DNA of 64,000 bases from assembly GCA_029269725.1 (NCBI GenBank), contig JARJHS010000001.1:434001-498000 (forward strand), given 5' to 3'. Each line of letters opens with the position of its first letter. The stretch's first letter is position 1. Positions 1-64,000 of the stretch are shown here, piece after piece. A model generated the notes under the pieces. It saw only the letters and a program-made list of their open reading frames with translations. It made no database searches and was not told the DNA's origin. This DNA comes from Pollutibacter soli (GTDB lineage Bacteria > Bacteroidota > Bacteroidia > Chitinophagales > Chitinophagaceae). Position numbers and translations under genes: made by a program.

Positions 1-2
1 AT

Positions 3-1067
3 CTGGAAAAAAATCAGTTGAAACATCCGCTGATTGTAACAGATCCCGTTATCGCGGGTCTGCCTTTTTTTAAATCGATCCTGCAGTCGTTGGATAACAA
101 ACGTTTTCGCGTTGATGTATTCAGTGACATCCATAAAAATCCAGTAAAATCTGATGTGTACCGCGGAACAGAGGCCTGGGACGCTTCTCCTCATGATGTG
201 ATTATTGGTATTGGGGGTGGGGCAGCGCTCGATGTTGCAAGAGCAATCGTATTAAGGGTGTATCATCGTGAAGATCTTTTCAAATATGATGATCTTATAG
301 GTGGTGATGTTTATGTAACAGGTGATGTGCCTTGGTTTGTTACGGTTCCCACGACCGCGGGTACCGGTTCAGAGGTTGGGAGAAGCGCGATCATTGCAGA
401 TGATGAAACTCATCAGAAAAAAATCCTGTTTTCCCCAAAACTTATAGCCAGGATTGTTTTTGCAGATCCTGCACTGACGATGGATATACCACCCGCTATA
501 ACAGCGGCTACAGGGATGGATGCGTTGACTCATAATATGGAAGCATATCTCGCGAAAGACTATCACCCTATTTGTGATGGGATCGCGCTGGAAGGAATGC
601 ACCTGATCAGCAGATCGATTGCTGATGCAGTACTCCGGCCAGACATAAAATCCCGTAGTAATATGCTGATGGCAAGTATGATGGGAGCAATTGCATTCCA
701 GAAAGGGTTGGGCGTGGTTCATTCATTGGCTCATCCTATGTCTTCATTGCTGGACACACATCATGGCCTGGCCAATGCAATCAATCTTCCTTATGGTATG
801 CGTTTCAATATTAAAGGCTTTGAAGAGAAATTTTCGCGTATGGCTGAAGCGTTGGGTCTGAAAGAAAAATCAGGCGATGCGGTTGTGGAATATTTGTTCT
901 CACTAAACGAACAATTAGGGATACCCGAAAAACTGCGCGGCGCTGATGTTCAGCAAAAACACCTGGAAATACTCGCTGATCTCGCCTTTGCCGATTTTGC
1001 ACATCCCAATAATCCGAAACCAGTAACCCGGGAAGACTTCCTGAGGCTATACACTGAGGCGCTCTAA
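3..1067 (+). CDS. Iron-containing alcohol dehydrogenase, 5' end outside window
   Basis: NAD(P)-dependent group III (iron-type) alcohol dehydrogenase that interconverts an alcohol and an aldehyde in the cytoplasm. The Rossmann part shows a glycine-rich IGIGGGAALDVARA motif. Metal-ligand motifs follow: Asp and His in GMDALTHNMEAY, then two His in VVHSLAHPMSSLLDTHHG. The frame is open back to base 3 and upstream codons (LEKNQLKHPLIVTDP) fit the family, so the TTG at 18 is not the true start and a few dozen residues are missing. It is followed within 45 bp by the amidotransferase-like gene and then an aldehyde dehydrogenase, so the three probably work in one catabolic route. The substrate cannot be read from the sequence. 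Confidence 0.9.
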   Translation: MEKNQLKHPLIVTDPVIAGLPFFKSILQSLDNKRFRVDVFSDIHKNPVKSDVYRGTEAWDASPHDVIIGIGGGAALDVARAIVLRVYHREDLFKYDDLIGGDVYVTGDVPWFVTVPTTAGTGSEVGRSAIIADDETHQKKILFSPKLIARIVFADPALTMDIPPAITAATGMDALTHNMEAYLAKDYHPICDGIALEGMHLISRSIADAVLRPDIKSRSNMLMASMMGAIAFQKGLGVVHSLAHPMSSLLDTHHGLANAINLPYGMRFNIKGFEEKFSRMAEALGLKEKSGDAVVEYLFSLNEQLGIPEKLRGADVQQKHLEILADLAFADFAHPNNPKPVTREDFLRLYTEAL

Positions 1068-1110
1068 CGTTACACGAAAAACGAACAACGACCAACGAAC
1101 AACGAATACC

Positions 1111-1821
1111 ATGAAGCGCTTAACCATCGGAATAACAGAATGCAGCAAATACGAAAACTATTACAGATGGGTTATTGCAGAGCTTCCGGATATGGAGGTT
1201 ATCAAACTGGATTATAAAAACCCTGATGTTGATGATATTGCCAGATGTCACGGGGTATTGTTATCAGGTGGAGAAGATGTGCATCCTTCTATGTATAACA
1301 AGGCAGAGTATATTAATTATTGTTATGTCGATGATGTAAGTCTTCGAAGAGACGAATTTGAATGGAAGGTGATGACGGTTGCATCGACGAAAAATATTCC
1401 GGTATTGGGAGTTTGCAGGGGGCTTCAATTTGTAAATGTTTTTTTTGGAGGAACCCTTATCCCTGATGTCATCACGTGGGGGAAATTCAATCATTCCAAA
1501 TTGCCGGACGGGCTTGACCGTCATCATCAAATAAAAATTGATCCCACATCTTACCTGTTCAGATTGAGTAACCAGTTGGAATCTTCAGTTAACAGCAATC
1601 ATCATCAATCTGCTGACAAGATTGGTAACGGATTGGTGGTTGCCGCTGTTGCTGAAGACGGGACAGTGGAAGCTATTGAGAAAAAAGACCCCGAACAAAA
1701 CGGATGGATATTTCTGGTACAATGGCATCCCGAAAGGATGTTTGATCAGCAAAGCAAAATGGTGACCGCAGTAAAGCAAAGTTTTATGGATGAAGCCATG
1801 AGGTATGCTTTGAAAGCCTGA
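1111..1821 (+). CDS. Gamma-glutamyl-gamma-aminobutyrate hydrolase-like (peptidase C26)
   Basis: A class I glutamine amidotransferase-like hydrolase of 236 aa. The nucleophile elbow GVCRGLQFVN carries the catalytic Cys near residue 103, and QWHPER near residue 206 supplies His and Glu. No synthetase domain is attached, as in PuuD-type enzymes, which release GABA from gamma-glutamyl-GABA. It sits between an alcohol dehydrogenase and an aldehyde dehydrogenase, 22 bp ahead of the latter, which fits gamma-glutamylated polyamine catabolism. No gamma-glutamyl ligase is visible in the window, so the pathway is an inference. The A-rich spacer before it contains short repeats of ACGAACAACG. Confidence 0.82.
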   Translation: MKRLTIGITECSKYENYYRWVIAELPDMEVIKLDYKNPDVDDIARCHGVLLSGGEDVHPSMYNKAEYINYCYVDDVSLRRDEFEWKVMTVASTKNIPVLGVCRGLQFVNVFFGGTLIPDVITWGKFNHSKLPDGLDRHHQIKIDPTSYLFRLSNQLESSVNSNHHQSADKIGNGLVVAAVAEDGTVEAIEKKDPEQNGWIFLVQWHPERMFDQQSKMVTAVKQSFMDEAMRYALKA

Positions 1822-1843
1822 ACCAAATCAAACGAAATTATTC

Positions 1844-3208
1844 ATGAATATTATAAATCCCGCAACAGGAAAAATCATCACTACCATCCTGGAGGACGAT
1901 CGCGAATCACTGGAAAGAAAACTGGATATTCTCCGTTCAGGTGCTGCATCATGGCGGGAGCTTTCCATCGATGAACGCATTTTAGTTATCAGGAAATTTC
2001 ACCAGTTACTGGAGGAAGATAGGATGGTGATTGCAAAAAGCCTGACCGAAGAAACAGGCAAACCATTATCGCAGGCCGTCAACGAAATCAATGGTGCACG
2101 TACGAGGATCACGTGGTTGTGTGATCATTCAAAGCAGTACCTGTCTGACGAAGTGATGACTGAATCAAAGGACATAATCGAGAAAATTTCTTACGAACCA
2201 TTGGGCGTCATCTGTAATATTTCCGCCTGGAATTATCCGTGGCTGGTTGGAGTAAATGTATGGATACCAGCTCTGCTTGCTGGGAACGGAGTAATGTACA
2301 AGCCTTCAGAATTTGCCACGCTGACAGGCCAGCATGTCGAACGTTTGCTTAAAAAGGCGGGCGTGCCTGATGATGTTTTTCAATTAGCTATCGGTGAAGG
2401 TCATGTTGGCCGCATTCTCACCGACCTGTCCTTTGATGGTTATTACTTCACAGGCTCCTATGCTACCGGACAATCAATTTATGAAGCTGTAGCGAAGAAA
2501 ATGGTTCCCTGTCAGCTTGAACTCGGCGGTAAGGATCCTTTATATGTCACGGATGATATTGAAGATATAAAAGCGATCGCTGCGGGTACTGCCGATGGTG
2601 CATTTTACAATAACGGACAAAGTTGCTGCGCTGTGGAACGTATCTATGTACACGAGAAAGTGTACGATAAGTATGTGGATGAATTTGTAAAGGAAGTTGG
2701 TGGATTTAAAATGGGAGATCCCCAGAGTTCGGGCGTATATATCGGTGCACTAACGCGCAAAGCGCAATTACGTGTGCTTGAAGCGCAGGTAAAAGACGCA
2801 GTTGAAAAAGGTGCAATATTGATGGCAGGCGGAAAAACCGCAGAACGGGAAGGAAATTATTTCGAACCTACAGTATTGCTGAATGTCAATCATGATATGC
2901 TGGTAATGAAAGAAGAGTCATTCGGACCAATCATCGGCATTATGAAAGTAAAGAACGATGATGAAGCGATTGAGTTGATGAATGATACGGAATACGGCCT
3001 CACTGCCGCTGTTTACAGCAGGGATGAAATCCGCGCTCAGCATATCCTGCGAAAGCTGGATGTTGGTACTGGTTACTGGAACTGTTGCGATCGCGTAAGC
3101 GCTGCTGTGCCCTGGAGCGGGCGACATCATTCCGGTTTCGGCGCAACTTTATCACATCAGGGGTTAAGAGCGTTTACAAAGCCAAAGGCCTGGCAGATGA
3201 AACGTTAA
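1844..3208 (+). CDS. NAD(P)-dependent aldehyde dehydrogenase
   Basis: Aldehyde dehydrogenase superfamily, 454 aa, oxidising an aldehyde to the acid. Visible motifs are the cofactor-binding FTGSYATGQ (about 203-210), the general base Glu226 in ELGGKDP and the nucleophile Cys261 in NNGQSCCAVERI. ISAWNYPW near 126-133 is the usual oxyanion Asn region. The protein is slightly shorter than the typical 470-490 aa, with a compact N-terminus. The closest functional classes would be succinate-semialdehyde, betaine-aldehyde or gamma-glutamylaminobutyraldehyde dehydrogenases. Last gene of the operon; its stop codon lies inside the hairpin at 3200-3228. Confidence 0.9.
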   Translation: MNIINPATGKIITTILEDDRESLERKLDILRSGAASWRELSIDERILVIRKFHQLLEEDRMVIAKSLTEETGKPLSQAVNEINGARTRITWLCDHSKQYLSDEVMTESKDIIEKISYEPLGVICNISAWNYPWLVGVNVWIPALLAGNGVMYKPSEFATLTGQHVERLLKKAGVPDDVFQLAIGEGHVGRILTDLSFDGYYFTGSYATGQSIYEAVAKKMVPCQLELGGKDPLYVTDDIEDIKAIAAGTADGAFYNNGQSCCAVERIYVHEKVYDKYVDEFVKEVGGFKMGDPQSSGVYIGALTRKAQLRVLEAQVKDAVEKGAILMAGGKTAEREGNYFEPTVLLNVNHDMLVMKEESFGPIIGIMKVKNDDEAIELMNDTEYGLTAAVYSRDEIRAQHILRKLDVGTGYWNCCDRVSAAVPWSGRHHSGFGATLSHQGLRAFTKPKAWQMKR

Positions 3209-3228
3209 ACGTGGAAAGTTTAACGTTT
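3200..3228. terminator. Bidirectional hairpin between convergent genes
   Basis: Perfect 11-bp inverted repeat AAACGTTAAAC / GTTTAACGTTT with a 7-nt loop. It spans the stop codon of the aldehyde dehydrogenase on the plus strand and that of cutC on the minus strand, so one hairpin probably ends both transcripts. A further partial copy (GACGTTTAACG) follows at 3229-3239. Confidence 0.6.
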
Positions 3229-3954
3229 GACGTTTAACGCTTCAACCATCGCTTTCACTTCTTTCTCATCAGCAATATAAACATTGCCATAATCAGAGAT
3301 TTCCGGATTAAGATACAGCACGGGATTCGGCATGGCCCGGCGTGCAGATGAATGGAACTCACGGGCACCGGTATGCGCCATCAACTCAGCAATGTTGGAT
3401 GAATTAACCCCGGCACCTGGCATAACAATGATTCGTCCACCAGCTTGTTCAACAAGTTTCTTTAAAGTTTCAGCACCTGTTGGAGCGCCTGATTTTTGAC
3501 CGGATGTAAGTACTCTTTCGCAGCCGACGTTGATCAGTTCTTCCAAAGCTTTGAATGCATCGGGAGCTGCATCGATTACACGGTTGCTCGTTACACCCAT
3601 CGGCCAGGCAAGTTCAACAACCTTCTTCATCCGGTCAACATCAATTTCACTATTGATCTTCTGAATCCCGACAGATATACCATTGCAGCCCAATTCCTTG
3701 CAAACCCGGATATCATCCAGCAGAATTTTAAACTCATCATCAGAGTAAAAATAATTGCCGGAGCGTGGCCGCAGGATAGGGTAGAGATCAATAGAGATTT
3801 TTTCCCTTGCGAGTTTTATTGTTCCATAGCTGGGTGTTGTACCTCCTTCGATCGGGTTATCACAAAGCTCCACACGTTTTGCACCGGCACGTTCCGCAAT
3901 AATACAGGACTGGACATGAAATGCACAGACTTCAAGTATCGCTTGATCACTCAT
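3220..3954 (-). CDS. cutC: CutC family protein
   Basis: CutC family TIM-barrel protein, 244 aa, the normal family length. Motifs include the opening LEVCAFHVQSCIIAERAGAKRVELCDN and the glycine-rich MPGAGVNSSNIAELM near the C-terminus, with EFHSSAR after it. The family was named for copper homeostasis in E. coli, but later work questioned a direct copper role, so the function remains open. A copper-dependent nos operon lies elsewhere in the window, though nothing links the two. It starts at ATG 3954, 9 bp after the asparaginase gene, so both are probably cotranscribed. Confidence 0.88.
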   Translation of the reverse strand: MSDQAILEVCAFHVQSCIIAERAGAKRVELCDNPIEGGTTPSYGTIKLAREKISIDLYPILRPRSGNYFYSDDEFKILLDDIRVCKELGCNGISVGIQKINSEIDVDRMKKVVELAWPMGVTSNRVIDAAPDAFKALEELINVGCERVLTSGQKSGAPTGAETLKKLVEQAGGRIIVMPGAGVNSSNIAELMAHTGAREFHSSARRAMPNPVLYLNPEISDYGNVYIADEKEVKAMVEALNVKR

Positions 3955-3963
3955 AAGATATTT

Positions 3964-4977
3964 TCAGAAATGACTTTTAGATGGAAGGACAGTATTTTCT
4001 TTTTCAGACCTGACTGCATAACTGAATCCGGGTTGCAGTGCGAATGCGCCTGATTCTCCTTTTTTGTTTATGGCCAGAAAGCCCACCTGTATCTCTTTTG
4101 CTTTTTGCGGACTACGTTTAAGGATACGCGAAACCGCTTCCTTGCAGGCATTCTGCGGATTTAATCCCTGTCGCATCAGTTCGACAACAAGATGAGAACC
4201 GACAATCCTGATCACTTCTTCACCCAGGCCTGTTGAAGTAGCCGCACCAATTTCATTATCGACATATAAGCCAGCGCCAATGATGGGAGAATCGCCCACG
4301 CGCCCATGCATTTTGTAGGCAAGTCCGCTGGTAGTGCATGCTCCAGCGAGGTCGCCGTTTGCATCAATGCAGATCATCCCGATGGTATCATGATTGTCTT
4401 TTCCACCCGGTAGAGAATCAGATTTATACAATTTGTTTTCGATATTGATGCCAGGCTTATAATTCGAAGTCTTCAGCCATTCCTGCCAGTCTTTTTTACT
4501 TTTTTCCGTGAGCAGGTTCGTTTTGGTAAATCCGTTTGCGAGTGCAAATTCGAGTGCTCCATCACCGACCAATACCACATGTGGCGTTTTCTCCATCACC
4601 ATCCTGGCAACAGAGATCGGATGCTTTATATACTCGAGACACATGACAGATCCGCAACGATATTGTGCGTCCATAATACATGCATCCAGTGTAACACGGC
4701 CATCACGATCCGGCAAACCACCATAGCCCACGCTTTGATTATTTTCATCGGCTTCAGCAACCTTCACTCCTGCTTCAACTGCATCAAGCGATGAGCCCTT
4801 TTTCGACAGGATTTCCCAGGCAGCTGCATTGGCAGCTTTTCCAAAATCCCATGTAGAAACTACCAATGGCTTTTGTCCAGTGGCACCTGATTTTAATTTC
4901 GCTGATAGTGATGAGGAGCCTATAATGGCTGCAGAACCAAGTACTGTATGCTGAATAAACTTTCTCCTGTTGGACAT
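3964..4977 (-). CDS. N4-(beta-N-acetylglucosaminyl)-L-asparaginase, Tat-exported
   Basis: An N-terminal nucleophile hydrolase of the isoaspartyl peptidase/asparaginase type, closest to aspartylglucosaminidase. It would cleave the GlcNAc-Asn bond of N-glycopeptides. The self-cleavage site is in DNHDTIGMICID, where Thr about residue 198 becomes the new N-terminus. The later motifs TTSGLAYKMHGRVGDSPI and GAATSTGLGEEVIRIVGSH fit the glycosylasparaginase subgroup. The leader MSNRRKFIQHTVLGSAAII resembles a twin-arginine signal, so export is likely. I chose ATG 4977 over a TTG at 4986. It probably shares a transcript with cutC. Confidence 0.87.
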   Translation of the reverse strand: MSNRRKFIQHTVLGSAAIIGSSSLSAKLKSGATGQKPLVVSTWDFGKAANAAAWEILSKKGSSLDAVEAGVKVAEADENNQSVGYGGLPDRDGRVTLDACIMDAQYRCGSVMCLEYIKHPISVARMVMEKTPHVVLVGDGALEFALANGFTKTNLLTEKSKKDWQEWLKTSNYKPGINIENKLYKSDSLPGGKDNHDTIGMICIDANGDLAGACTTSGLAYKMHGRVGDSPIIGAGLYVDNEIGAATSTGLGEEVIRIVGSHLVVELMRQGLNPQNACKEAVSRILKRSPQKAKEIQVGFLAINKKGESGAFALQPGFSYAVRSEKENTVLPSKSHF

Positions 4978-5081
4978 AAGGTTCAATTTAAGTTCATGGG
5001 TATGAAAAACCGGTTAAAACTAAGAGAAAAATATCTACCGGCCATAAGCTGATTAAAGAGCCAGGAGGCAGGAGATGGGAG

Positions 5082-5106
5082 CCTGCCTGCCGGCCGGCAG
5101 GGCAGG
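5082..5106. repeat. GC-rich palindrome of the CCTGCC-GGCAGG type
   Basis: A near-palindrome containing the perfect core CTGCCGGCCGGCAG (5087-5100), flanked by CCTGC / GCAGG. It is much more GC-rich than its surroundings. On the minus strand it translates as PAGRQAG, a spurious peptide often seen in Bacteroidota annotations where this repeat occurs, so no gene is called here. Confidence 0.55.
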
Positions 5107-5150
5107 AGAGAACAGCCCTTGCATGTTCGAGTCTATTGAGAATACTTCGC

Positions 5151-5185
5151 AAATAAAAAATGCCGGTAGTTGTCGCTACCAGCAT
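5151..5185 (-). terminator. Rho-independent terminator of the Hsp20 gene
   Basis: On the minus strand ATGCTGGTAG pairs with CTACCGGCAT (one mismatch) across a 6-nt loop, followed by TTTTTTATTT. It lies 24 bp downstream of the Hsp20 stop codon. Confidence 0.65.
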
Positions 5186-5208
5186 TGGCTCTTTTGTATT
5201 TCAACTGA

Positions 5209-5655
5209 TCAATAAACGGCGATTTTACAATACCGGTTCTCTGAACGGGATTGATGTTTCGTGATAACCATTCTTAATACACCGTCAGCATACTCTGCGC
5301 TTAAAAATTCAGGATCTGCCGATTCCGGAAGGTGTATCTGCCGGATAAAACAAGCTGGCGGATGATTCGTGAACGGTGAAAGCCGGGGAGCTTCTTTCTC
5401 CACATTCGGATTTCGGATATCCGCGATAGTTAGTACGTTATCACTGGCCGTCACAAGAAAATCCTCACGCTTCATACCGGGAAGGGTTACATCGATTGAA
5501 ATGCCCGTTTCAGATTCATGGATCACTATAGGTAATTTCTTCCACAAACCAGTAGTCATCTGATCATCGCCTTCGATGATCTCCCGCTGGTCTGCCGGAT
5601 GCACGAAATGTCCCGGATAGCTTTGATCGTTGAGATTGGTAAATGTGGATTTCAT
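5209..5655 (-). CDS. Hsp20/alpha-crystallin small heat-shock protein
   Basis: Small heat-shock protein of 148 aa with an alpha-crystallin domain from about residue 45 to the end. Visible parts are ISIDVTLPGMKREDFLVTASDNVLTI and, near the C-terminus, the characteristic ADGVLRMVITK. It would act as an ATP-independent holdase for unfolding proteins in the cytoplasm. The usual C-terminal IxI-type motif may be represented by the final IAVY but is not clear. It stands alone, with a good terminator downstream. Confidence 0.88.
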   Translation of the reverse strand: MKSTFTNLNDQSYPGHFVHPADQREIIEGDDQMTTGLWKKLPIVIHESETGISIDVTLPGMKREDFLVTASDNVLTIADIRNPNVEKEAPRLSPFTNHPPACFIRQIHLPESADPEFLSAEYADGVLRMVITKHQSRSENRYCKIAVY

Positions 5656-5860
5656 AATCGAATTTCATTATGGCAATATGGATATTTACTGCCACAACTG
5701 TGCCAATCCCTTCGTTCTGCTAAAGGTGCAGAAAAAACTAATGCTCAGTGCTCTGCGTTCTATGTCTGAAGAAAAGTTTGAACATCAAAAAACTGACATT
5801 AAGTAATGATCCCTGGTATATTTTCGATTAATCGTTAATGCAAAATTGCGGAATAAACAA

Positions 5861-5880
5861 GCCGACCTTTTCGGGTCGGC
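5861..5880 (-). terminator. Hairpin downstream of the gene at 5895
   Basis: GCCGACC / GGGTCGGC stem around a short T-rich loop, located 14 bp after the stop codon of the minus-strand gene. The run after it on the minus strand (TTGTTTATT) is only moderately T-rich. Confidence 0.55.
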
Positions 5881-5894
5881 CTGTAGAAGAAATG

Positions 5895-6335
5895 CTATGG
5901 TTTATTCGGCTCTGAAGGTTTTGTTGGATCTGCACTCTCGGTATGCTTCATCGGCCATGCTTTATCATATTTCAATTCCTGGTTGGTGCTCACATCCATC
6001 CACTGTTTACCACGTTTGGAAACTTTTGTGTCGTTCAATTTATAAACACCATCTTTTTGAGTTAACATGTTGTTTACGATATATCCCTGGGAGGAAACAG
6101 TATCTCCTGTTTGTGTATTGACGAAAAAGTCCACAGGTAAACCTGAACTTTTGTTTACAACCATACCCGTTATAGAATCCAGCCGGAGGTTTAATGGATC
6201 ACCCGTCTTAATATCCTTATAGTAATTTAAACTGGTTTTTGACTTATCCGTCGGCTTTGATTTGTCGGTGATCTGTGCGTTGGTGCTGACTGAAATCAGA
6301 ACGATTACACCAGCAGACATTATCAGCTTTTTCAT
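5895..6335 (-). CDS. Secreted hypothetical protein
   Basis: 146 aa with an N-terminal signal peptide (MKKLIMSAGVIVLISVSTNAQ, cleavage after NAQ). The mature part is hydrophilic. DLRLDSITGMVVNKSSG and VDFFVNTQTGDTV look like two related short strands with a Thr-Gly turn, and the C-terminus is rich in Pro, Lys and Ser. I do not recognise the family. It is monocistronic, between its own terminator and a divergent gene for a lysine-rich protein, and is probably periplasmic or outer-membrane associated. Confidence 0.7.
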   Translation of the reverse strand: MKKLIMSAGVIVLISVSTNAQITDKSKPTDKSKTSLNYYKDIKTGDPLNLRLDSITGMVVNKSSGLPVDFFVNTQTGDTVSSQGYIVNNMLTQKDGVYKLNDTKVSKRGKQWMDVSTNQELKYDKAWPMKHTESADPTKPSEPNKP

Positions 6336-6477
6336 AATTGCGTTTTGTGGTTAGGTAATTGATTTATCATGCAGATAGATGCAAAACATGTTCCCAACCC
6401 CGTTGCAGGTGTACAAAAATTTGCTAAAACCGAGCTATGGCACAAGCATTGCAAAAACAAATAAAAAACAACACAAC

Positions 6478-6870
6478 ATGCCCAGATATTCAAAAAAAGC
6501 AGGAAACAAAGTCGAGAAAGTGATGCATGAAATGAAAGAAGGCAAACTAAAAAGTGGGAGAAGCGGAAAAAAAGTAACCAGTCGTAAACAAGCCATTGCA
6601 ATAGGCCTTTCTGAGGCCAGGAAATCAGGTGCAAAAGTCCCCAAAAAAGCGATTTCCAAAAAATCCGCTCCCAAAAAAGCAGGCAGGAAGTCAGCTACAA
6701 AAAAATCAGCAACAAAAAGGGCAACCACTAAGAATTCCTCACAACGATCAACAGCAGGATCTTCGACTACAAAACGTGTTGCAAAAAAATCACCAGGAAA
6801 AAGAGCGGCTAAGAAGTCAGCATCTAAGCAAACGAGAACAAAATCTGCTGGCAGAAGAAGATCAGGATAA
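6478..6870 (+). CDS. DUF6496 protein with histone-H1-like lysine-rich tail
   Basis: 130 aa starting at ATG 6478 with MPRYSKKAGNKVEKVMHEM. The first 57 residues fit the DUF6496 family (KSGRSGKKVTSRKQAIAI, then LSEARKSGAKVPKK). The rest is low-complexity Lys/Ala/Ser/Arg with repeated KKSA, KRA and TKKS units, as in bacterial histone H1-like proteins that bind DNA. A longer frame from 6379 is open, but its first 33 residues do not look like protein. DNA or RNA binding is inferred from composition only. Confidence 0.78.
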   Translation: MPRYSKKAGNKVEKVMHEMKEGKLKSGRSGKKVTSRKQAIAIGLSEARKSGAKVPKKAISKKSAPKKAGRKSATKKSATKRATTKNSSQRSTAGSSTTKRVAKKSPGKRAAKKSASKQTRTKSAGRRRSG

Positions 6871-6901
6871 TCGTAATTGATCCCTTCATTTAAAGTAGTA
6901 A

Positions 6902-6925
6902 GGCCGGCTGATTGCTGGTCTTTTT
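6902..6925 (+). terminator. Terminator of the lysine-rich protein gene
   Basis: Stem GGCCGGC / GCTGGTC with two G-T pairs and loop TGATT, followed by five T. It lies 31 bp after the stop codon. Confidence 0.65.
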
Positions 6926-6964
6926 AATATCAATCACTCAGCAATTAATGATGTAATCAATCAG

Positions 6965-7000
6965 TTAAAAAGCATTCAGCCACCTCAATGGGTGGCTGAA
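6965..7000 (-). terminator. Terminator of the YciF-like gene
   Basis: Stem TTCAGCCACC / GGTGGCTGAA with a 6-nt loop. On the minus strand it is followed by TGCTTTTTAAC, 25 bp past the stop of the gene at 7025. Confidence 0.7.
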
Positions 7001-7024
7001 CGAATATAATACTGATACAGATTA

Positions 7025-7609
7025 TTATTCTTCTTCAGAAGATCCTTCCTGTTCAGCTTCCCAGTTGATATCATTTTCGGCGATTTCAGAAAGATCCGCA
7101 TCGGTTTGCTTTTCTTCCTCCAATGTCGCAGCAAGAATTTTTGCAGCATCATCGCGGCCCATAGTTATCGCCAGTTGTACGAGACCTCCATAAGTAGCGA
7201 TTTCATAATGTTCAACTTTTTGGGCGGCCATAATGATGCCAACATCGCGGGTCATGCTGCCTTCTTCAGTTTCTTCAACGATGGAATCACCTTCTTTAAT
7301 CAGGCCTTCCATTGCATCACATTTTTTAGCCTGAGGCTTTTCGCCTAATATTTCGAATACCTGTTCAAGACGGTTTACATGCTCCTCGGTTTGGGTAAGA
7401 TGTGCCTCGATTGCAGACTGCAATTCTTCTGTAGTGGCAGCTTCCTGCATTTTTGGCAACGCTTTAGTTAATGCTTTTTCAGCCCAGTAGATGTCTTTCA
7501 GCGAATCCATAAAATATTTTTCCAGCTGTGAATGTCCACGTACGGGCTCTCTCTTGATTGATGGTTTTTTGGCTTTGCTTTTAGCAGTCCCAGATTTAGC
7601 ATTTGGCAT
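7025..7609 (-). CDS. YciF/DUF892 ferritin-like protein
   Basis: A ferritin-like four-helix protein of the DUF892 (YciF) family, 194 aa. Helices include YFMDSLKDIYWAEKALTKAL and EELQSAIEAHLTQTEEHVNRL, and the set of Glu and His residues (IYWAEKAL, TEEHVNRLEQVF, KVEHYEIATYGG) fits a di-metal centre. It is linked to stress responses in enterobacteria. The start is ATG 7609 (MPNAKSGTAKSKAKK); codons upstream to 7693 are open but not protein-like. The first 25 residues are Lys-rich and probably disordered, and the last six are acidic. Confidence 0.85.
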   Translation of the reverse strand: MPNAKSGTAKSKAKKPSIKREPVRGHSQLEKYFMDSLKDIYWAEKALTKALPKMQEAATTEELQSAIEAHLTQTEEHVNRLEQVFEILGEKPQAKKCDAMEGLIKEGDSIVEETEEGSMTRDVGIIMAAQKVEHYEIATYGGLVQLAITMGRDDAAKILAATLEEEKQTDADLSEIAENDINWEAEQEGSSEEE

Positions 7610-7926
7610 AATCGTAAATTTTGAGAATGTTAGGAATTTTGAAAAGGATATCAACAAAACACATGCCCCGCGCAATGCAAAAAGGGTTATCAATAAACTG
7701 AGAAAATTCCCGGGAAAAAGAAAGTTGTTTTGTTTGGGTTAAGGATATAAAGAGTTAAACAATGCAAATATTAAAAACGAATAAGAAGTAACCCGTACTA
7801 TTTGAGGTGTGTAAGAAAAGTAAATCAAATAAAAGAGGATCTATTTCTAACTCATTCACTGAGCAAAAATTCCACTGCTGTACTGTGGTAACCATAAAAT
7901 ATGTGAAAGGCCTCTACAGTAAAACA

Positions 7927-8181
7927 TCAGAAATAATCGAATTTCTTCGGCTTCAAAAACGCAACAGGCGGTTCAGGGAGGAGCATTGGCCGCTCAATTT
8001 TCTTTATCTCGACAATTGTCTCCTCTTCTATGAAATGTTTTATTTCAAAAGTCGCCTCTGAAAAGACTTTCAGATGATGCAAAGTTGTCGACACAATTTT
8101 GTTTGTTGATTCGGACTTGATTGGTCTCAGAAAAGTTTTTTCAGGGACCAGCCGGGATATATGTGTTTCAGAAAGCAGCAT
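7927..8181 (-). CDS. Small hypothetical protein, doubtful
   Basis: 84-aa frame starting with MLLSETHISRLVPEKTF and ending PVAFLKPKKFDYF. It starts with ATG and has balanced composition, but no signal peptide, domain or partner gene. It lies at the edge of a 1.5-kb region that otherwise looks decayed. It may be a real small protein or a chance frame. Confidence 0.35.
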   Translation of the reverse strand: MLLSETHISRLVPEKTFLRPIKSESTNKIVSTTLHHLKVFSEATFEIKHFIEEETIVEIKKIERPMLLPEPPVAFLKPKKFDYF

Positions 8182-8380
8182 GAATAATGATTTTAAAAAA
8201 TCATACCGACCCCAATGAAAATCAAGCTATTTAAAAAAAAAGTGTCGGTGTAAATGGGGTGTATGTAGACGTCAATCTCCGGGCCAAACCAGCTGAATAT
8301 TTTGTTCTTAACAAAACATTCTAAATGGTTGTCTATACAAAATTTCAGTTTCTCAAAACCTGGAAAAAGAGTTACTGGTT

Positions 8381-8884
8381 ATGAAAAAGGCTACTTTGGT
8401 TTCAATCCTTTTCTTTCCTTTTTTTCTTTCGCGCAATTCACTGATCAAAACCGTTATCCCGACCTGCCCGGTTCAATTAAAAAGCAAAAACAGTTCAGTT
8501 TTGATAAGCTCCGGATCTACCTCTTTATGCGAAGCAGAGTTTCAAAGAAAGTTTTGCGCGTTGGAAAGTACGTGTCACTACCGGCGGCGCTTTCATAAGA
8601 TAAAGTCAGGATTAGAGAAAATCAAATGGCGGCTGAGTTAACAAACTCATTGTTGAAAAGCTGAGTATTGATACGCTCATTATTATTTCTGGTGACCTTG
8701 TCAAAGGTGGCTGGCAGGACTGGGTCATTCACAAAGATGTTTTGCCGGAACCCAAAAGCGGCAAGAAACATCTGCCGGTATTCTGTGTTGAAATCGGACA
8801 GTGGCAGATTGAGGGAGCCAGGCGAGATCAACGGTCTATAGCCCACCTGGATTTAATGAGTACTGAGAGAAAGCGGCAGAAGGT
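8381..8884 (+). pseudogene. Remnant of a secreted protein, possibly a metallophosphoesterase
   Basis: ATG 8381 opens a signal peptide (MKKATLVSILFFPFFL). The natural continuation SFAQFTDQNRYPDLPG is in another frame, with the shift at a T-rich run near 8420. The frame then breaks again. From about 8655 a third segment reads SIDTLIIISGDLVKGGWQ and on to KKHLPVF, which resembles the GD-motif region of calcineurin-like phosphoesterases, and it stops near 8886. At least two frameshifts or stops separate the parts, so this is a decaying gene. The family call is tentative. Confidence 0.4.
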
Positions 8885-8889
8885 TTGAG

Positions 8890-9239
8890 AAGTGGTACCA
8901 AAAGATAAGTGTGACATGTTTGATACACATGATATTTTAAAACACAGTTCAATAGTCTCCTGCACAGTTACGCGGGCGAGGCGATCCTGATAGGCAATGG
9001 CCAGCAAATATCAGGTGCGTTAAATGAGGCTGCAGGCAACGGATGCAGCCCAACTTTGATGATGAAATGGAAAGTTTCGTTTTCTTTTTTCTTCTTATTT
9101 TTTCTGATTGGGCAGCAGGGAAAGAAGTGAAACCGCAAGCTGAAAAAAGTAACAGTGGAAAGACCGGCCAACAGTTTTCCGTTTTCAGTTTCGTTTATGT
9201 TTTTCCCTGTATTCCGTATCGTCTATCCTCTATTCTCCT
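8890..9239. other. Gene-free stretch, probably decayed
   Basis: No convincing coding frame. Short frames on both strands carry no recognisable motif. It may be the eroded end of the pseudogene before it. A phrase such as AGEAILIGNGQQ appears in one plus frame near 8965 but leads nowhere. Confidence 0.4.
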
Positions 9240-9749
9240 TCATGGTTGCTTTGCTTTGAAGGGCAGCAAACTCAATATCAATGGAAGTAGCCCGATGGTG
9301 CACAGCACCCATTTTATTTTTGTGAGCAGCCGGCGATCAAAAGTCTGGCTGTCGAGGTCGGTGACGAGTCTGTAAATGGTGACGCCCTGGAAGGCTGCAA
9401 TCAGCGTAAATACGATTATAAAAGGTATCCCAATCTGGAGCCACTTGCGCAACCATTCTGGTTGAGGTTTCCTGGATTGTGTTTGAAGAGCAAATGCGAG
9501 GAAATTGCCATAGATGCACATATATAAAAGATCGAGTCCAACGATCTTCTTTACGATGGAAGTTCGTTCTGCATCATCGCGCCAGTACTGTACAGCTTCC
9601 TGGCATTTTTCGGCAGGCTCCCAGTTGCAGGCATGAATTTTCTTTTCAGCCATACCGTTGCTCAGATCCTCGTTCCATTTCAATAGCTGACGAATGATGA
9701 AAAAACTGATGACAAAGAAAAGGATCGTGATGGGCAGTGTAATCTTCAT
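9240..9749 (-). CDS. Hypothetical integral membrane protein
   Basis: 169 aa starting at ATG 9749 (MKITLPITILFFVISFFII). Hydrophobic segments lie near residues 3-20, 70-90, 108-130 and 145-163, so three or four membrane helices are likely. A soluble Cys/Trp-containing loop (CNWEPAEKCQEAVQYW) sits between helices 1 and 2. Family not recognised. It lies 41 bp after the histidine kinase gene on the same strand and may be cotranscribed. Upstream in-frame codons to 9845 overlap the kinase and are not expected to be used. Confidence 0.72.
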   Translation of the reverse strand: MKITLPITILFFVISFFIIRQLLKWNEDLSNGMAEKKIHACNWEPAEKCQEAVQYWRDDAERTSIVKKIVGLDLLYMCIYGNFLAFALQTQSRKPQPEWLRKWLQIGIPFIIVFTLIAAFQGVTIYRLVTDLDSQTFDRRLLTKIKWVLCTIGLLPLILSLLPFKAKQP

Positions 9750-9789
9750 ATGACAGCCGGGTTGTGGTTGAATAAATTTAAAATTAAAA

Positions 9790-12591
9790 TTATGAGGGAA
9801 GATAAATAGTAAATATGCTTCCTTCATCAGGTTTTCCTTCTGCATGAATAAATCCTTCGTGGTTTTCGACTATTTTCTTGCAAATGGCCAGGCCAATGCC
9901 GGTTCCTTCGAATTCTTCTCTGGTATGTAATCGTTGAAATACCTGGAATATTTTCTGTTTGAACTGGGGATCAAAACCTATCCCATTATCCTTTACTTCA
10001 ATTTTTACATATTGCTTCAAAACAGCATCTGAGCCGGCTACATCTTTTGCATCGACAGCTGTTGCAGAAATTTCGATTACCGGCGTGACATCCTTTCTGG
10101 CAAACTTCAGAGCATTGCTCAGCAGATTTGTAAACAGCTGTTCCATCTGGAAAAACACGGCACGTATGACAGGAAGTTGTCCTACCACCACTTTCGCTTT
10201 TTTATCCTCGATGCTTTCATGGATCTGTGCTTTCACATTCGCGATTACCCTGCTGAGGTCGACAGATTCAAAATGGCGTTGGTTATTGTTCACCTGGGAA
10301 AAAGTGAGCATATCGATGATCAGCTGCTGCATCCGCCACGCGGAAGAATGGATTCTTTCGAAATAATTTTTTCCAGTTGCTGATAAATTGGCTTCGTCTA
10401 CACGCTGAATATAGGAGATAAAAGTCTGGATTTTTCGGAGCGGTTCCTGCAGATCATGCCCTGCGACATAGGCAAATTGAGATAATTCGTTGTTGGAACG
10501 GATCAATTCTTCATTTGCGTGTTTGAGTTCGATTGTCCGCTGATGCACTTGTAGTTCCAGTTGATCGATAAATAGCTTTCTGTCATTGATATCAGTACTG
10601 GTTCCTACCCAAAGTCGCACGCTGCCGTTTTCATCTTTTAATGGAATCGCCCTCGTCATCTGCCAGCGGTATTCCCCATCATACCTGCGGAAACGATGTT
10701 CAAAATAATATGGCTTTCCTGTATTTATCGATTCACTCCAGGCTTCAATATTTCCGGCAAGGTCATCGGGATGAATGAAAACAACCCAGCCGCCCCCTTT
10801 GATTTCTTCATAAGTAAGTCCGCAATAATCATAAAAGGTCTGACTGTAATAATTGACACTTCCTGACGCATCGGCAGTCCAGATCAGTTGCGGCATTGCA
10901 TCTGCCAGAACACGAAAACGTTCCTCGCTCAGTCGCAATTCTTTTTCCGCCTGTATACGATCTGTTATGTCAATCAACACATTCAAAGTTCCATTGATTT
11001 TTCCATCCGCGGCATACCTTGCCTGTGGATATACAATCACATGTCTTTTGCTCTCATCATGTCGCTCGATGATCAGTTCCGTCGGTGGTTGCTTTTCATT
11101 TCTCAGTGTTTTTGCAACCGGAGAATTTTCGCGTTCCACTTTTGACCCATCGGTGTAATACAATGCTTTTGATGCACCCCAACGGACTTTACCCGTTTCT
11201 GGTGTGTACATCCATAACTCTGCTGCAGCTTGATTATATAGATCAATAAATCCGTTTGCGTCCGTGGTATAAACGGCGATAGGGAGAGAATCAATGAGGT
11301 TGCGGTATTTTTTTTCTGCATCCTGGATCTGGTTCCTGGCTTCAACTTTTTCTGTGACATCATATACACTAACCATTAATCCTTCAATCGACTGATCTTT
11401 ACCAAACAGTGGCGCATACTCGAAATCCAGAAAGAATTTTTTTAGGCCGTCATCTCCTTCTACAAAAGCCATTGCTTCCGATTCGCGATGCGGTTCACCA
11501 GTGGTTTCAACTCTTCGCAGAAGAGCTGGAAATCTCTGATCATTGAGTTCGGGAAATACTTCAAGTAGTTTTCGACCCTGTACAGTTGATAGTTCGCGTC
11601 GCCACACTTTCTCGAGCATAGTTTGGTTGGCCATCTCTATCTCCCAATCGTTGCCCCGAAATATGGTCATCGCAATCGGCGAATTGGTTACCATATTTCG
11701 AAATTGTTGTTCACTTTCCAATAATTGATGCCTCGCGACCACCTGCTGCGTTACGTCAACCGCCACAACCATGATGCGGTGTATCGAACCATCGGCTTCG
11801 AACAATGGTTGATAAACAAAATTGAAATAGGATTTTGCTGTTTTGCCGAAACGGCTCAGCATTACTTCAAATTCATTTCCGTAAAAGGGAACGCCGGTCT
11901 TTGATATTTGCTGCAGGATCGGATCAATTCGTTCTTTTACTTCCGGCAGTGATTGATAAAGTGAGCGCCCAATAAATTCAGTTGCTTTTCTGTCGACAAT
12001 TTTAAGATATACTTTGTTGGCCATCGCAACAATCATATCAGTTCCGCTCAATATCGCGATTCCAAAAGGAGCCTGTTCCACAATACTTCTGAGACCCGTA
12101 TCCTTTAATTGTGAAATTCGTTTATGCGTCTCCAGTTCCTGCACTTTTGCGCTGAGATGTTGATCAATCGTAAGTAAAAAGGTTTTCAATTGCTCAGCAG
12201 AATATTCCGTCAGATCGGTATGATCAGACAATTCAATCTCTTTCTCCCCGATAAACTCCTCCAACTTTACAACCAATTCTTCCATCCTGATGAATAGTGA
12301 TTCGTGGGGATTTGCTTGAATCAGGTTATCTGAAATTGCTCCTGGATTGAATGTATTCGGAAGATTGTTCAGTTGTTCGTGCAAACGATTATGAAGCGTG
12401 ATTAATTCCAGCAATCCATGGTCCTGCAATTCCGGATTTTCATCTGCAATGCGAAGAAGAATTTTCCCCAGTTGGCAGGAGACAGGATGCTGGCCGAGAA
12501 GCTCAGACTTTTGCGGTGATTGCCAGGCTTCCCTGATCAGGGATTTGCAAAAAATAAATGCAAGTCTTATCTGGATGGTACTATGATTCAT
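9790..12591 (-). CDS. Multi-PAS sensor histidine kinase
   Basis: 933-aa soluble hybrid-less histidine kinase. The first 150 residues are helical and unassigned. Four PAS/PAC modules follow at about 165-290, 292-420, 425-550 and 555-680; the last shows the common PAS sequence WTADASGSVNYYSQTFYDYC. A coiled linker leads to the HisKA domain with the phospho-accepting His in VAGHDLQEPLRK. The HATPase domain has the N box (NLLSNALKFA), G1 (DNGIGFD), F box (FQVFQRLH) and G2 (GTGIGLA). There is no transmembrane helix and no adjacent response regulator, so it is an orphan cytoplasmic sensor. Ligand unknown; redox or light sensing through PAS is possible. Confidence 0.9.
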   Translation of the reverse strand: MNHSTIQIRLAFIFCKSLIREAWQSPQKSELLGQHPVSCQLGKILLRIADENPELQDHGLLELITLHNRLHEQLNNLPNTFNPGAISDNLIQANPHESLFIRMEELVVKLEEFIGEKEIELSDHTDLTEYSAEQLKTFLLTIDQHLSAKVQELETHKRISQLKDTGLRSIVEQAPFGIAILSGTDMIVAMANKVYLKIVDRKATEFIGRSLYQSLPEVKERIDPILQQISKTGVPFYGNEFEVMLSRFGKTAKSYFNFVYQPLFEADGSIHRIMVVAVDVTQQVVARHQLLESEQQFRNMVTNSPIAMTIFRGNDWEIEMANQTMLEKVWRRELSTVQGRKLLEVFPELNDQRFPALLRRVETTGEPHRESEAMAFVEGDDGLKKFFLDFEYAPLFGKDQSIEGLMVSVYDVTEKVEARNQIQDAEKKYRNLIDSLPIAVYTTDANGFIDLYNQAAAELWMYTPETGKVRWGASKALYYTDGSKVERENSPVAKTLRNEKQPPTELIIERHDESKRHVIVYPQARYAADGKINGTLNVLIDITDRIQAEKELRLSEERFRVLADAMPQLIWTADASGSVNYYSQTFYDYCGLTYEEIKGGGWVVFIHPDDLAGNIEAWSESINTGKPYYFEHRFRRYDGEYRWQMTRAIPLKDENGSVRLWVGTSTDINDRKLFIDQLELQVHQRTIELKHANEELIRSNNELSQFAYVAGHDLQEPLRKIQTFISYIQRVDEANLSATGKNYFERIHSSAWRMQQLIIDMLTFSQVNNNQRHFESVDLSRVIANVKAQIHESIEDKKAKVVVGQLPVIRAVFFQMEQLFTNLLSNALKFARKDVTPVIEISATAVDAKDVAGSDAVLKQYVKIEVKDNGIGFDPQFKQKIFQVFQRLHTREEFEGTGIGLAICKKIVENHEGFIHAEGKPDEGSIFTIYLPS

Positions 12592-12677
12592 GAGCGCAGA
12601 CGCAACATAAGTTAAACTCAGCAGAAAATCAATTTAGCTGCAACTTTCCTCTGAGATAAAAACAGAATTAAAAGACA

Positions 12678-14003
12678 TCATGAGACAGGGTCCTGGAATT
12701 CTGTTTTTACAGATGATTTTCTCAGTATTAAAAAGCAAACTGCGAAGAATATCCACAGGTGACGAAAATTGAAGATATCGGTCGCAATTCCTTCGATTAT
12801 GAAGAAGCTGAAGATGATAAAACAAGCACAGCGTTCTTCATATTTGGCGAAACGCGAAAACTTTGTCAACGGTAAATAAAGTATAAGTATGAAAAGCAAA
12901 ATAGCAAAAAAACCCAGAATTCCGTTTTCAGCAATTGCGCCCAACCATGCTGAATGTGGATCATAGCTGAAAAATCTTTCAGGATACATACCCATCGATT
13001 TATAATCATCAACAACAGAATTAAAATTTCCGGGTCCGATGCCGATAAGAAAATGTTGAGGAAATATCCCGATGGCAATTTTTTTATTCAGGTAATAAGA
13101 TGTTTCCAGCGCCTTCAATTTTCCAACTTCAAACGCGGATTGATCACTTATGAAAGTTGTTTGCATATACCGTTCGTATTTTTCTGTGCCCGGTTCTGCA
13201 AATACAAAATGTGTTGCAATAAAAAGAAAAATGATCAGTGGGATAGAAGTCAGCAATGCAATCGGAGCCTTAAGCCATTGTTTAATGTATAGCCACCACA
13301 GAAAAATTCCCCAAAGAATAATGAAAAATGATTTTGAGAAGCTAAAAAATGCAGCAATCAGAATTACAGCGAAAAGTATTTTTTTTATTGAAGGGCGATA
13401 ATGCAGAGTTTTAAAATTGAATAGTCCTAGAAAAATTCCAGGCGTGAGCAGGGTGCAAAACATGGTCGGAGTAAAGGTGGGTCCTTTCAATCGAAATACT
13501 GTACCGATATACGGATAGTCGTCCAGGCGAATAACAAAACTATTCTCCATTCCTGACAATTGCACTAAATATCCGCTGATACCAAGCAATGCAAGGATCC
13601 AACTCATCGCGAAGCAAATGTTTGTGAAATAGAAAATCAGTTCCTGCCTGGAAAACTGATCGAAATAGATGACGATCATCACAAAAGAAAGTGCAAGATA
13701 AAACCGACCTGCTGTTTCAAATAAAGATGGTATCGAGCCGCTTTTTATTGCGCCTGCAAAATTGACTAATAGATAAACAGATAGAAATAGGAGAAGACGC
13801 TTTTCGGTTCCTCCTGTTCGGAAGCGTTTAATAATATGGTAAGGATAAAACAAGAGAAAGGGGACGAAAATAATTTCAGCCAACTGAATTTTTCCGAACG
13901 GAGGGGGTAGATGCAGCAGATCCTGTAAAATCGAGCTGAATAAAAATACTGTCAGGATCCAGTAAAATGATTTGTTATTCTGTACAGGGATTTCAGTTGA
14001 CAT
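12678..14003 (-). CDS. O-antigen ligase/polymerase-like membrane protein
   Basis: 441 aa with about ten to twelve hydrophobic segments. The large loop and following helix read IGIGPGNFNSVVDDY and FFSYDPHSAWLGAIAENGI, then LGFFAILLFILIL. The PHSAW...ENG pattern is typical of the Wzy_C/WaaL superfamily, which joins or polymerises surface glycans in the inner membrane. No glycosyltransferase genes surround it, so it is an isolated member. Substrate unknown. Confidence 0.82.
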   Translation of the reverse strand: MSTEIPVQNNKSFYWILTVFLFSSILQDLLHLPPPFGKIQLAEIIFVPFLLFYPYHIIKRFRTGGTEKRLLLFLSVYLLVNFAGAIKSGSIPSLFETAGRFYLALSFVMIVIYFDQFSRQELIFYFTNICFAMSWILALLGISGYLVQLSGMENSFVIRLDDYPYIGTVFRLKGPTFTPTMFCTLLTPGIFLGLFNFKTLHYRPSIKKILFAVILIAAFFSFSKSFFIILWGIFLWWLYIKQWLKAPIALLTSIPLIIFLFIATHFVFAEPGTEKYERYMQTTFISDQSAFEVGKLKALETSYYLNKKIAIGIFPQHFLIGIGPGNFNSVVDDYKSMGMYPERFFSYDPHSAWLGAIAENGILGFFAILLFILILYLPLTKFSRFAKYEERCACFIIFSFFIIEGIATDIFNFRHLWIFFAVCFLILRKSSVKTEFQDPVS

Positions 14004-14242
14004 TAAAATTGTTCTTCGTTCTCGTTATCATCAACGGCTAAAAATAATGTTTTCGTTAATGAAATGTGATATCGCATTGGGAAAACTCAGCGATTGTGAT
14101 GAAGCTCGTACGCAGAACCGGCATGCTGGGTAAATCTGTGGATTATATCAGGAGGGAAATTAGTTAAAACGTTGGTGGCATGGTATATGTTTCTTTCGAC
14201 AGGAGAAACAAAAGGAACATTAAGTAACAAAAAATTACTGAG

Positions 14243-14443
14243 ATGAAAAAGATTCTAATGTTGGGATCCATTGCAATAATGGCCCTCTCTGCATGTGGTA
14301 CAGGTGGTGATAAAAGTTTTGACAACAGCGATTCCGCGACAATTGGGCCGGCATCTCCGGATACATCTTCGATGCAAACATTACCGCAGGATTCTATGCC
14401 GCAGGATTCTGTGAGTACGACAGGCAGAAGTGGAAACAGGTAA
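14243..14443 (+). CDS. Small lipoprotein
   Basis: 66 aa. MKKILMLGSIAIMALSACGTGG gives a clear lipobox (LSAC), so the mature protein is an anchored tail of about 48 residues, rich in Ser, Asp, Pro and Thr with two PQDSMPQDSV-like repeats. Such short disordered lipoproteins are common in this phylum and have no known function. It stands alone between divergent neighbours. Confidence 0.65.
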   Translation: MKKILMLGSIAIMALSACGTGGDKSFDNSDSATIGPASPDTSSMQTLPQDSMPQDSVSTTGRSGNR

Positions 14444-14472
14444 AATTTTCACCTTGTATTTTGGAGTTGATT

Positions 14473-14901
14473 TTAGAATAAATGCGCCAGTCCCAGGTTT
14501 ACATTTTCACAGAGATCGATAATCTTTTTCTGAAGAAACAACGCCTGCAATTGATCACGGACAATTTTAAATTCATTATGGATAGGGCAGGGATGTGTTG
14601 AAGAACACCTGCTCAATCCGAGGCCGCATTCCTTAAAAACATTTTTTCCATCAATGGCTTCTACAATAGTTATGATAGGCTTTTTCAGCTGCTGCGTTGT
14701 TATATGAAACCCCCCGAAAGGGCCTTTCACACTATTGATAATACCTTCTTTCACCAGGGTTTGCAGAAGCTTCCCTACAGTATGTTCATTTCCTTCAATA
14801 TTCTCGGCTATTTCTTTTATTCCTGCATTCGTACCGGTTTTGTTTCTTGATGCAAGGAACAATACTGCTTTCACAGCTGTTTTACAGGTCAGGCTCAACA
14901 T
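14473..14901 (-). CDS. Rrf2 family regulator, NsrR-like
   Basis: 142-aa Rrf2 winged-helix repressor. Wing and recognition region: GNEHTVGKLLQTLVKEGIINS, then VKGPFGGFHI. Three Cys (ECGLGLSRCSSTHPCPIH) sit where NsrR and IscR bind an Fe-S cluster, so NO, oxygen or iron-sulphur status is the likely signal. It is followed upstream by hemerythrin and ScdA-like genes on the same strand, supporting an NO-sensing role. A second Rrf2 with the same Cys pattern is encoded at 28240 beside the nos operon. Confidence 0.87.
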   Translation of the reverse strand: MLSLTCKTAVKAVLFLASRNKTGTNAGIKEIAENIEGNEHTVGKLLQTLVKEGIINSVKGPFGGFHITTQQLKKPIITIVEAIDGKNVFKECGLGLSRCSSTHPCPIHNEFKIVRDQLQALFLQKKIIDLCENVNLGLAHLF

Positions 14902-14934
14902 CTGTATCTCTTTGAAAATATTTGATACTCAAAA

Positions 14935-14942
14935 CAAAATTA
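14935..14942 (-). promoter_or_regulatory. Bacteroidota -7 element of the Rrf2 gene
   Basis: TAATTTTG on the minus strand matches TAnnTTTG. It predicts a start near 14929 and a 28-nt leader before ATG 14901. No convincing -33 TTTG was found. Confidence 0.45.
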
Positions 14943-14996
14943 TAGTAATCCGTGTAGACTACGGGTGTCTATGCGCCCTGGAGTTTGAGTTGAATA

Positions 14997-15506
14997 TTAC
15001 TTTTCTTTTTTTGTATTTGCATTCTCTGGCATCCAGAAAATATCCGGCCAATCAGCGTCAGGATCACTGTTGCATTTATGGGCACCAGGTGAATTGATTT
15101 CATAATTAATATCTGGTAATACCGTTTGTATTGCCTCAAATAATTCCCGTTCTTCGAAACGAATATGAAGTTTTAATGCATCCGCAAATGCGGCGAGCAA
15201 TATCCTGTTGGATTTATTTTGACGAATATTTTCAATAAGGTAAGTCAGGCGTGTATGATCATTTTCCGCCTGTAGCCTAAGTAAATTATCTACTGGTAAT
15301 AATGGAAAAAGATCTGACTCTTCTTCGCTGAAATGTTTCTTCAGGTCGTGATCAAAAAAAAATACAGCATAATTAGCGATCCGCTCCGGATCGATGGCAT
15401 TGGCCAGGCCCTGTTTTATTTTCCAAACCAGTAATAATCCATAATGATGGTCACGGGAAAATTCTACAAGAGCCTGGTGCCTTTTAAGTGGGAGACGGTC
15501 TTTCAT
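14997..15506 (-). CDS. Hemerythrin-like (HHE) domain protein
   Basis: 169 aa with the HHE cation-binding pattern. His/Glu ligands are likely in RHQALVEFSRDHHYGLLL, in FFDHDLKKHFSEEESDLFP and in LKLHIRFEERELFE. It would hold a di-iron centre that binds O2 or NO or helps repair iron centres. Its ATG overlaps the TGA of the ScdA-like gene by four bases, so translation is coupled. The N-terminal half resembles the regulatory hemerythrins found beside Rrf2 genes in this phylum. Confidence 0.85.
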   Translation of the reverse strand: MKDRLPLKRHQALVEFSRDHHYGLLLVWKIKQGLANAIDPERIANYAVFFFDHDLKKHFSEEESDLFPLLPVDNLLRLQAENDHTRLTYLIENIRQNKSNRILLAAFADALKLHIRFEERELFEAIQTVLPDINYEINSPGAHKCNSDPDADWPDIFWMPENANTKKEK

Positions 15507-16456
15507 GAATAGGATTCTTTTTCGAGGGCAATTGCTTTCGGGAACAGGATATTATTTTCAAGGTGAACATGGATATGCAGATCATTTTCGAATTCCTCCA
15601 GAATTCTATATAGTACACTGAAACTAGCGCATGCTCCCTCTGGCAAAGTGTAATTGCTAGTCAGTGCCCTGATTTCACTTAATGCTTCGCCGGCAGATTC
15701 GTGTTCTTTTTCCATTACACTGATAGGATTTTCAACAGAACCAAATGGGCCTCTTACAATTTTGTTTTCACCGGCAGTTACCAATTCCTTTATATATGGG
15801 AAAAGAACAGTTTCTTCTTTCATCATATGCGACAATAGCTCTTCGTTTACCATTTCTACAAGGTCATAAACTCTTTGCAATTCCGGATGTTCTTCGCCAT
15901 GTTTTCTTGCAACTTTCGAAATATACATTCGTAATTCCGGCAACGTGTTTCGAACATAGCGATGATGTGTATTGATAATAAAATCCACAAGGAAATCTGC
16001 TTTCCATTGGTTATAGGGTAGTGAACTGACCTGCGATATCTCAGATGTCTGCGTCAGATCCCGTTCAACCTGTACCACATCAATTCCTTTTTCCATGCAT
16101 GCTTCTTTCACCGTCTTTCTTCCGCCGCAACAAAAGTCGAGTCCATATTTTTTGAATATTCTTACTTTGGCCAGGTCTTTTGCTGCTATTTCCCCGATGG
16201 TCTCATCGCGTTCATCAGCATTTTTCTTGCCTATAATTACCTTCCACGATTCGGGTCCTTCTTCCAGATAGTTCCATGTAAAAATATTTCCTTGTCTTCC
16301 CAGCAACTGGTAATAAAGAGGTTTCGGATCGTGGTCATTGTGAATGGTAAAACTTTCTCCTTCTTTCAAATCATCAAAACGTTGAAAAATGGCAGGATGT
16401 TTTTGACCTGCAGGTAATGTCGTAACATTAAGTATCTGTTCGTTTTCGGTAATCAT
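15503..16456 (-). CDS. Iron-sulphur repair di-iron protein (ScdA/YtfE/Ric) with DUF2249 head
   Basis: 317 aa in three parts. Residues 5-80 are a DUF2249 domain (FQRFDDLKEGESFTIHNDHD). Residues 85-140 are the ScdA N-terminal domain with the paired Cys of GLDFCCGGRKTVKEACMEKG. The rest is a hemerythrin domain with HHRYVRNTLPEL, HGEEHPELQRV, HMMKEETVLFPYI, EHESAGEAL and HVHLENNILFP. YtfE/Ric proteins repair iron-sulphur and mononuclear iron sites after nitric-oxide damage. The added DUF2249 head is a fusion. I chose ATG 16456; the frame also opens at TTG 16483. It is divergent from osmC. Confidence 0.9.
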   Translation of the reverse strand: MITENEQILNVTTLPAGQKHPAIFQRFDDLKEGESFTIHNDHDPKPLYYQLLGRQGNIFTWNYLEEGPESWKVIIGKKNADERDETIGEIAAKDLAKVRIFKKYGLDFCCGGRKTVKEACMEKGIDVVQVERDLTQTSEISQVSSLPYNQWKADFLVDFIINTHHRYVRNTLPELRMYISKVARKHGEEHPELQRVYDLVEMVNEELLSHMMKEETVLFPYIKELVTAGENKIVRGPFGSVENPISVMEKEHESAGEALSEIRALTSNYTLPEGACASFSVLYRILEEFENDLHIHVHLENNILFPKAIALEKESYS

Positions 16457-16537
16457 ATTGAATAGTTTTTCGATCTTGTACAAAGCTAGATAATAAAAGT
16501 ATTTAAATGCTTTTAATAAAAGGGAATTTTGACTTCC

Positions 16538-16549
16538 TGATCAAAATCA
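16538..16549 (-). promoter_or_regulatory. FNR/DNR-like palindrome in the scdA-osmC spacer
   Basis: TGAT-CAAA-ATCA, a perfect TGAT-N4-ATCA box. The surrounding 16 bases CTGATCAAAATCATCC recur exactly, in reverse orientation, at 28169-28184 in front of the Rrf2/nos genes. For the ScdA-like gene I could not find a TAnnTTTG at the standard distance; TACTTTTA at 16501-16494 is the nearest. Confidence 0.5.
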
Positions 16550-16569
16550 TCCAGGTGGCAAATAACACA

Positions 16570-16612
16570 TGATCAAGGTCAGCATCATAACGAAAGTCAA
16601 CCGCCAATTTTG
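16570..16612 (+). promoter_or_regulatory. Candidate FNR/DNR-type promoter of the osmC gene
   Basis: Box TGAT-CAAG-GTCA at 16570-16581 (one base off TGAT-N4-ATCA) and a -7-like CAATTTTG at 16605-16612 (one base off TAnnTTTG). The distance from box centre to the last G is 36.5 bp, the same as for the two promoters at 27906 and 28214. This puts the box near -42, where class II activators bind. Confidence 0.5.
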
Positions 16613-16629
16613 CAGCAACGACCTTTATT

Positions 16630-17106
16630 ATGGCACATCATGAAATTGAAACTACCTGGAAAGGAAAGATGCAGTTCAATGCGGACGTGAATGGACATAC
16701 TATTGTTATGGATGCACCAGCAAGAGTGGGAGGAGAGGATAAAGGACCAATTCCCAAGCCCTTTATTTTGACAGCCCTTTCCGGATGTACCGGAATGGAT
16801 GTTGTCGCGCTTTTGCGTAAGTCCGGAATTTTTTTATCGGATTTTCAAATGAAAGTCAGGGGAGAGCTCAGCAAGCAACAACCGCTGGAGTATGTCGCTA
16901 TTCACATGATATATTCCTTATCCGGAGATCCCGGGCATCAACAGGATGTTTTGAATGCAATAACTGATTCCCAGGAAAAAATATGTGGTGTAAGTCATAT
17001 GCTGAAAAAAGCAATGCCTGTTACCTGGGAAATAATTTATAACCAGGAGATAATATTTCCTAATCATTCCGCTGAACGGAAATCAGTTGCGGGAATCTGG
17101 CACTAA
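16630..17106 (+). CDS. OsmC family protein
   Basis: 158 aa of the OsmC/Ohr superfamily, thiol-dependent peroxide reductases. The first Cys is in LTALSGCTGMDVVALLRK and the second in SQEKICGVSHMLKKAMPV, the usual two-Cys pair. Length is slightly above the 140 aa norm because of a short C-terminal tail. Divergent from the ScdA-like gene across a spacer carrying two FNR-like boxes, so it probably belongs to the same stress response. Its substrate could be organic hydroperoxide or persulphide. Confidence 0.85.
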   Translation: MAHHEIETTWKGKMQFNADVNGHTIVMDAPARVGGEDKGPIPKPFILTALSGCTGMDVVALLRKSGIFLSDFQMKVRGELSKQQPLEYVAIHMIYSLSGDPGHQQDVLNAITDSQEKICGVSHMLKKAMPVTWEIIYNQEIIFPNHSAERKSVAGIWH

Positions 17107-17325
17107 CACCTGCGAGGTTTTATAAACCTGGTAGGTCTTAGACCTACCAGGTTCTGCTTTCCGGAAGACACTCCCGGTAAAAACACATCAATATTTGGGA
17201 GTTTGCACGCAATTTCGGTGAAAATATGGACAACCTTGGGGGTGCTAAACCTCCCAGGTTTAAAAGACCTGCCAGGTTTATCAGACCTAACAGGTCTTAA
17301 AGACCTGTTAGGTCTTTTACCAGTC
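17107..17325. repeat. Cluster of ACCTnnnAGGT palindromes
   Basis: The spacer between osmC and the beta-propeller gene holds nested inverted repeats. One is AACCTGGTAGGTC / GACCTACCAGGTT with a 3-nt loop (17125-17153). Another is AGACCTAACAGGTCTT / AAGACCTGTTAGGTCT with a 1-nt loop (17283-17315). Related words (ACCTCCCAGGTTT, ACCTGCCAGGTTT) lie between. All share ACCTnnnAGGT. The second hairpin begins two bases after the stop of the minus-strand gene and extends into its last codons' shadow, so it may also act as a transcript end. Confidence 0.7.
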
Positions 17326-18552
17326 AACGCGCTGAAACATCACATATGTTTTTTTGTTCTCCTTGTTCAGGTAGGCAATAACGGCCCCATTGTTTTTTGT
17401 AGATGCCACAACAGGATATGAAGAATCGGTACTGTCAGATGTTACAAATCCACGGGTCTCATCTTCTCCATCAGGGTTTTTGATCTGAACAGCGATTCTT
17501 TTATTTGGTGCATCACCCGCGTTTACAAATTCGTCCCAAACGATGATCAGCTTTTCAGATGGTGTTGTTGTAATCTGGGGGTGCGACCCTGCATTACTGA
17601 CCTGTTGCCTTGGTACAAAGCTCTCGCCGTTATCTCCGGATAGTGTATAGTAACAACCTTTGTTATTGCCACCGGTGTACCAGGCAAAATGAATTCCCTT
17701 TTTATTTTCAGTCATGGCAGGTCCGGTATGCGGACAGCCTCGCAGTATCCAACGATCATTGCTGATCAACCTGGGATCTGAAAATTTATTTCCACCATCG
17801 GTTGATACACTGTGCAACATATCCCGGATACTATCCTGTATAATTCCACGGTAGAGTACGTGAATTCTACCACTGCTATCGATAAACAAATCTGTCCGAC
17901 AACACTGGCAACATCCTTCAGTGATCATCCTTTCATTTTTAAAACCCGACCTGCCTGATGTACTGGCGAAATATAATGCAGATCCATCGGCAGCGGATTG
18001 TTTTCGGTTATCCAGCCAGGTGATGGCAGCTTCGCCGGAAGGAAGAAGATCTACATCATAATATCGCTGATCGTAACCTGAAGTATCAGTTACCAGTGGT
18101 ATTGCTTTGTTCCAGGTTTTTCCATGATCAAATGATTGAGTATAATAAACCAAACCAGAGTATTTATTTCTCGGGTCAGGATTTGAAGCTCCCCATAACG
18201 CAATGATTTCTCCCGAAGGTTTGTAAATTATCTTGGGAAGATTCTCAGCATGCGCTTTCAGGTTGTCGCTTCCGGGAATGACAATGGTTTCTCCAAACGA
18301 TTTTCCGCCGTCGGGTGAAACAGCATAACAAAAAACAGAAACGGAATCGTTGATTGACCTTGCCCATCCAAGAACAACATTATTATGATTGTCCTTTGTC
18401 AGAAACGGACACTCTGCGGGGAATGTGTCGACTTTCACAGCCACTCCGGATTGTATTGTTGACGAAGCTGTTTTGGTTTTACTGCTGCCAGTATTGCAAT
18501 AAGAAAATAAAATGCAGCAGGCGATGAGTATGTTGATATAATAATAACGCAT
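17317..18552 (-). CDS. Beta-propeller (BNR/sialidase-fold) lipoprotein in nos operon
   Basis: 411 aa. The leader MRYYYINILIACCILFSYCNTG has a lipobox-like FSYC. The body shows repeated Asp-box-like turns (SPDGGKSFGET, SFDHGKTWNKA, STDGGNKFSDP, SGDNGESFVPR), a sialidase-fold propeller. Sialidase activity is doubtful because the catalytic Arg/Tyr set was not identified. An odd EGCCQCCRTDLF motif near residue 205 and GCPHTGPAM suggest metal or haem contact. The start is 3 bp after the TonB receptor gene, making it the last gene of the long nos operon. A copper-handling role is an inference. Confidence 0.78.
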   Translation of the reverse strand: MRYYYINILIACCILFSYCNTGSSKTKTASSTIQSGVAVKVDTFPAECPFLTKDNHNNVVLGWARSINDSVSVFCYAVSPDGGKSFGETIVIPGSDNLKAHAENLPKIIYKPSGEIIALWGASNPDPRNKYSGLVYYTQSFDHGKTWNKAIPLVTDTSGYDQRYYDVDLLPSGEAAITWLDNRKQSAADGSALYFASTSGRSGFKNERMITEGCCQCCRTDLFIDSSGRIHVLYRGIIQDSIRDMLHSVSTDGGNKFSDPRLISNDRWILRGCPHTGPAMTENKKGIHFAWYTGGNNKGCYYTLSGDNGESFVPRQQVSNAGSHPQITTTPSEKLIIVWDEFVNAGDAPNKRIAVQIKNPDGEDETRGFVTSDSTDSSYPVVASTKNNGAVIAYLNKENKKTYVMFQRVDW

Positions 18553-18555
18553 GAC

Positions 18556-20895
18556 TTATTTGCTTTTAAACAGGTGACCAAAATCATAACTGATACCCAT
18601 GTTGAAATTCCTTGGTTCTGCCGGAGTGTAACTATAACCTGAATTGCTTTTGCTCGCTGTATAGGCATAGTATTTACCTGTTGCGTTCATCACATTCATC
18701 CAGACTTCCATTGCGCGCCATTTGTATCCGACGCGAAAATGAAACACATCGTATCCATTGTATTTTACTGTATTCAACGGGTCCATAAAATAGCTACCGA
18801 GTTTTTGCCATTCAAGGCCGAGTCTAAGACCATTTGCAAATGCAGGTTTCCACCAGATCTCAGCATTGTGCATCCAGGCAGGGGCGCCGTTCATCAGGTT
18901 GCCGTTATATGAACTGCCTTTTTCTACAAAGTCAACAAACTCATGTCTGCTCAATGCTCCACTAAAACGAATATTGATACTGGACACAGGATTTATGTTC
19001 AATCCCAATTCTATTCCTTTATGCAGGGTTCGACCTGCATTCATATTTTGTGTGCTTCCATCATCCATTCGTACGGAGATAATTTCATTGGTTCCTTTCA
19101 GCATATACACACTGAGGTCTGCACTCATTTTCCCTTTGATGATTTCTGCCCAACCACCTACTTCGTAATTGTAGAATACTGATGGTTTGAGTTCAGGAAC
19201 TTTTACTCCTTTGTACATCTCTGTCACCTGCGGCGGCACAAAGCCTTCACTGTAGTTGGCGTAGAAACCTATCGATGATGAAAGATTATAAGTGAATCCA
19301 ATTTTTGTACTTACCCTGCTAAAATAATTTACAGTGTCAGGTGATCCACTATAAGAAGATGGTTTAAGATGATTGTCAAAATTGTAACGGAACAAATCGT
19401 ATCGGAGTGAAGCCACAACCCTGAGTTTCTCCACCGGATTAAACTCAAAATTGATAAATGATGCGTAGTTGTTCATGGCTGTTCTGTAATTGGTAAGTAC
19501 ACTATCAGTAGGCTTGTAACTGGTATAGATATTTGAAACAGTATCCCTGTTGATACGTATGTAATCTGCAGAATAAGTAGATGGGCTCAAATCAACATTT
19601 ATCCCACCAATGAATACCGCTTTTTTCCAGTTCAGATTTTGCCTGTGCTGAATGATGGCTGCATAACTTTTAAAAGCAGATTCGTTGATCTCTCCATGTG
19701 CAAGATCTTTTTGTCCGACCCAGGTTCCACTGGATAGTTTCCGGTAATCATTCCTTATGGCATATGCTGGATTCTGGCCGATTGAGTTATTTCTGAAAAC
19801 AACAGACGCATTGGTCTTGCAGTTGTTATTCCAGATGTGAGTAAGTGTAGATCGGTAGCGCAATGCATTCACTTTCCGATAGGTGAAGGTCTGAGTACTT
19901 TCGAATGATTTATCTGCATAATCTGCACTGTCGATACTGCCCGTCATATCGCTGTAGTAATCCAGCCAGGTGACACTATTTACCAAAGTCGTTTTTTCAC
20001 TGAATCTGTAGTCGATACGCGCAGTCAGATTTGCTTTGTGGAAATCAGTGTACTGGATAAAGCTGTTTCTTTTGTCTGCATAATATCCGCTCAATGCGAA
20101 GCCCCATTTGCCTGAGCTGAATGAAGTTTGCAGATCGGCTCTTTTATAGCCGATGGTGTTTCCCTGTAACGATAACTTTGCGACAGGTAGCGCAGTTGGT
20201 GCGATAGTGATAAAATTAACTACGCCACCGATAGCTTCGCTACCGTAGAGAGAAGAAGATGGTCCTTTGATTACTTCAATATTTTTAACAGCGGCCATAT
20301 TCATTTCCAGCAAGGCATTGTGGTTGAATAAACCAGTAGTTCTTACCGGAATTCCATCTTCCAGGTACAGGAAAAGGCTTTTCGTTGTCATTGGTTGCCT
20401 GATGCTCATACTATGTTGCTCGTTGCCGAGATTGACCATGTACACGCCACTCACTTTATTGAGCACCTGGTCAACCGTAATTGGTTTCGCATCCTGGATC
20501 ATTTTTGATGAGATGCTTGTGATGGCAACAGGCGCTGAAGATCTTTTAGTCAGTTCCCGATTCGCTGTTACCACTACAGATTGTAAAACAGTGTTTTCCA
20601 GCTGGAGATTCACGATGGTCGCCGAAGAATTTGTATTGATGGTTTGCGGCTGGTAACCCAGGGAAGAAATCCGGAAGGATACACAACAATTGGCTCTTGG
20701 TTTTAACTCAAACTCGCCCAGCGAATTTGTAATACATCCACAGGAACAACCAGCAGAGCAATGTATAGAAGCGCCCGCAACTGGTTCCTTAGTGGTTGCA
20801 TCGATAATTTTCCCTTTGAATATTTCCTGTCCAATCGCGCCAGACGATAGGCAGATGATTAATACAATAGCAACAAATCTGTATATGCGTGACAT
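18556..20895 (-). CDS. TonB-dependent outer-membrane receptor, Cys-rich N-domain
   Basis: 779 aa. Signal peptide to about residue 22 (cleavage near IGQ), then a carboxypeptidase-regulatory-like domain to about 95, a TonB plug (VVTANRELTKRSSAPVAI and IEVIKGPSSSLYGSEAIGGVVN) and a 22-strand barrel ending in MGISYDFGHLFKSK. The first domain is unusual: HCSAGCSCGCITN plus ANCCVSF give seven Cys in a family that normally has none. In denitrifiers a TonB-type receptor (NosA/OprC) brings copper to N2O reductase, and this gene lies at the 3' end of the nos operon. Copper as cargo is therefore likely but not shown. ATG 20895 was chosen over 20919. Confidence 0.87.
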   Translation of the reverse strand: MSRIYRFVAIVLIICLSSGAIGQEIFKGKIIDATTKEPVAGASIHCSAGCSCGCITNSLGEFELKPRANCCVSFRISSLGYQPQTINTNSSATIVNLQLENTVLQSVVVTANRELTKRSSAPVAITSISSKMIQDAKPITVDQVLNKVSGVYMVNLGNEQHSMSIRQPMTTKSLFLYLEDGIPVRTTGLFNHNALLEMNMAAVKNIEVIKGPSSSLYGSEAIGGVVNFITIAPTALPVAKLSLQGNTIGYKRADLQTSFSSGKWGFALSGYYADKRNSFIQYTDFHKANLTARIDYRFSEKTTLVNSVTWLDYYSDMTGSIDSADYADKSFESTQTFTYRKVNALRYRSTLTHIWNNNCKTNASVVFRNNSIGQNPAYAIRNDYRKLSSGTWVGQKDLAHGEINESAFKSYAAIIQHRQNLNWKKAVFIGGINVDLSPSTYSADYIRINRDTVSNIYTSYKPTDSVLTNYRTAMNNYASFINFEFNPVEKLRVVASLRYDLFRYNFDNHLKPSSYSGSPDTVNYFSRVSTKIGFTYNLSSSIGFYANYSEGFVPPQVTEMYKGVKVPELKPSVFYNYEVGGWAEIIKGKMSADLSVYMLKGTNEIISVRMDDGSTQNMNAGRTLHKGIELGLNINPVSSINIRFSGALSRHEFVDFVEKGSSYNGNLMNGAPAWMHNAEIWWKPAFANGLRLGLEWQKLGSYFMDPLNTVKYNGYDVFHFRVGYKWRAMEVWMNVMNATGKYYAYTASKSNSGYSYTPAEPRNFNMGISYDFGHLFKSK

Positions 20896-20997
20896 ACAAT
20901 TCACATTTAAGTAAAGCAATGCAACCCATACGCAATGGCATGGTAATGCAAGGCTGCAATAGTTTTTAGAAGCTAAACAGTGTAATGATGGAGATGA

Positions 20998-21399
20998 TCA
21001 GGCAGATGGTGGATGGAAAATACCCAGTGAATTGTCAACGGGCTTGCTTGAATTTGCAGGAGAGCAATAAGTAACCTGTGAGTCAGGCTCTACTGTTTCT
21101 ACTGTTGCAAAGAATGATTTTGAAGATAATATCTGTAAGCTGAATTCAACCCTTGAAGAACCGGAGGGATCCTGTTCTTTAGATTCTTTTTCTTTCAGCT
21201 TTTTCATCAGAACACAATTACCGCCACATTTCAGTTTTGGACGATCCCGGTTCTCGCAAAGATTTGCTTTGATGTAATCAATATTGATCCGGAATGCCAT
21301 AACGACAAACCAGGTATTGGAGGTTTGCATCATCAGCAACAGAATCAAAACTGAATTGATGATATATTTTAATGGATGATATTTTCGATAGGAGACCAT
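20998..21399 (-). CDS. Small Cys-containing membrane-anchored protein
   Basis: 133 aa from ATG 21399, one base after nosY. One membrane segment (INSVLILLLMMQTSNTWFVV) is followed by FRINIDYIKANLCENRDRPK and LKCGGNCVLMKKL, a conserved three-Cys motif common in Bacteroidota proteins encoded beside TonB receptors. The C-terminal half is polar with one more Cys. The function is unknown; position between nosY and the receptor suggests metal handling. Codons upstream to 21474 overlap nosY and are not used. Confidence 0.75.
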   Translation of the reverse strand: MVSYRKYHPLKYIINSVLILLLMMQTSNTWFVVMAFRINIDYIKANLCENRDRPKLKCGGNCVLMKKLKEKESKEQDPSGSSRVEFSLQILSSKSFFATVETVEPDSQVTYCSPANSSKPVDNSLGIFHPPSA

Positions 21400-21400
21400 C

Positions 21401-22168
21401 CTAAAGATCCTTGTTTTTAAAAATCTTTGCGGCCGCAAACATAGGTAATATGATCCACAAGAACATAATTCCAACAGTAAAAAGAATTCCGTTGCCGCTT
21501 CCGAAAAACTCTTTATACAACGCTCCGGTATATCCCATCAACGCACTGACATCCATTTGCAGCATGATAAAAATCCGGCCAAGATCTATTGGATTAAATG
21601 CAGACAGCACAAGAGTTAGTTTTTCGGTGGGGTAGTCACTGAAACTAAAAAGTATCAGTAACACTAAACCATCATATATCAGGGCAAAATAAAACCAAAG
21701 CAATAAAGCCATTCCTATGCCTCTGGCTTTATCTCTGGATTTTACTGAAGCAAGAAAAGCCAGTGAAGTAAATATCAGGGTCAATGCAACTCCGGCAAGA
21801 AGAAGCGAAATTCCTATTGAATTGAATGAAAAGAACAAAACAGGAACTCCTACACCGATTAAAAATCCGCTGATGAGCGATAAAGAAACACCTGTGAACT
21901 CACTTAATAAAATCCTGGTTCTGCTCAAAGGCTGAGACAACATCAGTTCAATAAATTCGTAGGAATTGTAATAGTGAATAGTCGTAAATATCATGCTTAT
22001 CAATGGCACGACGATTAATACAATATTCAGCAAACTCAACACTGCCTTACTTTGATTTTCTTCCAGCTGGAAAAAACCGAATGATACTACGAACAGAAAC
22101 AATGTATACGCGATGACGATTTTGCTTCGTAAAATGTCATACAATACATATCGGGTGAGCTTGAGCAT
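21401..22168 (-). CDS. nosY: NosY-like ABC transporter permease
   Basis: 255 aa with six hydrophobic segments, an ABC-2 type permease. With NosF and NosD it forms the NosDFY complex, which supplies sulphur or energised maturation to the CuZ site of N2O reductase. Its motif FIELMLSQPLSRTRIL is typical of the ABC-2/NosY coupling region. It follows nosF by 40 bp in the operon. Assignment rests on gene order plus fold, since the family is divergent. Confidence 0.85.
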   Translation of the reverse strand: MLKLTRYVLYDILRSKIVIAYTLFLFVVSFGFFQLEENQSKAVLSLLNIVLIVVPLISMIFTTIHYYNSYEFIELMLSQPLSRTRILLSEFTGVSLSLISGFLIGVGVPVLFFSFNSIGISLLLAGVALTLIFTSLAFLASVKSRDKARGIGMALLLWFYFALIYDGLVLLILFSFSDYPTEKLTLVLSAFNPIDLGRIFIMLQMDVSALMGYTGALYKEFFGSGNGILFTVGIMFLWIILPMFAAAKIFKNKDL

Positions 22169-22208
22169 AATTTCATTGTTTTAATTCCCCTGAAAAGTTA
22201 GTAACTCA

Positions 22209-22967
22209 TCAATCGGAAGATTTCATTGCCAGCACTTCATCGATCCAGAGCGAATTCTTTTTATTGTCTCTCATGACGCGGGCGATCACTTTGCCCAGTT
22301 TATCTTCTCCTGTTTCCTGTCGGAGTGCGTTGATGTCTTTCAGAAAAACCATGCGGCCTTCCTGCAGGTACATTACATCCGTGGTAAGTTCATCCAGATC
22401 ACTCAGGATATGTGATGTGATAAGAATCAGTTTGTTTTTTTTCTTTTCCTGCATGATTTTTTCTTTCAGAATTTCTGATGAAAGCGGATCAAGGCCCGCC
22501 GTGGGTTCATCAAGGATCAGTATTGCGGGATTGAAATAGAATGCAAGTGCAGCACTTACTTTCTGCCTTGTTCCTCCACTTAATGTGCGCATAGGTTTTT
22601 CGAAGATGGACATCAGGTTGAATTTTACGAGAAGGTCAGCATCTACATCTGACTCTGATAATTTCCTGATATCTCTCATCATCCTGAACAGGTGACCAAT
22701 CTGCATATTATCCGGGTACCTTCCGATCTGGGGCATATATCCAATCTGGCTGCGGTAGGAAGGATCACCATTGATCTGTTTTCCGTTGATGAAAATATTC
22801 CCACTATCTGCTTTAACCAGACCAAGTATGGATTTGATCAACGTCGTTTTACCGGAACCGTTAGGCCCGATCAGGGAAATCACCTGGCCACGATTGAAGA
22901 TTGCACTGATATCATTCAGCGCCTGGAGCTTTTTGAATTTCTTATTAATATTTTCAATCCTGATCAT
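22209..22967 (-). CDS. nosF: NosF-like ABC transporter ATPase
   Basis: 252 aa. Walker A GPNGSGKTT, signature LSGGTRQKV and Walker B ILILDEPTAG are intact, followed by the switch His in ITSHIL. It powers the NosDFY maturation complex. The ATG overlaps the nosD stop by four bases (ATGA), so the two are translated together. Confidence 0.9.
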   Translation of the reverse strand: MIRIENINKKFKKLQALNDISAIFNRGQVISLIGPNGSGKTTLIKSILGLVKADSGNIFINGKQINGDPSYRSQIGYMPQIGRYPDNMQIGHLFRMMRDIRKLSESDVDADLLVKFNLMSIFEKPMRTLSGGTRQKVSAALAFYFNPAILILDEPTAGLDPLSSEILKEKIMQEKKKNKLILITSHILSDLDELTTDVMYLQEGRMVFLKDINALRQETGEDKLGKVIARVMRDNKKNSLWIDEVLAMKSSD

Positions 22968-24196
22968 AACTTATTAGGTTTTATCACAGGCGCATTGTCC
23001 GCCAGGTGTTCCGGAGTCAGGCTGGGCATGGCTTTTTCTGCTTTGTCCAGCAGTGTGACCATGAAACTTCTCATTAATATCAATGTTGAAGGGCTTTGCT
23101 CTACCACCATCGCGTACATACTGACCGGGTGATAAGGAACATCACCAGTGCCATCTTTGTTGAGATCATATCCTTCATATTTATCCCAGTAGTTGCCTCT
23201 AAATCTGTTCAGCGCCATAGTCCCGTTAGTGGCTACGTCGAAAGAGTTTCCGTAGAAATTGTTATTGAAAAAACTGTTATCATCGCAACTGGCCTGTACT
23301 TTCAGCGCCCATCCATTTGATTCAAAAACATTTTTCCCTATCTCAATGCGACTGCTTCCTTCCATGTGAATGCCGACTGTATTCTGAACGAAGCGATTGT
23401 TCAGGATATGGCTGTTGCTGATGTCTTTCAGTAAAATTCCATAAGCGCTAGCACCCCAGTTTTTGTGAAAGAAGTTGTTTTCCATTCGCACTTCTTTACT
23501 ATACATCACCGCAACTCCAGCACCGTTATTTTCAAATGTATTTCCGAGGTAAGCATCGTTGTTGGAAAACATAAAATGAAGGCCATATCTCACATTTTTT
23601 TTGCTCTGATTGTTTTTGATTGTCGATGCAGTGACAAATTCGAAATAAATGCCATCCCTATGACCGCTTATAGAATTTGATTCCACCAGCATCTGATCAC
23701 ATTTCCAGAGATGAATTCCATTGCCTGAAAGATGTTCGGATTTATTTGTGCCAACAATTTGATTATTTCTTATGACGGAATTAATGGTATTGGCCATATG
23801 CACTCCGAACGATGCATTGGTAATTATATTCTTTTCGATTAAAATTCCTGTTGCATCAATTACTTTAATTGCAGCATAGTCATTCATGGAAGAATAGCCC
23901 GCATTTGCAAACTGAATTCCGGTGATAACTATATTTTTCCCGGTGAGTGTTAGAATTTCATTTTTATTCTCACCATCAAGAATCGGATTGCCGATACCGA
24001 ATAGGAAAACAGGTTTACTGATCAGGATATTTCCTTCTTTATAGATGCCCTTTTGAAGCAATATAGTATCTCCGGCATTGGCAATCTGTATTGCCTGGCG
24101 AAGAGTAGTAATCGGGGCATTTTTCCCAACTGTGATTGTGTTTCCGCTCGCCTGTGCGAAAAGGCAAATATTCAATATGATCAGCGGCCATTTCAT
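22964..24196 (-). CDS. nosD: NosD, periplasmic copper-maturation beta-helix
   Basis: 410 aa. A signal peptide (cleavage near QASG) is followed by a right-handed parallel beta-helix with NosD/CASH repeats: turns such as IEKNIITNASFGVHMAN, VIRNNQIVGTN, LVESNSISGHRDGIY and HILNNRFVQNTVGIHMEGS. The motif FRGNYWDKYEGYDLNKDGTG near the C-terminus is characteristic of NosD. It delivers what the CuZ cluster needs and acts with NosF and NosY. The C-terminal helix (LILMRSFMVTLLDKA) can contact the permease. Overlaps the NosL gene by four bases. Confidence 0.92.
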   Translation of the reverse strand: MKWPLIILNICLFAQASGNTITVGKNAPITTLRQAIQIANAGDTILLQKGIYKEGNILISKPVFLFGIGNPILDGENKNEILTLTGKNIVITGIQFANAGYSSMNDYAAIKVIDATGILIEKNIITNASFGVHMANTINSVIRNNQIVGTNKSEHLSGNGIHLWKCDQMLVESNSISGHRDGIYFEFVTASTIKNNQSKKNVRYGLHFMFSNNDAYLGNTFENNGAGVAVMYSKEVRMENNFFHKNWGASAYGILLKDISNSHILNNRFVQNTVGIHMEGSSRIEIGKNVFESNGWALKVQASCDDNSFFNNNFYGNSFDVATNGTMALNRFRGNYWDKYEGYDLNKDGTGDVPYHPVSMYAMVVEQSPSTLILMRSFMVTLLDKAEKAMPSLTPEHLADNAPVIKPNKL

Positions 24197-25233
24197 TTCA
24201 CCAGTATATTATAAAGAGTGGCCCAGTTGGTTTGTTTACTGCCTTCAATTTCTTCGGCTTTCTTCTTTGCTTCTGCAGCATTTTTGAAAGCTGCAGCATT
24301 TCCTCCCATCGGACTTTTTAATTGACTGCTCACAACAAACTCTGCAGAGGATACTGTAATAAATCCAGCATTGTTGTTATAGTCAACGAATAATGTCTGG
24401 TGTATCTCGTTCATTTCAACACTGCGTCTTTGCATAAATGTTGCAAGACAATGGACATCATCGAACTTGAAAATCCTGCCCTTCCTGGTGACTATTTCAG
24501 CACCGAATTTAGGGTCCATGATGGTCATCCTGCATTCAGCACAATTGTCTTTTCCCAGGTTTATTTTTTCAGGTTTTGGATTACAACCGGAAATAAAGAA
24601 GCATGCTATTGCGGCAACTGCGACACTAGCGCTTTTAATGGACCTCGTCATTGATTGTCGTTTTTTGTTTTTTCGCCATTCGAAAAACCAGGTGATAAAG
24701 AAAATACCTGTCACTGCCAATATAATCCAGCCGCCGGTATCGGGATAGGAGTAGGAATCAAAATTGAGCAGCTTCTTATGGCCGAGCAATGGAGGTTGGT
24801 AGGAAAGGCCAGGAACTTTGATCGCAGCTGCGGGATCAAGATTATGTCCATAATCGTAGCCCCACAGGTAAAAATCTATCAGCGCTGCGATGCCTGCAAA
24901 CATCGCAGTAACGAGGTATGTAATCAGGAGTTTTCGGCTACCGGTAAACGATATGATCAATCCAAACAGGATAAAGAATCCCAGAATGTAAATGAGGTAC
25001 GAAAATTCAGGAAACATTTCTTCCCTGATATGTTTCATGCCGATGTAGTGGTTGAGTCCGTTGATGATGTCCACCTGTCCTGATAACTTATTCAGCCAGA
25101 TCTGCATGGATAGTCCTTCAGGGTATTGCGGCGCGATCAGATAAATAGACCAGACCGGAACAAAGAACAATACGGACATGACCAGTGAGCCAACTGCTAT
25201 AATCATGCGTGAAGCTGTACTCATCTTTTTCAT
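24193..25233 (-). CDS. nosL: Membrane protein fused to NosL copper chaperone
   Basis: 346 aa in one frame. Residues 1-190 form a membrane protein with about four or five helices, starting MKKMSTASRMIIAVGSLVM. From an internal Met (ATG at 24651) the sequence reads MTRSIKSASVAVAAIACFF and then ISGC, a complete lipoprotein signal. NosL follows with KDNCAECRMTIMDPKFG and the Cys in FDDVHCLATFM. NosL is a Cu(I) lipoprotein that loads NosZ. The two parts are usually separate adjacent genes. Here they are fused, or a second start at 24651 makes free NosL of 152 aa. I chose ATG 25233. Confidence 0.85.
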   Translation of the reverse strand: MKKMSTASRMIIAVGSLVMSVLFFVPVWSIYLIAPQYPEGLSMQIWLNKLSGQVDIINGLNHYIGMKHIREEMFPEFSYLIYILGFFILFGLIISFTGSRKLLITYLVTAMFAGIAALIDFYLWGYDYGHNLDPAAAIKVPGLSYQPPLLGHKKLLNFDSYSYPDTGGWIILAVTGIFFITWFFEWRKNKKRQSMTRSIKSASVAVAAIACFFISGCNPKPEKINLGKDNCAECRMTIMDPKFGAEIVTRKGRIFKFDDVHCLATFMQRRSVEMNEIHQTLFVDYNNNAGFITVSSAEFVVSSQLKSPMGGNAAAFKNAAEAKKKAEEIEGSKQTNWATLYNILVK

Positions 25234-25272
25234 AATCCTGGTTTCAAAACATTTCATGTGGAAGAAAATAGA

Positions 25273-25299
25273 CAAGGCGCATGCGCTTCATGCGCCTTG
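25273..25299 (-). terminator. Stable hairpin after nosZ
   Basis: Perfect 11-bp stem CAAGGCGCATG / CATGCGCCTTG with a 5-nt loop, 11 bp after the nosZ stop. No T-run follows, so it is more likely to protect the nosZ 3' end or partly attenuate reading into nosL than to stop transcription. Confidence 0.6.
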
Positions 25300-25309
25300 T
25301 TGGAGCCAT

Positions 25310-27340
25310 TTATTTTGCTGGTGGCGCTTTTGAAGTTTCAGCGGCCGGCGCTCCTTCTGCTGATACAGCAGGTTTATTTGTACCGGTACTAAAGAGTAAA
25401 GCAACATTTGAATTCGCAGGTGATACCCTGAGATAACCTTGCATTTCCTGGTGCAGTGCAGAACAGAAATCTGTACAATAGAAAGGAAATATTCCGGTTC
25501 TGTCTGCAACCCATTTCAATGTTTGTGTTTCACCAGGCATGATCAGTATCTCTGCATTGTTCGCACCTTTGATGGCAAAACCATGTGGTACATCCCAGTC
25601 CTGCTCGAGGTTGGTGACATGGAAATAAACTTCGTCGCCCAGTTTCACGCCTTCAATATTGTCAGGAGTAAGATGCGAACGTATGGCTGTCATCCACACG
25701 TGAACCTGGTTGCCTTTTCGTTCTACTTTCGATTGACCTTCGCCTTTAGAAACGAATGCATGTGAATTCTCTTCGATCCTGAAGATTTTTCGTTGTTTGT
25801 CTTTTATCAGGGTTGCTGGTAATGCCTCAGCATAATGCGGTTCGCCTGTAGTAGGGAAGTCAAGAATGAGTTTCATTTTATCTCCACTGATATCATACAA
25901 CTGCGCACTCTGAGTCAGTTCAGGTCCTGTCGGCAGATAACGGTCTTTTGTGATCTTGTTATAGGCGATCATGTATTTCCCATGAGGTTTCGCAGTTGGT
26001 CCGCCAGGTATCGACAAGTGACCGACAGAATAATACGTTGGTACACGATCAAGTACCTGCAGGTCCTTCAGGCTCCATTTCACGATTTCAGAAGACACAA
26101 ACATGGAAGTGTATGCATTACCTTTTCCATCGAACTCTGTGTGCAAAGGGCCGAGACCAGGTTTTGTTACTTCACCCTGCAAAGCAGCTTCGTATTTGAT
26201 AACAGGTATTCCGTCGTAGTCGCCATCGAATGCTTTATCGTCAATTGCTTTCTGAATTTTCGCAAAAGAGAAAACAGGGATGCTCGCTGCCAGTTTTCCT
26301 GACGCAACAATGTATTCGCCGGAAGGATCAACATCTGTTCCGTGAGGAGATTTTGGACAGGGAATAAGGAACAACATCCCGGGGCAATCAGCAGGATCAA
26401 GAACAAAAACATCAGTTTTCATGGAAGTGGTGGCTGCATGTGTTTTTTCATCATACATATTATGAGCATACTTCACAGTTTGTTTTTTTGCTTTGCCAGC
26501 TTTCAGATATTCTTCTGCCTTTTTCCAGTTCACTGCCATTACAAAATCTTTGTCCCTTTGTGAAGCATTCTGTTCGAGCAATGTGTTGGCTTTTTCAGAA
26601 TTATAACAGCTGAAGAAAAACCATCCGTTGGATTTGCCCTTACCAGCTCTTGATAAGTCGAAGTTGACTCCCGGGGTACGGATCTGGAAGGCAATGTTCA
26701 TTTCACCTGTTGTTGGGTTTACTGATACAAAGCTGATGGATCCTTTAAAATTCTGTTTGTAGGTATTAATAGGAACATCACCGTTCTGATCATCGAGCGG
26801 TACACTGAAGCGTGTAGCAGCAACAACGTATTCAGAGTTTTCGGTGATAAAAGGAGAAGCGTGGTTGCCTGCGCTGTTAGGGATCTCCAGGATTTCCGCC
26901 GTACGGAACGTGCTGAGGTCGATTCTTGCGAGACGGGGCGTGTTATTTCCATTCGCAAAAGCCCAACGGCCATCATGTTCGCCTTTTGTTTGAGAAAGAG
27001 CGATGTGATGAAGATCATCCCATGGAACAAAACCGTGTGATGTATTAAGCATGGGTTTTGTTTCTTCACTGAATCCATAACCGCTTTCTGCTGATTGAGA
27101 AAATACCGGTACTATCCGGAACAATCTGCCGGAAGGGATTCCGTATATCCCGATCTGGCCGTTGAAACCTCCGGAAACAACGTTGTAGAATTCATCGTGT
27201 TGACCCGGAGCAATAAATGATTTGGTGGCGTCACCTACAGCGGCCGATTGAGCAGTTTTGGGTTTACAACTGTTGATTGATAGAAGGCAAAAGAAGCCCA
27301 GTATCAAAACCGCGGAGGTTTTGAAGTGATGAAATTTCAT
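25310..27340 (-). CDS. nosZ: Nitrous-oxide reductase, clade II type
   Basis: 676 aa. Reduces N2O to N2 in the periplasm. The leader MKFHHFKTSAVLILGFFC is followed by a lipobox-like INSC, so export is by Sec and not Tat, the mark of clade II NosZ. The seven-bladed propeller shows CuZ-site His motifs (HHIALSQTKGEHDGRW, PHGTDVDPSGEYIV, GPLHTEFDGKGNAYTSM, PTAKPHGKYMI). The CuA domain at the C-terminus has DWDVPHGFAI and CTDFCSALHQEM (Cys622, Cys626, His630, Met633). A 30-residue Ala/Pro/Lys tail follows and is unusual. First large gene after cytochrome c in the operon. Confidence 0.96.
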   Translation of the reverse strand: MKFHHFKTSAVLILGFFCLLSINSCKPKTAQSAAVGDATKSFIAPGQHDEFYNVVSGGFNGQIGIYGIPSGRLFRIVPVFSQSAESGYGFSEETKPMLNTSHGFVPWDDLHHIALSQTKGEHDGRWAFANGNNTPRLARIDLSTFRTAEILEIPNSAGNHASPFITENSEYVVAATRFSVPLDDQNGDVPINTYKQNFKGSISFVSVNPTTGEMNIAFQIRTPGVNFDLSRAGKGKSNGWFFFSCYNSEKANTLLEQNASQRDKDFVMAVNWKKAEEYLKAGKAKKQTVKYAHNMYDEKTHAATTSMKTDVFVLDPADCPGMLFLIPCPKSPHGTDVDPSGEYIVASGKLAASIPVFSFAKIQKAIDDKAFDGDYDGIPVIKYEAALQGEVTKPGLGPLHTEFDGKGNAYTSMFVSSEIVKWSLKDLQVLDRVPTYYSVGHLSIPGGPTAKPHGKYMIAYNKITKDRYLPTGPELTQSAQLYDISGDKMKLILDFPTTGEPHYAEALPATLIKDKQRKIFRIEENSHAFVSKGEGQSKVERKGNQVHVWMTAIRSHLTPDNIEGVKLGDEVYFHVTNLEQDWDVPHGFAIKGANNAEILIMPGETQTLKWVADRTGIFPFYCTDFCSALHQEMQGYLRVSPANSNVALLFSTGTNKPAVSAEGAPAAETSKAPPAK

Positions 27341-27377
27341 ATTGATAATTATTAAATGAAAAGAATGGCTTTACATG

Positions 27378-27854
27378 TTATTGTATCCCATCATTAGATC
27401 GCATAAATTCGAGGATATGCCTCGACTCGTCTTTTGATATATTCTGGTTAGGCATACGGACAAGACATTGCTCGAGTAATTTCTGAGCTTCAGGATCTTT
27501 TTCGAGCATCATATCCACATTGGTGATCATGTTCATGATCCACTCAGGCTGTCTTCTTTTAGTTACATCTTTCCAACCAGGTCCAACCAGTCTCTCATCA
27601 GTAAGCTTATGACAGGATTGACATTTTAATTCGTAAATGCCTTTACCAGCGGTTACCCATTGCTGATTTAATGGCGTGGTCAATTCAATATCTCCCGCTT
27701 TCATTTCTGTTCCGTGCACTTCCGCCTGATCAGCTGGCTTATCCTGCGCTTCGGAAGATTTTTCTTCCCCGGACTTCCCTTCATTGTTACATGATCCTAA
27801 AAACAAAATTGCTCCGACTAAGCATACAGTAGTCAATCGTAAATGGAGTTTCAT
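27378..27854 (-). CDS. Lipoprotein cytochrome c of the nos operon
   Basis: 158 aa. Lipobox FLGSC (Cys22), then a disordered acidic linker and one class I cytochrome c domain with haem motif CQSCH (78-82) and likely axial Met134 in LVRMPNQN. It is the first gene of the operon, 37 bp before nosZ, and probably hands electrons to the CuA site. Such a gene is common at this position in clade II nos clusters. Confidence 0.9.
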   Translation of the reverse strand: MKLHLRLTTVCLVGAILFLGSCNNEGKSGEEKSSEAQDKPADQAEVHGTEMKAGDIELTTPLNQQWVTAGKGIYELKCQSCHKLTDERLVGPGWKDVTKRRQPEWIMNMITNVDMMLEKDPEAQKLLEQCLVRMPNQNISKDESRHILEFMRSNDGIQ

Positions 27855-27905
27855 TGTGATGAATTGAAGGTGAAATCATAAAAGACATATATATCTCTTA
27901 TGAAA

Positions 27906-27948
27906 CAAAAATATTTTTCATGACTAATTTAACAACTGATCCGTATCA
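27906..27948 (-). promoter_or_regulatory. nos operon promoter with FNR/DNR-like box
   Basis: On the minus strand the -7 element TATTTTTG lies at 27913-27906 (perfect TAnnTTTG). Upstream is the perfect box TGAT-ACGG-ATCA at 27948-27937. Centre to last G is 36.5 bp, which places the box near -42 from a start predicted at about 27900. The leader would be about 46 nt before ATG 27854. Confidence 0.65.
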
Positions 27949-27964
27949 ACCGTGCACATGATAA

Positions 27965-27976
27965 TGATCAATGTCA
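27965..27976 (+). promoter_or_regulatory. Additional FNR-like half-conserved box
   Basis: TGAT-CAAT-GTCA, one base off the palindrome, 28 bp from the box of the nos promoter. It could be a second regulator site for the nos side. TATTTTTG on the plus strand at 27980-27987 also matches a -7 element but is 250 bp from a gene. Confidence 0.35.
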
Positions 27977-28129
27977 TATTATTTTTGGAATGAACCTGAA
28001 TAAAGCCAGATATCATATAATATAGATCATGTTTTTTAATGTACATATTACACATCCCAACACTTCATTCTTCTTTTTGTATACTCCCCTTTGATGGATC
28101 TTTAAACAAAAAGATTACCGTGCCTTTTC

Positions 28130-28141
28130 CGATCAGGATCA
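28130..28141 (+). promoter_or_regulatory. Additional FNR-like box
   Basis: CGAT-CAGG-ATCA, one base off TGAT-N4-ATCA, 42 bp before the box of the Rrf2 promoter. A function is possible only in combination with the neighbouring boxes. Confidence 0.35.
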
Positions 28142-28171
28142 TTTACAACTGATGAACATTAATCGGTGGGA

Positions 28172-28214
28172 TGATTTTGATCAGATGGAAAAAACTGTCC
28201 CGGTTATAGGTTTG
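28172..28214 (+). promoter_or_regulatory. Promoter of the Rrf2 gene with FNR/DNR-like box
   Basis: Box TGAT-TTTG-ATCA at 28172-28183 and -7 element TAGGTTTG at 28207-28214 (perfect TAnnTTTG). Centre to last G is again 36.5 bp. The start is predicted near 28220 and the leader is about 20 nt. The box core and flanks are identical to the site at 16538-16549 read in reverse. Confidence 0.65.
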
Positions 28215-28239
28215 GCGTTCTGAATCTATTCAAGCGTTT

Positions 28240-28680
28240 ATGATATTTTCAAAATCATCGGGCTATGCTATCCGGGCGATTCTATACCTGGCCCTGATCA
28301 ACAATGAAAAATCGAAAGTTCGTGTGGACGACATTTCCCGGGAACTGATGGTCCCTAAACATTTTCTGAGCAAGGTGCTGAAGAAACTTGTAAAAAAAGG
28401 AGTTCTTGATTCCACAAAGGGTCCTTATGGTGGTTTCTCTTTAAATAAGGAAACCTTGTCCATCACCCTGTTTGATCTGGTTGCGTTAACCAATGGCGAA
28501 CTTCAGTTTGATAATTGTGTCCTTCGCCTTAAAAAATGCAATCCCAGTCACCCATGTCCTTTACATGAAAAAATGGTTTCATTTAAACAGGATTTACAGC
28601 GGACTTTGATGAATACCAGTATCGGGGATCTACTAAACCCGGAGCAACCGGAGTTTATCAAAAGTATTGCGACTATTTAA
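28240..28680 (+). CDS. Rrf2 family regulator beside the nos operon
   Basis: 146-aa Rrf2 repressor. Recognition helix region: LMVPKHFLSKVLKKLVKKGV, then DSTKGPYGGFSL. The cluster-binding Cys motif is NCVLRLKKCNPSHPCPLH, so NO or oxygen sensing is likely. It is divergent from the nos operon, and both promoters carry FNR-like boxes. It is a paralogue of the regulator at 14473. Whether it controls nos, itself, or both cannot be read here. Confidence 0.88.
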   Translation: MIFSKSSGYAIRAILYLALINNEKSKVRVDDISRELMVPKHFLSKVLKKLVKKGVLDSTKGPYGGFSLNKETLSITLFDLVALTNGELQFDNCVLRLKKCNPSHPCPLHEKMVSFKQDLQRTLMNTSIGDLLNPEQPEFIKSIATI

Positions 28681-28699
28681 CGTTTAAAGGCCATGCCGG

Positions 28700-29194
28700 T
28701 TAAGATGATTTCTTGTGTTCAGGTGTTGTACGATTTACAGTACAATGATAGCAACCTTCTTTAGCACTATGTATATGTATATAGTTTATCTCCGCGTTCG
28801 TAAAGGCGGTGATTAATGCTTGCCGCAGTTCCTTGCCGTCAATAACATCCGCTTTTCTCAGCATTCCCTTGTTAGTATAGCTTCTGATGGATAGTAATTT
28901 ATCGGTGAGCATTGCTGGAATTTCATTTACTTCCAGTTTTGCGCTTTTTACGTTATTCCTGATAAAGATTGGTCCGGATGCCTGGTATGGTGAGTCAGTC
29001 TGATGATGTTTGTAATGTAAAAGAATAACTTCTTCTCCTATCCCGGCATTGGTCAGACTAATCCTGCAGGGATAACCTGTGTTTCTGTCTGCAGTCATTT
29101 TTACAGCGCCCAGATGTTGCAGTTCCTTCTCGTCGAGTTCAAATAAATAAGTTAAGAGAGTGTGGTCCAGGGGAGTGATTTGAAAATTGATCAT
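28700..29194 (-). CDS. DUF1203 family protein
   Basis: 164 aa, matching the DUF1203 pattern: YPCRISLTNAGIGEEVILLHY, DSPYQASGPIFIR, and the C-terminal NYIHIHSAKEGCYHCTVNR. Conserved Cys residues in the latter motif and the early GYPC may bind metal. The function of the family is unknown. It is convergent with the Rrf2 gene, 19 bp apart, and does not belong to the nos operon. Confidence 0.82.
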   Translation of the reverse strand: MINFQITPLDHTLLTYLFELDEKELQHLGAVKMTADRNTGYPCRISLTNAGIGEEVILLHYKHHQTDSPYQASGPIFIRNNVKSAKLEVNEIPAMLTDKLLSIRSYTNKGMLRKADVIDGKELRQALITAFTNAEINYIHIHSAKEGCYHCTVNRTTPEHKKSS

Positions 29195-29458
29195 ATTTAG
29201 TTTTGACGCAAATCTGGCAGTATTTTATCTGTTGAAAAACCCGGATCCTGCTATTCCTGAAATTGTCGTATTAAACCTATTTCTTTAAAGGGTTTGGATC
29301 AATATACCTGAAAATGGAAAGTGCAAATGAACCGCTGAACTCATTTTCATTTAACAGTATAACCCTATTCTGAGGACACCGCCAACCTGGTTAATCTACT
29401 GTCGTATGAATAGTATTGCCTAACTTGTAACACTTTCTTTTGATTAAACAATCTATAA

Positions 29459-30526
29459 ATGAAAAAATGTTTGTTGCCATTCCTGATAATGGCGATCAGC
29501 TTGCTGAGTCAGCCTCTTTCCGCCCAGGACAGTGCCGACTCTACTGAGTTATTAGGCTTGCCTGGAGATAACCTGGATCTCTATGCAGTTTTGACATTGT
29601 TTCAGAAATCAAAAACCATTGAAGCCTTTGAGAAATCTTTAAACGACGAAAAAACAGGCATAAATAATCTCGACTTAAACCTCGATAAGAAGGTAGATTT
29701 TATAAAGGTTGTTACCAAGAAGGATGGTGACGCATTTTCATTTATACTCCAGGTAGATGTTGCCAAAACGGAAACCCAGGATGTGGCCGTGATACTGGTC
29801 AGCAAAGACAAAAAGGATAAAGTGTCTATACAGATGGTTGGTGACGAAGATTTATATGGAAAAGATTATGTCATTGAGCCGAAGGGAAATTCATCCGTCA
29901 CAGCAAACCCTGGATATGTCGGGGCTGATCCTGTCACCGTAAACGTACCGGCTCAGCAAGTGACGGTTGTTCAATCTCCTCCGGTGGTGCAATACATTTA
30001 TTCACCTGCATATGTACCGTATGTTCCACCATACTACTATGGATTTTATCCACCCTGGTTTGGATTTGCGACAGTGATGGCTGTAGGTATTTATCGCTCC
30101 AATCATTGGGGCTATCATGGAGGGTATTATGGAGGACATTACCATGGTGGTAACAATAATGTCATTATCAATACGGGAAACAGAAATCAGATCAATCATT
30201 ATAATAACAGCCGTAATACTTCGAATACGGTTGCGAATAACAGGAAGAATGGGAGCTATGGAACCGGATCAGCAAACCGGCCCACGGCTGGAACATCCAA
30301 CCGCCCGTCAGCGGGCACTTCCAATCGCCCTTCTGCCGGCACCTCTAATCGGCCATCGACCGGTAGCCTGGACAGGGCTGGTGCAGGAACGTCCAACCGT
30401 GCTTCAACATCCAGCCGTGCAACGACCTCCAACAGATCAACAATGTCCAGCAGGCCTTCATCCGGGGGCGGTCGTAGTATGGGAGGCGGTGGCATGCGCG
30501 GAGGTGGGGGAGGAAGGAGACGCTAA
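29459..30526 (+). CDS. Secreted protein with repetitive Ser/Gly-rich C-terminus
   Basis: 355 aa. Signal peptide cleaved after SAQ. Residues 28-145 form a globular part (LPGDNLDLYAVLTLFQKSKT and LDKKVDFIKVVTKKDG) seen in other Bacteroidota proteins of unknown role. A Pro/Tyr-rich segment (YVPYVPPYYYGFYPPWFG) and a His/Gly segment (WGYHGGYYGGHYHGG) follow. Then come AGTSNRPS repeats in at least four near-identical units, and a Gly/Arg end (GGGMRGGGGGRRR). Surface or envelope function is likely. The repeat region is prone to change in length. Confidence 0.78.
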   Translation: MKKCLLPFLIMAISLLSQPLSAQDSADSTELLGLPGDNLDLYAVLTLFQKSKTIEAFEKSLNDEKTGINNLDLNLDKKVDFIKVVTKKDGDAFSFILQVDVAKTETQDVAVILVSKDKKDKVSIQMVGDEDLYGKDYVIEPKGNSSVTANPGYVGADPVTVNVPAQQVTVVQSPPVVQYIYSPAYVPYVPPYYYGFYPPWFGFATVMAVGIYRSNHWGYHGGYYGGHYHGGNNNVIINTGNRNQINHYNNSRNTSNTVANNRKNGSYGTGSANRPTAGTSNRPSAGTSNRPSAGTSNRPSTGSLDRAGAGTSNRASTSSRATTSNRSTMSSRPSSGGGRSMGGGGMRGGGGGRRR

Positions 30527-30563
30527 TCTTCTTTAGTCAATTCACTTTTAATATAAAATCACG

Positions 30564-30596
30564 ACGGTCAGATGAAATGCTCTTTCATCTGACCGT
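30564..30596. terminator. Hairpin between convergent genes
   Basis: Perfect 14-bp stem ACGGTCAGATGAAA / TTTCATCTGACCGT with a 5-nt loop. It lies between the stops of the plus-strand gene at 29459 and the minus-strand gene at 30615 and probably serves both. Confidence 0.75.
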
Positions 30597-30614
30597 TTGA
30601 TATTTCTTATGTTC

Positions 30615-31106
30615 TTATTCTTCAGGAAGTGTAATATCTGATGCACTCATGTCTCTCACGCATACATATTTCCCATTTCGTTTTTCAAAAACGCTCATGT
30701 AATTGCCCTTATTAATGCCGGTATTGGTAGAATCCACTACCGTAAAATAGCCGACTTCCACCACGAGATTTCCATCGTTTGATACAAATACATCATTTGT
30801 CTTGAAAGAAATTTTGTGTTTTCCACCCGTTCCTTCTACATCGGCTTTTAAAAATTCCACGATTGCTTCTTTTCCTACCAGTGCAGGCCTGTTTTGAAAA
30901 AAGCTTTGTGCATCATCTGCATAATAGCCGATGTCTTTAACTACAGCTGCATTATAAGTTGCAGCAAATTCATCTTCTTTGGCCTGGATCTCCTTTTTTA
31001 TTTGTTCCTTGTCAACGACGCTGGCAGATTCTTTCTGTTGAGCATTGCAGGCAAACAAGGCGACGGTGAAACCGATCAGGGCTACGCTCGGGTATTTGCG
31101 TTTCAT
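30615..31106 (-). CDS. SnoaL/DUF4440-like lipoprotein
   Basis: 163 aa. Lipobox LFAC after a short hydrophobic leader. The mature part has the NTF2-like cone fold: EFAATYNAAVVKDIGYYADD, GKEAIVEFL and VVEVGYFTVVDSTNTG with a final YVCVRDMSASD. This fits DUF4440. Members bind small hydrophobic ligands or act as ketosteroid-isomerase-like enzymes; no function can be assigned here. It stands alone. Confidence 0.8.
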   Translation of the reverse strand: MKRKYPSVALIGFTVALFACNAQQKESASVVDKEQIKKEIQAKEDEFAATYNAAVVKDIGYYADDAQSFFQNRPALVGKEAIVEFLKADVEGTGGKHKISFKTNDVFVSNDGNLVVEVGYFTVVDSTNTGINKGNYMSVFEKRNGKYVCVRDMSASDITLPEE

Positions 31107-31305
31107 AAATTATTTTTATTCTTCTGATAAAGGATGTGCAAAAAACGTTTTTTAAATAGGTTGAAAGTTAAAAATTTCCTGCAGTTATAAAAATTACTTT
31201 CTGTTGATGGTGGGAATATCGCGGTTTCTGGCCTACTACCGCTGAATTTTACTGTAAAACAGCGGGAATGAAATTTGCTGATGGCTTATTCTAAAAACCC
31301 GAACT

Positions 31306-31593
31306 ATGAACAATGTTTCAATTTTTTACCTGAAGAATATTCACTGGAGAGATGTTGTAAAAAGCATTTGGAAAACCGAGAAAGACACGTTTGAAGATTA
31401 CATTACTATTCAGCCGGTTTCTAATAATCCTGACTTGAAACATTACCTGGTCATCTCGCTGTCAGAAAAAACAAACAAACTGTTTCAGAATTTCCGCGCT
31501 CATAAAGTAGAGAACGCGGATCTAAGAGCACGCATTCCTGCTTACTCAGATCCTGTATTTGGAAACAAGGACCATCTTAATCTGCTACAATAA
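31306..31593 (+). CDS. Small hypothetical protein
   Basis: 95 aa with ATG and normal composition (MNNVSIFYLKNIHWRDVVKS, ending GNKDHLNLLQ). No signal peptide, helix or motif I can name. A strong hairpin follows 40 bp after the stop, which supports a transcribed gene. Confidence 0.6.
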   Translation: MNNVSIFYLKNIHWRDVVKSIWKTEKDTFEDYITIQPVSNNPDLKHYLVISLSEKTNKLFQNFRAHKVENADLRARIPAYSDPVFGNKDHLNLLQ

Positions 31594-31633
31594 TGAGTAT
31601 TGAAAGATTATCCTAAAAGTGTGTAAATAAATC

Positions 31634-31665
31634 ATCAGCCCGCAATTTGCGGGCTGATTTTTTGG
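31634..31665 (+). terminator. Rho-independent terminator
   Basis: Stem ATCAGCCCGCAA / TTGCGGGCTGAT with a 1-nt loop, followed by a T-run. It ends the gene at 31306. Confidence 0.8.
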
Positions 31666-31898
31666 GGTTTCTATTATTATTCGAATCTCCTGAATAGAAA
31701 CTGCTTTAGAAATTTTGTTTCCGCAGAACCAATGAATTAAAAATTCTTGCTGTCCTCCTGAATCCGGAAAGCTATGGTTGAAGATCTCGATTAAAAATTT
31801 TTCCGGAAAACTGGCCAGGTCAATTAACCCACAGTAATGAAAAATCCCCGCAAACGTTGATTTTGCAGGGATTTGATTCTCTTTGATATCCTTTAGTG

Positions 31899-31983
31899 CG
31901 GAGAGAGAGGGATTCGAACCCCCGGACCTGTGACAGTCAACGGTTTTCAAGACCGCCGCATTCGACCGCTCTGCCATCTCTCC
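31899..31983 (-). tRNA. tRNA-Ser (UGA)
   Basis: 85 nt on the minus strand. Acceptor stem GGAGAGA pairs with TCTCTCC, discriminator G. The anticodon loop reads CTTGAAA, giving UGA. A long variable arm (class II) and TTCGAAT T-loop are present. The CCA is not encoded. A protein frame covering it (typical for class II tRNAs) is spurious. Confidence 0.93.
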
Positions 31984-32392
31984 GGCGCAAAAATAGGGTG
32001 CGGAGGTTGAACTTCAAAATGATTTAGAATGTGTTTGAATCCTATTTTCAGTTTAACAGGGAATAGCTATCAAATATGGCCGTTTTAGTTCCACCGGTTT
32101 TGTTCTTTAAGACTTTTGAAAAACTGATGGTCATCACATGTTTTTGATATTGTTCTGAAGTTTTCTGGTAACCGCAGCTCAAATGGTCGCCTGTCTTTTG
32201 TTCTTCTGAATTTTCCGTGAGATACCTTCATTTGCATGTGGCAGACTACAATTAAGAATGCATACTTTCAAGAATGATTAAAATTTCTCATGCATTATTT
32301 TTTACACCGAAATACAATGCTGATGCATTTCGGCCGTTAATTTTTTTTACTATCATTGTGCTTATCATGTGAAGATCACCACAACAGAACAG
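31984..32392. other. Gene-free spacer before NHL protein
   Basis: 409 bp with no supported frame. It holds the upstream region of tRNA-Ser on the minus strand and the leader of the NHL gene. An A/T-rich tract with TATCATTG at about 32351 could be a weak -7 element for the latter. No repeats seen. Confidence 0.4.
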
Positions 32393-33478
32393 ATGAAACA
32401 TCATTTAATTCCGTCCTTTTTTTCTTTATTATTATTTATTAGTTGTTCCAAATCTTCTGCCCCTGATAGCACAAGTACACCCTCCGATAGTGTCGTCACT
32501 GTGGCCGGGGCAGGCCGGGGATATTTGAATGGTAATACTGTCGAAGCTGCCTTTAATTACCCGACCGGTGTCGCGATTGACAAGGCCGGAAATATCTATG
32601 TTACCGACCAGGCAAATCATAGAGTCAGAAAAATTTCTGTTCAAGGGCAGGTAACTACATTAGCAGGTAACAATTACCAGACATTTGCGGATGGACAGGG
32701 GGAAGATGCTTCATTCAATAATCCTCAGGGCATAACGATTGATGCAAATGGTAATTTATTTGTGGCGGATAAATCCAATCACCGGATCAGGAAAATAACA
32801 CCAGATGGAATTGTCTCCACAGTAGCGGGATGGGATGCAGGATATGCAGATGGGTCCCTGACCGAGTCAAGATTCAGCGGTCCGACTGGAATTGCTGTTG
32901 CTGCCAATGGTGATTTAATTGTGTCTGAATACAATAACAATCGAATTCGACGCATTTCACTTGCAACAAATACAGTAAATACTATCGCCGGAAATGGCGC
33001 AGCTGATTTCAAAAACGGCACGGCACTTTCTGCCTCGTTCAATAAACCCGATGGCATTGCGATTGACAAATCCGGCAATATTTATGTTTCAGACGATTAC
33101 AATCATCTGATAAGAAAAATTTCCGCTGACGGAATAGTATCAACAATTGCCGGCCAACCCAAAAGTATTGGCACTTTAGATGGCGCTGCATCTTCGGCTT
33201 TTCTTTGTGGGCCTAGGGGATTGATCATCGATGAAAATGACAATTTATTTTTTTCAGACTTTGGCAATAATAAGATCCGAAAAATCACCACTTCTGGTGT
33301 AGTTTCTACATTTGCAGGCACAGGCAAAACGCAAGCAAGCGGATTTGGAAGCTTTTTAGATGGTCCTGTTGAGAAAGCTGAATTCAGCTGGCCTACTGGT
33401 TTAGCTTTCGATAATGAAGGAAATATAATTGTCGCTGACCAGGCCAATTGCAAAATCAGGAAAATAGTAGTTCATTAG
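32393..33478 (+). CDS. NHL-repeat beta-propeller lipoprotein
   Basis: 361 aa from ATG 32393. Lipobox ISCSKSS after the leader. The rest is six NHL repeats, each with the pattern P-x-G-(I/L)-A-(I/V/F)-D-x-x-G-N-(I/L)-(Y/F/I)-V-(A/T/S)-D-x-x-N-(H/N)-x-(I/V)-R-K-I, seen for example in GIAIDKSGNIYVSDDYNH and GLAFDNEGNIIVADQAN. It is an anchored six-bladed propeller, probably a binding protein on the cell surface. A fragment of a close relative lies at 37731-37928. Confidence 0.87.
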   Translation: MKHHLIPSFFSLLLFISCSKSSAPDSTSTPSDSVVTVAGAGRGYLNGNTVEAAFNYPTGVAIDKAGNIYVTDQANHRVRKISVQGQVTTLAGNNYQTFADGQGEDASFNNPQGITIDANGNLFVADKSNHRIRKITPDGIVSTVAGWDAGYADGSLTESRFSGPTGIAVAANGDLIVSEYNNNRIRRISLATNTVNTIAGNGAADFKNGTALSASFNKPDGIAIDKSGNIYVSDDYNHLIRKISADGIVSTIAGQPKSIGTLDGAASSAFLCGPRGLIIDENDNLFFSDFGNNKIRKITTSGVVSTFAGTGKTQASGFGSFLDGPVEKAEFSWPTGLAFDNEGNIIVADQANCKIRKIVVH

Positions 33479-33605
33479 AACTTTACTCAATACATGCACT
33501 GAATGCGATGGAAAAGCACGAATTATTTATTGAGTTCAAAACGATCAATAATTGATATGAGATTAAGTAGATGCTGGATTGCGGTTGTTTGAATTCAGTT
33601 CCTCC

Positions 33606-34433
33606 TCACCTCAACCTTGCCCGATATTCATTTGGCGTCATTCCAAGCAACTTTTTTACATAACGCGTAAAAAAGGATCGGCTGCTGAATTCCATTTCAT
33701 CCGCGATTTCGGAGATACTGAAATTTCTGTTCTGAAGAAGAATAATGATGCGTTCTTTAGCATGGCGCTGTATCCATTCGGAAGCCGTTATGTCCGAATG
33801 AATTTTACAAAGGTGGTTAAGGTATTTCGCAGTAATATTCAGCTTTTCGCTATAAAATTGTACCTCTCTGTGTTGCATGCAAAACTGTGAAAGCAATTGA
33901 ATGAAACGTTCATAAAGAGTGCCCGTTTGCAGACTGTGTTTGCGTTGATCATATTCACTGGCGAACGTGTCCCACATCTCAAGGATGAATAACTGCATTT
34001 GCAATCCCAGTGTTTCTTCATAAAAGCGGTGGTTGGTTTCGAGGAAGCGTTCATTGAGTCTTTTGAAATTGGTGAGGATTTTTTCTTTGTCCTGTTTGCT
34101 GATATTTGTTTTTACAGGATACATCCTCGAGTGCAGCTGTGCATTGATGCTCCAGCTCTGGTCAGGAATATTTTCCATCAAAAAATCCTTTTCCACCAGG
34201 AGTATAGTAGCCTTGAAATTCTTCGAAAACTGCAGACCAGATAACCTGCTTTCGGCAAACCAGAATAAAAATTGTCCGCCTTTGCATACCATCAATTGAT
34301 CGTTAAATAAAAACTTTACATCTCCCCGGTGACAGTACAGGTGTGTATGATAACATCTGAAAAAATCATGCGGGAGATTTCTTTCTCCTGTGATATCTGA
34401 AAGTAAAATCCGGGACAACTCGCCTTTCGACAT
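33606..34433 (-). CDS. AraC family transcriptional regulator
   Basis: 275 aa with an N-terminal cupin-like sensing domain and two C-terminal HTH motifs (LNITAKYLNHLCKIHSDITA and FSISEIADEMEFSSRSFFTR, then VKKLLGMTPNEYRARL). It is divergent from the acetyltransferase/hydrolase/cupin operon across 111 bp, so it is its likely local regulator. The inducer is unknown. Confidence 0.9.
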   Translation of the reverse strand: MSKGELSRILLSDITGERNLPHDFFRCYHTHLYCHRGDVKFLFNDQLMVCKGGQFLFWFAESRLSGLQFSKNFKATILLVEKDFLMENIPDQSWSINAQLHSRMYPVKTNISKQDKEKILTNFKRLNERFLETNHRFYEETLGLQMQLFILEMWDTFASEYDQRKHSLQTGTLYERFIQLLSQFCMQHREVQFYSEKLNITAKYLNHLCKIHSDITASEWIQRHAKERIIILLQNRNFSISEIADEMEFSSRSFFTRYVKKLLGMTPNEYRARLR

Positions 34434-34516
34434 TTTCTCTGATTACGAAAACCAAGATAAGACATATTTGACATTATTGGCGTAATTGGTGTAACAAATA
34501 AGAAGTGGATACAGTG

Positions 34517-34524
34517 TAATTTTG
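34517..34524 (+). promoter_or_regulatory. Bacteroidota -7 element of the acetyltransferase operon
   Basis: TAATTTTG matches TAnnTTTG. Start predicted near 34530, giving a leader of about 14 nt. No TTG at the usual -33 spacing, which suits an activator-dependent promoter next to an AraC gene. Confidence 0.45.
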
Positions 34525-34544
34525 TACCATCAAATTCAAAAAAA

Positions 34545-35108
34545 ATGAGTACCGGCAATACAATTTTTGATGATCTGAAAAGTGGGTTAACAGTAAGCCC
34601 CGCTCATCCCAACGTGAAAGATCTGCGCGATTTTTCCTACGATACCATTCGATTGCTGCAGCAATTAAACAGTTCTTTCAATCCCGAGGAAATAAGATCA
34701 AAACTCAGCGAAATTACCGGGACTGTGATTGATGAAACAGTCGGCATTTTTCCGCCCATCTATATCAATTATGGTAAACACTTCAGCATCGGTAAAAATG
34801 TATTCATCAATTTCAATTGTACTTTTCTGACACTTGGAGGAATTGTGATTGAAGACGATGTTCTGATTGGTCCGGGTGTGAAAATTACTTCAGAAGGACA
34901 TCCATTATCACCCGCTGAAAGGCAATCATTAATACCGGGCAAAGTTCACATTAAACAAAACGCCTGGATTGGTGCGGGTGCTATTATACTTCCGGGGATA
35001 ACCATAGGAGAAAATGCTGTTGTCGCTGCTGGTGCAGTTGTTACCAAAGACGTGCCCGCCGGCACTGTTGCAGCAGGAGTTCCCGCAAAAATTATCAAAT
35101 CTATCTAA
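34545..35108 (+). CDS. Maa/NodL-type O-acetyltransferase
   Basis: 187 aa. N-terminal helical part, then a left-handed beta-helix with hexapeptide repeats (VFINFNCTFLTLGGIVIEDD, LIGPGVKITSEGHPL, AWIGAGAIILPGITIGENAV, VAAGAVVTKDVPAG). His in EGHPL is the likely catalytic residue of sugar and nodulation-type acetyltransferases. First gene of an AraC-linked operon, 12 bp before the hydrolase gene. The acceptor is unknown. Confidence 0.88.
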   Translation: MSTGNTIFDDLKSGLTVSPAHPNVKDLRDFSYDTIRLLQQLNSSFNPEEIRSKLSEITGTVIDETVGIFPPIYINYGKHFSIGKNVFINFNCTFLTLGGIVIEDDVLIGPGVKITSEGHPLSPAERQSLIPGKVHIKQNAWIGAGAIILPGITIGENAVVAAGAVVTKDVPAGTVAAGVPAKIIKSI

Positions 35109-35120
35109 TTCAACAATTCA

Positions 35121-36176
35121 ATGTCTAAAGTATTCGTGACAGCAGTTGTGGCTTTTATTTTCTCCGGACAATCATGTATGGAGAAGCGGAATCAGGAAAA
35201 ATCCAATGATATGATTATAATAAATTCAACAGAACAATATACGTTTACGCTAAGCGAAAAAGTAACGAGGCAGAAAGTAAAATTTAAAAACCGTTATGGT
35301 ATTGTACTTTCAGGCGACCTGTATCTGCCAATGGAAAGCGATAGTTCTTTTGCTGCTGTTGCAATCAGCGGACCGTTTGGAGCGGTGAAAGAACAGGCAT
35401 CAGGATTTTATGCCAACCAGATGGCTGAGCGCGGATTTGCGGCCCTGGCCTTTGATCCGTCCTATACCGGGGAGAGCAGCGGCGAACCACGAAATGTCGC
35501 TTCACCGGATATCAACACGGAAGATTTCAGTGCGGCAGTTGATTTTCTCGGGATACAGAAAAAAATTGACAGGAACAGAATCGGCATCATCGGCATCTGC
35601 GGTTTTGCAGGCTTTGCATTGAATGCTTCTGCAGTTGACAAACGCGTGAAAGCTGTTGCAACGACCAGTATGTACGACATGACAAGACTTATGTCGAAAG
35701 GATATTTCGATGCGCTTACAGCAGAACAACGTACGTGTACTTTTGAACAGTTGGGTGAACAACGCTGGAAAGATGCTGCTAATGATTCCACATCAATGTC
35801 ACCTGGAGGCCTGCCCGAAATTCTGATAGGCAACGAGCCCGACTTTGTAAAACAGTATTTTGACTATTACAAAACAGATCGCGGTTTTCATCCGCGTTCA
35901 ATTAATTCCAATGGTTCGTGGACGGCGACCAATGCTTTGTCTTTTATGAATATGCCAATCCTTAGTAATATCAAAGAAATCTCACCGCGGCCGTTGCTCC
36001 TGATTGCCGGAGAAAATGCTCATTCCAGGTATTTCAGCGAAGATGTATTTAAAGCTGCGGCAGAACCAAAAGAACTAATGATCATTCCAAACGCGGTTCA
36101 TGTGGATTTATATGATCAGACTAATAAGATACCGTTTGGGAAACTGGAATCATTTTTTAAGGAAAATCTGAAGTAA
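35121..36176 (+). CDS. Exported alpha/beta hydrolase, dienelactone-hydrolase-like
   Basis: 351 aa. A weak signal sequence with FSGQSC may be a lipobox. The hydrolase core shows GDLYLPMESDSSFAAVAISG, then the nucleophile elbow GIIGICGFAGFALNAS, which carries Cys where Ser is usual, as in dienelactone hydrolases. LLIAGENAHSRYF and PNAVHVDLYDQ give the acid and His. The substrate is unknown. It is the second gene of the AraC-linked operon and precedes two cupin genes. Confidence 0.82.
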   Translation: MSKVFVTAVVAFIFSGQSCMEKRNQEKSNDMIIINSTEQYTFTLSEKVTRQKVKFKNRYGIVLSGDLYLPMESDSSFAAVAISGPFGAVKEQASGFYANQMAERGFAALAFDPSYTGESSGEPRNVASPDINTEDFSAAVDFLGIQKKIDRNRIGIIGICGFAGFALNASAVDKRVKAVATTSMYDMTRLMSKGYFDALTAEQRTCTFEQLGEQRWKDAANDSTSMSPGGLPEILIGNEPDFVKQYFDYYKTDRGFHPRSINSNGSWTATNALSFMNMPILSNIKEISPRPLLLIAGENAHSRYFSEDVFKAAAEPKELMIIPNAVHVDLYDQTNKIPFGKLESFFKENLK

Positions 36177-36238
36177 ATAAGGAGAGGAAAATATCATTGT
36201 TCAAATGATCATGGCTTATTCACAAGAAAAAACGCAAT

Positions 36239-36730
36239 ATGAAAAATAATATTTCTATAAGGACAATCCTTTTTTCCGCCGTTTCAATAACGTTGTTGCA
36301 TAGTTGTAGCAATCTGAAATTGAAAACAGAAGGCAGGATCAGCAAAGGAATTTTTCCTGAGGGTAAAAAGGGGCCTTCGACCAATTTTACCGGCAATGCA
36401 TTCAATACAGGTTTAATTGAACCAGATAGTATCTATAATACCCTTGTCGGTAACGTATATTTCGAACCGGGTGCAAGAAGTAACTGGCATTTGCATCCCG
36501 GTGGGCAGATTTTAATTATACTTGATGGTAAAGGTTATCATCAAATAAAAGATCAGCCAAAACAAAAACTGAAAAAGGGTGATGTAGTAAAATGCCCGCC
36601 CAACGTTTTGCATTGGCATGGAGCCAGTCCCGATGTCGGGATGCAACAAATGTATATCGTGCCTAATACAGGTAAGGGAATCGTTGACTGGAAGCAGGCG
36701 GTAACGGATGAAGAATACACAGGTCTTTGA
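36239..36730 (+). CDS. Exported cupin-domain protein
   Basis: 163 aa. Lipobox-like LLHSCSN near residue 22. Cupin motif 1 is GARSNWHLHPGGQILIIL and motif 2 is GDVVKCPPNVLHWHGASP, with His ligands for one metal. It is a closer relative of the cytoplasmic cupin that follows 26 bp later than of general cupins, suggesting local duplication with a signal peptide gained or lost. Isomerase or dioxygenase roles are possible. Confidence 0.83.
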   Translation: MKNNISIRTILFSAVSITLLHSCSNLKLKTEGRISKGIFPEGKKGPSTNFTGNAFNTGLIEPDSIYNTLVGNVYFEPGARSNWHLHPGGQILIILDGKGYHQIKDQPKQKLKKGDVVKCPPNVLHWHGASPDVGMQQMYIVPNTGKGIVDWKQAVTDEEYTGL

Positions 36731-36755
36731 TACTTTAAATTCTAATTGACATAAT

Positions 36756-37151
36756 ATGAAAGTCATAAAAAACGGCACTCAGGCATCCATTGTTGGAAAT
36801 GAAAACTGGTTCACGGGAAATGTAAGAATAGATCCTTTGTTTTCGAAACAGGAAGCAACCAAAGCAGCCGGGGTGCTGGTAACTTTTGAACCAGGTGCAA
36901 GGACCGCCTGGCATACTCACCCTGCGGGACAAACCCTGATTGTTATTTCCGGATTAGGCTGGGCACAGAAGGACGGGGGCGAAGTTTTGGAAATAGCGCC
37001 TGGTGATGTAATCTATTTTGAACCCGGTGAAAAGCACTGGCATGGTGCAACGATAAATAAAGCGATGAGTCATATCGCCATACAGGAAGAAGTAAATGGA
37101 TCGGTTGTAACATGGATGGAAAAAGTGAGTGCAGAACAGTATTTAAGATGA
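36756..37151 (+). CDS. Cupin-domain protein
   Basis: 131 aa without signal peptide. Motif 1: [18 protein letters not shown]; motif 2: [20 protein letters not shown]. Fits small cupins near carboxymuconolactone-type or mandelonitrile-lyase-like genes. The stop TGA overlaps the start of the next gene (ATGA). Confidence 0.87.
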
Positions 37152-37639
37152 AGATCAATTTTAGGAAGCATTTATTGTTTATAGTCGTCGCAACGACAGC
37201 CTTTATGTTTTGCCATGCGGGCTGTTATAAAAATGATCAGACTGAAACTTACATCAATAACGACAATGGCAACCCCAATGATTCAACACTAAGTAAAATG
37301 AAAATTACCATTGGATCAGCTGTGTTTATAGTATCACTAAATGATAATCCAACAGTTAGAAAATTCAAATCTATGTTGCCTTTGACTATCGAAATGAGCG
37401 AGCTGAATGCCAATGAGAAATTCTTTTATTTTTCATCCACCCTGCCTACCGATTCTGCACCTGCTGGAACTATTATGGCCGGCGACTTAATGCTGTATGG
37501 CAATAACTGTCTGGTTTTGTTTTATGAAAATCTGAATAGTTCTTATAGCTACACCCGGTTGGGCAAAATTGAAAATGTCACCGGCCTTAAAAAAGTATTA
37601 GGTACTGGAAAAATCATCGTCAAATTCGAATTACAATAG
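37148..37639 (+). CDS. Exported hypothetical, cyclophilin-like fold candidate
   Basis: 163 aa from ATG 37148. The leader [20 protein letters not shown] is followed by CHAGC, a lipobox-like site. The mature part, KMKITIGSAVFIVSLNDNPT then VRKFKSMLPLTIEMSEL, YGNNCLVLFYEN and YTRLGKIENVTGL, matches the pattern of the cyclophilin-like (DUF3830/CpcT-like TM1367) family often encoded beside such cupins. The family call is moderate. Last gene of the operon. Confidence 0.65.
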   Translation: MKINFRKHLLFIVVATTAFMFCHAGCYKNDQTETYINNDNGNPNDSTLSKMKITIGSAVFIVSLNDNPTVRKFKSMLPLTIEMSELNANEKFFYFSSTLPTDSAPAGTIMAGDLMLYGNNCLVLFYENLNSSYSYTRLGKIENVTGLKKVLGTGKIIVKFELQ

Positions 37640-37650
37640 AACTGAATACA

Positions 37651-37928
37651 ATGATTTCCATTCCTGAAAAATTTTCCGAAGAAGAATTTCAGAAAATCAA
37701 CAGGGCAAATGATCTTAAAATATCGCCGCTATCAATAAACCCCATGGAATTGCCGTCGACAAATCCAGCAATATTTATGTTGCAGACGCCTTTAATAATT
37801 TAATCAGGAAAGTTTCGACAGTTGGGAGGGTTTCTCCAATTGCTGGCCAAACCCAAAGCGTAGCCACTTTAGATGGCCCTGCATCGTCCTCCTATCTTTT
37901 TGGACCAAGAGGATTGACCATTGAATAA
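37651..37928 (+). pseudogene. Chimeric remnant: DUF2255 start joined to an NHL-repeat fragment
   Basis: ATG 37651 opens MISIPEKFSEEEFQKINRAN and DLKISPL, which looks like the start of a DUF2255 protein. At about 37731 the homology switches, in another frame, to an NHL segment (NKPHGIAVDKSSNIYVADAF, then NNLIRKVS and GPASSSYLFGPRGLTIE) that stops at TAA 37926-37928. The NHL piece is about two-thirds identical by eye to residues encoded near 33045-33240. Neither half is complete, so this is a recombination scar. Confidence 0.6.
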
Positions 37929-38083
37929 AAATAAGTTTGCGAAAAAATTTAAATCCCCAGTTAAAATTATAGCCTGGTATATTCCGTAACAAAGGCGACG
38001 AGGTAGCTGATGGCTACGAGTTTCATTTTTCCAGAGGCAAATTCATTTATTCCTTAACTATCAGCAAACATCAGCCTGGCGTC

Positions 38084-38956
38084 CTATCTCTTTGCTTTAG
38101 CACCGGTAGATTTAAGCACCGCGTTAAAGAAGAGCATCTGATAAGGCAGGGCCGCTTCCCAATATGACCATTCGTGTTTTCCGGGACGCTCAATGTAATC
38201 ATGAGGTGTACCATTCGCCAGAAGGCGGCGATGCAGGTCACGATTATTGTCAATCAGAAAATCATCGACGCCAATATCAAAAATGAGTTTCACATCGTTG
38301 GCCTTAAGTTTGTCCACCATACCAACAATCGTGTAATCGATATATGGTGCTACGGTGTCCTTTGGCGGACCTAGCAATCGGGCGAAGTTTTCAGACCTTG
38401 ATTTAGCAAAAGCTGGAGGCACTTTCCATGTTCGTGTATCAATATTCATTACACCACTCATGCTTCCCGCTGCTGCAAATAATTCAGGATGGCGGGCAGC
38501 GATGAACATCGCACCATGACCGCCCATCGACAGTCCCGCTATAACCCGTCCTTTTTTCTCCTTGATAACACGATAGCTGCTTTCAATTTTTGCAATGACT
38601 TCTTTTGAAATGAAAGACTCAAACTGACTTCCTTTATCGAGTGGACTGTCAAAATAATAACTGGTGGTATTGCCTTCCGGCGTAACGATAATAATATTGT
38701 ACTGATCTGCGAGGCGATGTAACAACATCTTATCCGGAGGCTGTGTGAGCCAATCGCGAAAACTTCCCTGGCCACCATGCAGCAGGTAAAGAACGGGAAA
38801 GAGCTCGGTTGAGTTTTTATACCCTGCCGGCAGTACAACGGCAGCCTTCAGCGTTTTATTCATCGCGGCGCTGTGTACTTCGATAGTATCGACAGATGAA
38901 GCCTTCGCAAACGAAACAATAAAAAAAAAAAATATATGAAGGCAAAGGTTTTTCAT
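38084..38956 (-). CDS. Exported esterase (D-type alpha/beta hydrolase), copy 1
   Basis: 290 aa. Signal peptide MKNLCLHIFFFFIVSFAKA with a long T-rich coding run. Esterase_D fold: VLPAGYKNSTELFPVLYLLH, GGQGSFRDW, nucleophile Ser in VIAGLSMGGHGAMFIAARHP, Asp in FDIGVDDF and His in ERPGKHEWSYW. It resembles feruloyl/acetyl-xylan-type or S-formylglutathione-hydrolase-like enzymes. Its neighbour upstream is a close paralogue in tandem. Confidence 0.87.
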   Translation of the reverse strand: MKNLCLHIFFFFIVSFAKASSVDTIEVHSAAMNKTLKAAVVLPAGYKNSTELFPVLYLLHGGQGSFRDWLTQPPDKMLLHRLADQYNIIIVTPEGNTTSYYFDSPLDKGSQFESFISKEVIAKIESSYRVIKEKKGRVIAGLSMGGHGAMFIAARHPELFAAAGSMSGVMNIDTRTWKVPPAFAKSRSENFARLLGPPKDTVAPYIDYTIVGMVDKLKANDVKLIFDIGVDDFLIDNNRDLHRRLLANGTPHDYIERPGKHEWSYWEAALPYQMLFFNAVLKSTGAKAKR

Positions 38957-38991
38957 TCGCATAGAAATAATTTTATGATATAGAGTGGGAC

Positions 38992-39864
38992 TTATTGTAC
39001 GGTAACACTATTTTCCTTCAGTATCCGACCAAAGAATACCAGGTGATAAGGAAGTGAATTTTGCCAGTAATCCCAGGTATGTCCACCTGGCCTTTCAGTA
39101 TAATCGTGTGCAGTACGACTATAGACCAGGCGTCGATGCAGCTCACGGTTTGCTTCGACGAGAAAATCGTCTACACCACAGTCGATGATCAATTTCAATC
39201 CATTGGATTTAATTTTGTCTACCATATTCACCACTGAGTAGCTGCCATACAACGCTGAGTTTAAGGTGTCGCCGACAATCTGCTGAAATCCTTTTTTGAC
39301 GCGCGAAGAAAAATCAGATTGTATTTTCCAGTTTTCGGTGTTCATATCCAATGCCCCACTCATACTGCCTGCAGCACAAAACAATTCCGGATGCCGGGTT
39401 GCAAGGAATAGTGCTCCGTGCCCACCCATGGAGAGCCCGGTAATTACACGTCCTTTATTGCTGCGCACAGTCCGGTAATTGTTGTCAATTTTATTAATGA
39501 CCTCTTTCGTAAGGTAGGTCTCAAATTGGGAGCCTTTGTCAACAGGACTGTCCAGGTACCAGCTGAATGTTTCGCCTTCCGGCATAACGATAATAATGTT
39601 GTATTGATCAGAAAGATTTTTTACCAGCATTTTGTCTGGGGTAGAAGTCAGCCAGTCACGAAAATGACCACCTCCACCGTGCAACAAATACAACACGGGG
39701 TATGCAGCTTTACTTTTTGCATAGGACTCCGGAAGTACGACAGCAGCCTTATACGTTTTATTCATCACCGTGCTCGACACATCAATCGAGTCTACTGAAG
39801 CTGCAAAAGCGATTGTACCACTGGTCGCTAACATTAAAACAAACAAAAAGCGGATCTTATTCAT
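38992..39864 (-). CDS. Exported esterase (D-type alpha/beta hydrolase), copy 2
   Basis: 290 aa. Signal peptide ending TIAFAA. Same motifs as copy 1 (VITGLSMGGHGALFLATRHP, DCGVDDFLVEANRELHRRL, RPGGHTWDYW), so the pair is a tandem duplication with perhaps 60-65% identity by eye. It is the first of the two in the transcript, 35 bp ahead of copy 1. Probably periplasmic. Confidence 0.87.
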   Translation of the reverse strand: MNKIRFLFVLMLATSGTIAFAASVDSIDVSSTVMNKTYKAAVVLPESYAKSKAAYPVLYLLHGGGGHFRDWLTSTPDKMLVKNLSDQYNIIIVMPEGETFSWYLDSPVDKGSQFETYLTKEVINKIDNNYRTVRSNKGRVITGLSMGGHGALFLATRHPELFCAAGSMSGALDMNTENWKIQSDFSSRVKKGFQQIVGDTLNSALYGSYSVVNMVDKIKSNGLKLIIDCGVDDFLVEANRELHRRLVYSRTAHDYTERPGGHTWDYWQNSLPYHLVFFGRILKENSVTVQ

Positions 39865-40087
39865 TGCAAATCGTTATTTAAATTTTTACAGAGTAGTGCT
39901 GATTCATTATTAAGATTCAAACTGCAGCATTGGATCTTTACCGATGCTGTTAACCAGGACAAATTTTTATTACGACAACCTTTTCAGCAACTTCCACAAT
40001 TCAATATACATATCTCACTTAAAATAATGCCCGTTTCTTCGCCGTATTATTTTATGTTATTTGCAACAACTACATGGTGTCAGAGTA

Positions 40088-40990
40088 TTATCGCTCAAGC
40101 CAGATCGGTCTTCCATTCTGTTCAGATATTCCTGCGAAACCGTTTTCAGTTCGCCAGTACCTGTAAAAATAAACTTCACCGTTGTACCGGACCAGGGAAA
40201 ACCAGCATGGGCAACCATGATCCGCTTTTGGAACGGTTGAGACCAGGATATCGTAATCTGTAAATTTCAGTGTCCTGAACTTTTGTCCTTTGAATCTAAA
40301 TACGCTTAATTCCGCCAGATCGCTGATGGCGTAATTGTAAATCCTGTATTCTTTTTTATCTCTTTTTGCTATTGCTTCATTAAATCGATTGGATACAGAT
40401 ATTGAATCCTTTGTTATCTTATATACCACGCCGAATTCTGCATCATTGCCGTCTTTAAATTTCAAATGATAGCACGCATTTTCAATAATTGCAATCGTAT
40501 CGGCAGCAGGGTTGTTTTTTTCTTTCATGTAAATCACAAATTCCTCACCACCTGTATACGCGTTTGCGAGTGAATCATTTTTGAATTTCAACAGAGCCCT
40601 GGCGCTGTCTAAACTAAAATAAGGTCGCTCGTATTCCTGGAATCCGTTTTTCTCTATCTCAAAGGAATGAACGCTGTCGATATTTATTGAGATGATTTTC
40701 TTTGAAGGTATCCAAACATTATACTCGATAGCCTCAATTGCGTCGCCTTTCAATGTCACTTTGTAAAGAATCAATTTTTTCTCTCTGCTTTCCTGCATTT
40801 TTGCAACAAGGATGGTCTGTGCGGTAGTGTGTAACCAAACTTTTAACCCTTTCTCATTGATACAATGCACCTGCAACAGATTTGTTGTATCTCTGAACTG
40901 GTAAATAAAATCGTTTTTTGAAAGAGTGTAAACTTTTTTCCCATAACAGGATACAGAAGCCAGCAGCAGGAAGGTGAGCAGTGTTTTCAT
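40088..40990 (-). CDS. Exported hypothetical protein
   Basis: 300 aa from ATG 40990 with a leader MKTLLTFLLLASVSCYGKK, possibly a lipoprotein (SVSC). The body is beta-rich with Lys/Asp turns and a C-terminal segment HGCPCWFSLVRYNGEVYFYR that holds two Cys. I do not recognise the family. It stands alone. Confidence 0.65.
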   Translation of the reverse strand: MKTLLTFLLLASVSCYGKKVYTLSKNDFIYQFRDTTNLLQVHCINEKGLKVWLHTTAQTILVAKMQESREKKLILYKVTLKGDAIEAIEYNVWIPSKKIISINIDSVHSFEIEKNGFQEYERPYFSLDSARALLKFKNDSLANAYTGGEEFVIYMKEKNNPAADTIAIIENACYHLKFKDGNDAEFGVVYKITKDSISVSNRFNEAIAKRDKKEYRIYNYAISDLAELSVFRFKGQKFRTLKFTDYDILVSTVPKADHGCPCWFSLVRYNGEVYFYRYWRTENGFAGISEQNGRPIWLER

Positions 40991-41236
40991 GCTAATCATG
41001 TGTACCGACAAAAGGAATCAAATTTAATTCAAAAGAAGTTAAACTTAATTTATATCGCCTGTGGCAATAGGAACAGCCGTTACGCGGAGTGCGGAGAATA
41101 TTTAAAAGATGAAAGCGATTGAAGAAGAGAAAAGAATCACCTATTTATTAGTAATCGTTCCGCTGATTAAAAATTATTACAAATAATGAACTTCAATTTT
41201 AACTGAAACTGCTCCGAAAGCAGGCTTTACATATTT

Positions 41237-41710
41237 TTATTCAGAACTATGGTCAATATATACCGCCAGTTTTTCCAGTGACTCCCTCGTACCTTCTTCA
41301 TTATCTGCCGGATTGATTCCAGCAGGAATATTTGTAAAATGAAAACTGACTTTTGTGCCATCAGCAACTTCCTCCAAATTTATCTCAAGAATCATTTCAC
41401 CCGAGAAAGCAGGATCATCACTTTGAAAGTCGATTGCCTGCAGGATTTTTTTATCCGGAATAAGTTTGAGATATCGGGCAGTGAACCTGTCTTCTTTCGT
41501 TGATGTCTTGCCCTTCACTGCACTTTCACTCTCGGGGTAAAATAAACTCATCTCATATCCGCCACCTTCACGTAAATCGAATCGGTGAATCTTTGCAGTC
41601 ATATCACCAGGAACCTGCCACTGCTTCAAAGCATCGGGATTTGTCAGAGCCTCATAAATTTTTTCAGCAGTCGCACGGATTATTCTTGTATTGGTTGTTT
41701 GCTGTGACAT
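41237..41710 (-). CDS. SRPBCC/AHSA1-like ligand-binding protein
   Basis: 157 aa. The start TTNTRIIRATAEKIYEALTN and the pattern PDALKQWQVPGDMTAKIHRF, MILEINLEEVADGTKVSFHF and the C-terminal SLEKLAVYID fit the activator-of-Hsp90-homologue/START-like family. It would bind a hydrophobic ligand in a helix-grip cavity. Function unknown; no partner genes. Confidence 0.85.
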   Translation of the reverse strand: MSQQTTNTRIIRATAEKIYEALTNPDALKQWQVPGDMTAKIHRFDLREGGGYEMSLFYPESESAVKGKTSTKEDRFTARYLKLIPDKKILQAIDFQSDDPAFSGEMILEINLEEVADGTKVSFHFTNIPAGINPADNEEGTRESLEKLAVYIDHSSE

Positions 41711-41961
41711 GCCATTAACTCGTTATTAGTAATACTTTTACGCTCTGTCTGACTCCGCAATTTGAAGTGTAAAAATGATATTGCTAATGTATTTAATCTT
41801 TGCAGGCATTCTTACTCTACGATTGTTTACTTAATCATTAAAAAATCAGCCCGATGAAATCAAGTATAAAGGAGAGTCAGACTCAACGCCAAAAGCAATT
41901 TCATTTTGTCAGTCCACCCGCAGTTATTAACTTTTCAGGTTAAACGATTGATATAATTAAT

Positions 41962-42684
41962 ATGAAAATCTTCCTGCCCGTTTTTATAATCAGTTTCAGT
42001 TTTTCCCCGGCCATTTTTTCCTGTAATTCAGGATCTGTATTGAACAATCAACTAACCGACAAAGAGAAATCTGAAGGTTGGGAATTGTTATTTGATGGCG
42101 TTACTTCTGATGGCTGGCATGTGTACAACGGAAGCAAAACAACCACTGCCTGGCTCGTTAAAAACGGCGAGCTCTATTGCAGTCCGGAAGATACTGCTGC
42201 ACCTGCGGATCTGCTCACGGATAAAGAGTTTGAAAACTTCGATCTTCATTTTGATTGGAAAATCAGCAAGGGTGGCAATAGCGGAGTATTTATCAATGTT
42301 GTAGAGAAGCCGGAATATCCTAGAGCATGGACGACAGGACCCGAATACCAGCTTCTGGATAGTGCACATCATGATTTTGATCAGCTTAAAAAGAGGTCAG
42401 GTTGTCTGTACGGATTTGCGCCGCAAAAAAATCCTGCAGCGCAGGCTTCTGCCGGACAATGGAACAAGGGAAGAATTCTTCAGCAGAATGGCAAAATCGA
42501 ATTTTATGTAAATGATGTACTTACGGCAATAGAAGATTTCAAATCACAGGCCTGGACAGATTCAGTAGCAAACAGTGGCTTCAAAAATTTCCCGCAGTAC
42601 AGCAAATCAACTAAAGGTCATATTGCATTGCAGGATTGGCTCAACGGCGTTTCATTCCGGAATATCAAGATTAAAAACTTGTAA
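41962..42684 (+). CDS. DUF1080 (3-keto-disaccharide hydrolase) lipoprotein
   Basis: 240 aa. Lipobox-like FSCNSG. DUF1080 pattern: GWELLFDGVTSDGWHVYNGS, DLLTDKEFENFDLHFDWKIS, KGGNSGVFINVVE, GPEYQLLDSAHH and the final LQDWLNGVSFRNIKIKNL. The fold is concanavalin-like and members act on 3-keto-glycosides. Common in this phylum in carbohydrate utilisation. It stands alone with no sugar dehydrogenase nearby. Confidence 0.87.
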   Translation: MKIFLPVFIISFSFSPAIFSCNSGSVLNNQLTDKEKSEGWELLFDGVTSDGWHVYNGSKTTTAWLVKNGELYCSPEDTAAPADLLTDKEFENFDLHFDWKISKGGNSGVFINVVEKPEYPRAWTTGPEYQLLDSAHHDFDQLKKRSGCLYGFAPQKNPAAQASAGQWNKGRILQQNGKIEFYVNDVLTAIEDFKSQAWTDSVANSGFKNFPQYSKSTKGHIALQDWLNGVSFRNIKIKNL

Positions 42685-43041
42685 GTGCAATTTCGAATAT
42701 GCATTACATTCGCCGGCTGTTCATACCTTCAACCTAGGAATAGGTAGTGTAGGTGATAATTCAATCTGGATTTGGGCTGGAGTCTAATTCATTGTAGCTC
42801 GATTCCTGCATATATATCTTCCCGTATTCTTTCCGTTATTACCGTATTTCCCGTCTACCTCTGAGTAATATCATCTTTGTTACTATTAAAAGACGTAGAC
42901 GGTACGGTAAGGGCGGTAATGAAGAAACGGTAAAATATTTTGCCTGATTGCATTCCGAAAATCCAGAAGCAAAGCGACTTATCCTTCAAACTACCTAATC
43001 CTACCTTCACCCTTCAACCTTCAACCTTCAACTTTCGCCAT
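42685..43041. other. Gene-free spacer with a short direct repeat
   Basis: 357 bp without a supported frame. Near the end the word CCTTCAAC occurs three times in tandem (about 43011-43034), a simple repeat. It lies just past the stop of the ATP-grasp gene on the other strand. Confidence 0.45.
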
Positions 43042-43965
43042 TTAACTTTTAACTCCAGCCAGATACTCAACCACCGCATCCGCAATCGGAACTCCGGTAT
43101 TATTCTCGAAATAACTAAAACCCGGACTGGGATTTACTTCAAAACAATACCATTCACTATTATCCGTCAGAAAAAGATCTATACCCGCAAATGCAAGCCC
43201 TAATGCGTTTGCAAGAGCAAGACATTTTTTTGAAATAGATGCAGGCAACTTTATCTCTTCCAAAATTGTTTCCTTTCCTTCCCTCGAGCTGTACCTGTAG
43301 TCTACAGTTTCAGCTTCTGCTTTTATGGCAAACAATTTTTTATCAATAACATGTACACGATAGTTCGTGCCAACCAATCTTTCCTGGAAAAGTGTTGCGC
43401 AGTTTCTGATTGAATGAAAGTCCATTCCTGTATCTCCGTGCTCTATTGATTTTACGACTGACCTGATACTGCTTGAGGATTTATAAATAATCTCCCTGTA
43501 TTTTTCCCTGAAACTGTTCAGCGATCGAATTGAATTTGTTACCAGGCTGTCGGGGATTTTGAAAAAGGATTTTATCAGCGAAAGTTGATACGGCTTTGAT
43601 GCATTACTTGCCATGGCAGAAGCCCTGTTGATAACCCTTGCTTCTGAAACTTCGATCCATTGATTAAAGAGGTTAAACATTTTCTGATACATGCTGAAAG
43701 TATCAGTTTCAAACAGATCTTTTGCTTCAGGTACGAGCTCAAAGTCAAAGCCACGGTTATATATACCTGTAATTTTATCAAGAGGATATGAATCAGCTCC
43801 GATCGAAATCTCCCCTCCGAAATGCTTTCCATCATAGAAAAAAATAAAATCCAGTAATTTGAATTGTCGGGGATTGACTAGGAAAAAATCCATGCCTTTT
43901 GCTTCGAGCGTATCTGCGATCAGTTCGAGCGGTCCATCTCCTGGTATGCCATATAATAAAATCAT
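43042..43965 (-). CDS. ATP-grasp ligase, RimK/MvdD-like
   Basis: 307 aa with a pre-ATP-grasp N-domain and an ATP-grasp domain. Visible: a pre-domain with NRGFDFELVPEA, the central YQLSLIKSFFKIPDSLVTNS, the substrate-side EIIYKSSSSIRSVVKSIEHG, GTNYRVHVIDKKLFAIKAEA, DYRYSSREG and the metal-binding end CFEVNPSPGFSYFE. Such enzymes form amide or ester bonds, joining a carboxyl to an amine or hydroxyl. The start directly abuts the stop of the partner gene. The acceptor is unknown; RiPP or protein-tail modification are the obvious candidates given the next genes. Confidence 0.85.
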   Translation of the reverse strand: MILLYGIPGDGPLELIADTLEAKGMDFFLVNPRQFKLLDFIFFYDGKHFGGEISIGADSYPLDKITGIYNRGFDFELVPEAKDLFETDTFSMYQKMFNLFNQWIEVSEARVINRASAMASNASKPYQLSLIKSFFKIPDSLVTNSIRSLNSFREKYREIIYKSSSSIRSVVKSIEHGDTGMDFHSIRNCATLFQERLVGTNYRVHVIDKKLFAIKAEAETVDYRYSSREGKETILEEIKLPASISKKCLALANALGLAFAGIDLFLTDNSEWYCFEVNPSPGFSYFENNTGVPIADAVVEYLAGVKS

Positions 43966-44682
43966 TTAAAGGAGGCTGTTTAGATCATCAATGAATTCGG
44001 TACCGGCATTATGAAATGAAGGATGAACAGTTGCGCTATGAAAATGGAGTCTTTTCTCATCCTCATAAAACCAGATCTCAATAATATTTTCGGCACTGAT
44101 TTCTCCAAACTCCTTGCAGATGGTTACAGCGCTGGAAGATAAGACAGCGTTATCTCCATAACATCGTCCATTGAAGTACAACAGATTTTTCAGGGCATCA
44201 TTTTTTACTGGTGACAACTTATCCGTGATTTTGTTTTCATACACGAAAGCTGAAGTTTCAAAGCCGGCTTTCTTTGCCAGCAACAACCATTCGATATCAG
44301 AACGTACCCTTCCACAGAAGCCGGAAGGACTGGTGTTATTAAAAACGATATGTGGCAGAATAGAAAACAGAAATGCAAAATTCGATATAAGCTCTGCGGA
44401 GACATATTCACGGTCTTCCGTTTTAAATCTTTCTACATGTTGTAATGGGAGATGACTGATCCTGTTGATTGTTGCAGTAACGTTTTGGTCGGACAAAACA
44501 AATCCACTGGCAAGCTCAACTGAGAAGAAAGCTTTCCCGTTTTGATAGCCGCAATCGAATACCGGAGCGTAAACCAACTCCTCCGCAGAAATCAGTTTAA
44601 TGTCCATTGTTCCTGCGTTTTTCAACGAACGGAAAAGCCATCTTCCAGGCAAATCGTCACTATTCAACAACATGCAAATCAT
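43966..44682 (-). CDS. Stand-alone partner of the ATP-grasp ligase
   Basis: 238 aa without an ATP-grasp catalytic half. The pattern TATINRISHLPLQHVERFK, EYVSAELISNFAFLFSILPH, IVFNNTSPSGFCGRVRSDIE and WLLLAKKAGFET follows the N-terminal pre-ATP-grasp domain found in such ligases and in companion proteins. It may be a regulatory or substrate-presenting subunit of the next gene's enzyme. The final section is poorly conserved to my eye. The starts and ends of the two genes touch. Confidence 0.65.
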   Translation of the reverse strand: MICMLLNSDDLPGRWLFRSLKNAGTMDIKLISAEELVYAPVFDCGYQNGKAFFSVELASGFVLSDQNVTATINRISHLPLQHVERFKTEDREYVSAELISNFAFLFSILPHIVFNNTSPSGFCGRVRSDIEWLLLAKKAGFETSAFVYENKITDKLSPVKNDALKNLLYFNGRCYGDNAVLSSSAVTICKEFGEISAENIIEIWFYEDEKRLHFHSATVHPSFHNAGTEFIDDLNSLL

Positions 44683-44686
44683 TATT

Positions 44687-46609
44687 TCAGATTGTTTCTA
44701 TATCCTTACTATCCTTGTAATTTTTTGAGTCATTGCTGTTTTTCTGAAACTCATCTTCTTCTTCGCCAGTATCGAATAAAGACGATTGCAGATCGGGCCT
44801 GTTCTCGCCACTTATGAAATGCGAAAGTTGTTGTACCAGGGATTCGAGATTCTGTAATCGTTCTTCTGTGGATGCTCCCGTTTCGGGATGTAAAATGCCG
44901 CCGCCGGTTTCGACAGGTTTTTCTCTTTCTTTGAAGTCTTTGACTTTTTCCAGCACTTCTTTTATTTCTTTTTCTTTGTCTTTTAATTCTTTGGTGTCCT
45001 TTTCCTTTTCCTTGAATTCCTTCATTTCTTTTTCTTTTACATCCTTCAATTCTTTGGTATCTTTTTCCTTGGTGTCTTTTCCTTCCTTTATAATTTCTTT
45101 TCTTTCTTTTTCTTTTACGTCTTTGACAATTTTTATCCTTACACCCCCGATACCAAGTGCTGTAAAGATTTGCTTCAGGTTTGGCCGGTTTCCGATGCGT
45201 TGAGTCGCTGGTCTCCCGGCCGTGTCCTGCTGCGGAGAACCTGTCGTGCGAAGAATATTCCGGGCTGTCGTTGGCGTGAGTAGCGTTTTAGCACGGTTTC
45301 GCAATCTTCCCTGGATACATGCAATTGCACCAACTACAATCGGTGATGCGCTGGAAGTTCCGCTGAAAACATCAGTGTACCAGAAATCTTCATCAGCTCC
45401 ACCCTGCAGATCTCCATATCCTGTCGATGTTACCTCACGACCCCATCCCTGTACATCCAGTCTTGCTCCATAATTCGAGAATTCAAGCCTTGAGCGATCA
45501 GTTCCGTGATTTCGGCCATGCGTTCCCGGTGGTGGCGCTCCTGCACCAACCAATACTGCATTTGAACTGGGGTTGGCTGGATTGAAAGGATTTCTCCACG
45601 TCGTCGGGAAACCAACTGGCCTTGTATTGTACAAAACATCGCTCAGATTTTCAGCGCCGTTCCCTGCAGCTTCTACAACAATTACGCCTTTGCCAACTGC
45701 ATACAAAATAGCAGCATAGTCATCAGGCCAGAATTCTACTGCAATGTAACCGAGCTGGTCAGTTCTGTTCTGGAAATTATGACGGGGGCCCGGGCGATGC
45801 AGTTCAATAAGAATGATGTCGCCTTTACTTAAAGAATCAGCAGCTTTCCTGATAGCAGCTGCCGAACCAAGACCGCCAAAAATGGAGATGGCTCTTACGT
45901 TTGAGTTTGGACTGATCCCGGTTATGCCAAAGGGATTTTCGTCACCACCAAATTCGCCTGCTACCGCCGTACCATGATTGCGCCAGCTGATATCTGTTGA
46001 TTGCACACCGCCGATTACACCTCCCTGGTTTCGTTTCAGGTCCTCATGGGTAAAACGCCAGGCTCCTTCAATATCTATGATACGAATACCGTCACCTTTT
46101 CCACCAGCAAGCGTCCATGCATATTCTGCATCAATGCCACCCGGTGCCGGATCCAGGTACAATTGTCTTGATACAAAACTGGGAGTAACGGGGGGTGCAT
46201 CTTCTGAGAGTGCCGGCCCGGGAATACTTTCATCGATGATCACAGGAGGTTCAGCAGGAGGTTTTACATAGGCAGCTTCAACGATGCCTTCACTGAGCAA
46301 CGCTTTTGCCAATGTGTTGAGGTTCCCGGGAGCGTCAACGAAATAGTAAGAGGCCGGATCAATGCCTGCCTGCTCAAAACTTGCAGAAGACGCGACTGTA
46401 CTGCGCGACAACCGGTTTCCCGGTCCGAAAATAGGAATGAGACTGGCTTTGTGGTTTTTAAGTACCGCATTGATTCCGCTCACTTTTTTTCCTGTCGCAG
46501 AGGAGACTGTCAAGCCATCCGAGCGGAGACTTGAATCGGGTTGAACAATCACAATAAGCTCACTGCCTTCAGCAGACGCCGGGGCCTGGCTCGATTTTGC
46601 TTTTGCCAT
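44687..46609 (-). CDS. Subtilisin-like (S8) protease with Lys/Glu-rich repeat tail
   Basis: 640 aa. No signal peptide. Residues 15-118 resemble an I9-type prodomain ending GIVEAAYVKPP. The protease domain has Asp179 (RIIDIEGAW), His212 (RNHGTAVAG), oxyanion Asn317 (EAAGNGAEN) and Ser419 (FSGTSSASP), so the triad is intact. From 496 to 564 the sequence is a charged repeat of KDVKEKE/KDTKEKD/KELKD units, about one-third Lys and one-third Glu/Asp, encoded by a C/T-rich plus strand. A helical and acidic tail follows (GEEEDE, DSKDIETI). It lies 5 bp from the partner gene and downstream of the small protein gene on one strand. Confidence 0.85.
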   Translation of the reverse strand: MAKAKSSQAPASAEGSELIVIVQPDSSLRSDGLTVSSATGKKVSGINAVLKNHKASLIPIFGPGNRLSRSTVASSASFEQAGIDPASYYFVDAPGNLNTLAKALLSEGIVEAAYVKPPAEPPVIIDESIPGPALSEDAPPVTPSFVSRQLYLDPAPGGIDAEYAWTLAGGKGDGIRIIDIEGAWRFTHEDLKRNQGGVIGGVQSTDISWRNHGTAVAGEFGGDENPFGITGISPNSNVRAISIFGGLGSAAAIRKAADSLSKGDIILIELHRPGPRHNFQNRTDQLGYIAVEFWPDDYAAILYAVGKGVIVVEAAGNGAENLSDVLYNTRPVGFPTTWRNPFNPANPSSNAVLVGAGAPPPGTHGRNHGTDRSRLEFSNYGARLDVQGWGREVTSTGYGDLQGGADEDFWYTDVFSGTSSASPIVVGAIACIQGRLRNRAKTLLTPTTARNILRTTGSPQQDTAGRPATQRIGNRPNLKQIFTALGIGGVRIKIVKDVKEKERKEIIKEGKDTKEKDTKELKDVKEKEMKEFKEKEKDTKELKDKEKEIKEVLEKVKDFKEREKPVETGGGILHPETGASTEERLQNLESLVQQLSHFISGENRPDLQSSLFDTGEEEDEFQKNSNDSKNYKDSKDIETI

Positions 46610-46635
46610 AATCGGTATTTTAGAGGTTAAAGAAA

Positions 46636-46938
46636 CTATTCCGGCAAGCTGTCTTCCGGCTTACGGTAGGCAGCTTCTACGCCTGGGAGACGACGGAATT
46701 CCTCCAGCATTGAATCGGTAATGTATTCATCGGAACGAAGCACAAAATGCACCTGCATCATCTCATCTTCAATACCCGGAAAAGTTGCAACTAATTTTGA
46801 GCGATGTGATTCAAGCCATTGGAGCAATGCGTGGTATTTCTTCTTGTGCGGAGGTTTATGGAGGTCTTCAGATTGGTGAAGAAGTTTCCCTAAAGCAGAA
46901 GAAACCGTGACTGCAATCATGCGTAAATGTATAATCAT
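46636..46938 (-). CDS. Small protein resembling a free protease prodomain
   Basis: 100 aa from ATG 46938 (94 aa if the start is ATG 46920). The C-terminal half, MMQVHFVLRSDEYITDSMLE, is followed by EFRRLPGVEAAYRKPEDSLP. Its GVEAAYRKP matches GIVEAAYVKP at the end of the prodomain-like head of the protease encoded next, and the helix-strand pattern fits an I9 inhibitor fold. The N-terminal half is helical and His/Lys-rich (SEDLHKPPHKKKYHALLQWL). It could be a trans-acting chaperone or inhibitor of the protease, or a substrate of the ligase. 26 bp before the protease gene. Confidence 0.65.
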   Translation of the reverse strand: MIIHLRMIAVTVSSALGKLLHQSEDLHKPPHKKKYHALLQWLESHRSKLVATFPGIEDEMMQVHFVLRSDEYITDSMLEEFRRLPGVEAAYRKPEDSLPE

Positions 46939-46950
46939 TTTTTTACACCT

Positions 46951-46972
46951 GGCCGGGTTTTTTAACCCGGCC
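46951..46972. terminator. Hairpin upstream of the protease cassette
   Basis: Perfect GGCCGGGTT / AACCCGGCC with a 4-T loop. It lies 13 bp before ATG 46938 on the minus strand, so it may sit in the leader and act in regulation. No gene on either side clearly needs a terminator here. Confidence 0.45.
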
Positions 46973-47247
46973 ACCATGGCGCAGAAGCTTCCGATCTTTT
47001 CAGGGCAGGAGCAACAACCATCATCGGAAATCGCCGTGATTTACCATATTAACGGTTACCAACAACCGAATTTCTGCGTTTACTTCTGTTTTTATAATAT
47101 TATGATCAAAAGTTTTACTGGCAAGCAATCTCACCTTTCCTATAAAATTATAATTTTTCATAACAGTGTATGCTTTCTTAACTTCAGGAACAATGGTAGT
47201 TGCTACCATTCTCAAGCGACATTCAACCTTACACAAAAATGGTTTCT

Positions 47248-48426
47248 ATGAGATTCGTATTTTTTTTAATGGTGATGGTTATTGCAATGAAATGCTTTTC
47301 ACAAATAAGAATCACACGGCTGAATGGCTCGCTGATCAGCCAGGATTCTCTCACAAAATCGGTTGCGGCACTGATAGATAAAGCGAACGTCACCGGGATG
47401 GAGATCGCCATTTATAACAGGAAAAAAGCTGTATTTGAAAAAGCTTATGGCCTTGCCAATGCAAAAACAGGAAAGACACTGAATGTTTCTTCCAATATGT
47501 ATGGTGCTTCTTTGAGCAAAGCAGTTTTCGCCGTGATCGTTTTGAAACTGGTGGATGAAAAACTTATTTCGTTGGATACGCCGCTACAGAATTATTTACC
47601 TCGTCCGATATATGAGTATGAACATAAAGTCTGGCACGAAGACTTTTCCGCGTTGAGAGATGATCCACGATATAAGAAAATAACAGCCAGGATGTGTTTG
47701 AGTCATACCACAGGTTTTCCCAACTGGCGATGGTTCGAGCCTGATCAGAAATTGCGGATCAGGTTTGAACCTGGCAGCAAATACAGTTATTCAGGTGAAG
47801 GACTGGTGTACCTGCAGGTAGTAATTGAAAGGATGACAAACAAATCGCTGGAAGATATTGCAAGAGAAAAACTCTTTCTCCCACTGGGAATGAATTCCAG
47901 CAGTTACAAATGGCAGGAACAATATGAAGCAGATTACGCGAGTGGTCACGATTCTGCCGGCAAGGTATACCCGAAAGATAAAGACAATGCGCCTCGGGGC
48001 CCCAGTACACTCGAAACTACTCTGGACGACTATTCGAAATTTGTAACAGCCGTCCTGAACAGGAAGATAATTTCTGCTGCTTCTTATAAAGAGATGTTCA
48101 GGCCGCAAATCAGGATCAGATCGAAATCTCAGTTTGGGCCCATGTCAGAAACGGAAGGCGACTGGAATGATAAAATTGAATTGTCTTATGGACTTGGCTG
48201 GGGCTTGTTAAAATCTCCATATGGCTGGGCCGCATTTAAAGAAGGGCATGGCGATGGCTTCCAGCATTATTCAATTTTGTTTTTTGAGAAAGGCACGGGT
48301 ATGGTTATTATGTCCAATAGTGATAATGCAGAAGGGATTTTCAAATATCTTCTTGAGCAATGTATCGGTGATATGTACACTCCATGGCAATGGGAGTACT
48401 ATATTCCGTTTGATCAGAAAAAATAG
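47248..48426 (+). CDS. Exported serine hydrolase, class C beta-lactamase fold
   Basis: 392 aa from ATG 47248 with signal peptide MRFVFFLMVMVIAMKCFSQ. SxxK motif is SLSK in YGASLSKAVFAVI; the Tyr motif is YSGEGL in GSKYSYSGEGLVYLQ; the later HGDG in EGHGDGFQHYS is where KTG lies in beta-lactamases. These are D,D-peptidase/esterase-like enzymes of the beta-lactamase superfamily, not necessarily resistance enzymes. Alternative ATG 47239 is three codons upstream. Divergent from the protease cassette. Confidence 0.85.
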   Translation: MRFVFFLMVMVIAMKCFSQIRITRLNGSLISQDSLTKSVAALIDKANVTGMEIAIYNRKKAVFEKAYGLANAKTGKTLNVSSNMYGASLSKAVFAVIVLKLVDEKLISLDTPLQNYLPRPIYEYEHKVWHEDFSALRDDPRYKKITARMCLSHTTGFPNWRWFEPDQKLRIRFEPGSKYSYSGEGLVYLQVVIERMTNKSLEDIAREKLFLPLGMNSSSYKWQEQYEADYASGHDSAGKVYPKDKDNAPRGPSTLETTLDDYSKFVTAVLNRKIISAASYKEMFRPQIRIRSKSQFGPMSETEGDWNDKIELSYGLGWGLLKSPYGWAAFKEGHGDGFQHYSILFFEKGTGMVIMSNSDNAEGIFKYLLEQCIGDMYTPWQWEYYIPFDQKK

Positions 48427-48500
48427 GCAGGGGCAGGAACTGAAAGGATCTGATATTCTTCCTTACAAAGTTCGGTTGCAAAAATCAAAAATGTTCTGAC

Positions 48501-48971
48501 ATGGCAACAGGCAGTGCCGGCATATTATTGTATCGTTTTGTTGAATCGAGCACCGAAGTATTTCTTGTTCATCCGGGCGGGCCTTTCTGGGCAAAAAAGG
48601 ATGCAGGCGCCTGGTCGATTCCAAAAGGGGAATATGATGAAAAAGAAGACGTACTGGAGGCTGCAAAAAGAGAGTTTACTGAAGAGACCGGGTTTACAGC
48701 AGATGGTGACTTTATTTCACTGGCACCAGCCAGACTCAAAGGCGGAAAAATAATTCATGCCTGGGCGCTGGAAATGGATATCGACGCCAATCGAATCAAA
48801 AGCAATTCATTTGAAATGGAATGGCCGCCGCGTTCCGGCAAGAAAAAAAGCTTTCCTGAAATCGACAGAGCCATGTGGTTTATAGCTGATGTTGCGAAAC
48901 TGAAAATAAATCCCGGGCAGGTTCCTTTGATTGTTGAACTGGAAACGATCATTGCATCCCGTACGCCTTGA
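48501..48971 (+). CDS. Nudix hydrolase
   Basis: 156 aa with a Nudix box G-x5-E-x7-REFTEETGF beginning at GEYDEKEDVLEAAKREF. The N-terminal SAGILLYRFVESSTEVFLVH and the GPFWAKKDAGAWSIPKG opening fit the MutT/Ap4A-type group. It hydrolyses a nucleoside diphosphate linked to another group. Convergent with the exonuclease gene, 10 bp apart. Confidence 0.88.
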   Translation: MATGSAGILLYRFVESSTEVFLVHPGGPFWAKKDAGAWSIPKGEYDEKEDVLEAAKREFTEETGFTADGDFISLAPARLKGGKIIHAWALEMDIDANRIKSNSFEMEWPPRSGKKKSFPEIDRAMWFIADVAKLKINPGQVPLIVELETIIASRTP

Positions 48972-48981
48972 AAATTTTTTT

Positions 48982-49749
48982 TCACTTCAATTCAATCCAG
49001 ACAGGTGCATGATCACTTGCTTTTTCCCAGCCCCGCACATCGCGGTCCACACCTCCCGCTTTCAGGCGGCTTAAAATTTTTTTATTCAACAGGAAATGAT
49101 CGATTCTTAAACCAGCATTTCGCTCCCAGGCTTTCCTGAAATAATCCCAGAAAGTATAGATAGCTTCTTTTGGATAAAGTTTTCGGATAGCGTCAGTATA
49201 TCCTGATTCAAGCAAAGCTTTGTATGCATCGCGAATCTCGATACGAAACAATGCATCGTTGATGTACTTCTGTGGTTTATATGTATCAAGCTCAGTAGGC
49301 ATCACGTTAAAATCACCGGCAATAATCACAGGAACATCATGCGTAAGCAATTTTTTTGCCTGCGTGGTGAGCCGCCGGAACCACTTTAGTTTATAATCGA
49401 ATTTCTCACCGGGATAGGGGTTCCCGTTAGGAAGATAGATACAAACCAGCAGGATATTATTTATGATAACTTCAAGATATCGGCTTTGACTATCGGCGGG
49501 ATCTCCAGGCAATATGCGTCTGACTTCTTTGATTTCGGTTTTGGAAAGAACGGCTACTCCGTTCCAGCTTTTCTGTCCGTGCCAGACCGCGTGGTAACCG
49601 GCATCATTGATCGCTGTTTCCGGAAATTTATCATCTACCGTTTTGAGTTCCTGGAGGCAGACAACATCAGGATCAGATTCCTTCAGCCAGCGAAGCAGGT
49701 TGTCTAATCTTCCGTTGATTCCATTCACGTTAAATGTTGCAATTTTCAT
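48982..49749 (-). CDS. xth: Exodeoxyribonuclease III (AP endonuclease)
   Basis: 255 aa from ATG 49749 (MKIATFNVNGINGRLDNLLR). Motifs: DVVCLQELKT (metal Glu), GWNGVAVLSK-like WNGVAVLSK, IIAGDFNVMPTELD, LRIDHFLLNKKI and the final KASDHAPVWIEL. Repairs abasic sites and removes 3' blocks. Codons upstream to 49806 are open but overlap no other gene and lack family similarity. Confidence 0.92.
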   Translation of the reverse strand: MKIATFNVNGINGRLDNLLRWLKESDPDVVCLQELKTVDDKFPETAINDAGYHAVWHGQKSWNGVAVLSKTEIKEVRRILPGDPADSQSRYLEVIINNILLVCIYLPNGNPYPGEKFDYKLKWFRRLTTQAKKLLTHDVPVIIAGDFNVMPTELDTYKPQKYINDALFRIEIRDAYKALLESGYTDAIRKLYPKEAIYTFWDYFRKAWERNAGLRIDHFLLNKKILSRLKAGGVDRDVRGWEKASDHAPVWIELK

Positions 49750-49820
49750 TTTTGTATATTGTATTAAACCAATGTTACCTGGTAAGCGTTTTAAATTTCG
49801 GACCAACTTATTATTGACTC

Positions 49821-50714
49821 ATGGAATTTGGTGCTTTAACAAAAAAAGAACTGGAGAAAGTAATTTTCAAACTTCCGGCAGAACCTAAAAATAATTCCGT
49901 CGTCCTGAAAAAAGGGAAGGGCGGGGGTAAGGTATTTCTCGGGTGCGCAAAATGGGGAAGAAGGGAATGGATCGGGAAAATATATCCAAAAGGTACAAAA
50001 GAGAAAGATTTTCTACACTATTACGGGAAGCACTATGATTCCATTGAACTCAACGCTACGCATTATAAAATTTACGGACCTGAAAAATTTAAGGAGTGGA
50101 TGAAGGAGGTGGACAATCCTGCTTTCAGATTTTGTCCCAAAGCTCATAGGGGAATGAGTTTTATGAAGCATTCACCAACGAGGGATTCAGTTACGAAAGA
50201 CTTTTTGAAATATATACGCACATTAAAAAATGAACTGGGGCCTGTATTCATTACGCACGATGAAAAAATTAAATGGGATGAGCAGGGTGAAAAAGATTTT
50301 TTTCGTTACCTGGAATCTCTTCCTAAGGATATTGTTTTTTTTATTGAGGAAAGATGGGCTGATTTTTACAGGGACAGGAAACTGATGGATCGATATTATG
50401 CTAAGCTGCGTGAGTTGAATATCGGATCAGTAATTACAGATACTGCAGGACGAAGAGATGTGTTGCATATGAATCTGACGACTCCAAAAACCTTTATACG
50501 TTTTGTCGGCAATAGTCTGCATCCGACAGATTTTAAGCGGATCGATCAATGGGCCAACCGGATTAAAAAATGGCTTGATACTGGTATCGATGAAATTTAT
50601 TTTTTCATGCATATGCACGATGAGGGAAAATCTCCCGAGCTGACACAATACGTCGTTCAGTCTTTTAACAGGAAATGTAAACTTGATCTGCCGGAAGTCG
50701 AATTTGTTTCATAA
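49821..50714 (+). CDS. DUF72 family protein, copy 1
   Basis: 297 aa. TIM-barrel DUF72 pattern: FLGCAKWGRREWIGKIYPKG, YYGKHYDSIELNATHYKIYG, FRFCPKAHRGMSF, DIVFFIEERWADFY and TFIRFVGNSLHPTDFKRIDQ. Family function is unknown. It has an extra Lys-rich N-terminal stretch of about 40 residues. A second family member lies at 53334, about 2.6 kb away. Confidence 0.87.
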   Translation: MEFGALTKKELEKVIFKLPAEPKNNSVVLKKGKGGGKVFLGCAKWGRREWIGKIYPKGTKEKDFLHYYGKHYDSIELNATHYKIYGPEKFKEWMKEVDNPAFRFCPKAHRGMSFMKHSPTRDSVTKDFLKYIRTLKNELGPVFITHDEKIKWDEQGEKDFFRYLESLPKDIVFFIEERWADFYRDRKLMDRYYAKLRELNIGSVITDTAGRRDVLHMNLTTPKTFIRFVGNSLHPTDFKRIDQWANRIKKWLDTGIDEIYFFMHMHDEGKSPELTQYVVQSFNRKCKLDLPEVEFVS

Positions 50715-50730
50715 AAACGTGGCGTAAATA

Positions 50731-52071
50731 TCAAAGCAGGAATAAACTTAACAGCCAGATAAAGAATTGTACAAGTGCACCCATCCACAATGTGGCCATA
50801 CTATACACACGAAGCGTAACTGAAGTATCCAGTTGTGAAAACCTGCTGATCACCCAGAAGTAAGCATCATTTGCATGACTGATCACCATACTCCCTGCAC
50901 CCATACTCAGAACGGATAAAGTGACTCCCATCGAGGATTGTAATCCAAGATCACCAAGCATTGGAACAACGATTGAAGCCGAAGTGATCACCGCAACGGT
51001 ACTTGAACCCTGGGCGGTTTTTAATATTGCTGCAATAAGAAAAGGAAAGAATATTCCAAACGAAAAACCACTCAGCAGGATACCCAGGTTTTTTCCCATA
51101 CCTGTGGCCATTAAAATTTCACCAAACATCCCACCTGCGGCAATGATGGCAAGTATCGTTCCGGCTTTTTCAACACCGGCATTCAGCCAATGACCGATTT
51201 CTTTTTTGTTTGTTTTTCCGATAAGAAATAATGAAGAGACTATTCCTGCCATCAACGCAATAACCGGCTCTCCTGAAAAGGAAACGATCCGAAGAAGAAT
51301 GCTGTTTGCATCAATACCTGCAATGCCGGTCTGCAATAAAATCGATTTAAGGCTGATCAGCAAAATTGGAAGGATCACGGGCAAAAATGACATTGTCACA
51401 GAGGGAAGCTGAGGGAAAATTTCCTCTTCATGCATTAAGTTGTTGTCTGCAGAATGCATGTTTTTCCTGCGGCGTATGCTCCAGAAATATCCAAACAATG
51501 CAGCGGGAATAGAAAGGGCTATTCCAAACAGCATTACCATTCCGATATCTGCTCCCGCTGTGCCCACTGCTGCTGTTATACCGGGATGCGGAGGTACAAG
51601 ACAATGGACGGCATACAGGGATGTCGCCAATGCTACGGCCATCACCGGCATTTTATATGCTGATTTTCTTACCAATGAATGATTTAACCCGTTTAGAATT
51701 ATAAATCCACTATCACAGAATATCGGAAGCCCGATGATAAAGCCAATGATTGAAATTGCTGCTGGCGCATTTTTTTCATTCACTCTTCTTAAAATGGCAT
51801 TGGCCATACTGACTGTGGCGCCCGTCTTCTCCAGTATTACACCAAGCGTTGTTCCAAGAAGGATCAGCAACCCTATTTTTTCCATCGTCTGACCAAACCC
51901 TTTCTTCAATGAAGCAGCAATATCGGCGAGATGCATTCCGCTGAAAATGGCTACAAACAAGGCAGCAATGAGTAACGCAAAAAATGCATTCCATTTTTTT
52001 ACAGCCGTTGCCCATACAATCAGACCGATACCAGCAATCATCAATGCCAGTTGATAGTAGGTGGATGTCAT
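50731..52071 (-). CDS. GntP-type gluconate/organic-acid permease
   Basis: 446 aa with about twelve membrane helices. GntP family signatures: LKKGFGQTMEKIGLLILLGT, VHCLVPPHPGITAAVG, IFCDSGFIILNGL, and AQGSSTVAVITSASIVVPML. Imports gluconate or a related hydroxy acid with protons. No gluconate kinase lies beside it, so the substrate is open. Confidence 0.92.
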   Translation of the reverse strand: MTSTYYQLALMIAGIGLIVWATAVKKWNAFFALLIAALFVAIFSGMHLADIAASLKKGFGQTMEKIGLLILLGTTLGVILEKTGATVSMANAILRRVNEKNAPAAISIIGFIIGLPIFCDSGFIILNGLNHSLVRKSAYKMPVMAVALATSLYAVHCLVPPHPGITAAVGTAGADIGMVMLFGIALSIPAALFGYFWSIRRRKNMHSADNNLMHEEEIFPQLPSVTMSFLPVILPILLISLKSILLQTGIAGIDANSILLRIVSFSGEPVIALMAGIVSSLFLIGKTNKKEIGHWLNAGVEKAGTILAIIAAGGMFGEILMATGMGKNLGILLSGFSFGIFFPFLIAAILKTAQGSSTVAVITSASIVVPMLGDLGLQSSMGVTLSVLSMGAGSMVISHANDAYFWVISRFSQLDTSVTLRVYSMATLWMGALVQFFIWLLSLFLL

Positions 52072-52241
52072 CCGCTAAAATTAAGGGAGATGATCAGAAA
52101 AGCATGGAAGTTTACAGCTGAAGGTGTAAAGTTGAAAGCTGGTTCGTCGGTAGTAGTGTAGAGTCTGGATTGTGAAATGTTTTCTTATTATTAAATAATA
52201 TTGTCGATGAAAATTTTGATATTCTCACTAATGATATAAAA

Positions 52242-52276
52242 AATGCAATCACCTGTTTATCGCAGGCGATTGCATT
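52242..52276 (-). terminator. Terminator of the OmpA-family gene
   Basis: Stem AATGCAATCGCCTG / CAGGTGATTGCATT on the minus strand with one mismatch and a 7-nt loop, followed by TTTTTATATC. Located 32 bp past the stop. Confidence 0.75.
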
Positions 52277-52308
52277 GACCTTTTCTATTCTGATTATTTC
52301 TGAAAAAG

Positions 52309-53070
52309 CTATTGCTTCTGTGCTTCTGCCTCTTTCCAGATCCTTTCCATATCCGGATTCAGGATGATATCGGTGCGACGGTTTTTTGCGCGGCCCTCAT
52401 CGGTAGCATTGTCACCGATCGGATCAAATTTTCCGTGTCCTGCTGAAGTCAGTCTTGCTGGATCTACGCTATAATCCTTAACAAGGATCCGCACAACTCC
52501 ATTTGCGCGTTCTGTGCTGAGACTCCAGTTGTCAGCAACTCCTTTTACTCTTACGGTGTCGGTATTCCCAACAACAATAACTTTCAACTTTGGATAGTCG
52601 TTCAACACTTTTGCCAGCGAACCGAGCGCTGCTTTACCGCTTTCTCCAAGTTTTGAACTTCCACTTTTATAAAGCAGATCTTCGGAGAGACTGACATAAA
52701 TATTTCCGTTCCTGGAATATACTTCAACACCGTTGGCTTTGAAATTATCAAGCGCTGTGCTCAACCTGCTCATTACTTCGGCCATCGTATTATATTGCTC
52801 CGCAAGTGCAGCCCTTACTGCAGTGAGTTTTTGCTGGCAATCTTCACATCCTGCTTTATAACCTGCAAATTCGGAACTGATGGCTTTATTCTTATCAGTA
52901 AGGTCGGTCACCTGTTTCTGAAGGCCGCTGATCTGATTGTTCAGGTCATTCACCTGTGTTTGCAGTTGTGCTGCCTGTGCAACTGCTGACTTATACTTTT
53001 TTTGACTGACGCAGGAGGCAAGAATTGCAATTGACATTAATAATGCTCCGATGTTAACGACTCTTTTCAT
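52309..53070 (-). CDS. OmpA-family lipoprotein
   Basis: 253 aa. Lipobox ILASC, then a coiled coil to about residue 105 with heptad-like Gln/Leu/Asn (QLQTQVNDLNNQISGLQKQV), and a C-terminal OmpA/Pal domain (VVGNTDTVRVKGVADNWSLS, TERANGVVRILVKDY, SAGHGKFDPIGDN, GRAKNRRTDIIL) that holds peptidoglycan. Two Cys in GCEDCQQKL are unusual for a coiled coil. Outer-membrane anchored. Confidence 0.92.
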   Translation of the reverse strand: MKRVVNIGALLMSIAILASCVSQKKYKSAVAQAAQLQTQVNDLNNQISGLQKQVTDLTDKNKAISSEFAGYKAGCEDCQQKLTAVRAALAEQYNTMAEVMSRLSTALDNFKANGVEVYSRNGNIYVSLSEDLLYKSGSSKLGESGKAALGSLAKVLNDYPKLKVIVVGNTDTVRVKGVADNWSLSTERANGVVRILVKDYSVDPARLTSAGHGKFDPIGDNATDEGRAKNRRTDIILNPDMERIWKEAEAQKQ

Positions 53071-53333
53071 GATGGAATGGTTTTAAGAATAGATGATTAG
53101 CTGAAAATCTCAGTTCATTCGGGCACGGGAAACATAGTTGTTACTAATAAGATCCTGTAGAAAGACAAATGAGGCAAACTATTAAAAGCAAGGATGAGGA
53201 AGAAACTGCTTCAAATATCAACATTAATGTTCAACTTTTCATTAAATCTGGAAGAATTCCCGGAGCAGGCTTGAACACCCGGAATTTTTTGCTGATAAAC
53301 TGGCTGGCACATGATATGCAACGGTAAATATTG

Positions 53334-54143
53334 ATGAAAATGTCAACGGGTTTTGATAGCGGGTATTTCTCCCGCAGATATTTTTCAGGTACCAGTGGCC
53401 TCCTTCTACCTGTGCCTAATAAGCAATTTTTTCCTGATGAATTTGAAGACAGGAGCAGGTTAACTTATTACGCTTCTTTATTCAATAGTATTGAAGTCAA
53501 TAGTTCGTTTTATAAAATTCCCCTTGGGAAAACGATAGCAAACTGGTCGGCAACAGTACCGGACTCTTTCAGATTCACTTTTAAATTATTCAGGGAAATT
53601 ACACATCAGAAGCCTGCAGGAACTGACAAAGATTTAATTCGTAATTTTTTTGCTGTTATCGGTAATGCAGGTCATAAGAAAGGTTGTTTGCTGGTACAAT
53701 TTCCGGCTAAAACAGATTTTGATATTGCATTGTTGCAGGAGCTTCTGTTTTTCATTTCCGAATTAAATGAAGAACAGCATTGGCGGATTTGTGTTGAATT
53801 CAGAGATATAAAATGGTATTGTAATCCGGTTCTTTCACTTTTAGAAAGTTTAAATATTTCTCTTGTCATCCATGATAAGCCGAAATCGATCACGCCAATA
53901 TCTCAATTACACAACAACACAATTTATATTCGTTTCCATGGACCGGCCGGGGATTACCGCGGAAGCTATTCTACGGAAATACTAAATCAATGGGCGGAGA
54001 AAATTTTTCAATGGATTCAAACCGGGAAAACAGTTTTTGCCTATTTCAACAATACAATAGGCGATGCAATTCAAAATCTCCAGACTCTTAATCGGTTAAT
54101 AGATTCCAGGTTAGCCGGTATGGTACAGAGACAGCATCAGTAA
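53334..54143 (+). CDS. DUF72 family protein, copy 2
   Basis: 269 aa from ATG 53334. DUF72 motifs: GYFSRRYFSGTSGLLLPVPN, YYASLFNSIEVNSSFYKIPL, FRFTFKLFREITHQK, CLLVQFPAKTDF, CVEFRDIKWY and YIRFHGPAGDYRGSY. It lacks the Lys-rich head of copy 1 and is quite diverged. Function unknown. Confidence 0.85.
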   Translation: MKMSTGFDSGYFSRRYFSGTSGLLLPVPNKQFFPDEFEDRSRLTYYASLFNSIEVNSSFYKIPLGKTIANWSATVPDSFRFTFKLFREITHQKPAGTDKDLIRNFFAVIGNAGHKKGCLLVQFPAKTDFDIALLQELLFFISELNEEQHWRICVEFRDIKWYCNPVLSLLESLNISLVIHDKPKSITPISQLHNNTIYIRFHGPAGDYRGSYSTEILNQWAEKIFQWIQTGKTVFAYFNNTIGDAIQNLQTLNRLIDSRLAGMVQRQHQ

Positions 54144-54177
54144 CTCAAAAGCGGGATATCCGAAAGCGTTTTGATTA

Positions 54178-54531
54178 TTGATCCTCCTGCAAAGTATTTA
54201 CACACTTGTTGCATCTCTCCGGGCTATTGCAGACATCAAAAGTCTCATGGTAATTTCCGGTTGTAAAACAGATTTCTGGCTGGTGAAAACAGTAGCCGCA
54301 TTAGTGATCGCAATTTCTATCTGCCTGATTTCAGGACTATTTTTCAGAGGAAATCCGTTACCGATATTGATTCTTTCGTTAACAAGCGCGATTGCTCTTA
54401 GTACAATCGATTTATATTATCTCACCAATAACACCATTGGGTCTGTTTACCTCCTTGACGCAGTTGCCCATCTCATTTTCACCATGATTTCAATGATCCT
54501 GCTCATGAATGCAAAGCGCTGGAGAACCTGA
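54178..54531 (+). CDS. Small membrane protein
   Basis: 117 aa with three or four hydrophobic segments (WLVKTVAALVIAISICLISG, ILILSLTSAIALSTIDLYYL, AVAHLIFTMISMILLM). It starts at TTG 54178; no ATG is near. Family not recognised. 34 bp after the DUF72 gene and likely cotranscribed. Confidence 0.65.
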   Translation: MILLQSIYTLVASLRAIADIKSLMVISGCKTDFWLVKTVAALVIAISICLISGLFFRGNPLPILILSLTSAIALSTIDLYYLTNNTIGSVYLLDAVAHLIFTMISMILLMNAKRWRT

Positions 54532-54658
54532 TCAGCATTTTTAAAGGGGATATTTATGTTGTTTTTTCTACAGTTCATTCCAGTATTCGTACTGTTCAAT
54601 CATTTCTGATGTTCCGCGCTGCGAACAGTCGTTAGCTTTGTACTAACAACTGAATGTG

Positions 54659-55336
54659 ATGCTGGAAAAATTGACATTGGTCGAAGGAGGAATTCATCGT
54701 TACGGAAATATACCGGATGGAAGTTCTTATGATACAAAAGCGCGTTTATACGAATTCCTGGTAAGTACAACGTGGTATAATAAACTGGCGTGGGGAACGA
54801 GTCCTTGCGATTATGCGAGGTTCGCTAAGCAGGCAGTCGAAAAAGCAGAAGGGAAGATCATTGATGTCGGTTGTGGTGGTTTAACACATACTGCCCGGTT
54901 TTATTCAAGTTTTAAGCAGGACTTAATCCTGGTTGACAACTCAAAGGAGATGCTGCAGATTGCCAGGAAGCGCATGTTGAAAAATACAGGTATCCATCGC
55001 AGTAATGTCAGTTATGTACTTGCAGATCTATTCAATCTTCCCTTTAGAGAGAGTTTTGATACGCTCCTTTCGTTTGGTATGTTACACTTGTTCGACAATA
55101 AGGAACATTATCTTGATTGCATCTTCAAAACACTGAAACCCGGTGGTAAATTTTTTATATCTGCTTTGACAACCGACCGAAAATTCAGTCGCAAATACAT
55201 TGCTTTTCTGCAAAAAAACAAGGAGATTGGCATAGGCATGTCTTCATCTGCGATCGTTGCCATGGTCAACCGGTTTGCTTCGCAACTGGATGCTTATACC
55301 GTTGGAAGCATGGTCTTTTTGCATGGAAAAAAATAG
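54659..55336 (+). CDS. Class I SAM-dependent methyltransferase
   Basis: 225 aa. Motif I is GKIIDVGCGGLTHTARFYSS, the acidic end of strand 2 is LILVDNSKEML, then SYVLADLFNLPFRESFDTLL and SFGMLHLFDNKEHYLDCIFK with KPGGKFFISALT. It methylates an unknown acceptor in the cytoplasm. ATG 54659 is preceded in frame by GTG 54656. Confidence 0.88.
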   Translation: MLEKLTLVEGGIHRYGNIPDGSSYDTKARLYEFLVSTTWYNKLAWGTSPCDYARFAKQAVEKAEGKIIDVGCGGLTHTARFYSSFKQDLILVDNSKEMLQIARKRMLKNTGIHRSNVSYVLADLFNLPFRESFDTLLSFGMLHLFDNKEHYLDCIFKTLKPGGKFFISALTTDRKFSRKYIAFLQKNKEIGIGMSSSAIVAMVNRFASQLDAYTVGSMVFLHGKK

Positions 55337-55344
55337 GTAGAATT

Positions 55345-55635
55345 CCTTATACAGGCAGCGCCTCCATTGTTGTTCGCGGTGACGGTTATCTGGGATTTGT
55401 TTTTTCTGCCCCACCAGGTATAAATTCCGGTTACCGGAAGGCTGGCTGCGATCCGGCTTGCAAGAAAAGCAAGGACCTTTCCGGGAAGGCCGGGGACAGC
55501 ACCAACATGCAGATCATAATTCCTTCGAATGAGTGTTAGAGCATAGGCATCCGCATATCTGGCTCCATATTCCCATGTTGCTTCAGGCTCTTTGCCGGTG
55601 TATTGATCGAAATGATGGAAGTCCCAATCGTTATG
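55345..55635 (-). pseudogene. C-terminal remnant of a PepSY-associated membrane protein
   Basis: Minus-strand frame reading HNDWDFHHFDQYTGKEPEAT, then YALTLIRRNYDLHVGAVPGL, PGKVLAFLASRIAASLPVTG and IYTWWGRKN. This is the C-terminal part of a PepSY-TM protein (iron or siderophore reduction). Stops upstream of 55635 show that the N-terminal part is gone. The frame also loses homology before the stop near 55303. Confidence 0.6.
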
Positions 55636-55854
55636 AAAAAAGGAAAATTACAAACGATAAATGGTTGTTAATTAATGATTGTTTTATATAGGAAAACGCA
55701 TCCCTTTTCCCTGCAGGAAATCGTCATCTTGCCTTATTGCCTTCTAATTTTTGCATTTGTTCCATTTTTCTGTTATTTACCTCTTTTTTAATTCCGGTAT
55801 GCTGTGTCCAGCATTCTGTATTCTGTTTCTACTCTCTCCTTACCTTTGCCCGTC

Positions 55855-57708
55855 ATGAAACATCTGAAGGCCCTGAATAAATATCTCTGGAAATACAGGA
55901 AGCGATTGGTGCTGGGCATTTTCTTCGTCATCATTTCCAACTATTTCGGCATTCTGGCGCCACAACTGACAGGTTATGTGGTGGATAAGGTACAGGATCA
56001 GTTGGGTTTAATAAAAGGATTACCCGTTGATGCCGGAACGAAAACGTATTACGATCCTGTTATCCGATGGTTTATAAGCCTTTTTGAAAACGCAGGTATT
56101 GGATTTTCAAGACTCATTTTATTCTGCGGTATTCTTTTACTGGCATCGGCGCTTCTTCGCGGATTTTTTATGTTCCTGATGCGCCAGACGCTGATCGTGA
56201 TGAGCCGTCATATCGAATTCGATCAGAAGAATGAAGTATACAGGCATTACCAGGAGCTGGACACGCAGTTTTACAAAACACATAGCACAGGTGATCTGAT
56301 GAGCCGCATGGCAGAAGATGTTAGCAGGGTTAGAATGTATGTCGGACCGGCAATCATGTATCTATGTAATCTGGTTACGTTAATTGCATTGAGTCTTTTT
56401 TATATGCTGCGCAAAGATGTTGAGCTGTCGTTATATGTGTTGTCACCATTACCGATCCTCGCAGTTGCGATTTACTATGTCAATAATATTATCAACAGGA
56501 GGAGCGAGCAGATTCAGTCTCAACTGAGTGATCTCACTACCAATGCGCAGGAATCGTATTCCGGTATCCGGGTTATCAAATCCTTCGTCCAGGAAAATGC
56601 GATGCTGGGATTTTTCAAAAATAACAGTGAGGCCTACCGCAAAAGTGCAGTTAACCTGGCTAAAGTGGAAGCAATCTATTTTCCTTCGATCGGCTTATTG
56701 ATCGGGTTAAGTACCCTGATAACGATTTTCATCGGTGGCATTTATCAGTTAAATCATAAAGTTTCACCTGGGACGATAGCAGAATTTGTTGTTTATATCA
56801 ACATGCTTAGTTTTCCGGTAAGTGCGATCGGGTGGGTAGCCAGTATGATACAACGGGCAAGTGCCTCGCAAAAAAGATTGAACGAATTTCTGCTGACAGT
56901 ACCTGCGATCCGTAACCGAAAAAACGCCCCTGAGTTCACCGAGATCAATGAAATTGAATTTAGAAATGTAGAGTTTACTTATCCGCATACTGGCATAAAA
57001 GCCATTAGTGATTTTAATCTAAGAATAAGACGCGGCGAAAAAATAGTTGTGGTTGGAAGAACAGGCAGTGGCAAGTCAACCATAGCACAGTTGCTTCTCC
57101 GTATGTACGACCCCCAACAGGGAGTTATACTGATCAATGGCAACGATATCCGAGACTTAGACCTGGGTAAACTGAGGGAAAATATCAGCTATGTTCCACA
57201 GGATGTTTTCCTGTTCAGTGATACCGTTTCCAATAATATCAGTTTCAGTAATTTCAAAACGTCGCCGGCTGAAATAGAAAAAGCAGCGCATTATGCCGTG
57301 GTTGACAAGGAGATTGCGGGGTTCAGTGACGGGTACAAAACAATGATCGGAGAAAGGGGCGTCACGCTTAGTGGAGGTCAGAAACAAAGACTTTCGATAG
57401 CCAGAGCAATATCAAAAAAAGCTGATGTTCTTTTGTTCGATGACTGTCTTAGTGCAGTGGATGCGAGAACGGAAAAAATGATCCTGAATAACCTTCATGA
57501 TTTTCTCGATGATAAAACGGCGATCATTGTCACACATCGTGTTTTTTCTTTATCTGACTTCGACAGGATCATAGTACTGGAAGATGGGATGATCGTTGAA
57601 GAGGGCAGCCACCAGGAGCTGATGGCGATGAATGGATATTACTCAGAACTTTTTCTGCAAAACCAGGAATCTGACAATCCGTCGAAAAACGGTGCTGTAG
57701 CGGATTAG
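55855..57708 (+). CDS. ABC exporter, MsbA/MdlB-type
   Basis: 617 aa from ATG 55855. Six membrane helices to about 320, then an ATPase domain with Walker A GRTGSGKSTIAQ, Q-loop SYVPQDVFLF, signature LSGGQKQRL and Walker B DVLLFDDCLSAVDART. The residue after the Walker B Asp is Asp where Glu is usual, as in one half of heterodimeric exporters. No partner gene is adjacent, so the protein may form a homodimer with weak hydrolysis or pair with a distant subunit. TACCTTTG at 55841-55848 matches a -7 element; it would give a leaderless or nearly leaderless mRNA. Confidence 0.88.
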   Translation: MKHLKALNKYLWKYRKRLVLGIFFVIISNYFGILAPQLTGYVVDKVQDQLGLIKGLPVDAGTKTYYDPVIRWFISLFENAGIGFSRLILFCGILLLASALLRGFFMFLMRQTLIVMSRHIEFDQKNEVYRHYQELDTQFYKTHSTGDLMSRMAEDVSRVRMYVGPAIMYLCNLVTLIALSLFYMLRKDVELSLYVLSPLPILAVAIYYVNNIINRRSEQIQSQLSDLTTNAQESYSGIRVIKSFVQENAMLGFFKNNSEAYRKSAVNLAKVEAIYFPSIGLLIGLSTLITIFIGGIYQLNHKVSPGTIAEFVVYINMLSFPVSAIGWVASMIQRASASQKRLNEFLLTVPAIRNRKNAPEFTEINEIEFRNVEFTYPHTGIKAISDFNLRIRRGEKIVVVGRTGSGKSTIAQLLLRMYDPQQGVILINGNDIRDLDLGKLRENISYVPQDVFLFSDTVSNNISFSNFKTSPAEIEKAAHYAVVDKEIAGFSDGYKTMIGERGVTLSGGQKQRLSIARAISKKADVLLFDDCLSAVDARTEKMILNNLHDFLDDKTAIIVTHRVFSLSDFDRIIVLEDGMIVEEGSHQELMAMNGYYSELFLQNQESDNPSKNGAVAD

Positions 57709-57747
57709 CGCTGATTTATATGTGTTGCAATAAATTGTCACTGAAAT

Positions 57748-57777
57748 TTTGACAATTCAAAAACAATTTTATCTTTG
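57748..57777 (+). promoter_or_regulatory. Bacteroidota promoter of the DUF3276 gene
   Basis: -33 element TTTG (57748-57751), 18-bp spacer, -7 element TATCTTTG (57770-57777). A near-perfect match to TTTG-N17-20-TAnnTTTG. Start near 57783, so translation from 57775 is excluded and the GTG at 57820 is supported, with a leader of about 37 nt. Confidence 0.8.
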
Positions 57778-57819
57778 TCCGTCTTAGTGATTGTCAAACA
57801 ACAAACAAAACCAATAATT

Positions 57820-58263
57820 GTGGCGTACGAAAATAACGACAAAAGAATGGAGAGCGTTTACAGTAAACGCATCAGAGCAGGGAAACGAAGGACCTATTTC
57901 TTCGATGTAAGAACTACCCGTGGAAATGATTATTACCTGACAATCACGGAGAGCCGTAAACGATTTAATGATGATGGCTACGACAGGCACAAAATTTTTC
58001 TTTACAAAGAAGATTTCAACAAATTCATTAAAGCATTAACAGAAGCTGTGGATCATGTAAAAACTGATCTGATGCCTGATTTTGATTTTGATGCATTCAA
58101 CCACGATAATGATGGTGATGGCGAATATTCAGGTGAAGCAGAACATGTAAATGGAAAAGAAACAGTTGCTGCTGCTGTAGCTACTGCTGCTGTTGAAACT
58201 GCTCCTGAGACTGTATCTCCTCCTGCTGATAATTCAGCTACTGAAGAGGTTGACAAATGGTAA
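57820..58263 (+). CDS. DUF3276 (PUR-alpha-like) nucleic-acid-binding protein
   Basis: 147 aa. Core: MESVYSKRIRAGKRRTYFFD, VRTTRGNDYYLTITESRKRF, HKIFLYKEDFNKFIKALTEA and VDHVKTDLMPDFDFDAF, highly conserved in Bacteroidota. PUR-alpha-like folds bind single-stranded DNA or RNA; the crystal structure of the family suggests such binding. It starts at GTG 57820 (MAYENNDKRMESVY in relatives). The tail of about 50 residues is Ala/Thr/Glu-rich and disordered. Confidence 0.92.
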   Translation: MAYENNDKRMESVYSKRIRAGKRRTYFFDVRTTRGNDYYLTITESRKRFNDDGYDRHKIFLYKEDFNKFIKALTEAVDHVKTDLMPDFDFDAFNHDNDGDGEYSGEAEHVNGKETVAAAVATAAVETAPETVSPPADNSATEEVDKW

Positions 58264-58293
58264 TTCGGGCCTGATTAAACAAAATAACTAAGG

Positions 58294-58325
58294 TTCCCGC
58301 AGCATCGACTGCGGGAATTTTTTTT
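58294..58325 (+). terminator. Rho-independent terminator of DUF3276 gene
   Basis: Stem TTCCCGCAG / CTGCGGGAA, 6-nt loop, followed by eight T. 31 bp past the stop codon. Confidence 0.9.
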
Positions 58326-58421
58326 AGTTGCCGGTTGTCAGGAACAGCCAGTACGTCGTTCATAGTTCATAGTTTGAGCAGACAGTTGTTCGTTCTTCGT
58401 TTCTCGTTCGCCGGCTACATC

Positions 58422-58905
58422 GTATACTTGTTGGTGTTCCCGGATATAAAGTATCGCAAAAGCGCAGTGTTGGTTAACACCAACAAGGATAGAGACAGAA
58501 TATAGAATACAGGAGTAGAATTTAGTATACTTGTTGGTGTTCCTGGATATAAAGTGTCCCAAAAGCTTAGTGCTGGGGAACACCAACAAGGAGAGAGACA
58601 GAAATATAGAATACAGGAGTAGAATTTAGTATACTTGTTGGTGTTCCTGGATATAAAGTGTCCCAAAAAGCTTAGTGTTGGGGAACACCAACAAGGAGAG
58701 AGACAGAAATATAGAATACAGGAGTAGAATTTAGTATACTTGTTGGTGTTCCTGGATATAAAGTGTCCCAAAAGCTTAGTGTTGGGAACACCAACAAGGA
58801 GAGAGACAGAAATATAGAATACAGGAGTAGAATTTAGTATACTTGTTGGTGTTCCTGGATACAAAGTGTCCTCAAAGCTTAGTGTTGGGTAACACCAACA
58901 AGGAG
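58422..58905. repeat. Tandem array of five hairpin-forming units of about 104 bp
   Basis: Units begin with GTATAC at 58422, 58525, 58629, 58734 and 58837, so the period is 103-105 bp; the last is partial. Each holds CTTGTTGGTGTT (left arm), about 37-43 bp, then AACACCAACAAG (right arm), a perfect 12-bp inverted repeat, and about 39 bp of spacer rich in GAGA. Right arms are at 58476, 58579, 58684, 58787 and 58891. Arms are identical in all five copies, while the loop and the bases beside the arms differ, mainly in copies 1 and 5. Frames across it shift with unit length, so it does not code. Confidence 0.9.
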
Positions 58906-58981
58906 CGGCTATATATCTGCTGCCCGCCGCCCCAAAATAAAATTCTTCTTTTTACGTAATAGGGGATCGTTAATCCGAACT

Positions 58982-61066
58982 ATGCAAAACCGACTGATCT
59001 GTTTGTTTATAGGCATGTGTGTATACGGAATCGTCAGCGGTCAGGAGATCTGCGGATTTGATAAACTACACCAGGAAGCGCTAAAAACCGATGCGGCCTA
59101 CCGCAAAAGGATCGAAGAACAAAAGCAAATCATTAAAAGCCAGATTCTTAAGAAAAAATCTTCAAGAACGCTAGCACCGTCGGCGGTACTGTATACTATA
59201 CCCGTAGTGGTTCACGTGATTCATACCGGTGGTGCTATTGGCACCGCTTACAATCCGTCCGACGCTCAGATACAGAATACAATTAATGACCTGAACGCAA
59301 TTTACAGTGGTACCAAGGCTGGGACAGAAGGTGTCGGAGATCTTGAAATTCGTTTTGTGCTGGCAACCAGGGACTTGCTTTGCAATGTGAGTTCGGGCAT
59401 TACGCGAACGAATGGATCGGTTATTCCGAATTATGTGTCTAATGGCGTGAACGTAAATCTAACTGGGGGCGCGGCTCAGTTAACAGTAAAAAACCTCATC
59501 CGATGGGATCCTGCAAAATATTACAACATCTGGGTTGTCAATGAAATCGATAATCATGATGGTACTATCGGAGGTAGTTTTATTGGTGGATTCGCTTACC
59601 TCCCGGGAGCCCCATCAACGCTGGACGGTACAGTAATACTGGCATCACAAATGCAGGTAAACAGGAAGACGCTTCCGCATGAACTTGGTCATGCACTCGG
59701 GCTATATCATCCATTCCAGGACGGTACCACTGCTACTTGTCCGACAAATGCGGATTGTTTAAATGATGGAGACGAAATCTGCGACACAGATCCCGTCACT
59801 CAACCCTCAACTGGTGTTTGCCGAACAGGAGTGAACAGTTGTACAGGTACAAATTATCATATCAATACCGAGCACAATTATATGAACTATACAAATTGCT
59901 CAACGTTGTTTACTGCAGATCAAAAAGCAAGGATGCTGGCAGTAACCGGGGGGCAGTACAGGGTTTCTCTGACACAATCCTGGGCGATTTCGGCCTCATA
60001 CCCTTTGTCGCCATTCGTTGCGCCGGCAGCAGCTTCATGTACTCCGTTAACCTCTGCTACCGGTCTGGCAAATAACTTTGCAGGATTGATCAGTTTTAAT
60101 CTTGCGGGTCGACGAATTATATCAGGTACATCCATGGCGGATGGCGGATATGTGGATGGTTCATCAAATTGTATGAACTTAATCCAACTTGTTCGTGGGC
60201 AAACGTACAATTTTCAAATGCAGCCTCTGTCTGTGAACTATGAACAATTACGCGGATGGATCGATTACAATAACAATAATAGTTTTGACAATACGACAGA
60301 AGGATTTTATTATGGCGATAATATCGGACCGCCGAATGTCATGAACCTGACCGTGAGCAACACATTAACGGTGCCATTGACTGCACAGACAAATACTGTG
60401 TTACGACTAAGAGTAACCGAAGAATTGTCGACAGCTTATAACGCAGCGTTCAGTATCAACTCAGCATGTTATAATCCTGTCTATGGGCAGGCCGAAGATT
60501 TTCCTGTGATCATTAATGATCACACGGTGTTGCCGGTGTATTATTCATTTTTTAGTGCATCAGCGCATCAGGCGGATGTGGTGCTTCGCTGGAAAACAGT
60601 AGATGAAAAGAACGTGTCTTTTTTCATAATTGAACGAGCCTCCATTGGTAATGAATTCAAAGAGATCAGGCGAGTACATCCAAGAGGCAATGCAAGTGAT
60701 TATTCAATTAATGATACGGACCCTGGCGAGGGAAACTGGTACTACAGGATAAGGCAGGTTGATCACGATGGAAAGCTCAGTTATTCTGAAGTTAAAGTAG
60801 TGCAGGTGAAGTCCGCTAATATCAAAATAATCACAAATCCATTTGACACTAAAATCAGTATCCGTTTACAAAAAACACTCACGAAGAAAGCATTTTTCCG
60901 GCTGATAAGTGCTGATGGGAAACTGGTATTTCAACAACAGATTCGTCCGGATAAACAAAGTGTAATTCATCTCGATCTGGAAAACAAATCCCTGTTACCA
61001 GGTTTGTATTTTCTTTCGTGCAGGATAGGAGATGAGCTATGGACTGAGAAACTAATTCATCGCTGA
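58982..61066 (+). CDS. Secreted M43 (pappalysin-like) metalloprotease with T9SS tail
   Basis: 694 aa. Signal peptide cut after VSG/QE near residue 20, then a propeptide. The zinc site is HELGHALGLYH (233-243), and Cys pairs with the Met-turn region MNYTNCSTLFTADQKARM follow. A GEVED-like domain (QTYNFQMQPLSVNYEQLRGW and DYNNNNSFDNTTEGF) and a C-terminal type IX sorting-like domain (SDYSINDTDPGEGNWYYRIR to LPGLYFLSCRIGDELWTEKL) complete it. It would be exported by the type IX system and cut peptides or proteins outside the cell. The hairpin array lies upstream. Confidence 0.92.
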   Translation: MQNRLICLFIGMCVYGIVSGQEICGFDKLHQEALKTDAAYRKRIEEQKQIIKSQILKKKSSRTLAPSAVLYTIPVVVHVIHTGGAIGTAYNPSDAQIQNTINDLNAIYSGTKAGTEGVGDLEIRFVLATRDLLCNVSSGITRTNGSVIPNYVSNGVNVNLTGGAAQLTVKNLIRWDPAKYYNIWVVNEIDNHDGTIGGSFIGGFAYLPGAPSTLDGTVILASQMQVNRKTLPHELGHALGLYHPFQDGTTATCPTNADCLNDGDEICDTDPVTQPSTGVCRTGVNSCTGTNYHINTEHNYMNYTNCSTLFTADQKARMLAVTGGQYRVSLTQSWAISASYPLSPFVAPAAASCTPLTSATGLANNFAGLISFNLAGRRIISGTSMADGGYVDGSSNCMNLIQLVRGQTYNFQMQPLSVNYEQLRGWIDYNNNNSFDNTTEGFYYGDNIGPPNVMNLTVSNTLTVPLTAQTNTVLRLRVTEELSTAYNAAFSINSACYNPVYGQAEDFPVIINDHTVLPVYYSFFSASAHQADVVLRWKTVDEKNVSFFIIERASIGNEFKEIRRVHPRGNASDYSINDTDPGEGNWYYRIRQVDHDGKLSYSEVKVVQVKSANIKIITNPFDTKISIRLQKTLTKKAFFRLISADGKLVFQQQIRPDKQSVIHLDLENKSLLPGLYFLSCRIGDELWTEKLIHR

Positions 61067-61074
61067 TAATCACA

Positions 61075-61419
61075 TCAGAAAGTCTTTGGCTTCTTCGGCA
61101 CATATTTGGGCAAACCTTTTTTCGGTGGAACCGACGGCATTGGATGATCGGAGTTGAACGGGGATTTCGGTGCAAACACATTCGGGATGCTTGCAGCCCT
61201 GGATTTTTTCGGAGCGAAACAGGGCATTCCATCCTGCTCCATCTGATATACTATACCATCTTCACGGTGAATTAAAATTCGCTGCCCGCTTAAATTATTC
61301 CTGATGACATCTGATCTGTGAATCAGCGTATCTGTTCTTTTAATTACGGGAACCCCTGACTGTGATTTTACCGACGCGAAGCCGAACAGCAGACTCGCAG
61401 TTATCAATAAATATCTCAT
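61075..61419 (-). CDS. Secreted small hypothetical protein
   Basis: 114 aa. Signal peptide ending FASVKSQ. The mature part has SDVIRNNLSGQRILIHREDG, IVYQMEQDGMPCFAP and a Lys/Pro-rich tail (PKKGLPKYVPKKPKTF). Family not recognised. Convergent with the M43 protease gene, 8 bp apart. Confidence 0.68.
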   Translation of the reverse strand: MRYLLITASLLFGFASVKSQSGVPVIKRTDTLIHRSDVIRNNLSGQRILIHREDGIVYQMEQDGMPCFAPKKSRAASIPNVFAPKSPFNSDHPMPSVPPKKGLPKYVPKKPKTF

Positions 61420-61495
61420 AATCTGTTGTTTAATGGTTGCCTGTTAACAACGGATGCAGAGAAAAGGCAGATTACATAATTACAATCAGATTAAT

Positions 61496-63145
61496 TTAAG
61501 CGGATACCCACTTTTTATATTGATTGATCAGTCCATTGGTCGAACTGTCGTGACTGCTTACAGACGCCGAATCCTGCAATTCGGGCAGGATTTTATTCGC
61601 CAGTTGCTTTCCTAATTCAACTCCCCATTGGTCGAAACTGTAAATATTCCAGATTACTCCCTGTACGAAAATCTTGTGTTCGTAAGCAGCAATCAGGCGG
61701 CCTAATTCGTAAGGGGTAATCTTTTTTACCAGGAATGAATTTGTTGGCCTGTTCCCTTCAAATATTTTAAAAGGCACCAGGGCATTTCTTTGTTCTTCGG
61801 AAAGCTTTGACATTTCGGCAGCGGCTGTTTCAGCCGATTTTCCATTCATTAACGCCTCTGTTTGCGCGAAAAAGTTTGACAGCAATTTCGGGTGATGATC
61901 ACCGATAGGGTTATGACTGATGGCCGGAGCTATAAAATCACAGGGAATTAATACCGTTCCCTGGTGGATCAGTTGGTAAAATGCATGCTGGCCATTGGTC
62001 CCTGGTTCTCCCCATATCACGGGACCTGATGAATATTGAAGCCTGTTTCCTTCCCGATCGGTTGACTTGCCGTTACTTTCCATATTTCCCTGCTGGAAAT
62101 AGGCAGAGAACCTGTGCATATACTGGTCGTAAGGTAAAATTGCTTCCGATTGTGCACCAAAGAAATTGGTGTACCATAGTCCCGTCAGAGCCATGTTCAC
62201 AGGAATGTTCTCTTTAAAACTGCGGGTCCTGAAATGAACATCCATCGCATGACCACCCTTGAGCAGATCTTCAAAATTTTCGTAACCGATAGTAAGCGCT
62301 ATCGACAAGCCGATTGCACTCCAAAGACTGTATCGACCACCAACCCAATCCCAGAATACAAACATATTCGCTTTGTCAATTCCGAATTTTACAACTTCTG
62401 TTTCATTGGTTGAAAGCGCTGCAAAATGTTTCGCGATATGTGCTTCATCACCTGCTGACCTCAAAAACCATTGACGTGCGGTTTGCGCATTGGTCATGGT
62501 TTCCTGGGTAGTAAATGTTTTAGAGGCGATCAGGAATAAAGTCTCATCCGGTGTTACCAGTTTCAGTGTTTCTGCGATATGTGTACCATCAACATTTGAT
62601 ACGAAATGTACGCTGATGCCCTCTTTCCAGTATGGCTTCAAAGCTTCAGTGACCATCACCGGACCAAGATCAGATCCACCGATGCCGATATTTACGATAT
62701 ATTTAATCTTCTTCCCCGTATATCCTTTCCATGTACCGGTATGGATGGCAGTACAACAGTCCTGCATCTGTTTAAGCACGGCGCGTATCTCTGGCATTAC
62801 GTCTTTTCCCTGGGTGAGTACCGGTTCTCCGCTCATATTTCGGAGTGCAGGATGAAGCACTGCACGTCCTTCCGTTGCGTTGATCAGTTCGCCACCAAAG
62901 AACGCATCCATAGCTGCAGGCAACTGACATTGCTGCGCCAGGCGAAAAAGCGATTCTCTTACGCGATCATCAATGAGGTTTTTAGAGAAGTCAGCCAACA
63001 GATCACCGTCAATCAGACTGTATTTTGAAAACCGATCCGGATCTTCTTTGAAAAGTTCACTTATTCTTTTCTGACCGAGTCTTTCGCGATGTCCTTTAAG
63101 TTCCTGCCAGGCGGATGTGGTTGTGGGATTGATCTTTGGAAACAT
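61496..63145 (-). CDS. pgi: Glucose-6-phosphate isomerase
   Basis: 549 aa, the full bacterial length. Motifs: [77 protein letters not shown], and the C-terminal [17 protein letters not shown]. It converts glucose-6-phosphate to fructose-6-phosphate. The gene starts 3 bp after the aldolase gene's end and is probably cotranscribed with it. Confidence 0.97.
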
Positions 63146-63148
63146 ATG

Positions 63149-64000
63149 TTAAATACTTTCAATAATATTAATGGTTTGCTGAAGCATTGCTGGAATGATG
63201 TCCAGGTGAACAACTAATCTTACTTTCTCCGGTGTGATAGCATAAGCCAGAACATCCTTTCCTTCGAGGAGTTTTACAAGTTCCGGCGCTGTTAAACCAG
63301 GTTTCAATCTGAAAATGATGATATTGGTTTCGACAGGAAGCATTTCCGCGACCATATCTTTTTTTGCAATGGCGGCACCAAGCAAGGCAGCTTGTTCATG
63401 ATCTGTTTTCAGGCGATCCACATGATGATTCAGGGCATACAATCCGGCAGCAGCAAGCATTCCGGCCTGTCGCATCCCTCCACCAAAAACTTTTCTTATC
63501 CTGCGGGCTTTTTTAATGAAGGGCGCTTTGCCCAACAATAGACTTCCGACAGGAGCTCCCAACCCTTTACTCAGACAAATCGATATGCTGTCAAATAATT
63601 TTCCATAGGTTTCCGGCTTTTCATTTTTGGCTACCATAGCGTTGAATAACCGGGCTCCATCCAGGTGGAAAGAAAGTCCTTTAGAACGGCATAGTTCGCC
63701 AATGGCTTCCATCTCTTTCATTTCATAACAGCTACCACCACCGCGATTCGATGTATTTTCAAGAGAAACAAGGCGAGTCACTGGTCGATGGACATCATCT
63801 GGCTGGATGGCAGCAGCCACCTGGTCAGCATTAATCCTTCCCCTGTCGCCATGGATCAATCTCACGGAGCAGCCGGAATTGAATGCTATGCCTCCACCTT
63901 CATACTGATAGATATGAGAGCTTTCATCGCAGATCACTTCATCGCCGGCCTGGGTATGGCATTTGATTGCAATCTGGTTGGTCATGGTACCGCTAGGACA
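63149..64000 (-). CDS. L-threonine/allo-threonine aldolase, 5' end outside window
   Basis: PLP enzyme that splits threonine into glycine and acetaldehyde. The PLP Lys is in SICLSKGLGAPVGSLLLG. Other motifs: TNQIAIKCHTQAGDEVICDE, SHIYQYEGGGIAFNSG, SLENTSNRGGGSCYEMKEME, LHFHLDGARLFN-like SFHLDGARLFNA and GGGMRQAGMLAAAGLYAL. The frame is open through CPSGT to the window edge, so about 60 N-terminal residues are missing and the Met inside MTNQ is not the start. Cotranscribed with pgi. Confidence 0.93.
   Translation of the reverse strand, partial: CPSGTMTNQIAIKCHTQAGDEVICDESSHIYQYEGGGIAFNSGCSVRLIHGDRGRINADQVAAAIQPDDVHRPVTRLVSLENTSNRGGGSCYEMKEMEAIGELCRSKGLSFHLDGARLFNAMVAKNEKPETYGKLFDSISICLSKGLGAPVGSLLLGKAPFIKKARRIRKVFGGGMRQAGMLAAAGLYALNHHVDRLKTDHEQAALLGAAIAKKDMVAEMLPVETNIIIFRLKPGLTAPELVKLLEGKDVLAYAITPEKVRLVVHLDIIPAMLQQTINIIESI

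Follow-up and report, generated by a model that had tools for sequence, protein, structure and literature searches.

Tandem Crp/Fnr-type boxes at divergent nos and rrf2 promoters point to a candidate REC-CRP regulator in Chitinophagaceae

The divergent promoters of a clade II nitrous-oxide reductase (nos) cluster and of an rrf2 gene share a module of two TGAY-N4-RTCA boxes 22 bp apart, followed after 23 bp by a TAnnTTTG element, and the same module stands in front of respiration and stress genes elsewhere in the host genome and in many relatives. With a probability of roughly two in three, a FixL-type kinase acts on a receiver–Crp/Fnr fusion protein (REC-CRP), and this fusion protein in turn switches on nos, rrf2 and microaerobic genes through the tandem boxes; binding, activation, phosphorylation and haem-based oxygen sensing are predicted steps of this reading. 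Clade II N2O reducers act as a greenhouse-gas sink, and many of them are Bacteroidota; a study of marine sediments calls regulation outside the Proteobacteria poorly known (PMC6264515). Because the site, the promoter layout with its fixed distances and a two-gene candidate can all be named, the question is directly testable, and any related genome can be scanned for the module as a marker of the regulon.

The divergent nos and rrf2 promoters

Within the window, i.e. the whole 64-kb stretch of DNA that was analysed, a 385-bp gap between the nos cluster (minus strand) and rrf2 (plus strand) contains divergent promoters with two boxes each (Table 1). A sequence-only reading of this DNA had placed one TGAT-N4-ATCA box at each promoter, and both are indeed present (TGATCCGTATCA at 27937-27948 and TGATTTTGATCA at 28172-28183), with centres 36.5 bp from the last G of an exact TAnnTTTG element, equivalent to a 23-bp gap between box and element at both promoters. 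It had also counted two more one-off boxes, which was right as to the existence of further boxes and wrong as to their number and quality: the box at 27959-27970 is perfect, and the one-off boxes number more than two. TAnnTTTG has been mapped to -12 to -5 in Flavobacterium psychrophilum (PMC9723704), and the box centres are therefore assigned to -41.5. A Crp/Fnr-type palindrome (TGA-N6-TCA) centred at about -41.5 from the predicted start of transcription agrees with the class II position that had been proposed for both transcripts.

Pairs of boxes 22 bp apart with at most one mismatch per box occur only twice in the 64-kb window (27937/27959 and 28150/28172); both proximal boxes thus have a partner, giving two boxes per promoter at -63.5 and -41.5. 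The exact TGAT-N4-ATCA sequence is found eight times in the window against an expectation of 2.77, and three of the eight copies lie in the 385-bp gap. From this arrangement we infer that the twin promoters are activated by a Crp/Fnr-type protein bound at -41.5.

Table 1. Boxes, promoter elements and flanking genes of the nos–rrf2 region (window coordinates)
Feature	Sequence	Position	Strand	Remarks
Distal box, nos promoter	TGATCATTATCA	27959..27970	-	0 mismatches; centre about -63.5; 22 bp from proximal box
Proximal box, nos promoter	TGATACGGATCA	27937..27948	-	centre about -41.5
-7 element, nos promoter	TATTTTTG	27906..27913	-	predicted start of transcription near 27901
Distal box, rrf2 promoter	TGATGAACATTA	28150..28161	+	one mismatch; centre about -63.5
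Proximal box, rrf2 promoter	TGATTTTGATCA	28172..28183	+	centre about -41.5
-7 element, rrf2 promoter	TAGGTTTG	28207..28214	+	predicted start of transcription near 28219
c-type cytochrome, first gene of the nos cluster		27378..27854	-	PF00034
nosZ, Sec-dependent (clade II) nitrous-oxide reductase		25310..27340	-	TIGR04246, 928 bits versus cut-off 625
NosL domain, C-terminal end of a 360-aa membrane protein		24193..25275	-	PF05573 at 242-346
nosD		22964..24196	-	TIGR04247
nosF-type ABC ATPase		22209..22967	-	name nosF rests on position
nosY-type ABC permease		21401..22168	-	PF12679; name nosY rests on position
Rrf2-family regulator		28240..28680	+	TIGR00738, 103.9 bits versus cut-off 73.3; C-x6-C-x5-C

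The closest named relatives of the NosZ protein come from Terrimonas pollutisoli (90%) and then from other Chitinophagaceae. In the 360-aa protein encoded at 24193-25275 only the last third is NosL domain, while the first part belongs to no family. The Rrf2 protein of the window scores below the cut-offs of the NsrR, IscR and RirA models (40.9 bits versus 182 for NsrR), and its C-x6-C-x5-C motif recurs in 23 listed Rrf2 proteins that are divergent to nos; it is a member of the Rrf2 superfamily with three conserved cysteines and a predicted Fe-S binder. The sequence-only reading had proposed Rrf2 as a second layer of control, which is a possible role; an operator for it was sought by dyad enrichment, which yielded no clear Rrf2-specific dyad and no definable Rrf2 site. 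At a separate place in the window, a gene for a DUF2249-like plus ScdA/RIC-like protein (15503-16483, minus strand) is divergent to an OsmC gene (16630-17106, plus strand); the gap between them carries boxes at 16538-16549 and 16570-16581, 32 bp apart, the second lying 23 bp before CAATTTTG. DUF2249 and RIC genes also adjoin nos in relatives.

The module in the host genome and across the family

Searched with at most three mismatches, the full module gives 28 matches (22 separate sites) in the host genome and none with the reversed pattern, a control that preserves letters and not dinucleotides. The sequence-only reading had called for a genome scan of such box–promoter pairs, and the outcome bears it out: the module occurs above chance (28 versus 0) and precedes genes for the cbb3 oxidase, RIC, a HemG-like protein and universal-stress proteins. 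The paired palindromes are symmetric, so that among the six sites matched in both directions some of the second matches may be mirror effects. Most matches (23/28) fall outside any ORF of at least 70 aa; the remaining five overlap an over-long start or ORFs that measure 74-116 aa.

Modules with no mismatch precede nos and a DUF6544 gene, those with one mismatch rrf2, a universal-stress gene and the gene for a 165-aa protein. Two-mismatch modules are found before ccoNO, ccoI and the genes for a HemG-like flavodoxin, a thioredoxin-like protein and an erythromycin-esterase-family protein, among others, and three-mismatch modules before RIC, a CHAD protein, DUF6064, an HlyD-type protein and others. 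Several targets have no known oxygen link, and four of the 18 scanned ones have no Pfam family, or only families of unknown function beyond those already named; such targets, lacking a family or an evident connection with oxygen, count against a purely respiratory regulon. An exact single box followed after 18 to 28 bp by TAnnTTTG occurs four times in the genome and not once as the reversed pattern, against a total of 357 boxes in 6.1 Mb. The tandem module was used in the scans because the single box with one mismatch is less clean, with 34 matches versus 14 in the control and many of them inside ORFs.

For the nos promoter itself, 110 loci (30 + 80, partly from the matches listed) were reduced to 96, the window's own included, by removing seven with too little upstream DNA and seven near-duplicates; boxes were allowed one mismatch to TGAY-N4-RTCA, and locus L036 was left out of the box survey of the nos gaps. 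Towards nos, the gap between box and TAnnTTTG is 23 bp in 39 of the 96 loci and 24 bp in seven, with no other length in more than two apart from a second peak at 45 bp (37 loci), which represents the tandem partner. The same two lengths recur on the side of the divergent gene (23 bp in 22 loci and 45 bp in 19 of the 96). A partner box lies exactly 22 bp upstream in 35 of the 39 loci with a gap of 23. Sorted by the neighbour of nos, the module is present in 22/26 loci with Rrf2, 4/4 with RIC, 2/2 with DUF2249, 7/33 with other neighbours and 0/31 with a 198-aa Crp/Fnr protein. In compact relatives with a divergent gap of about 160-200 bp one box pair serves both promoters, whereas in the window, with its 385 bp, each promoter has its own pair.

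In a set of 61 sites the base before TGAY-N4-RTCA is A in 24, T in 23, C in nine and G in five, and the base before TAnnTTTG is A in 49. The spacer between box and TAnnTTTG contains no conserved TTG in these 61 sites, which argues that the promoters have no -33 element.

As a separate observation, a 198-aa Crp/Fnr protein (helix RVETVIR) beside nos takes the place of the tandem layout in L037, L076, L107, L121 and 27 further loci, most of which have a single ATGAY-N4-RTCAT box. At L136 the gene divergent to nos, 207 bp upstream of the cytochrome c gene, encodes an orthologue (69%) of L008, a Crp-type protein of the host.

Across the family the module is found with at most two mismatches in 343 of 394 genomes, adding up to 2764 matches (a total transcribed by hand) versus four control matches (read from a table), and an exact single box with the 23-bp spacing occurs in 332 of the 394. 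That one layout recurs in many relatives in front of genes for stress and for respiration at low oxygen points to one shared low-oxygen switch. Two genomes of the G097 group, G327 and G351, have 59 and 61 modules, compared with a median of seven.

REC-CRP and its FixL-like partner kinase

Five proteins of the host genome exceed the cut-off for the Crp-type helix-turn-helix PF13545. One of them (L005, encoded at L175:9978-11033) combines a receiver (PF00072), a cNMP-binding domain (PF00027) and PF13545 in a single protein of 352 aa, and this REC-CRP is, by the criteria of sequence and genome context below, most likely the best candidate for the activator of the module promoters. Its gene is located on another contig than nos, in keeping with the earlier proposal of a regulator encoded elsewhere; it follows the gene of a PAS kinase and has ccoNO, ccoP, ccoG, ccoI and RIC as neighbours. 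Modules precede ccoNO, ccoI/RIC and the HemG-like gene. Several named relatives carry the kinase and REC-CRP pair 2-4 kb from nos. Among the best 60 solved chains none covers both halves of REC-CRP.

A genome was scored as lacking REC-CRP if none of five candidates per genome gave a match at 1e-60. By this measure the 282 of 394 genomes with a match have a median of seven modules, and only three of the 282 have none, versus a median of one module in the 112 genomes without a match, of which 48 have none and 28 at least three. The difference persists at finer resolution: of the 38 genera with both kinds of genome, 33 show a higher module density with REC-CRP and five a lower one, and among genomes of 3-5 Mb the median is eight modules with REC-CRP (155 genomes) and 1.5 without (64). 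The association is one with the kind of protein, because the match set takes in both REC-CRP types of the host, L005 and L007, whose partner kinases differ in their PAS domains. Among the matches listed, 104 genomes have REC-CRP, 149 nosZ and 73 both; in 27 of these 73 the REC-CRP gene and nosZ are no more than 20 kb apart, with about 0.6 expected. REC-CRP is not linked to nos in the other 46, and the host's own REC-CRP is far from nos.

The partner kinase consists of PAS, HisKA and HATPase domains, and the best solved match of its PAS domain is FixL of S. meliloti (1d06, 5.3e-15), followed by further FixL and DosP chains. The proximal haem histidine and the distal arginine have established roles in FixL-type PAS domains; both are aligned to FixL in the partner kinase and are kept in six of six kinases that were found by this motif. 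The FixL motif was not found in the kinase that accompanies L007, the second REC-CRP, nor in L092, where the ORF next to REC-CRP differs at its N-terminus. Judged by sequence criteria the partner kinase of L005 is FixL-like, with haem and O2 binding as predicted properties, and low oxygen is the likely signal on account of this FixL-like haem PAS domain. Only two COX1-family proteins, one of them the cbb3 oxidase, were found in the genome, and no additional NorB-type protein was seen, which weakens the case for NO as the signal; as far as this family goes, the result fits an N2O reducer that may be ruled by oxygen rather than NO. In F. psychrophilum the cbb3 oxidase is raised at low oxygen (PMC9723704).

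The proposed mechanism would operate as follows. At low oxygen, the FixL-like haem PAS kinase would phosphorylate REC-CRP, and the phosphorylated protein would bind as one dimer at -41.5 (class II) and a second at -63.5, further upstream by two turns of the helix. The two dimers, on one face of the helix, would recruit polymerase to a sigma-A promoter that has no -33 element, and nos, rrf2, cbb3, RIC, HemG-like and stress genes would rise together. Such a scheme would amount to FixL–FixJ–FixK with FixJ and FixK merged in one protein. We also lean, though less firmly, towards a broader reading in which FixL and REC-CRP form a general low-oxygen switch of the Chitinophagaceae, perhaps of the wider Bacteroidota: its two-dimer promoter would drive the clade II N2O reductase, the cbb3 oxidase, the repair of iron centres and a set of stress genes reminiscent of dormancy; in compact relatives the two divergent promoters would share one symmetric site pair; and nos would have escaped where a dedicated 198-aa Crp/Fnr regulator took over.

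One 115-kb contig of the host genome (G000:C6) has seven tandem sites around the second REC-CRP, L007, which comes with its own kinase. The loci concerned (L179, L217, L218, L221-L223 and L236-L238) include universal-stress, HSP20-like, BON-like and erythromycin-esterase genes, and the contig looks like a dormancy or hypoxia island.

Known systems and alternative explanations

The closest parallel is the FixLJ–FixK2 cascade of Bradyrhizobium diazoefficiens, in which nosRZDYFLX is a FixK2 target activated from -40.5 (PMC5582078). Both systems would have a low-oxygen haem kinase at the head, a Crp/Fnr protein at about -40.5/-41.5 and cbb3 and nos as targets; in B. diazoefficiens, however, FixJ is a protein distinct from FixK2, and the box TTG(A/C)-N6-(T/G)CAA is a single site (PMC5582078). 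Here, in contrast, receiver and Crp/Fnr domains are fused, two TGAY-N4-RTCA boxes follow each other at a distance of 22 bp, the promoter belongs to the TAnnTTTG type of the Bacteroidota and nosZ to clade II. FixJ–FixK proper implies a separate FixJ (receiver plus LuxR-type HTH) and a separate FixK, which the fused 352-aa protein is not; cbb3 genes as targets, the mark of a FixK regulon, are seen in the modules before ccoNO and ccoI with two mismatches each. Tandem sites are familiar from the class III promoters of E. coli CRP and FNR, where one dimer binds at -41.5 and one upstream on the same face. Unlike there, the partner in our case is at -63.5, 22 bp away, and is common to both divergent promoters in compact relatives. 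That rrf2 can adjoin clade II nosZ has been published before: marine sediment scaffolds carry Rrf2 or NnrR-like genes next to clade II nosZ, in a neighbourhood of c-type cytochrome, rrf2 or Crp/Fnr gene and nosZ like the one in the window (PMC6264515). That source, in its available portion, gives gene order alone, without boxes, promoters or regulator (PMC6264515). A search of open-licence papers, subscription papers being outside its scope, found no description of the tandem-box layout or of REC-CRP in Bacteroidota.

The alternative with most weight, if still an unlikely one, accepts the tandem boxes as real and makes another Crp/Fnr protein the main activator of nos, be it L007, L006 beside cobA or a short Crp, with REC-CRP as a mere correlate. 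The five PF13545 proteins offer the necessary choice, 28 of the 112 genomes without a REC-CRP match nevertheless have at least three modules, L007 itself sits on a contig with several modules, and the 198-aa Crp/Fnr protein that adjoins nos in many relatives is accompanied by a box that does not show the 23-bp spacing. Against this, all 31 loci with the 198-aa regulator are devoid of the N23 layout, and both the association within genera and the linkage to nosZ favour REC-CRP. Classical FNR/DNR control, by the FNR-like L009 or by a DNR-like NO sensor acting on TTGAT-N4-ATCAA, is improbable by comparison. The FNR/DNR box is TTGATnnnnATCAA (TTGAT-N4-ATCAA; PMC1274295), and its regulons resemble the present case in the Crp/Fnr-type palindrome, the class II position and the denitrification genes under control (PMC1274295). 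The core TGAT-N4-ATCA fits, and the host does encode L009. We take this protein to be FNR-like from its N-terminal CxxCx4C motif and EQVSR helix, and a weak association of its family with the module exists inside the genomes without REC-CRP (p 0.009). The initial T is, however, not conserved before TGAY (23/61 sites), the favoured candidate differs from FNR and DNR by its receiver domain, and module density over the 394 genomes is associated neither with L009 orthologues (p 0.16) nor with the L009 family (p 0.14); nor does the COX1 inventory, two proteins without a NorB type, speak for NO. The FNR/DNR-like label of the sequence-only reading consequently did not survive the base count before TGAY and the missing association of the FNR-like protein. 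The identity of the box as FNR/DNR was dropped for the unconserved T in the 61 sites, and L009 as regulator of the module for the lack of an overall association with module density.

That the boxes are instead operators of Rrf2, which would regulate its own gene and repress nos, is more improbable still. Rrf2 is divergent to nos in 26 of the 96 loci and 22 of these have the module, but the module is also found beside RIC, DUF2249 and other neighbours in the proportions given above, it precedes ccoNO, ccoI/RIC and stress genes that lie at a distance from rrf2, and no Rrf2-specific dyad stood out. Chance or base composition, finally, is hardly credible as an explanation. AT-rich gaps could yield boxes and TAnnTTTG by accident, and the 357 boxes in 6.1 Mb as well as the 34 versus 14 matches of the one-mismatch single box lend this idea some substance; it is refuted by one dominant gap length in 96 loci, by 28 versus 0 modules in the genome and by their presence in 343 of 394 genomes.
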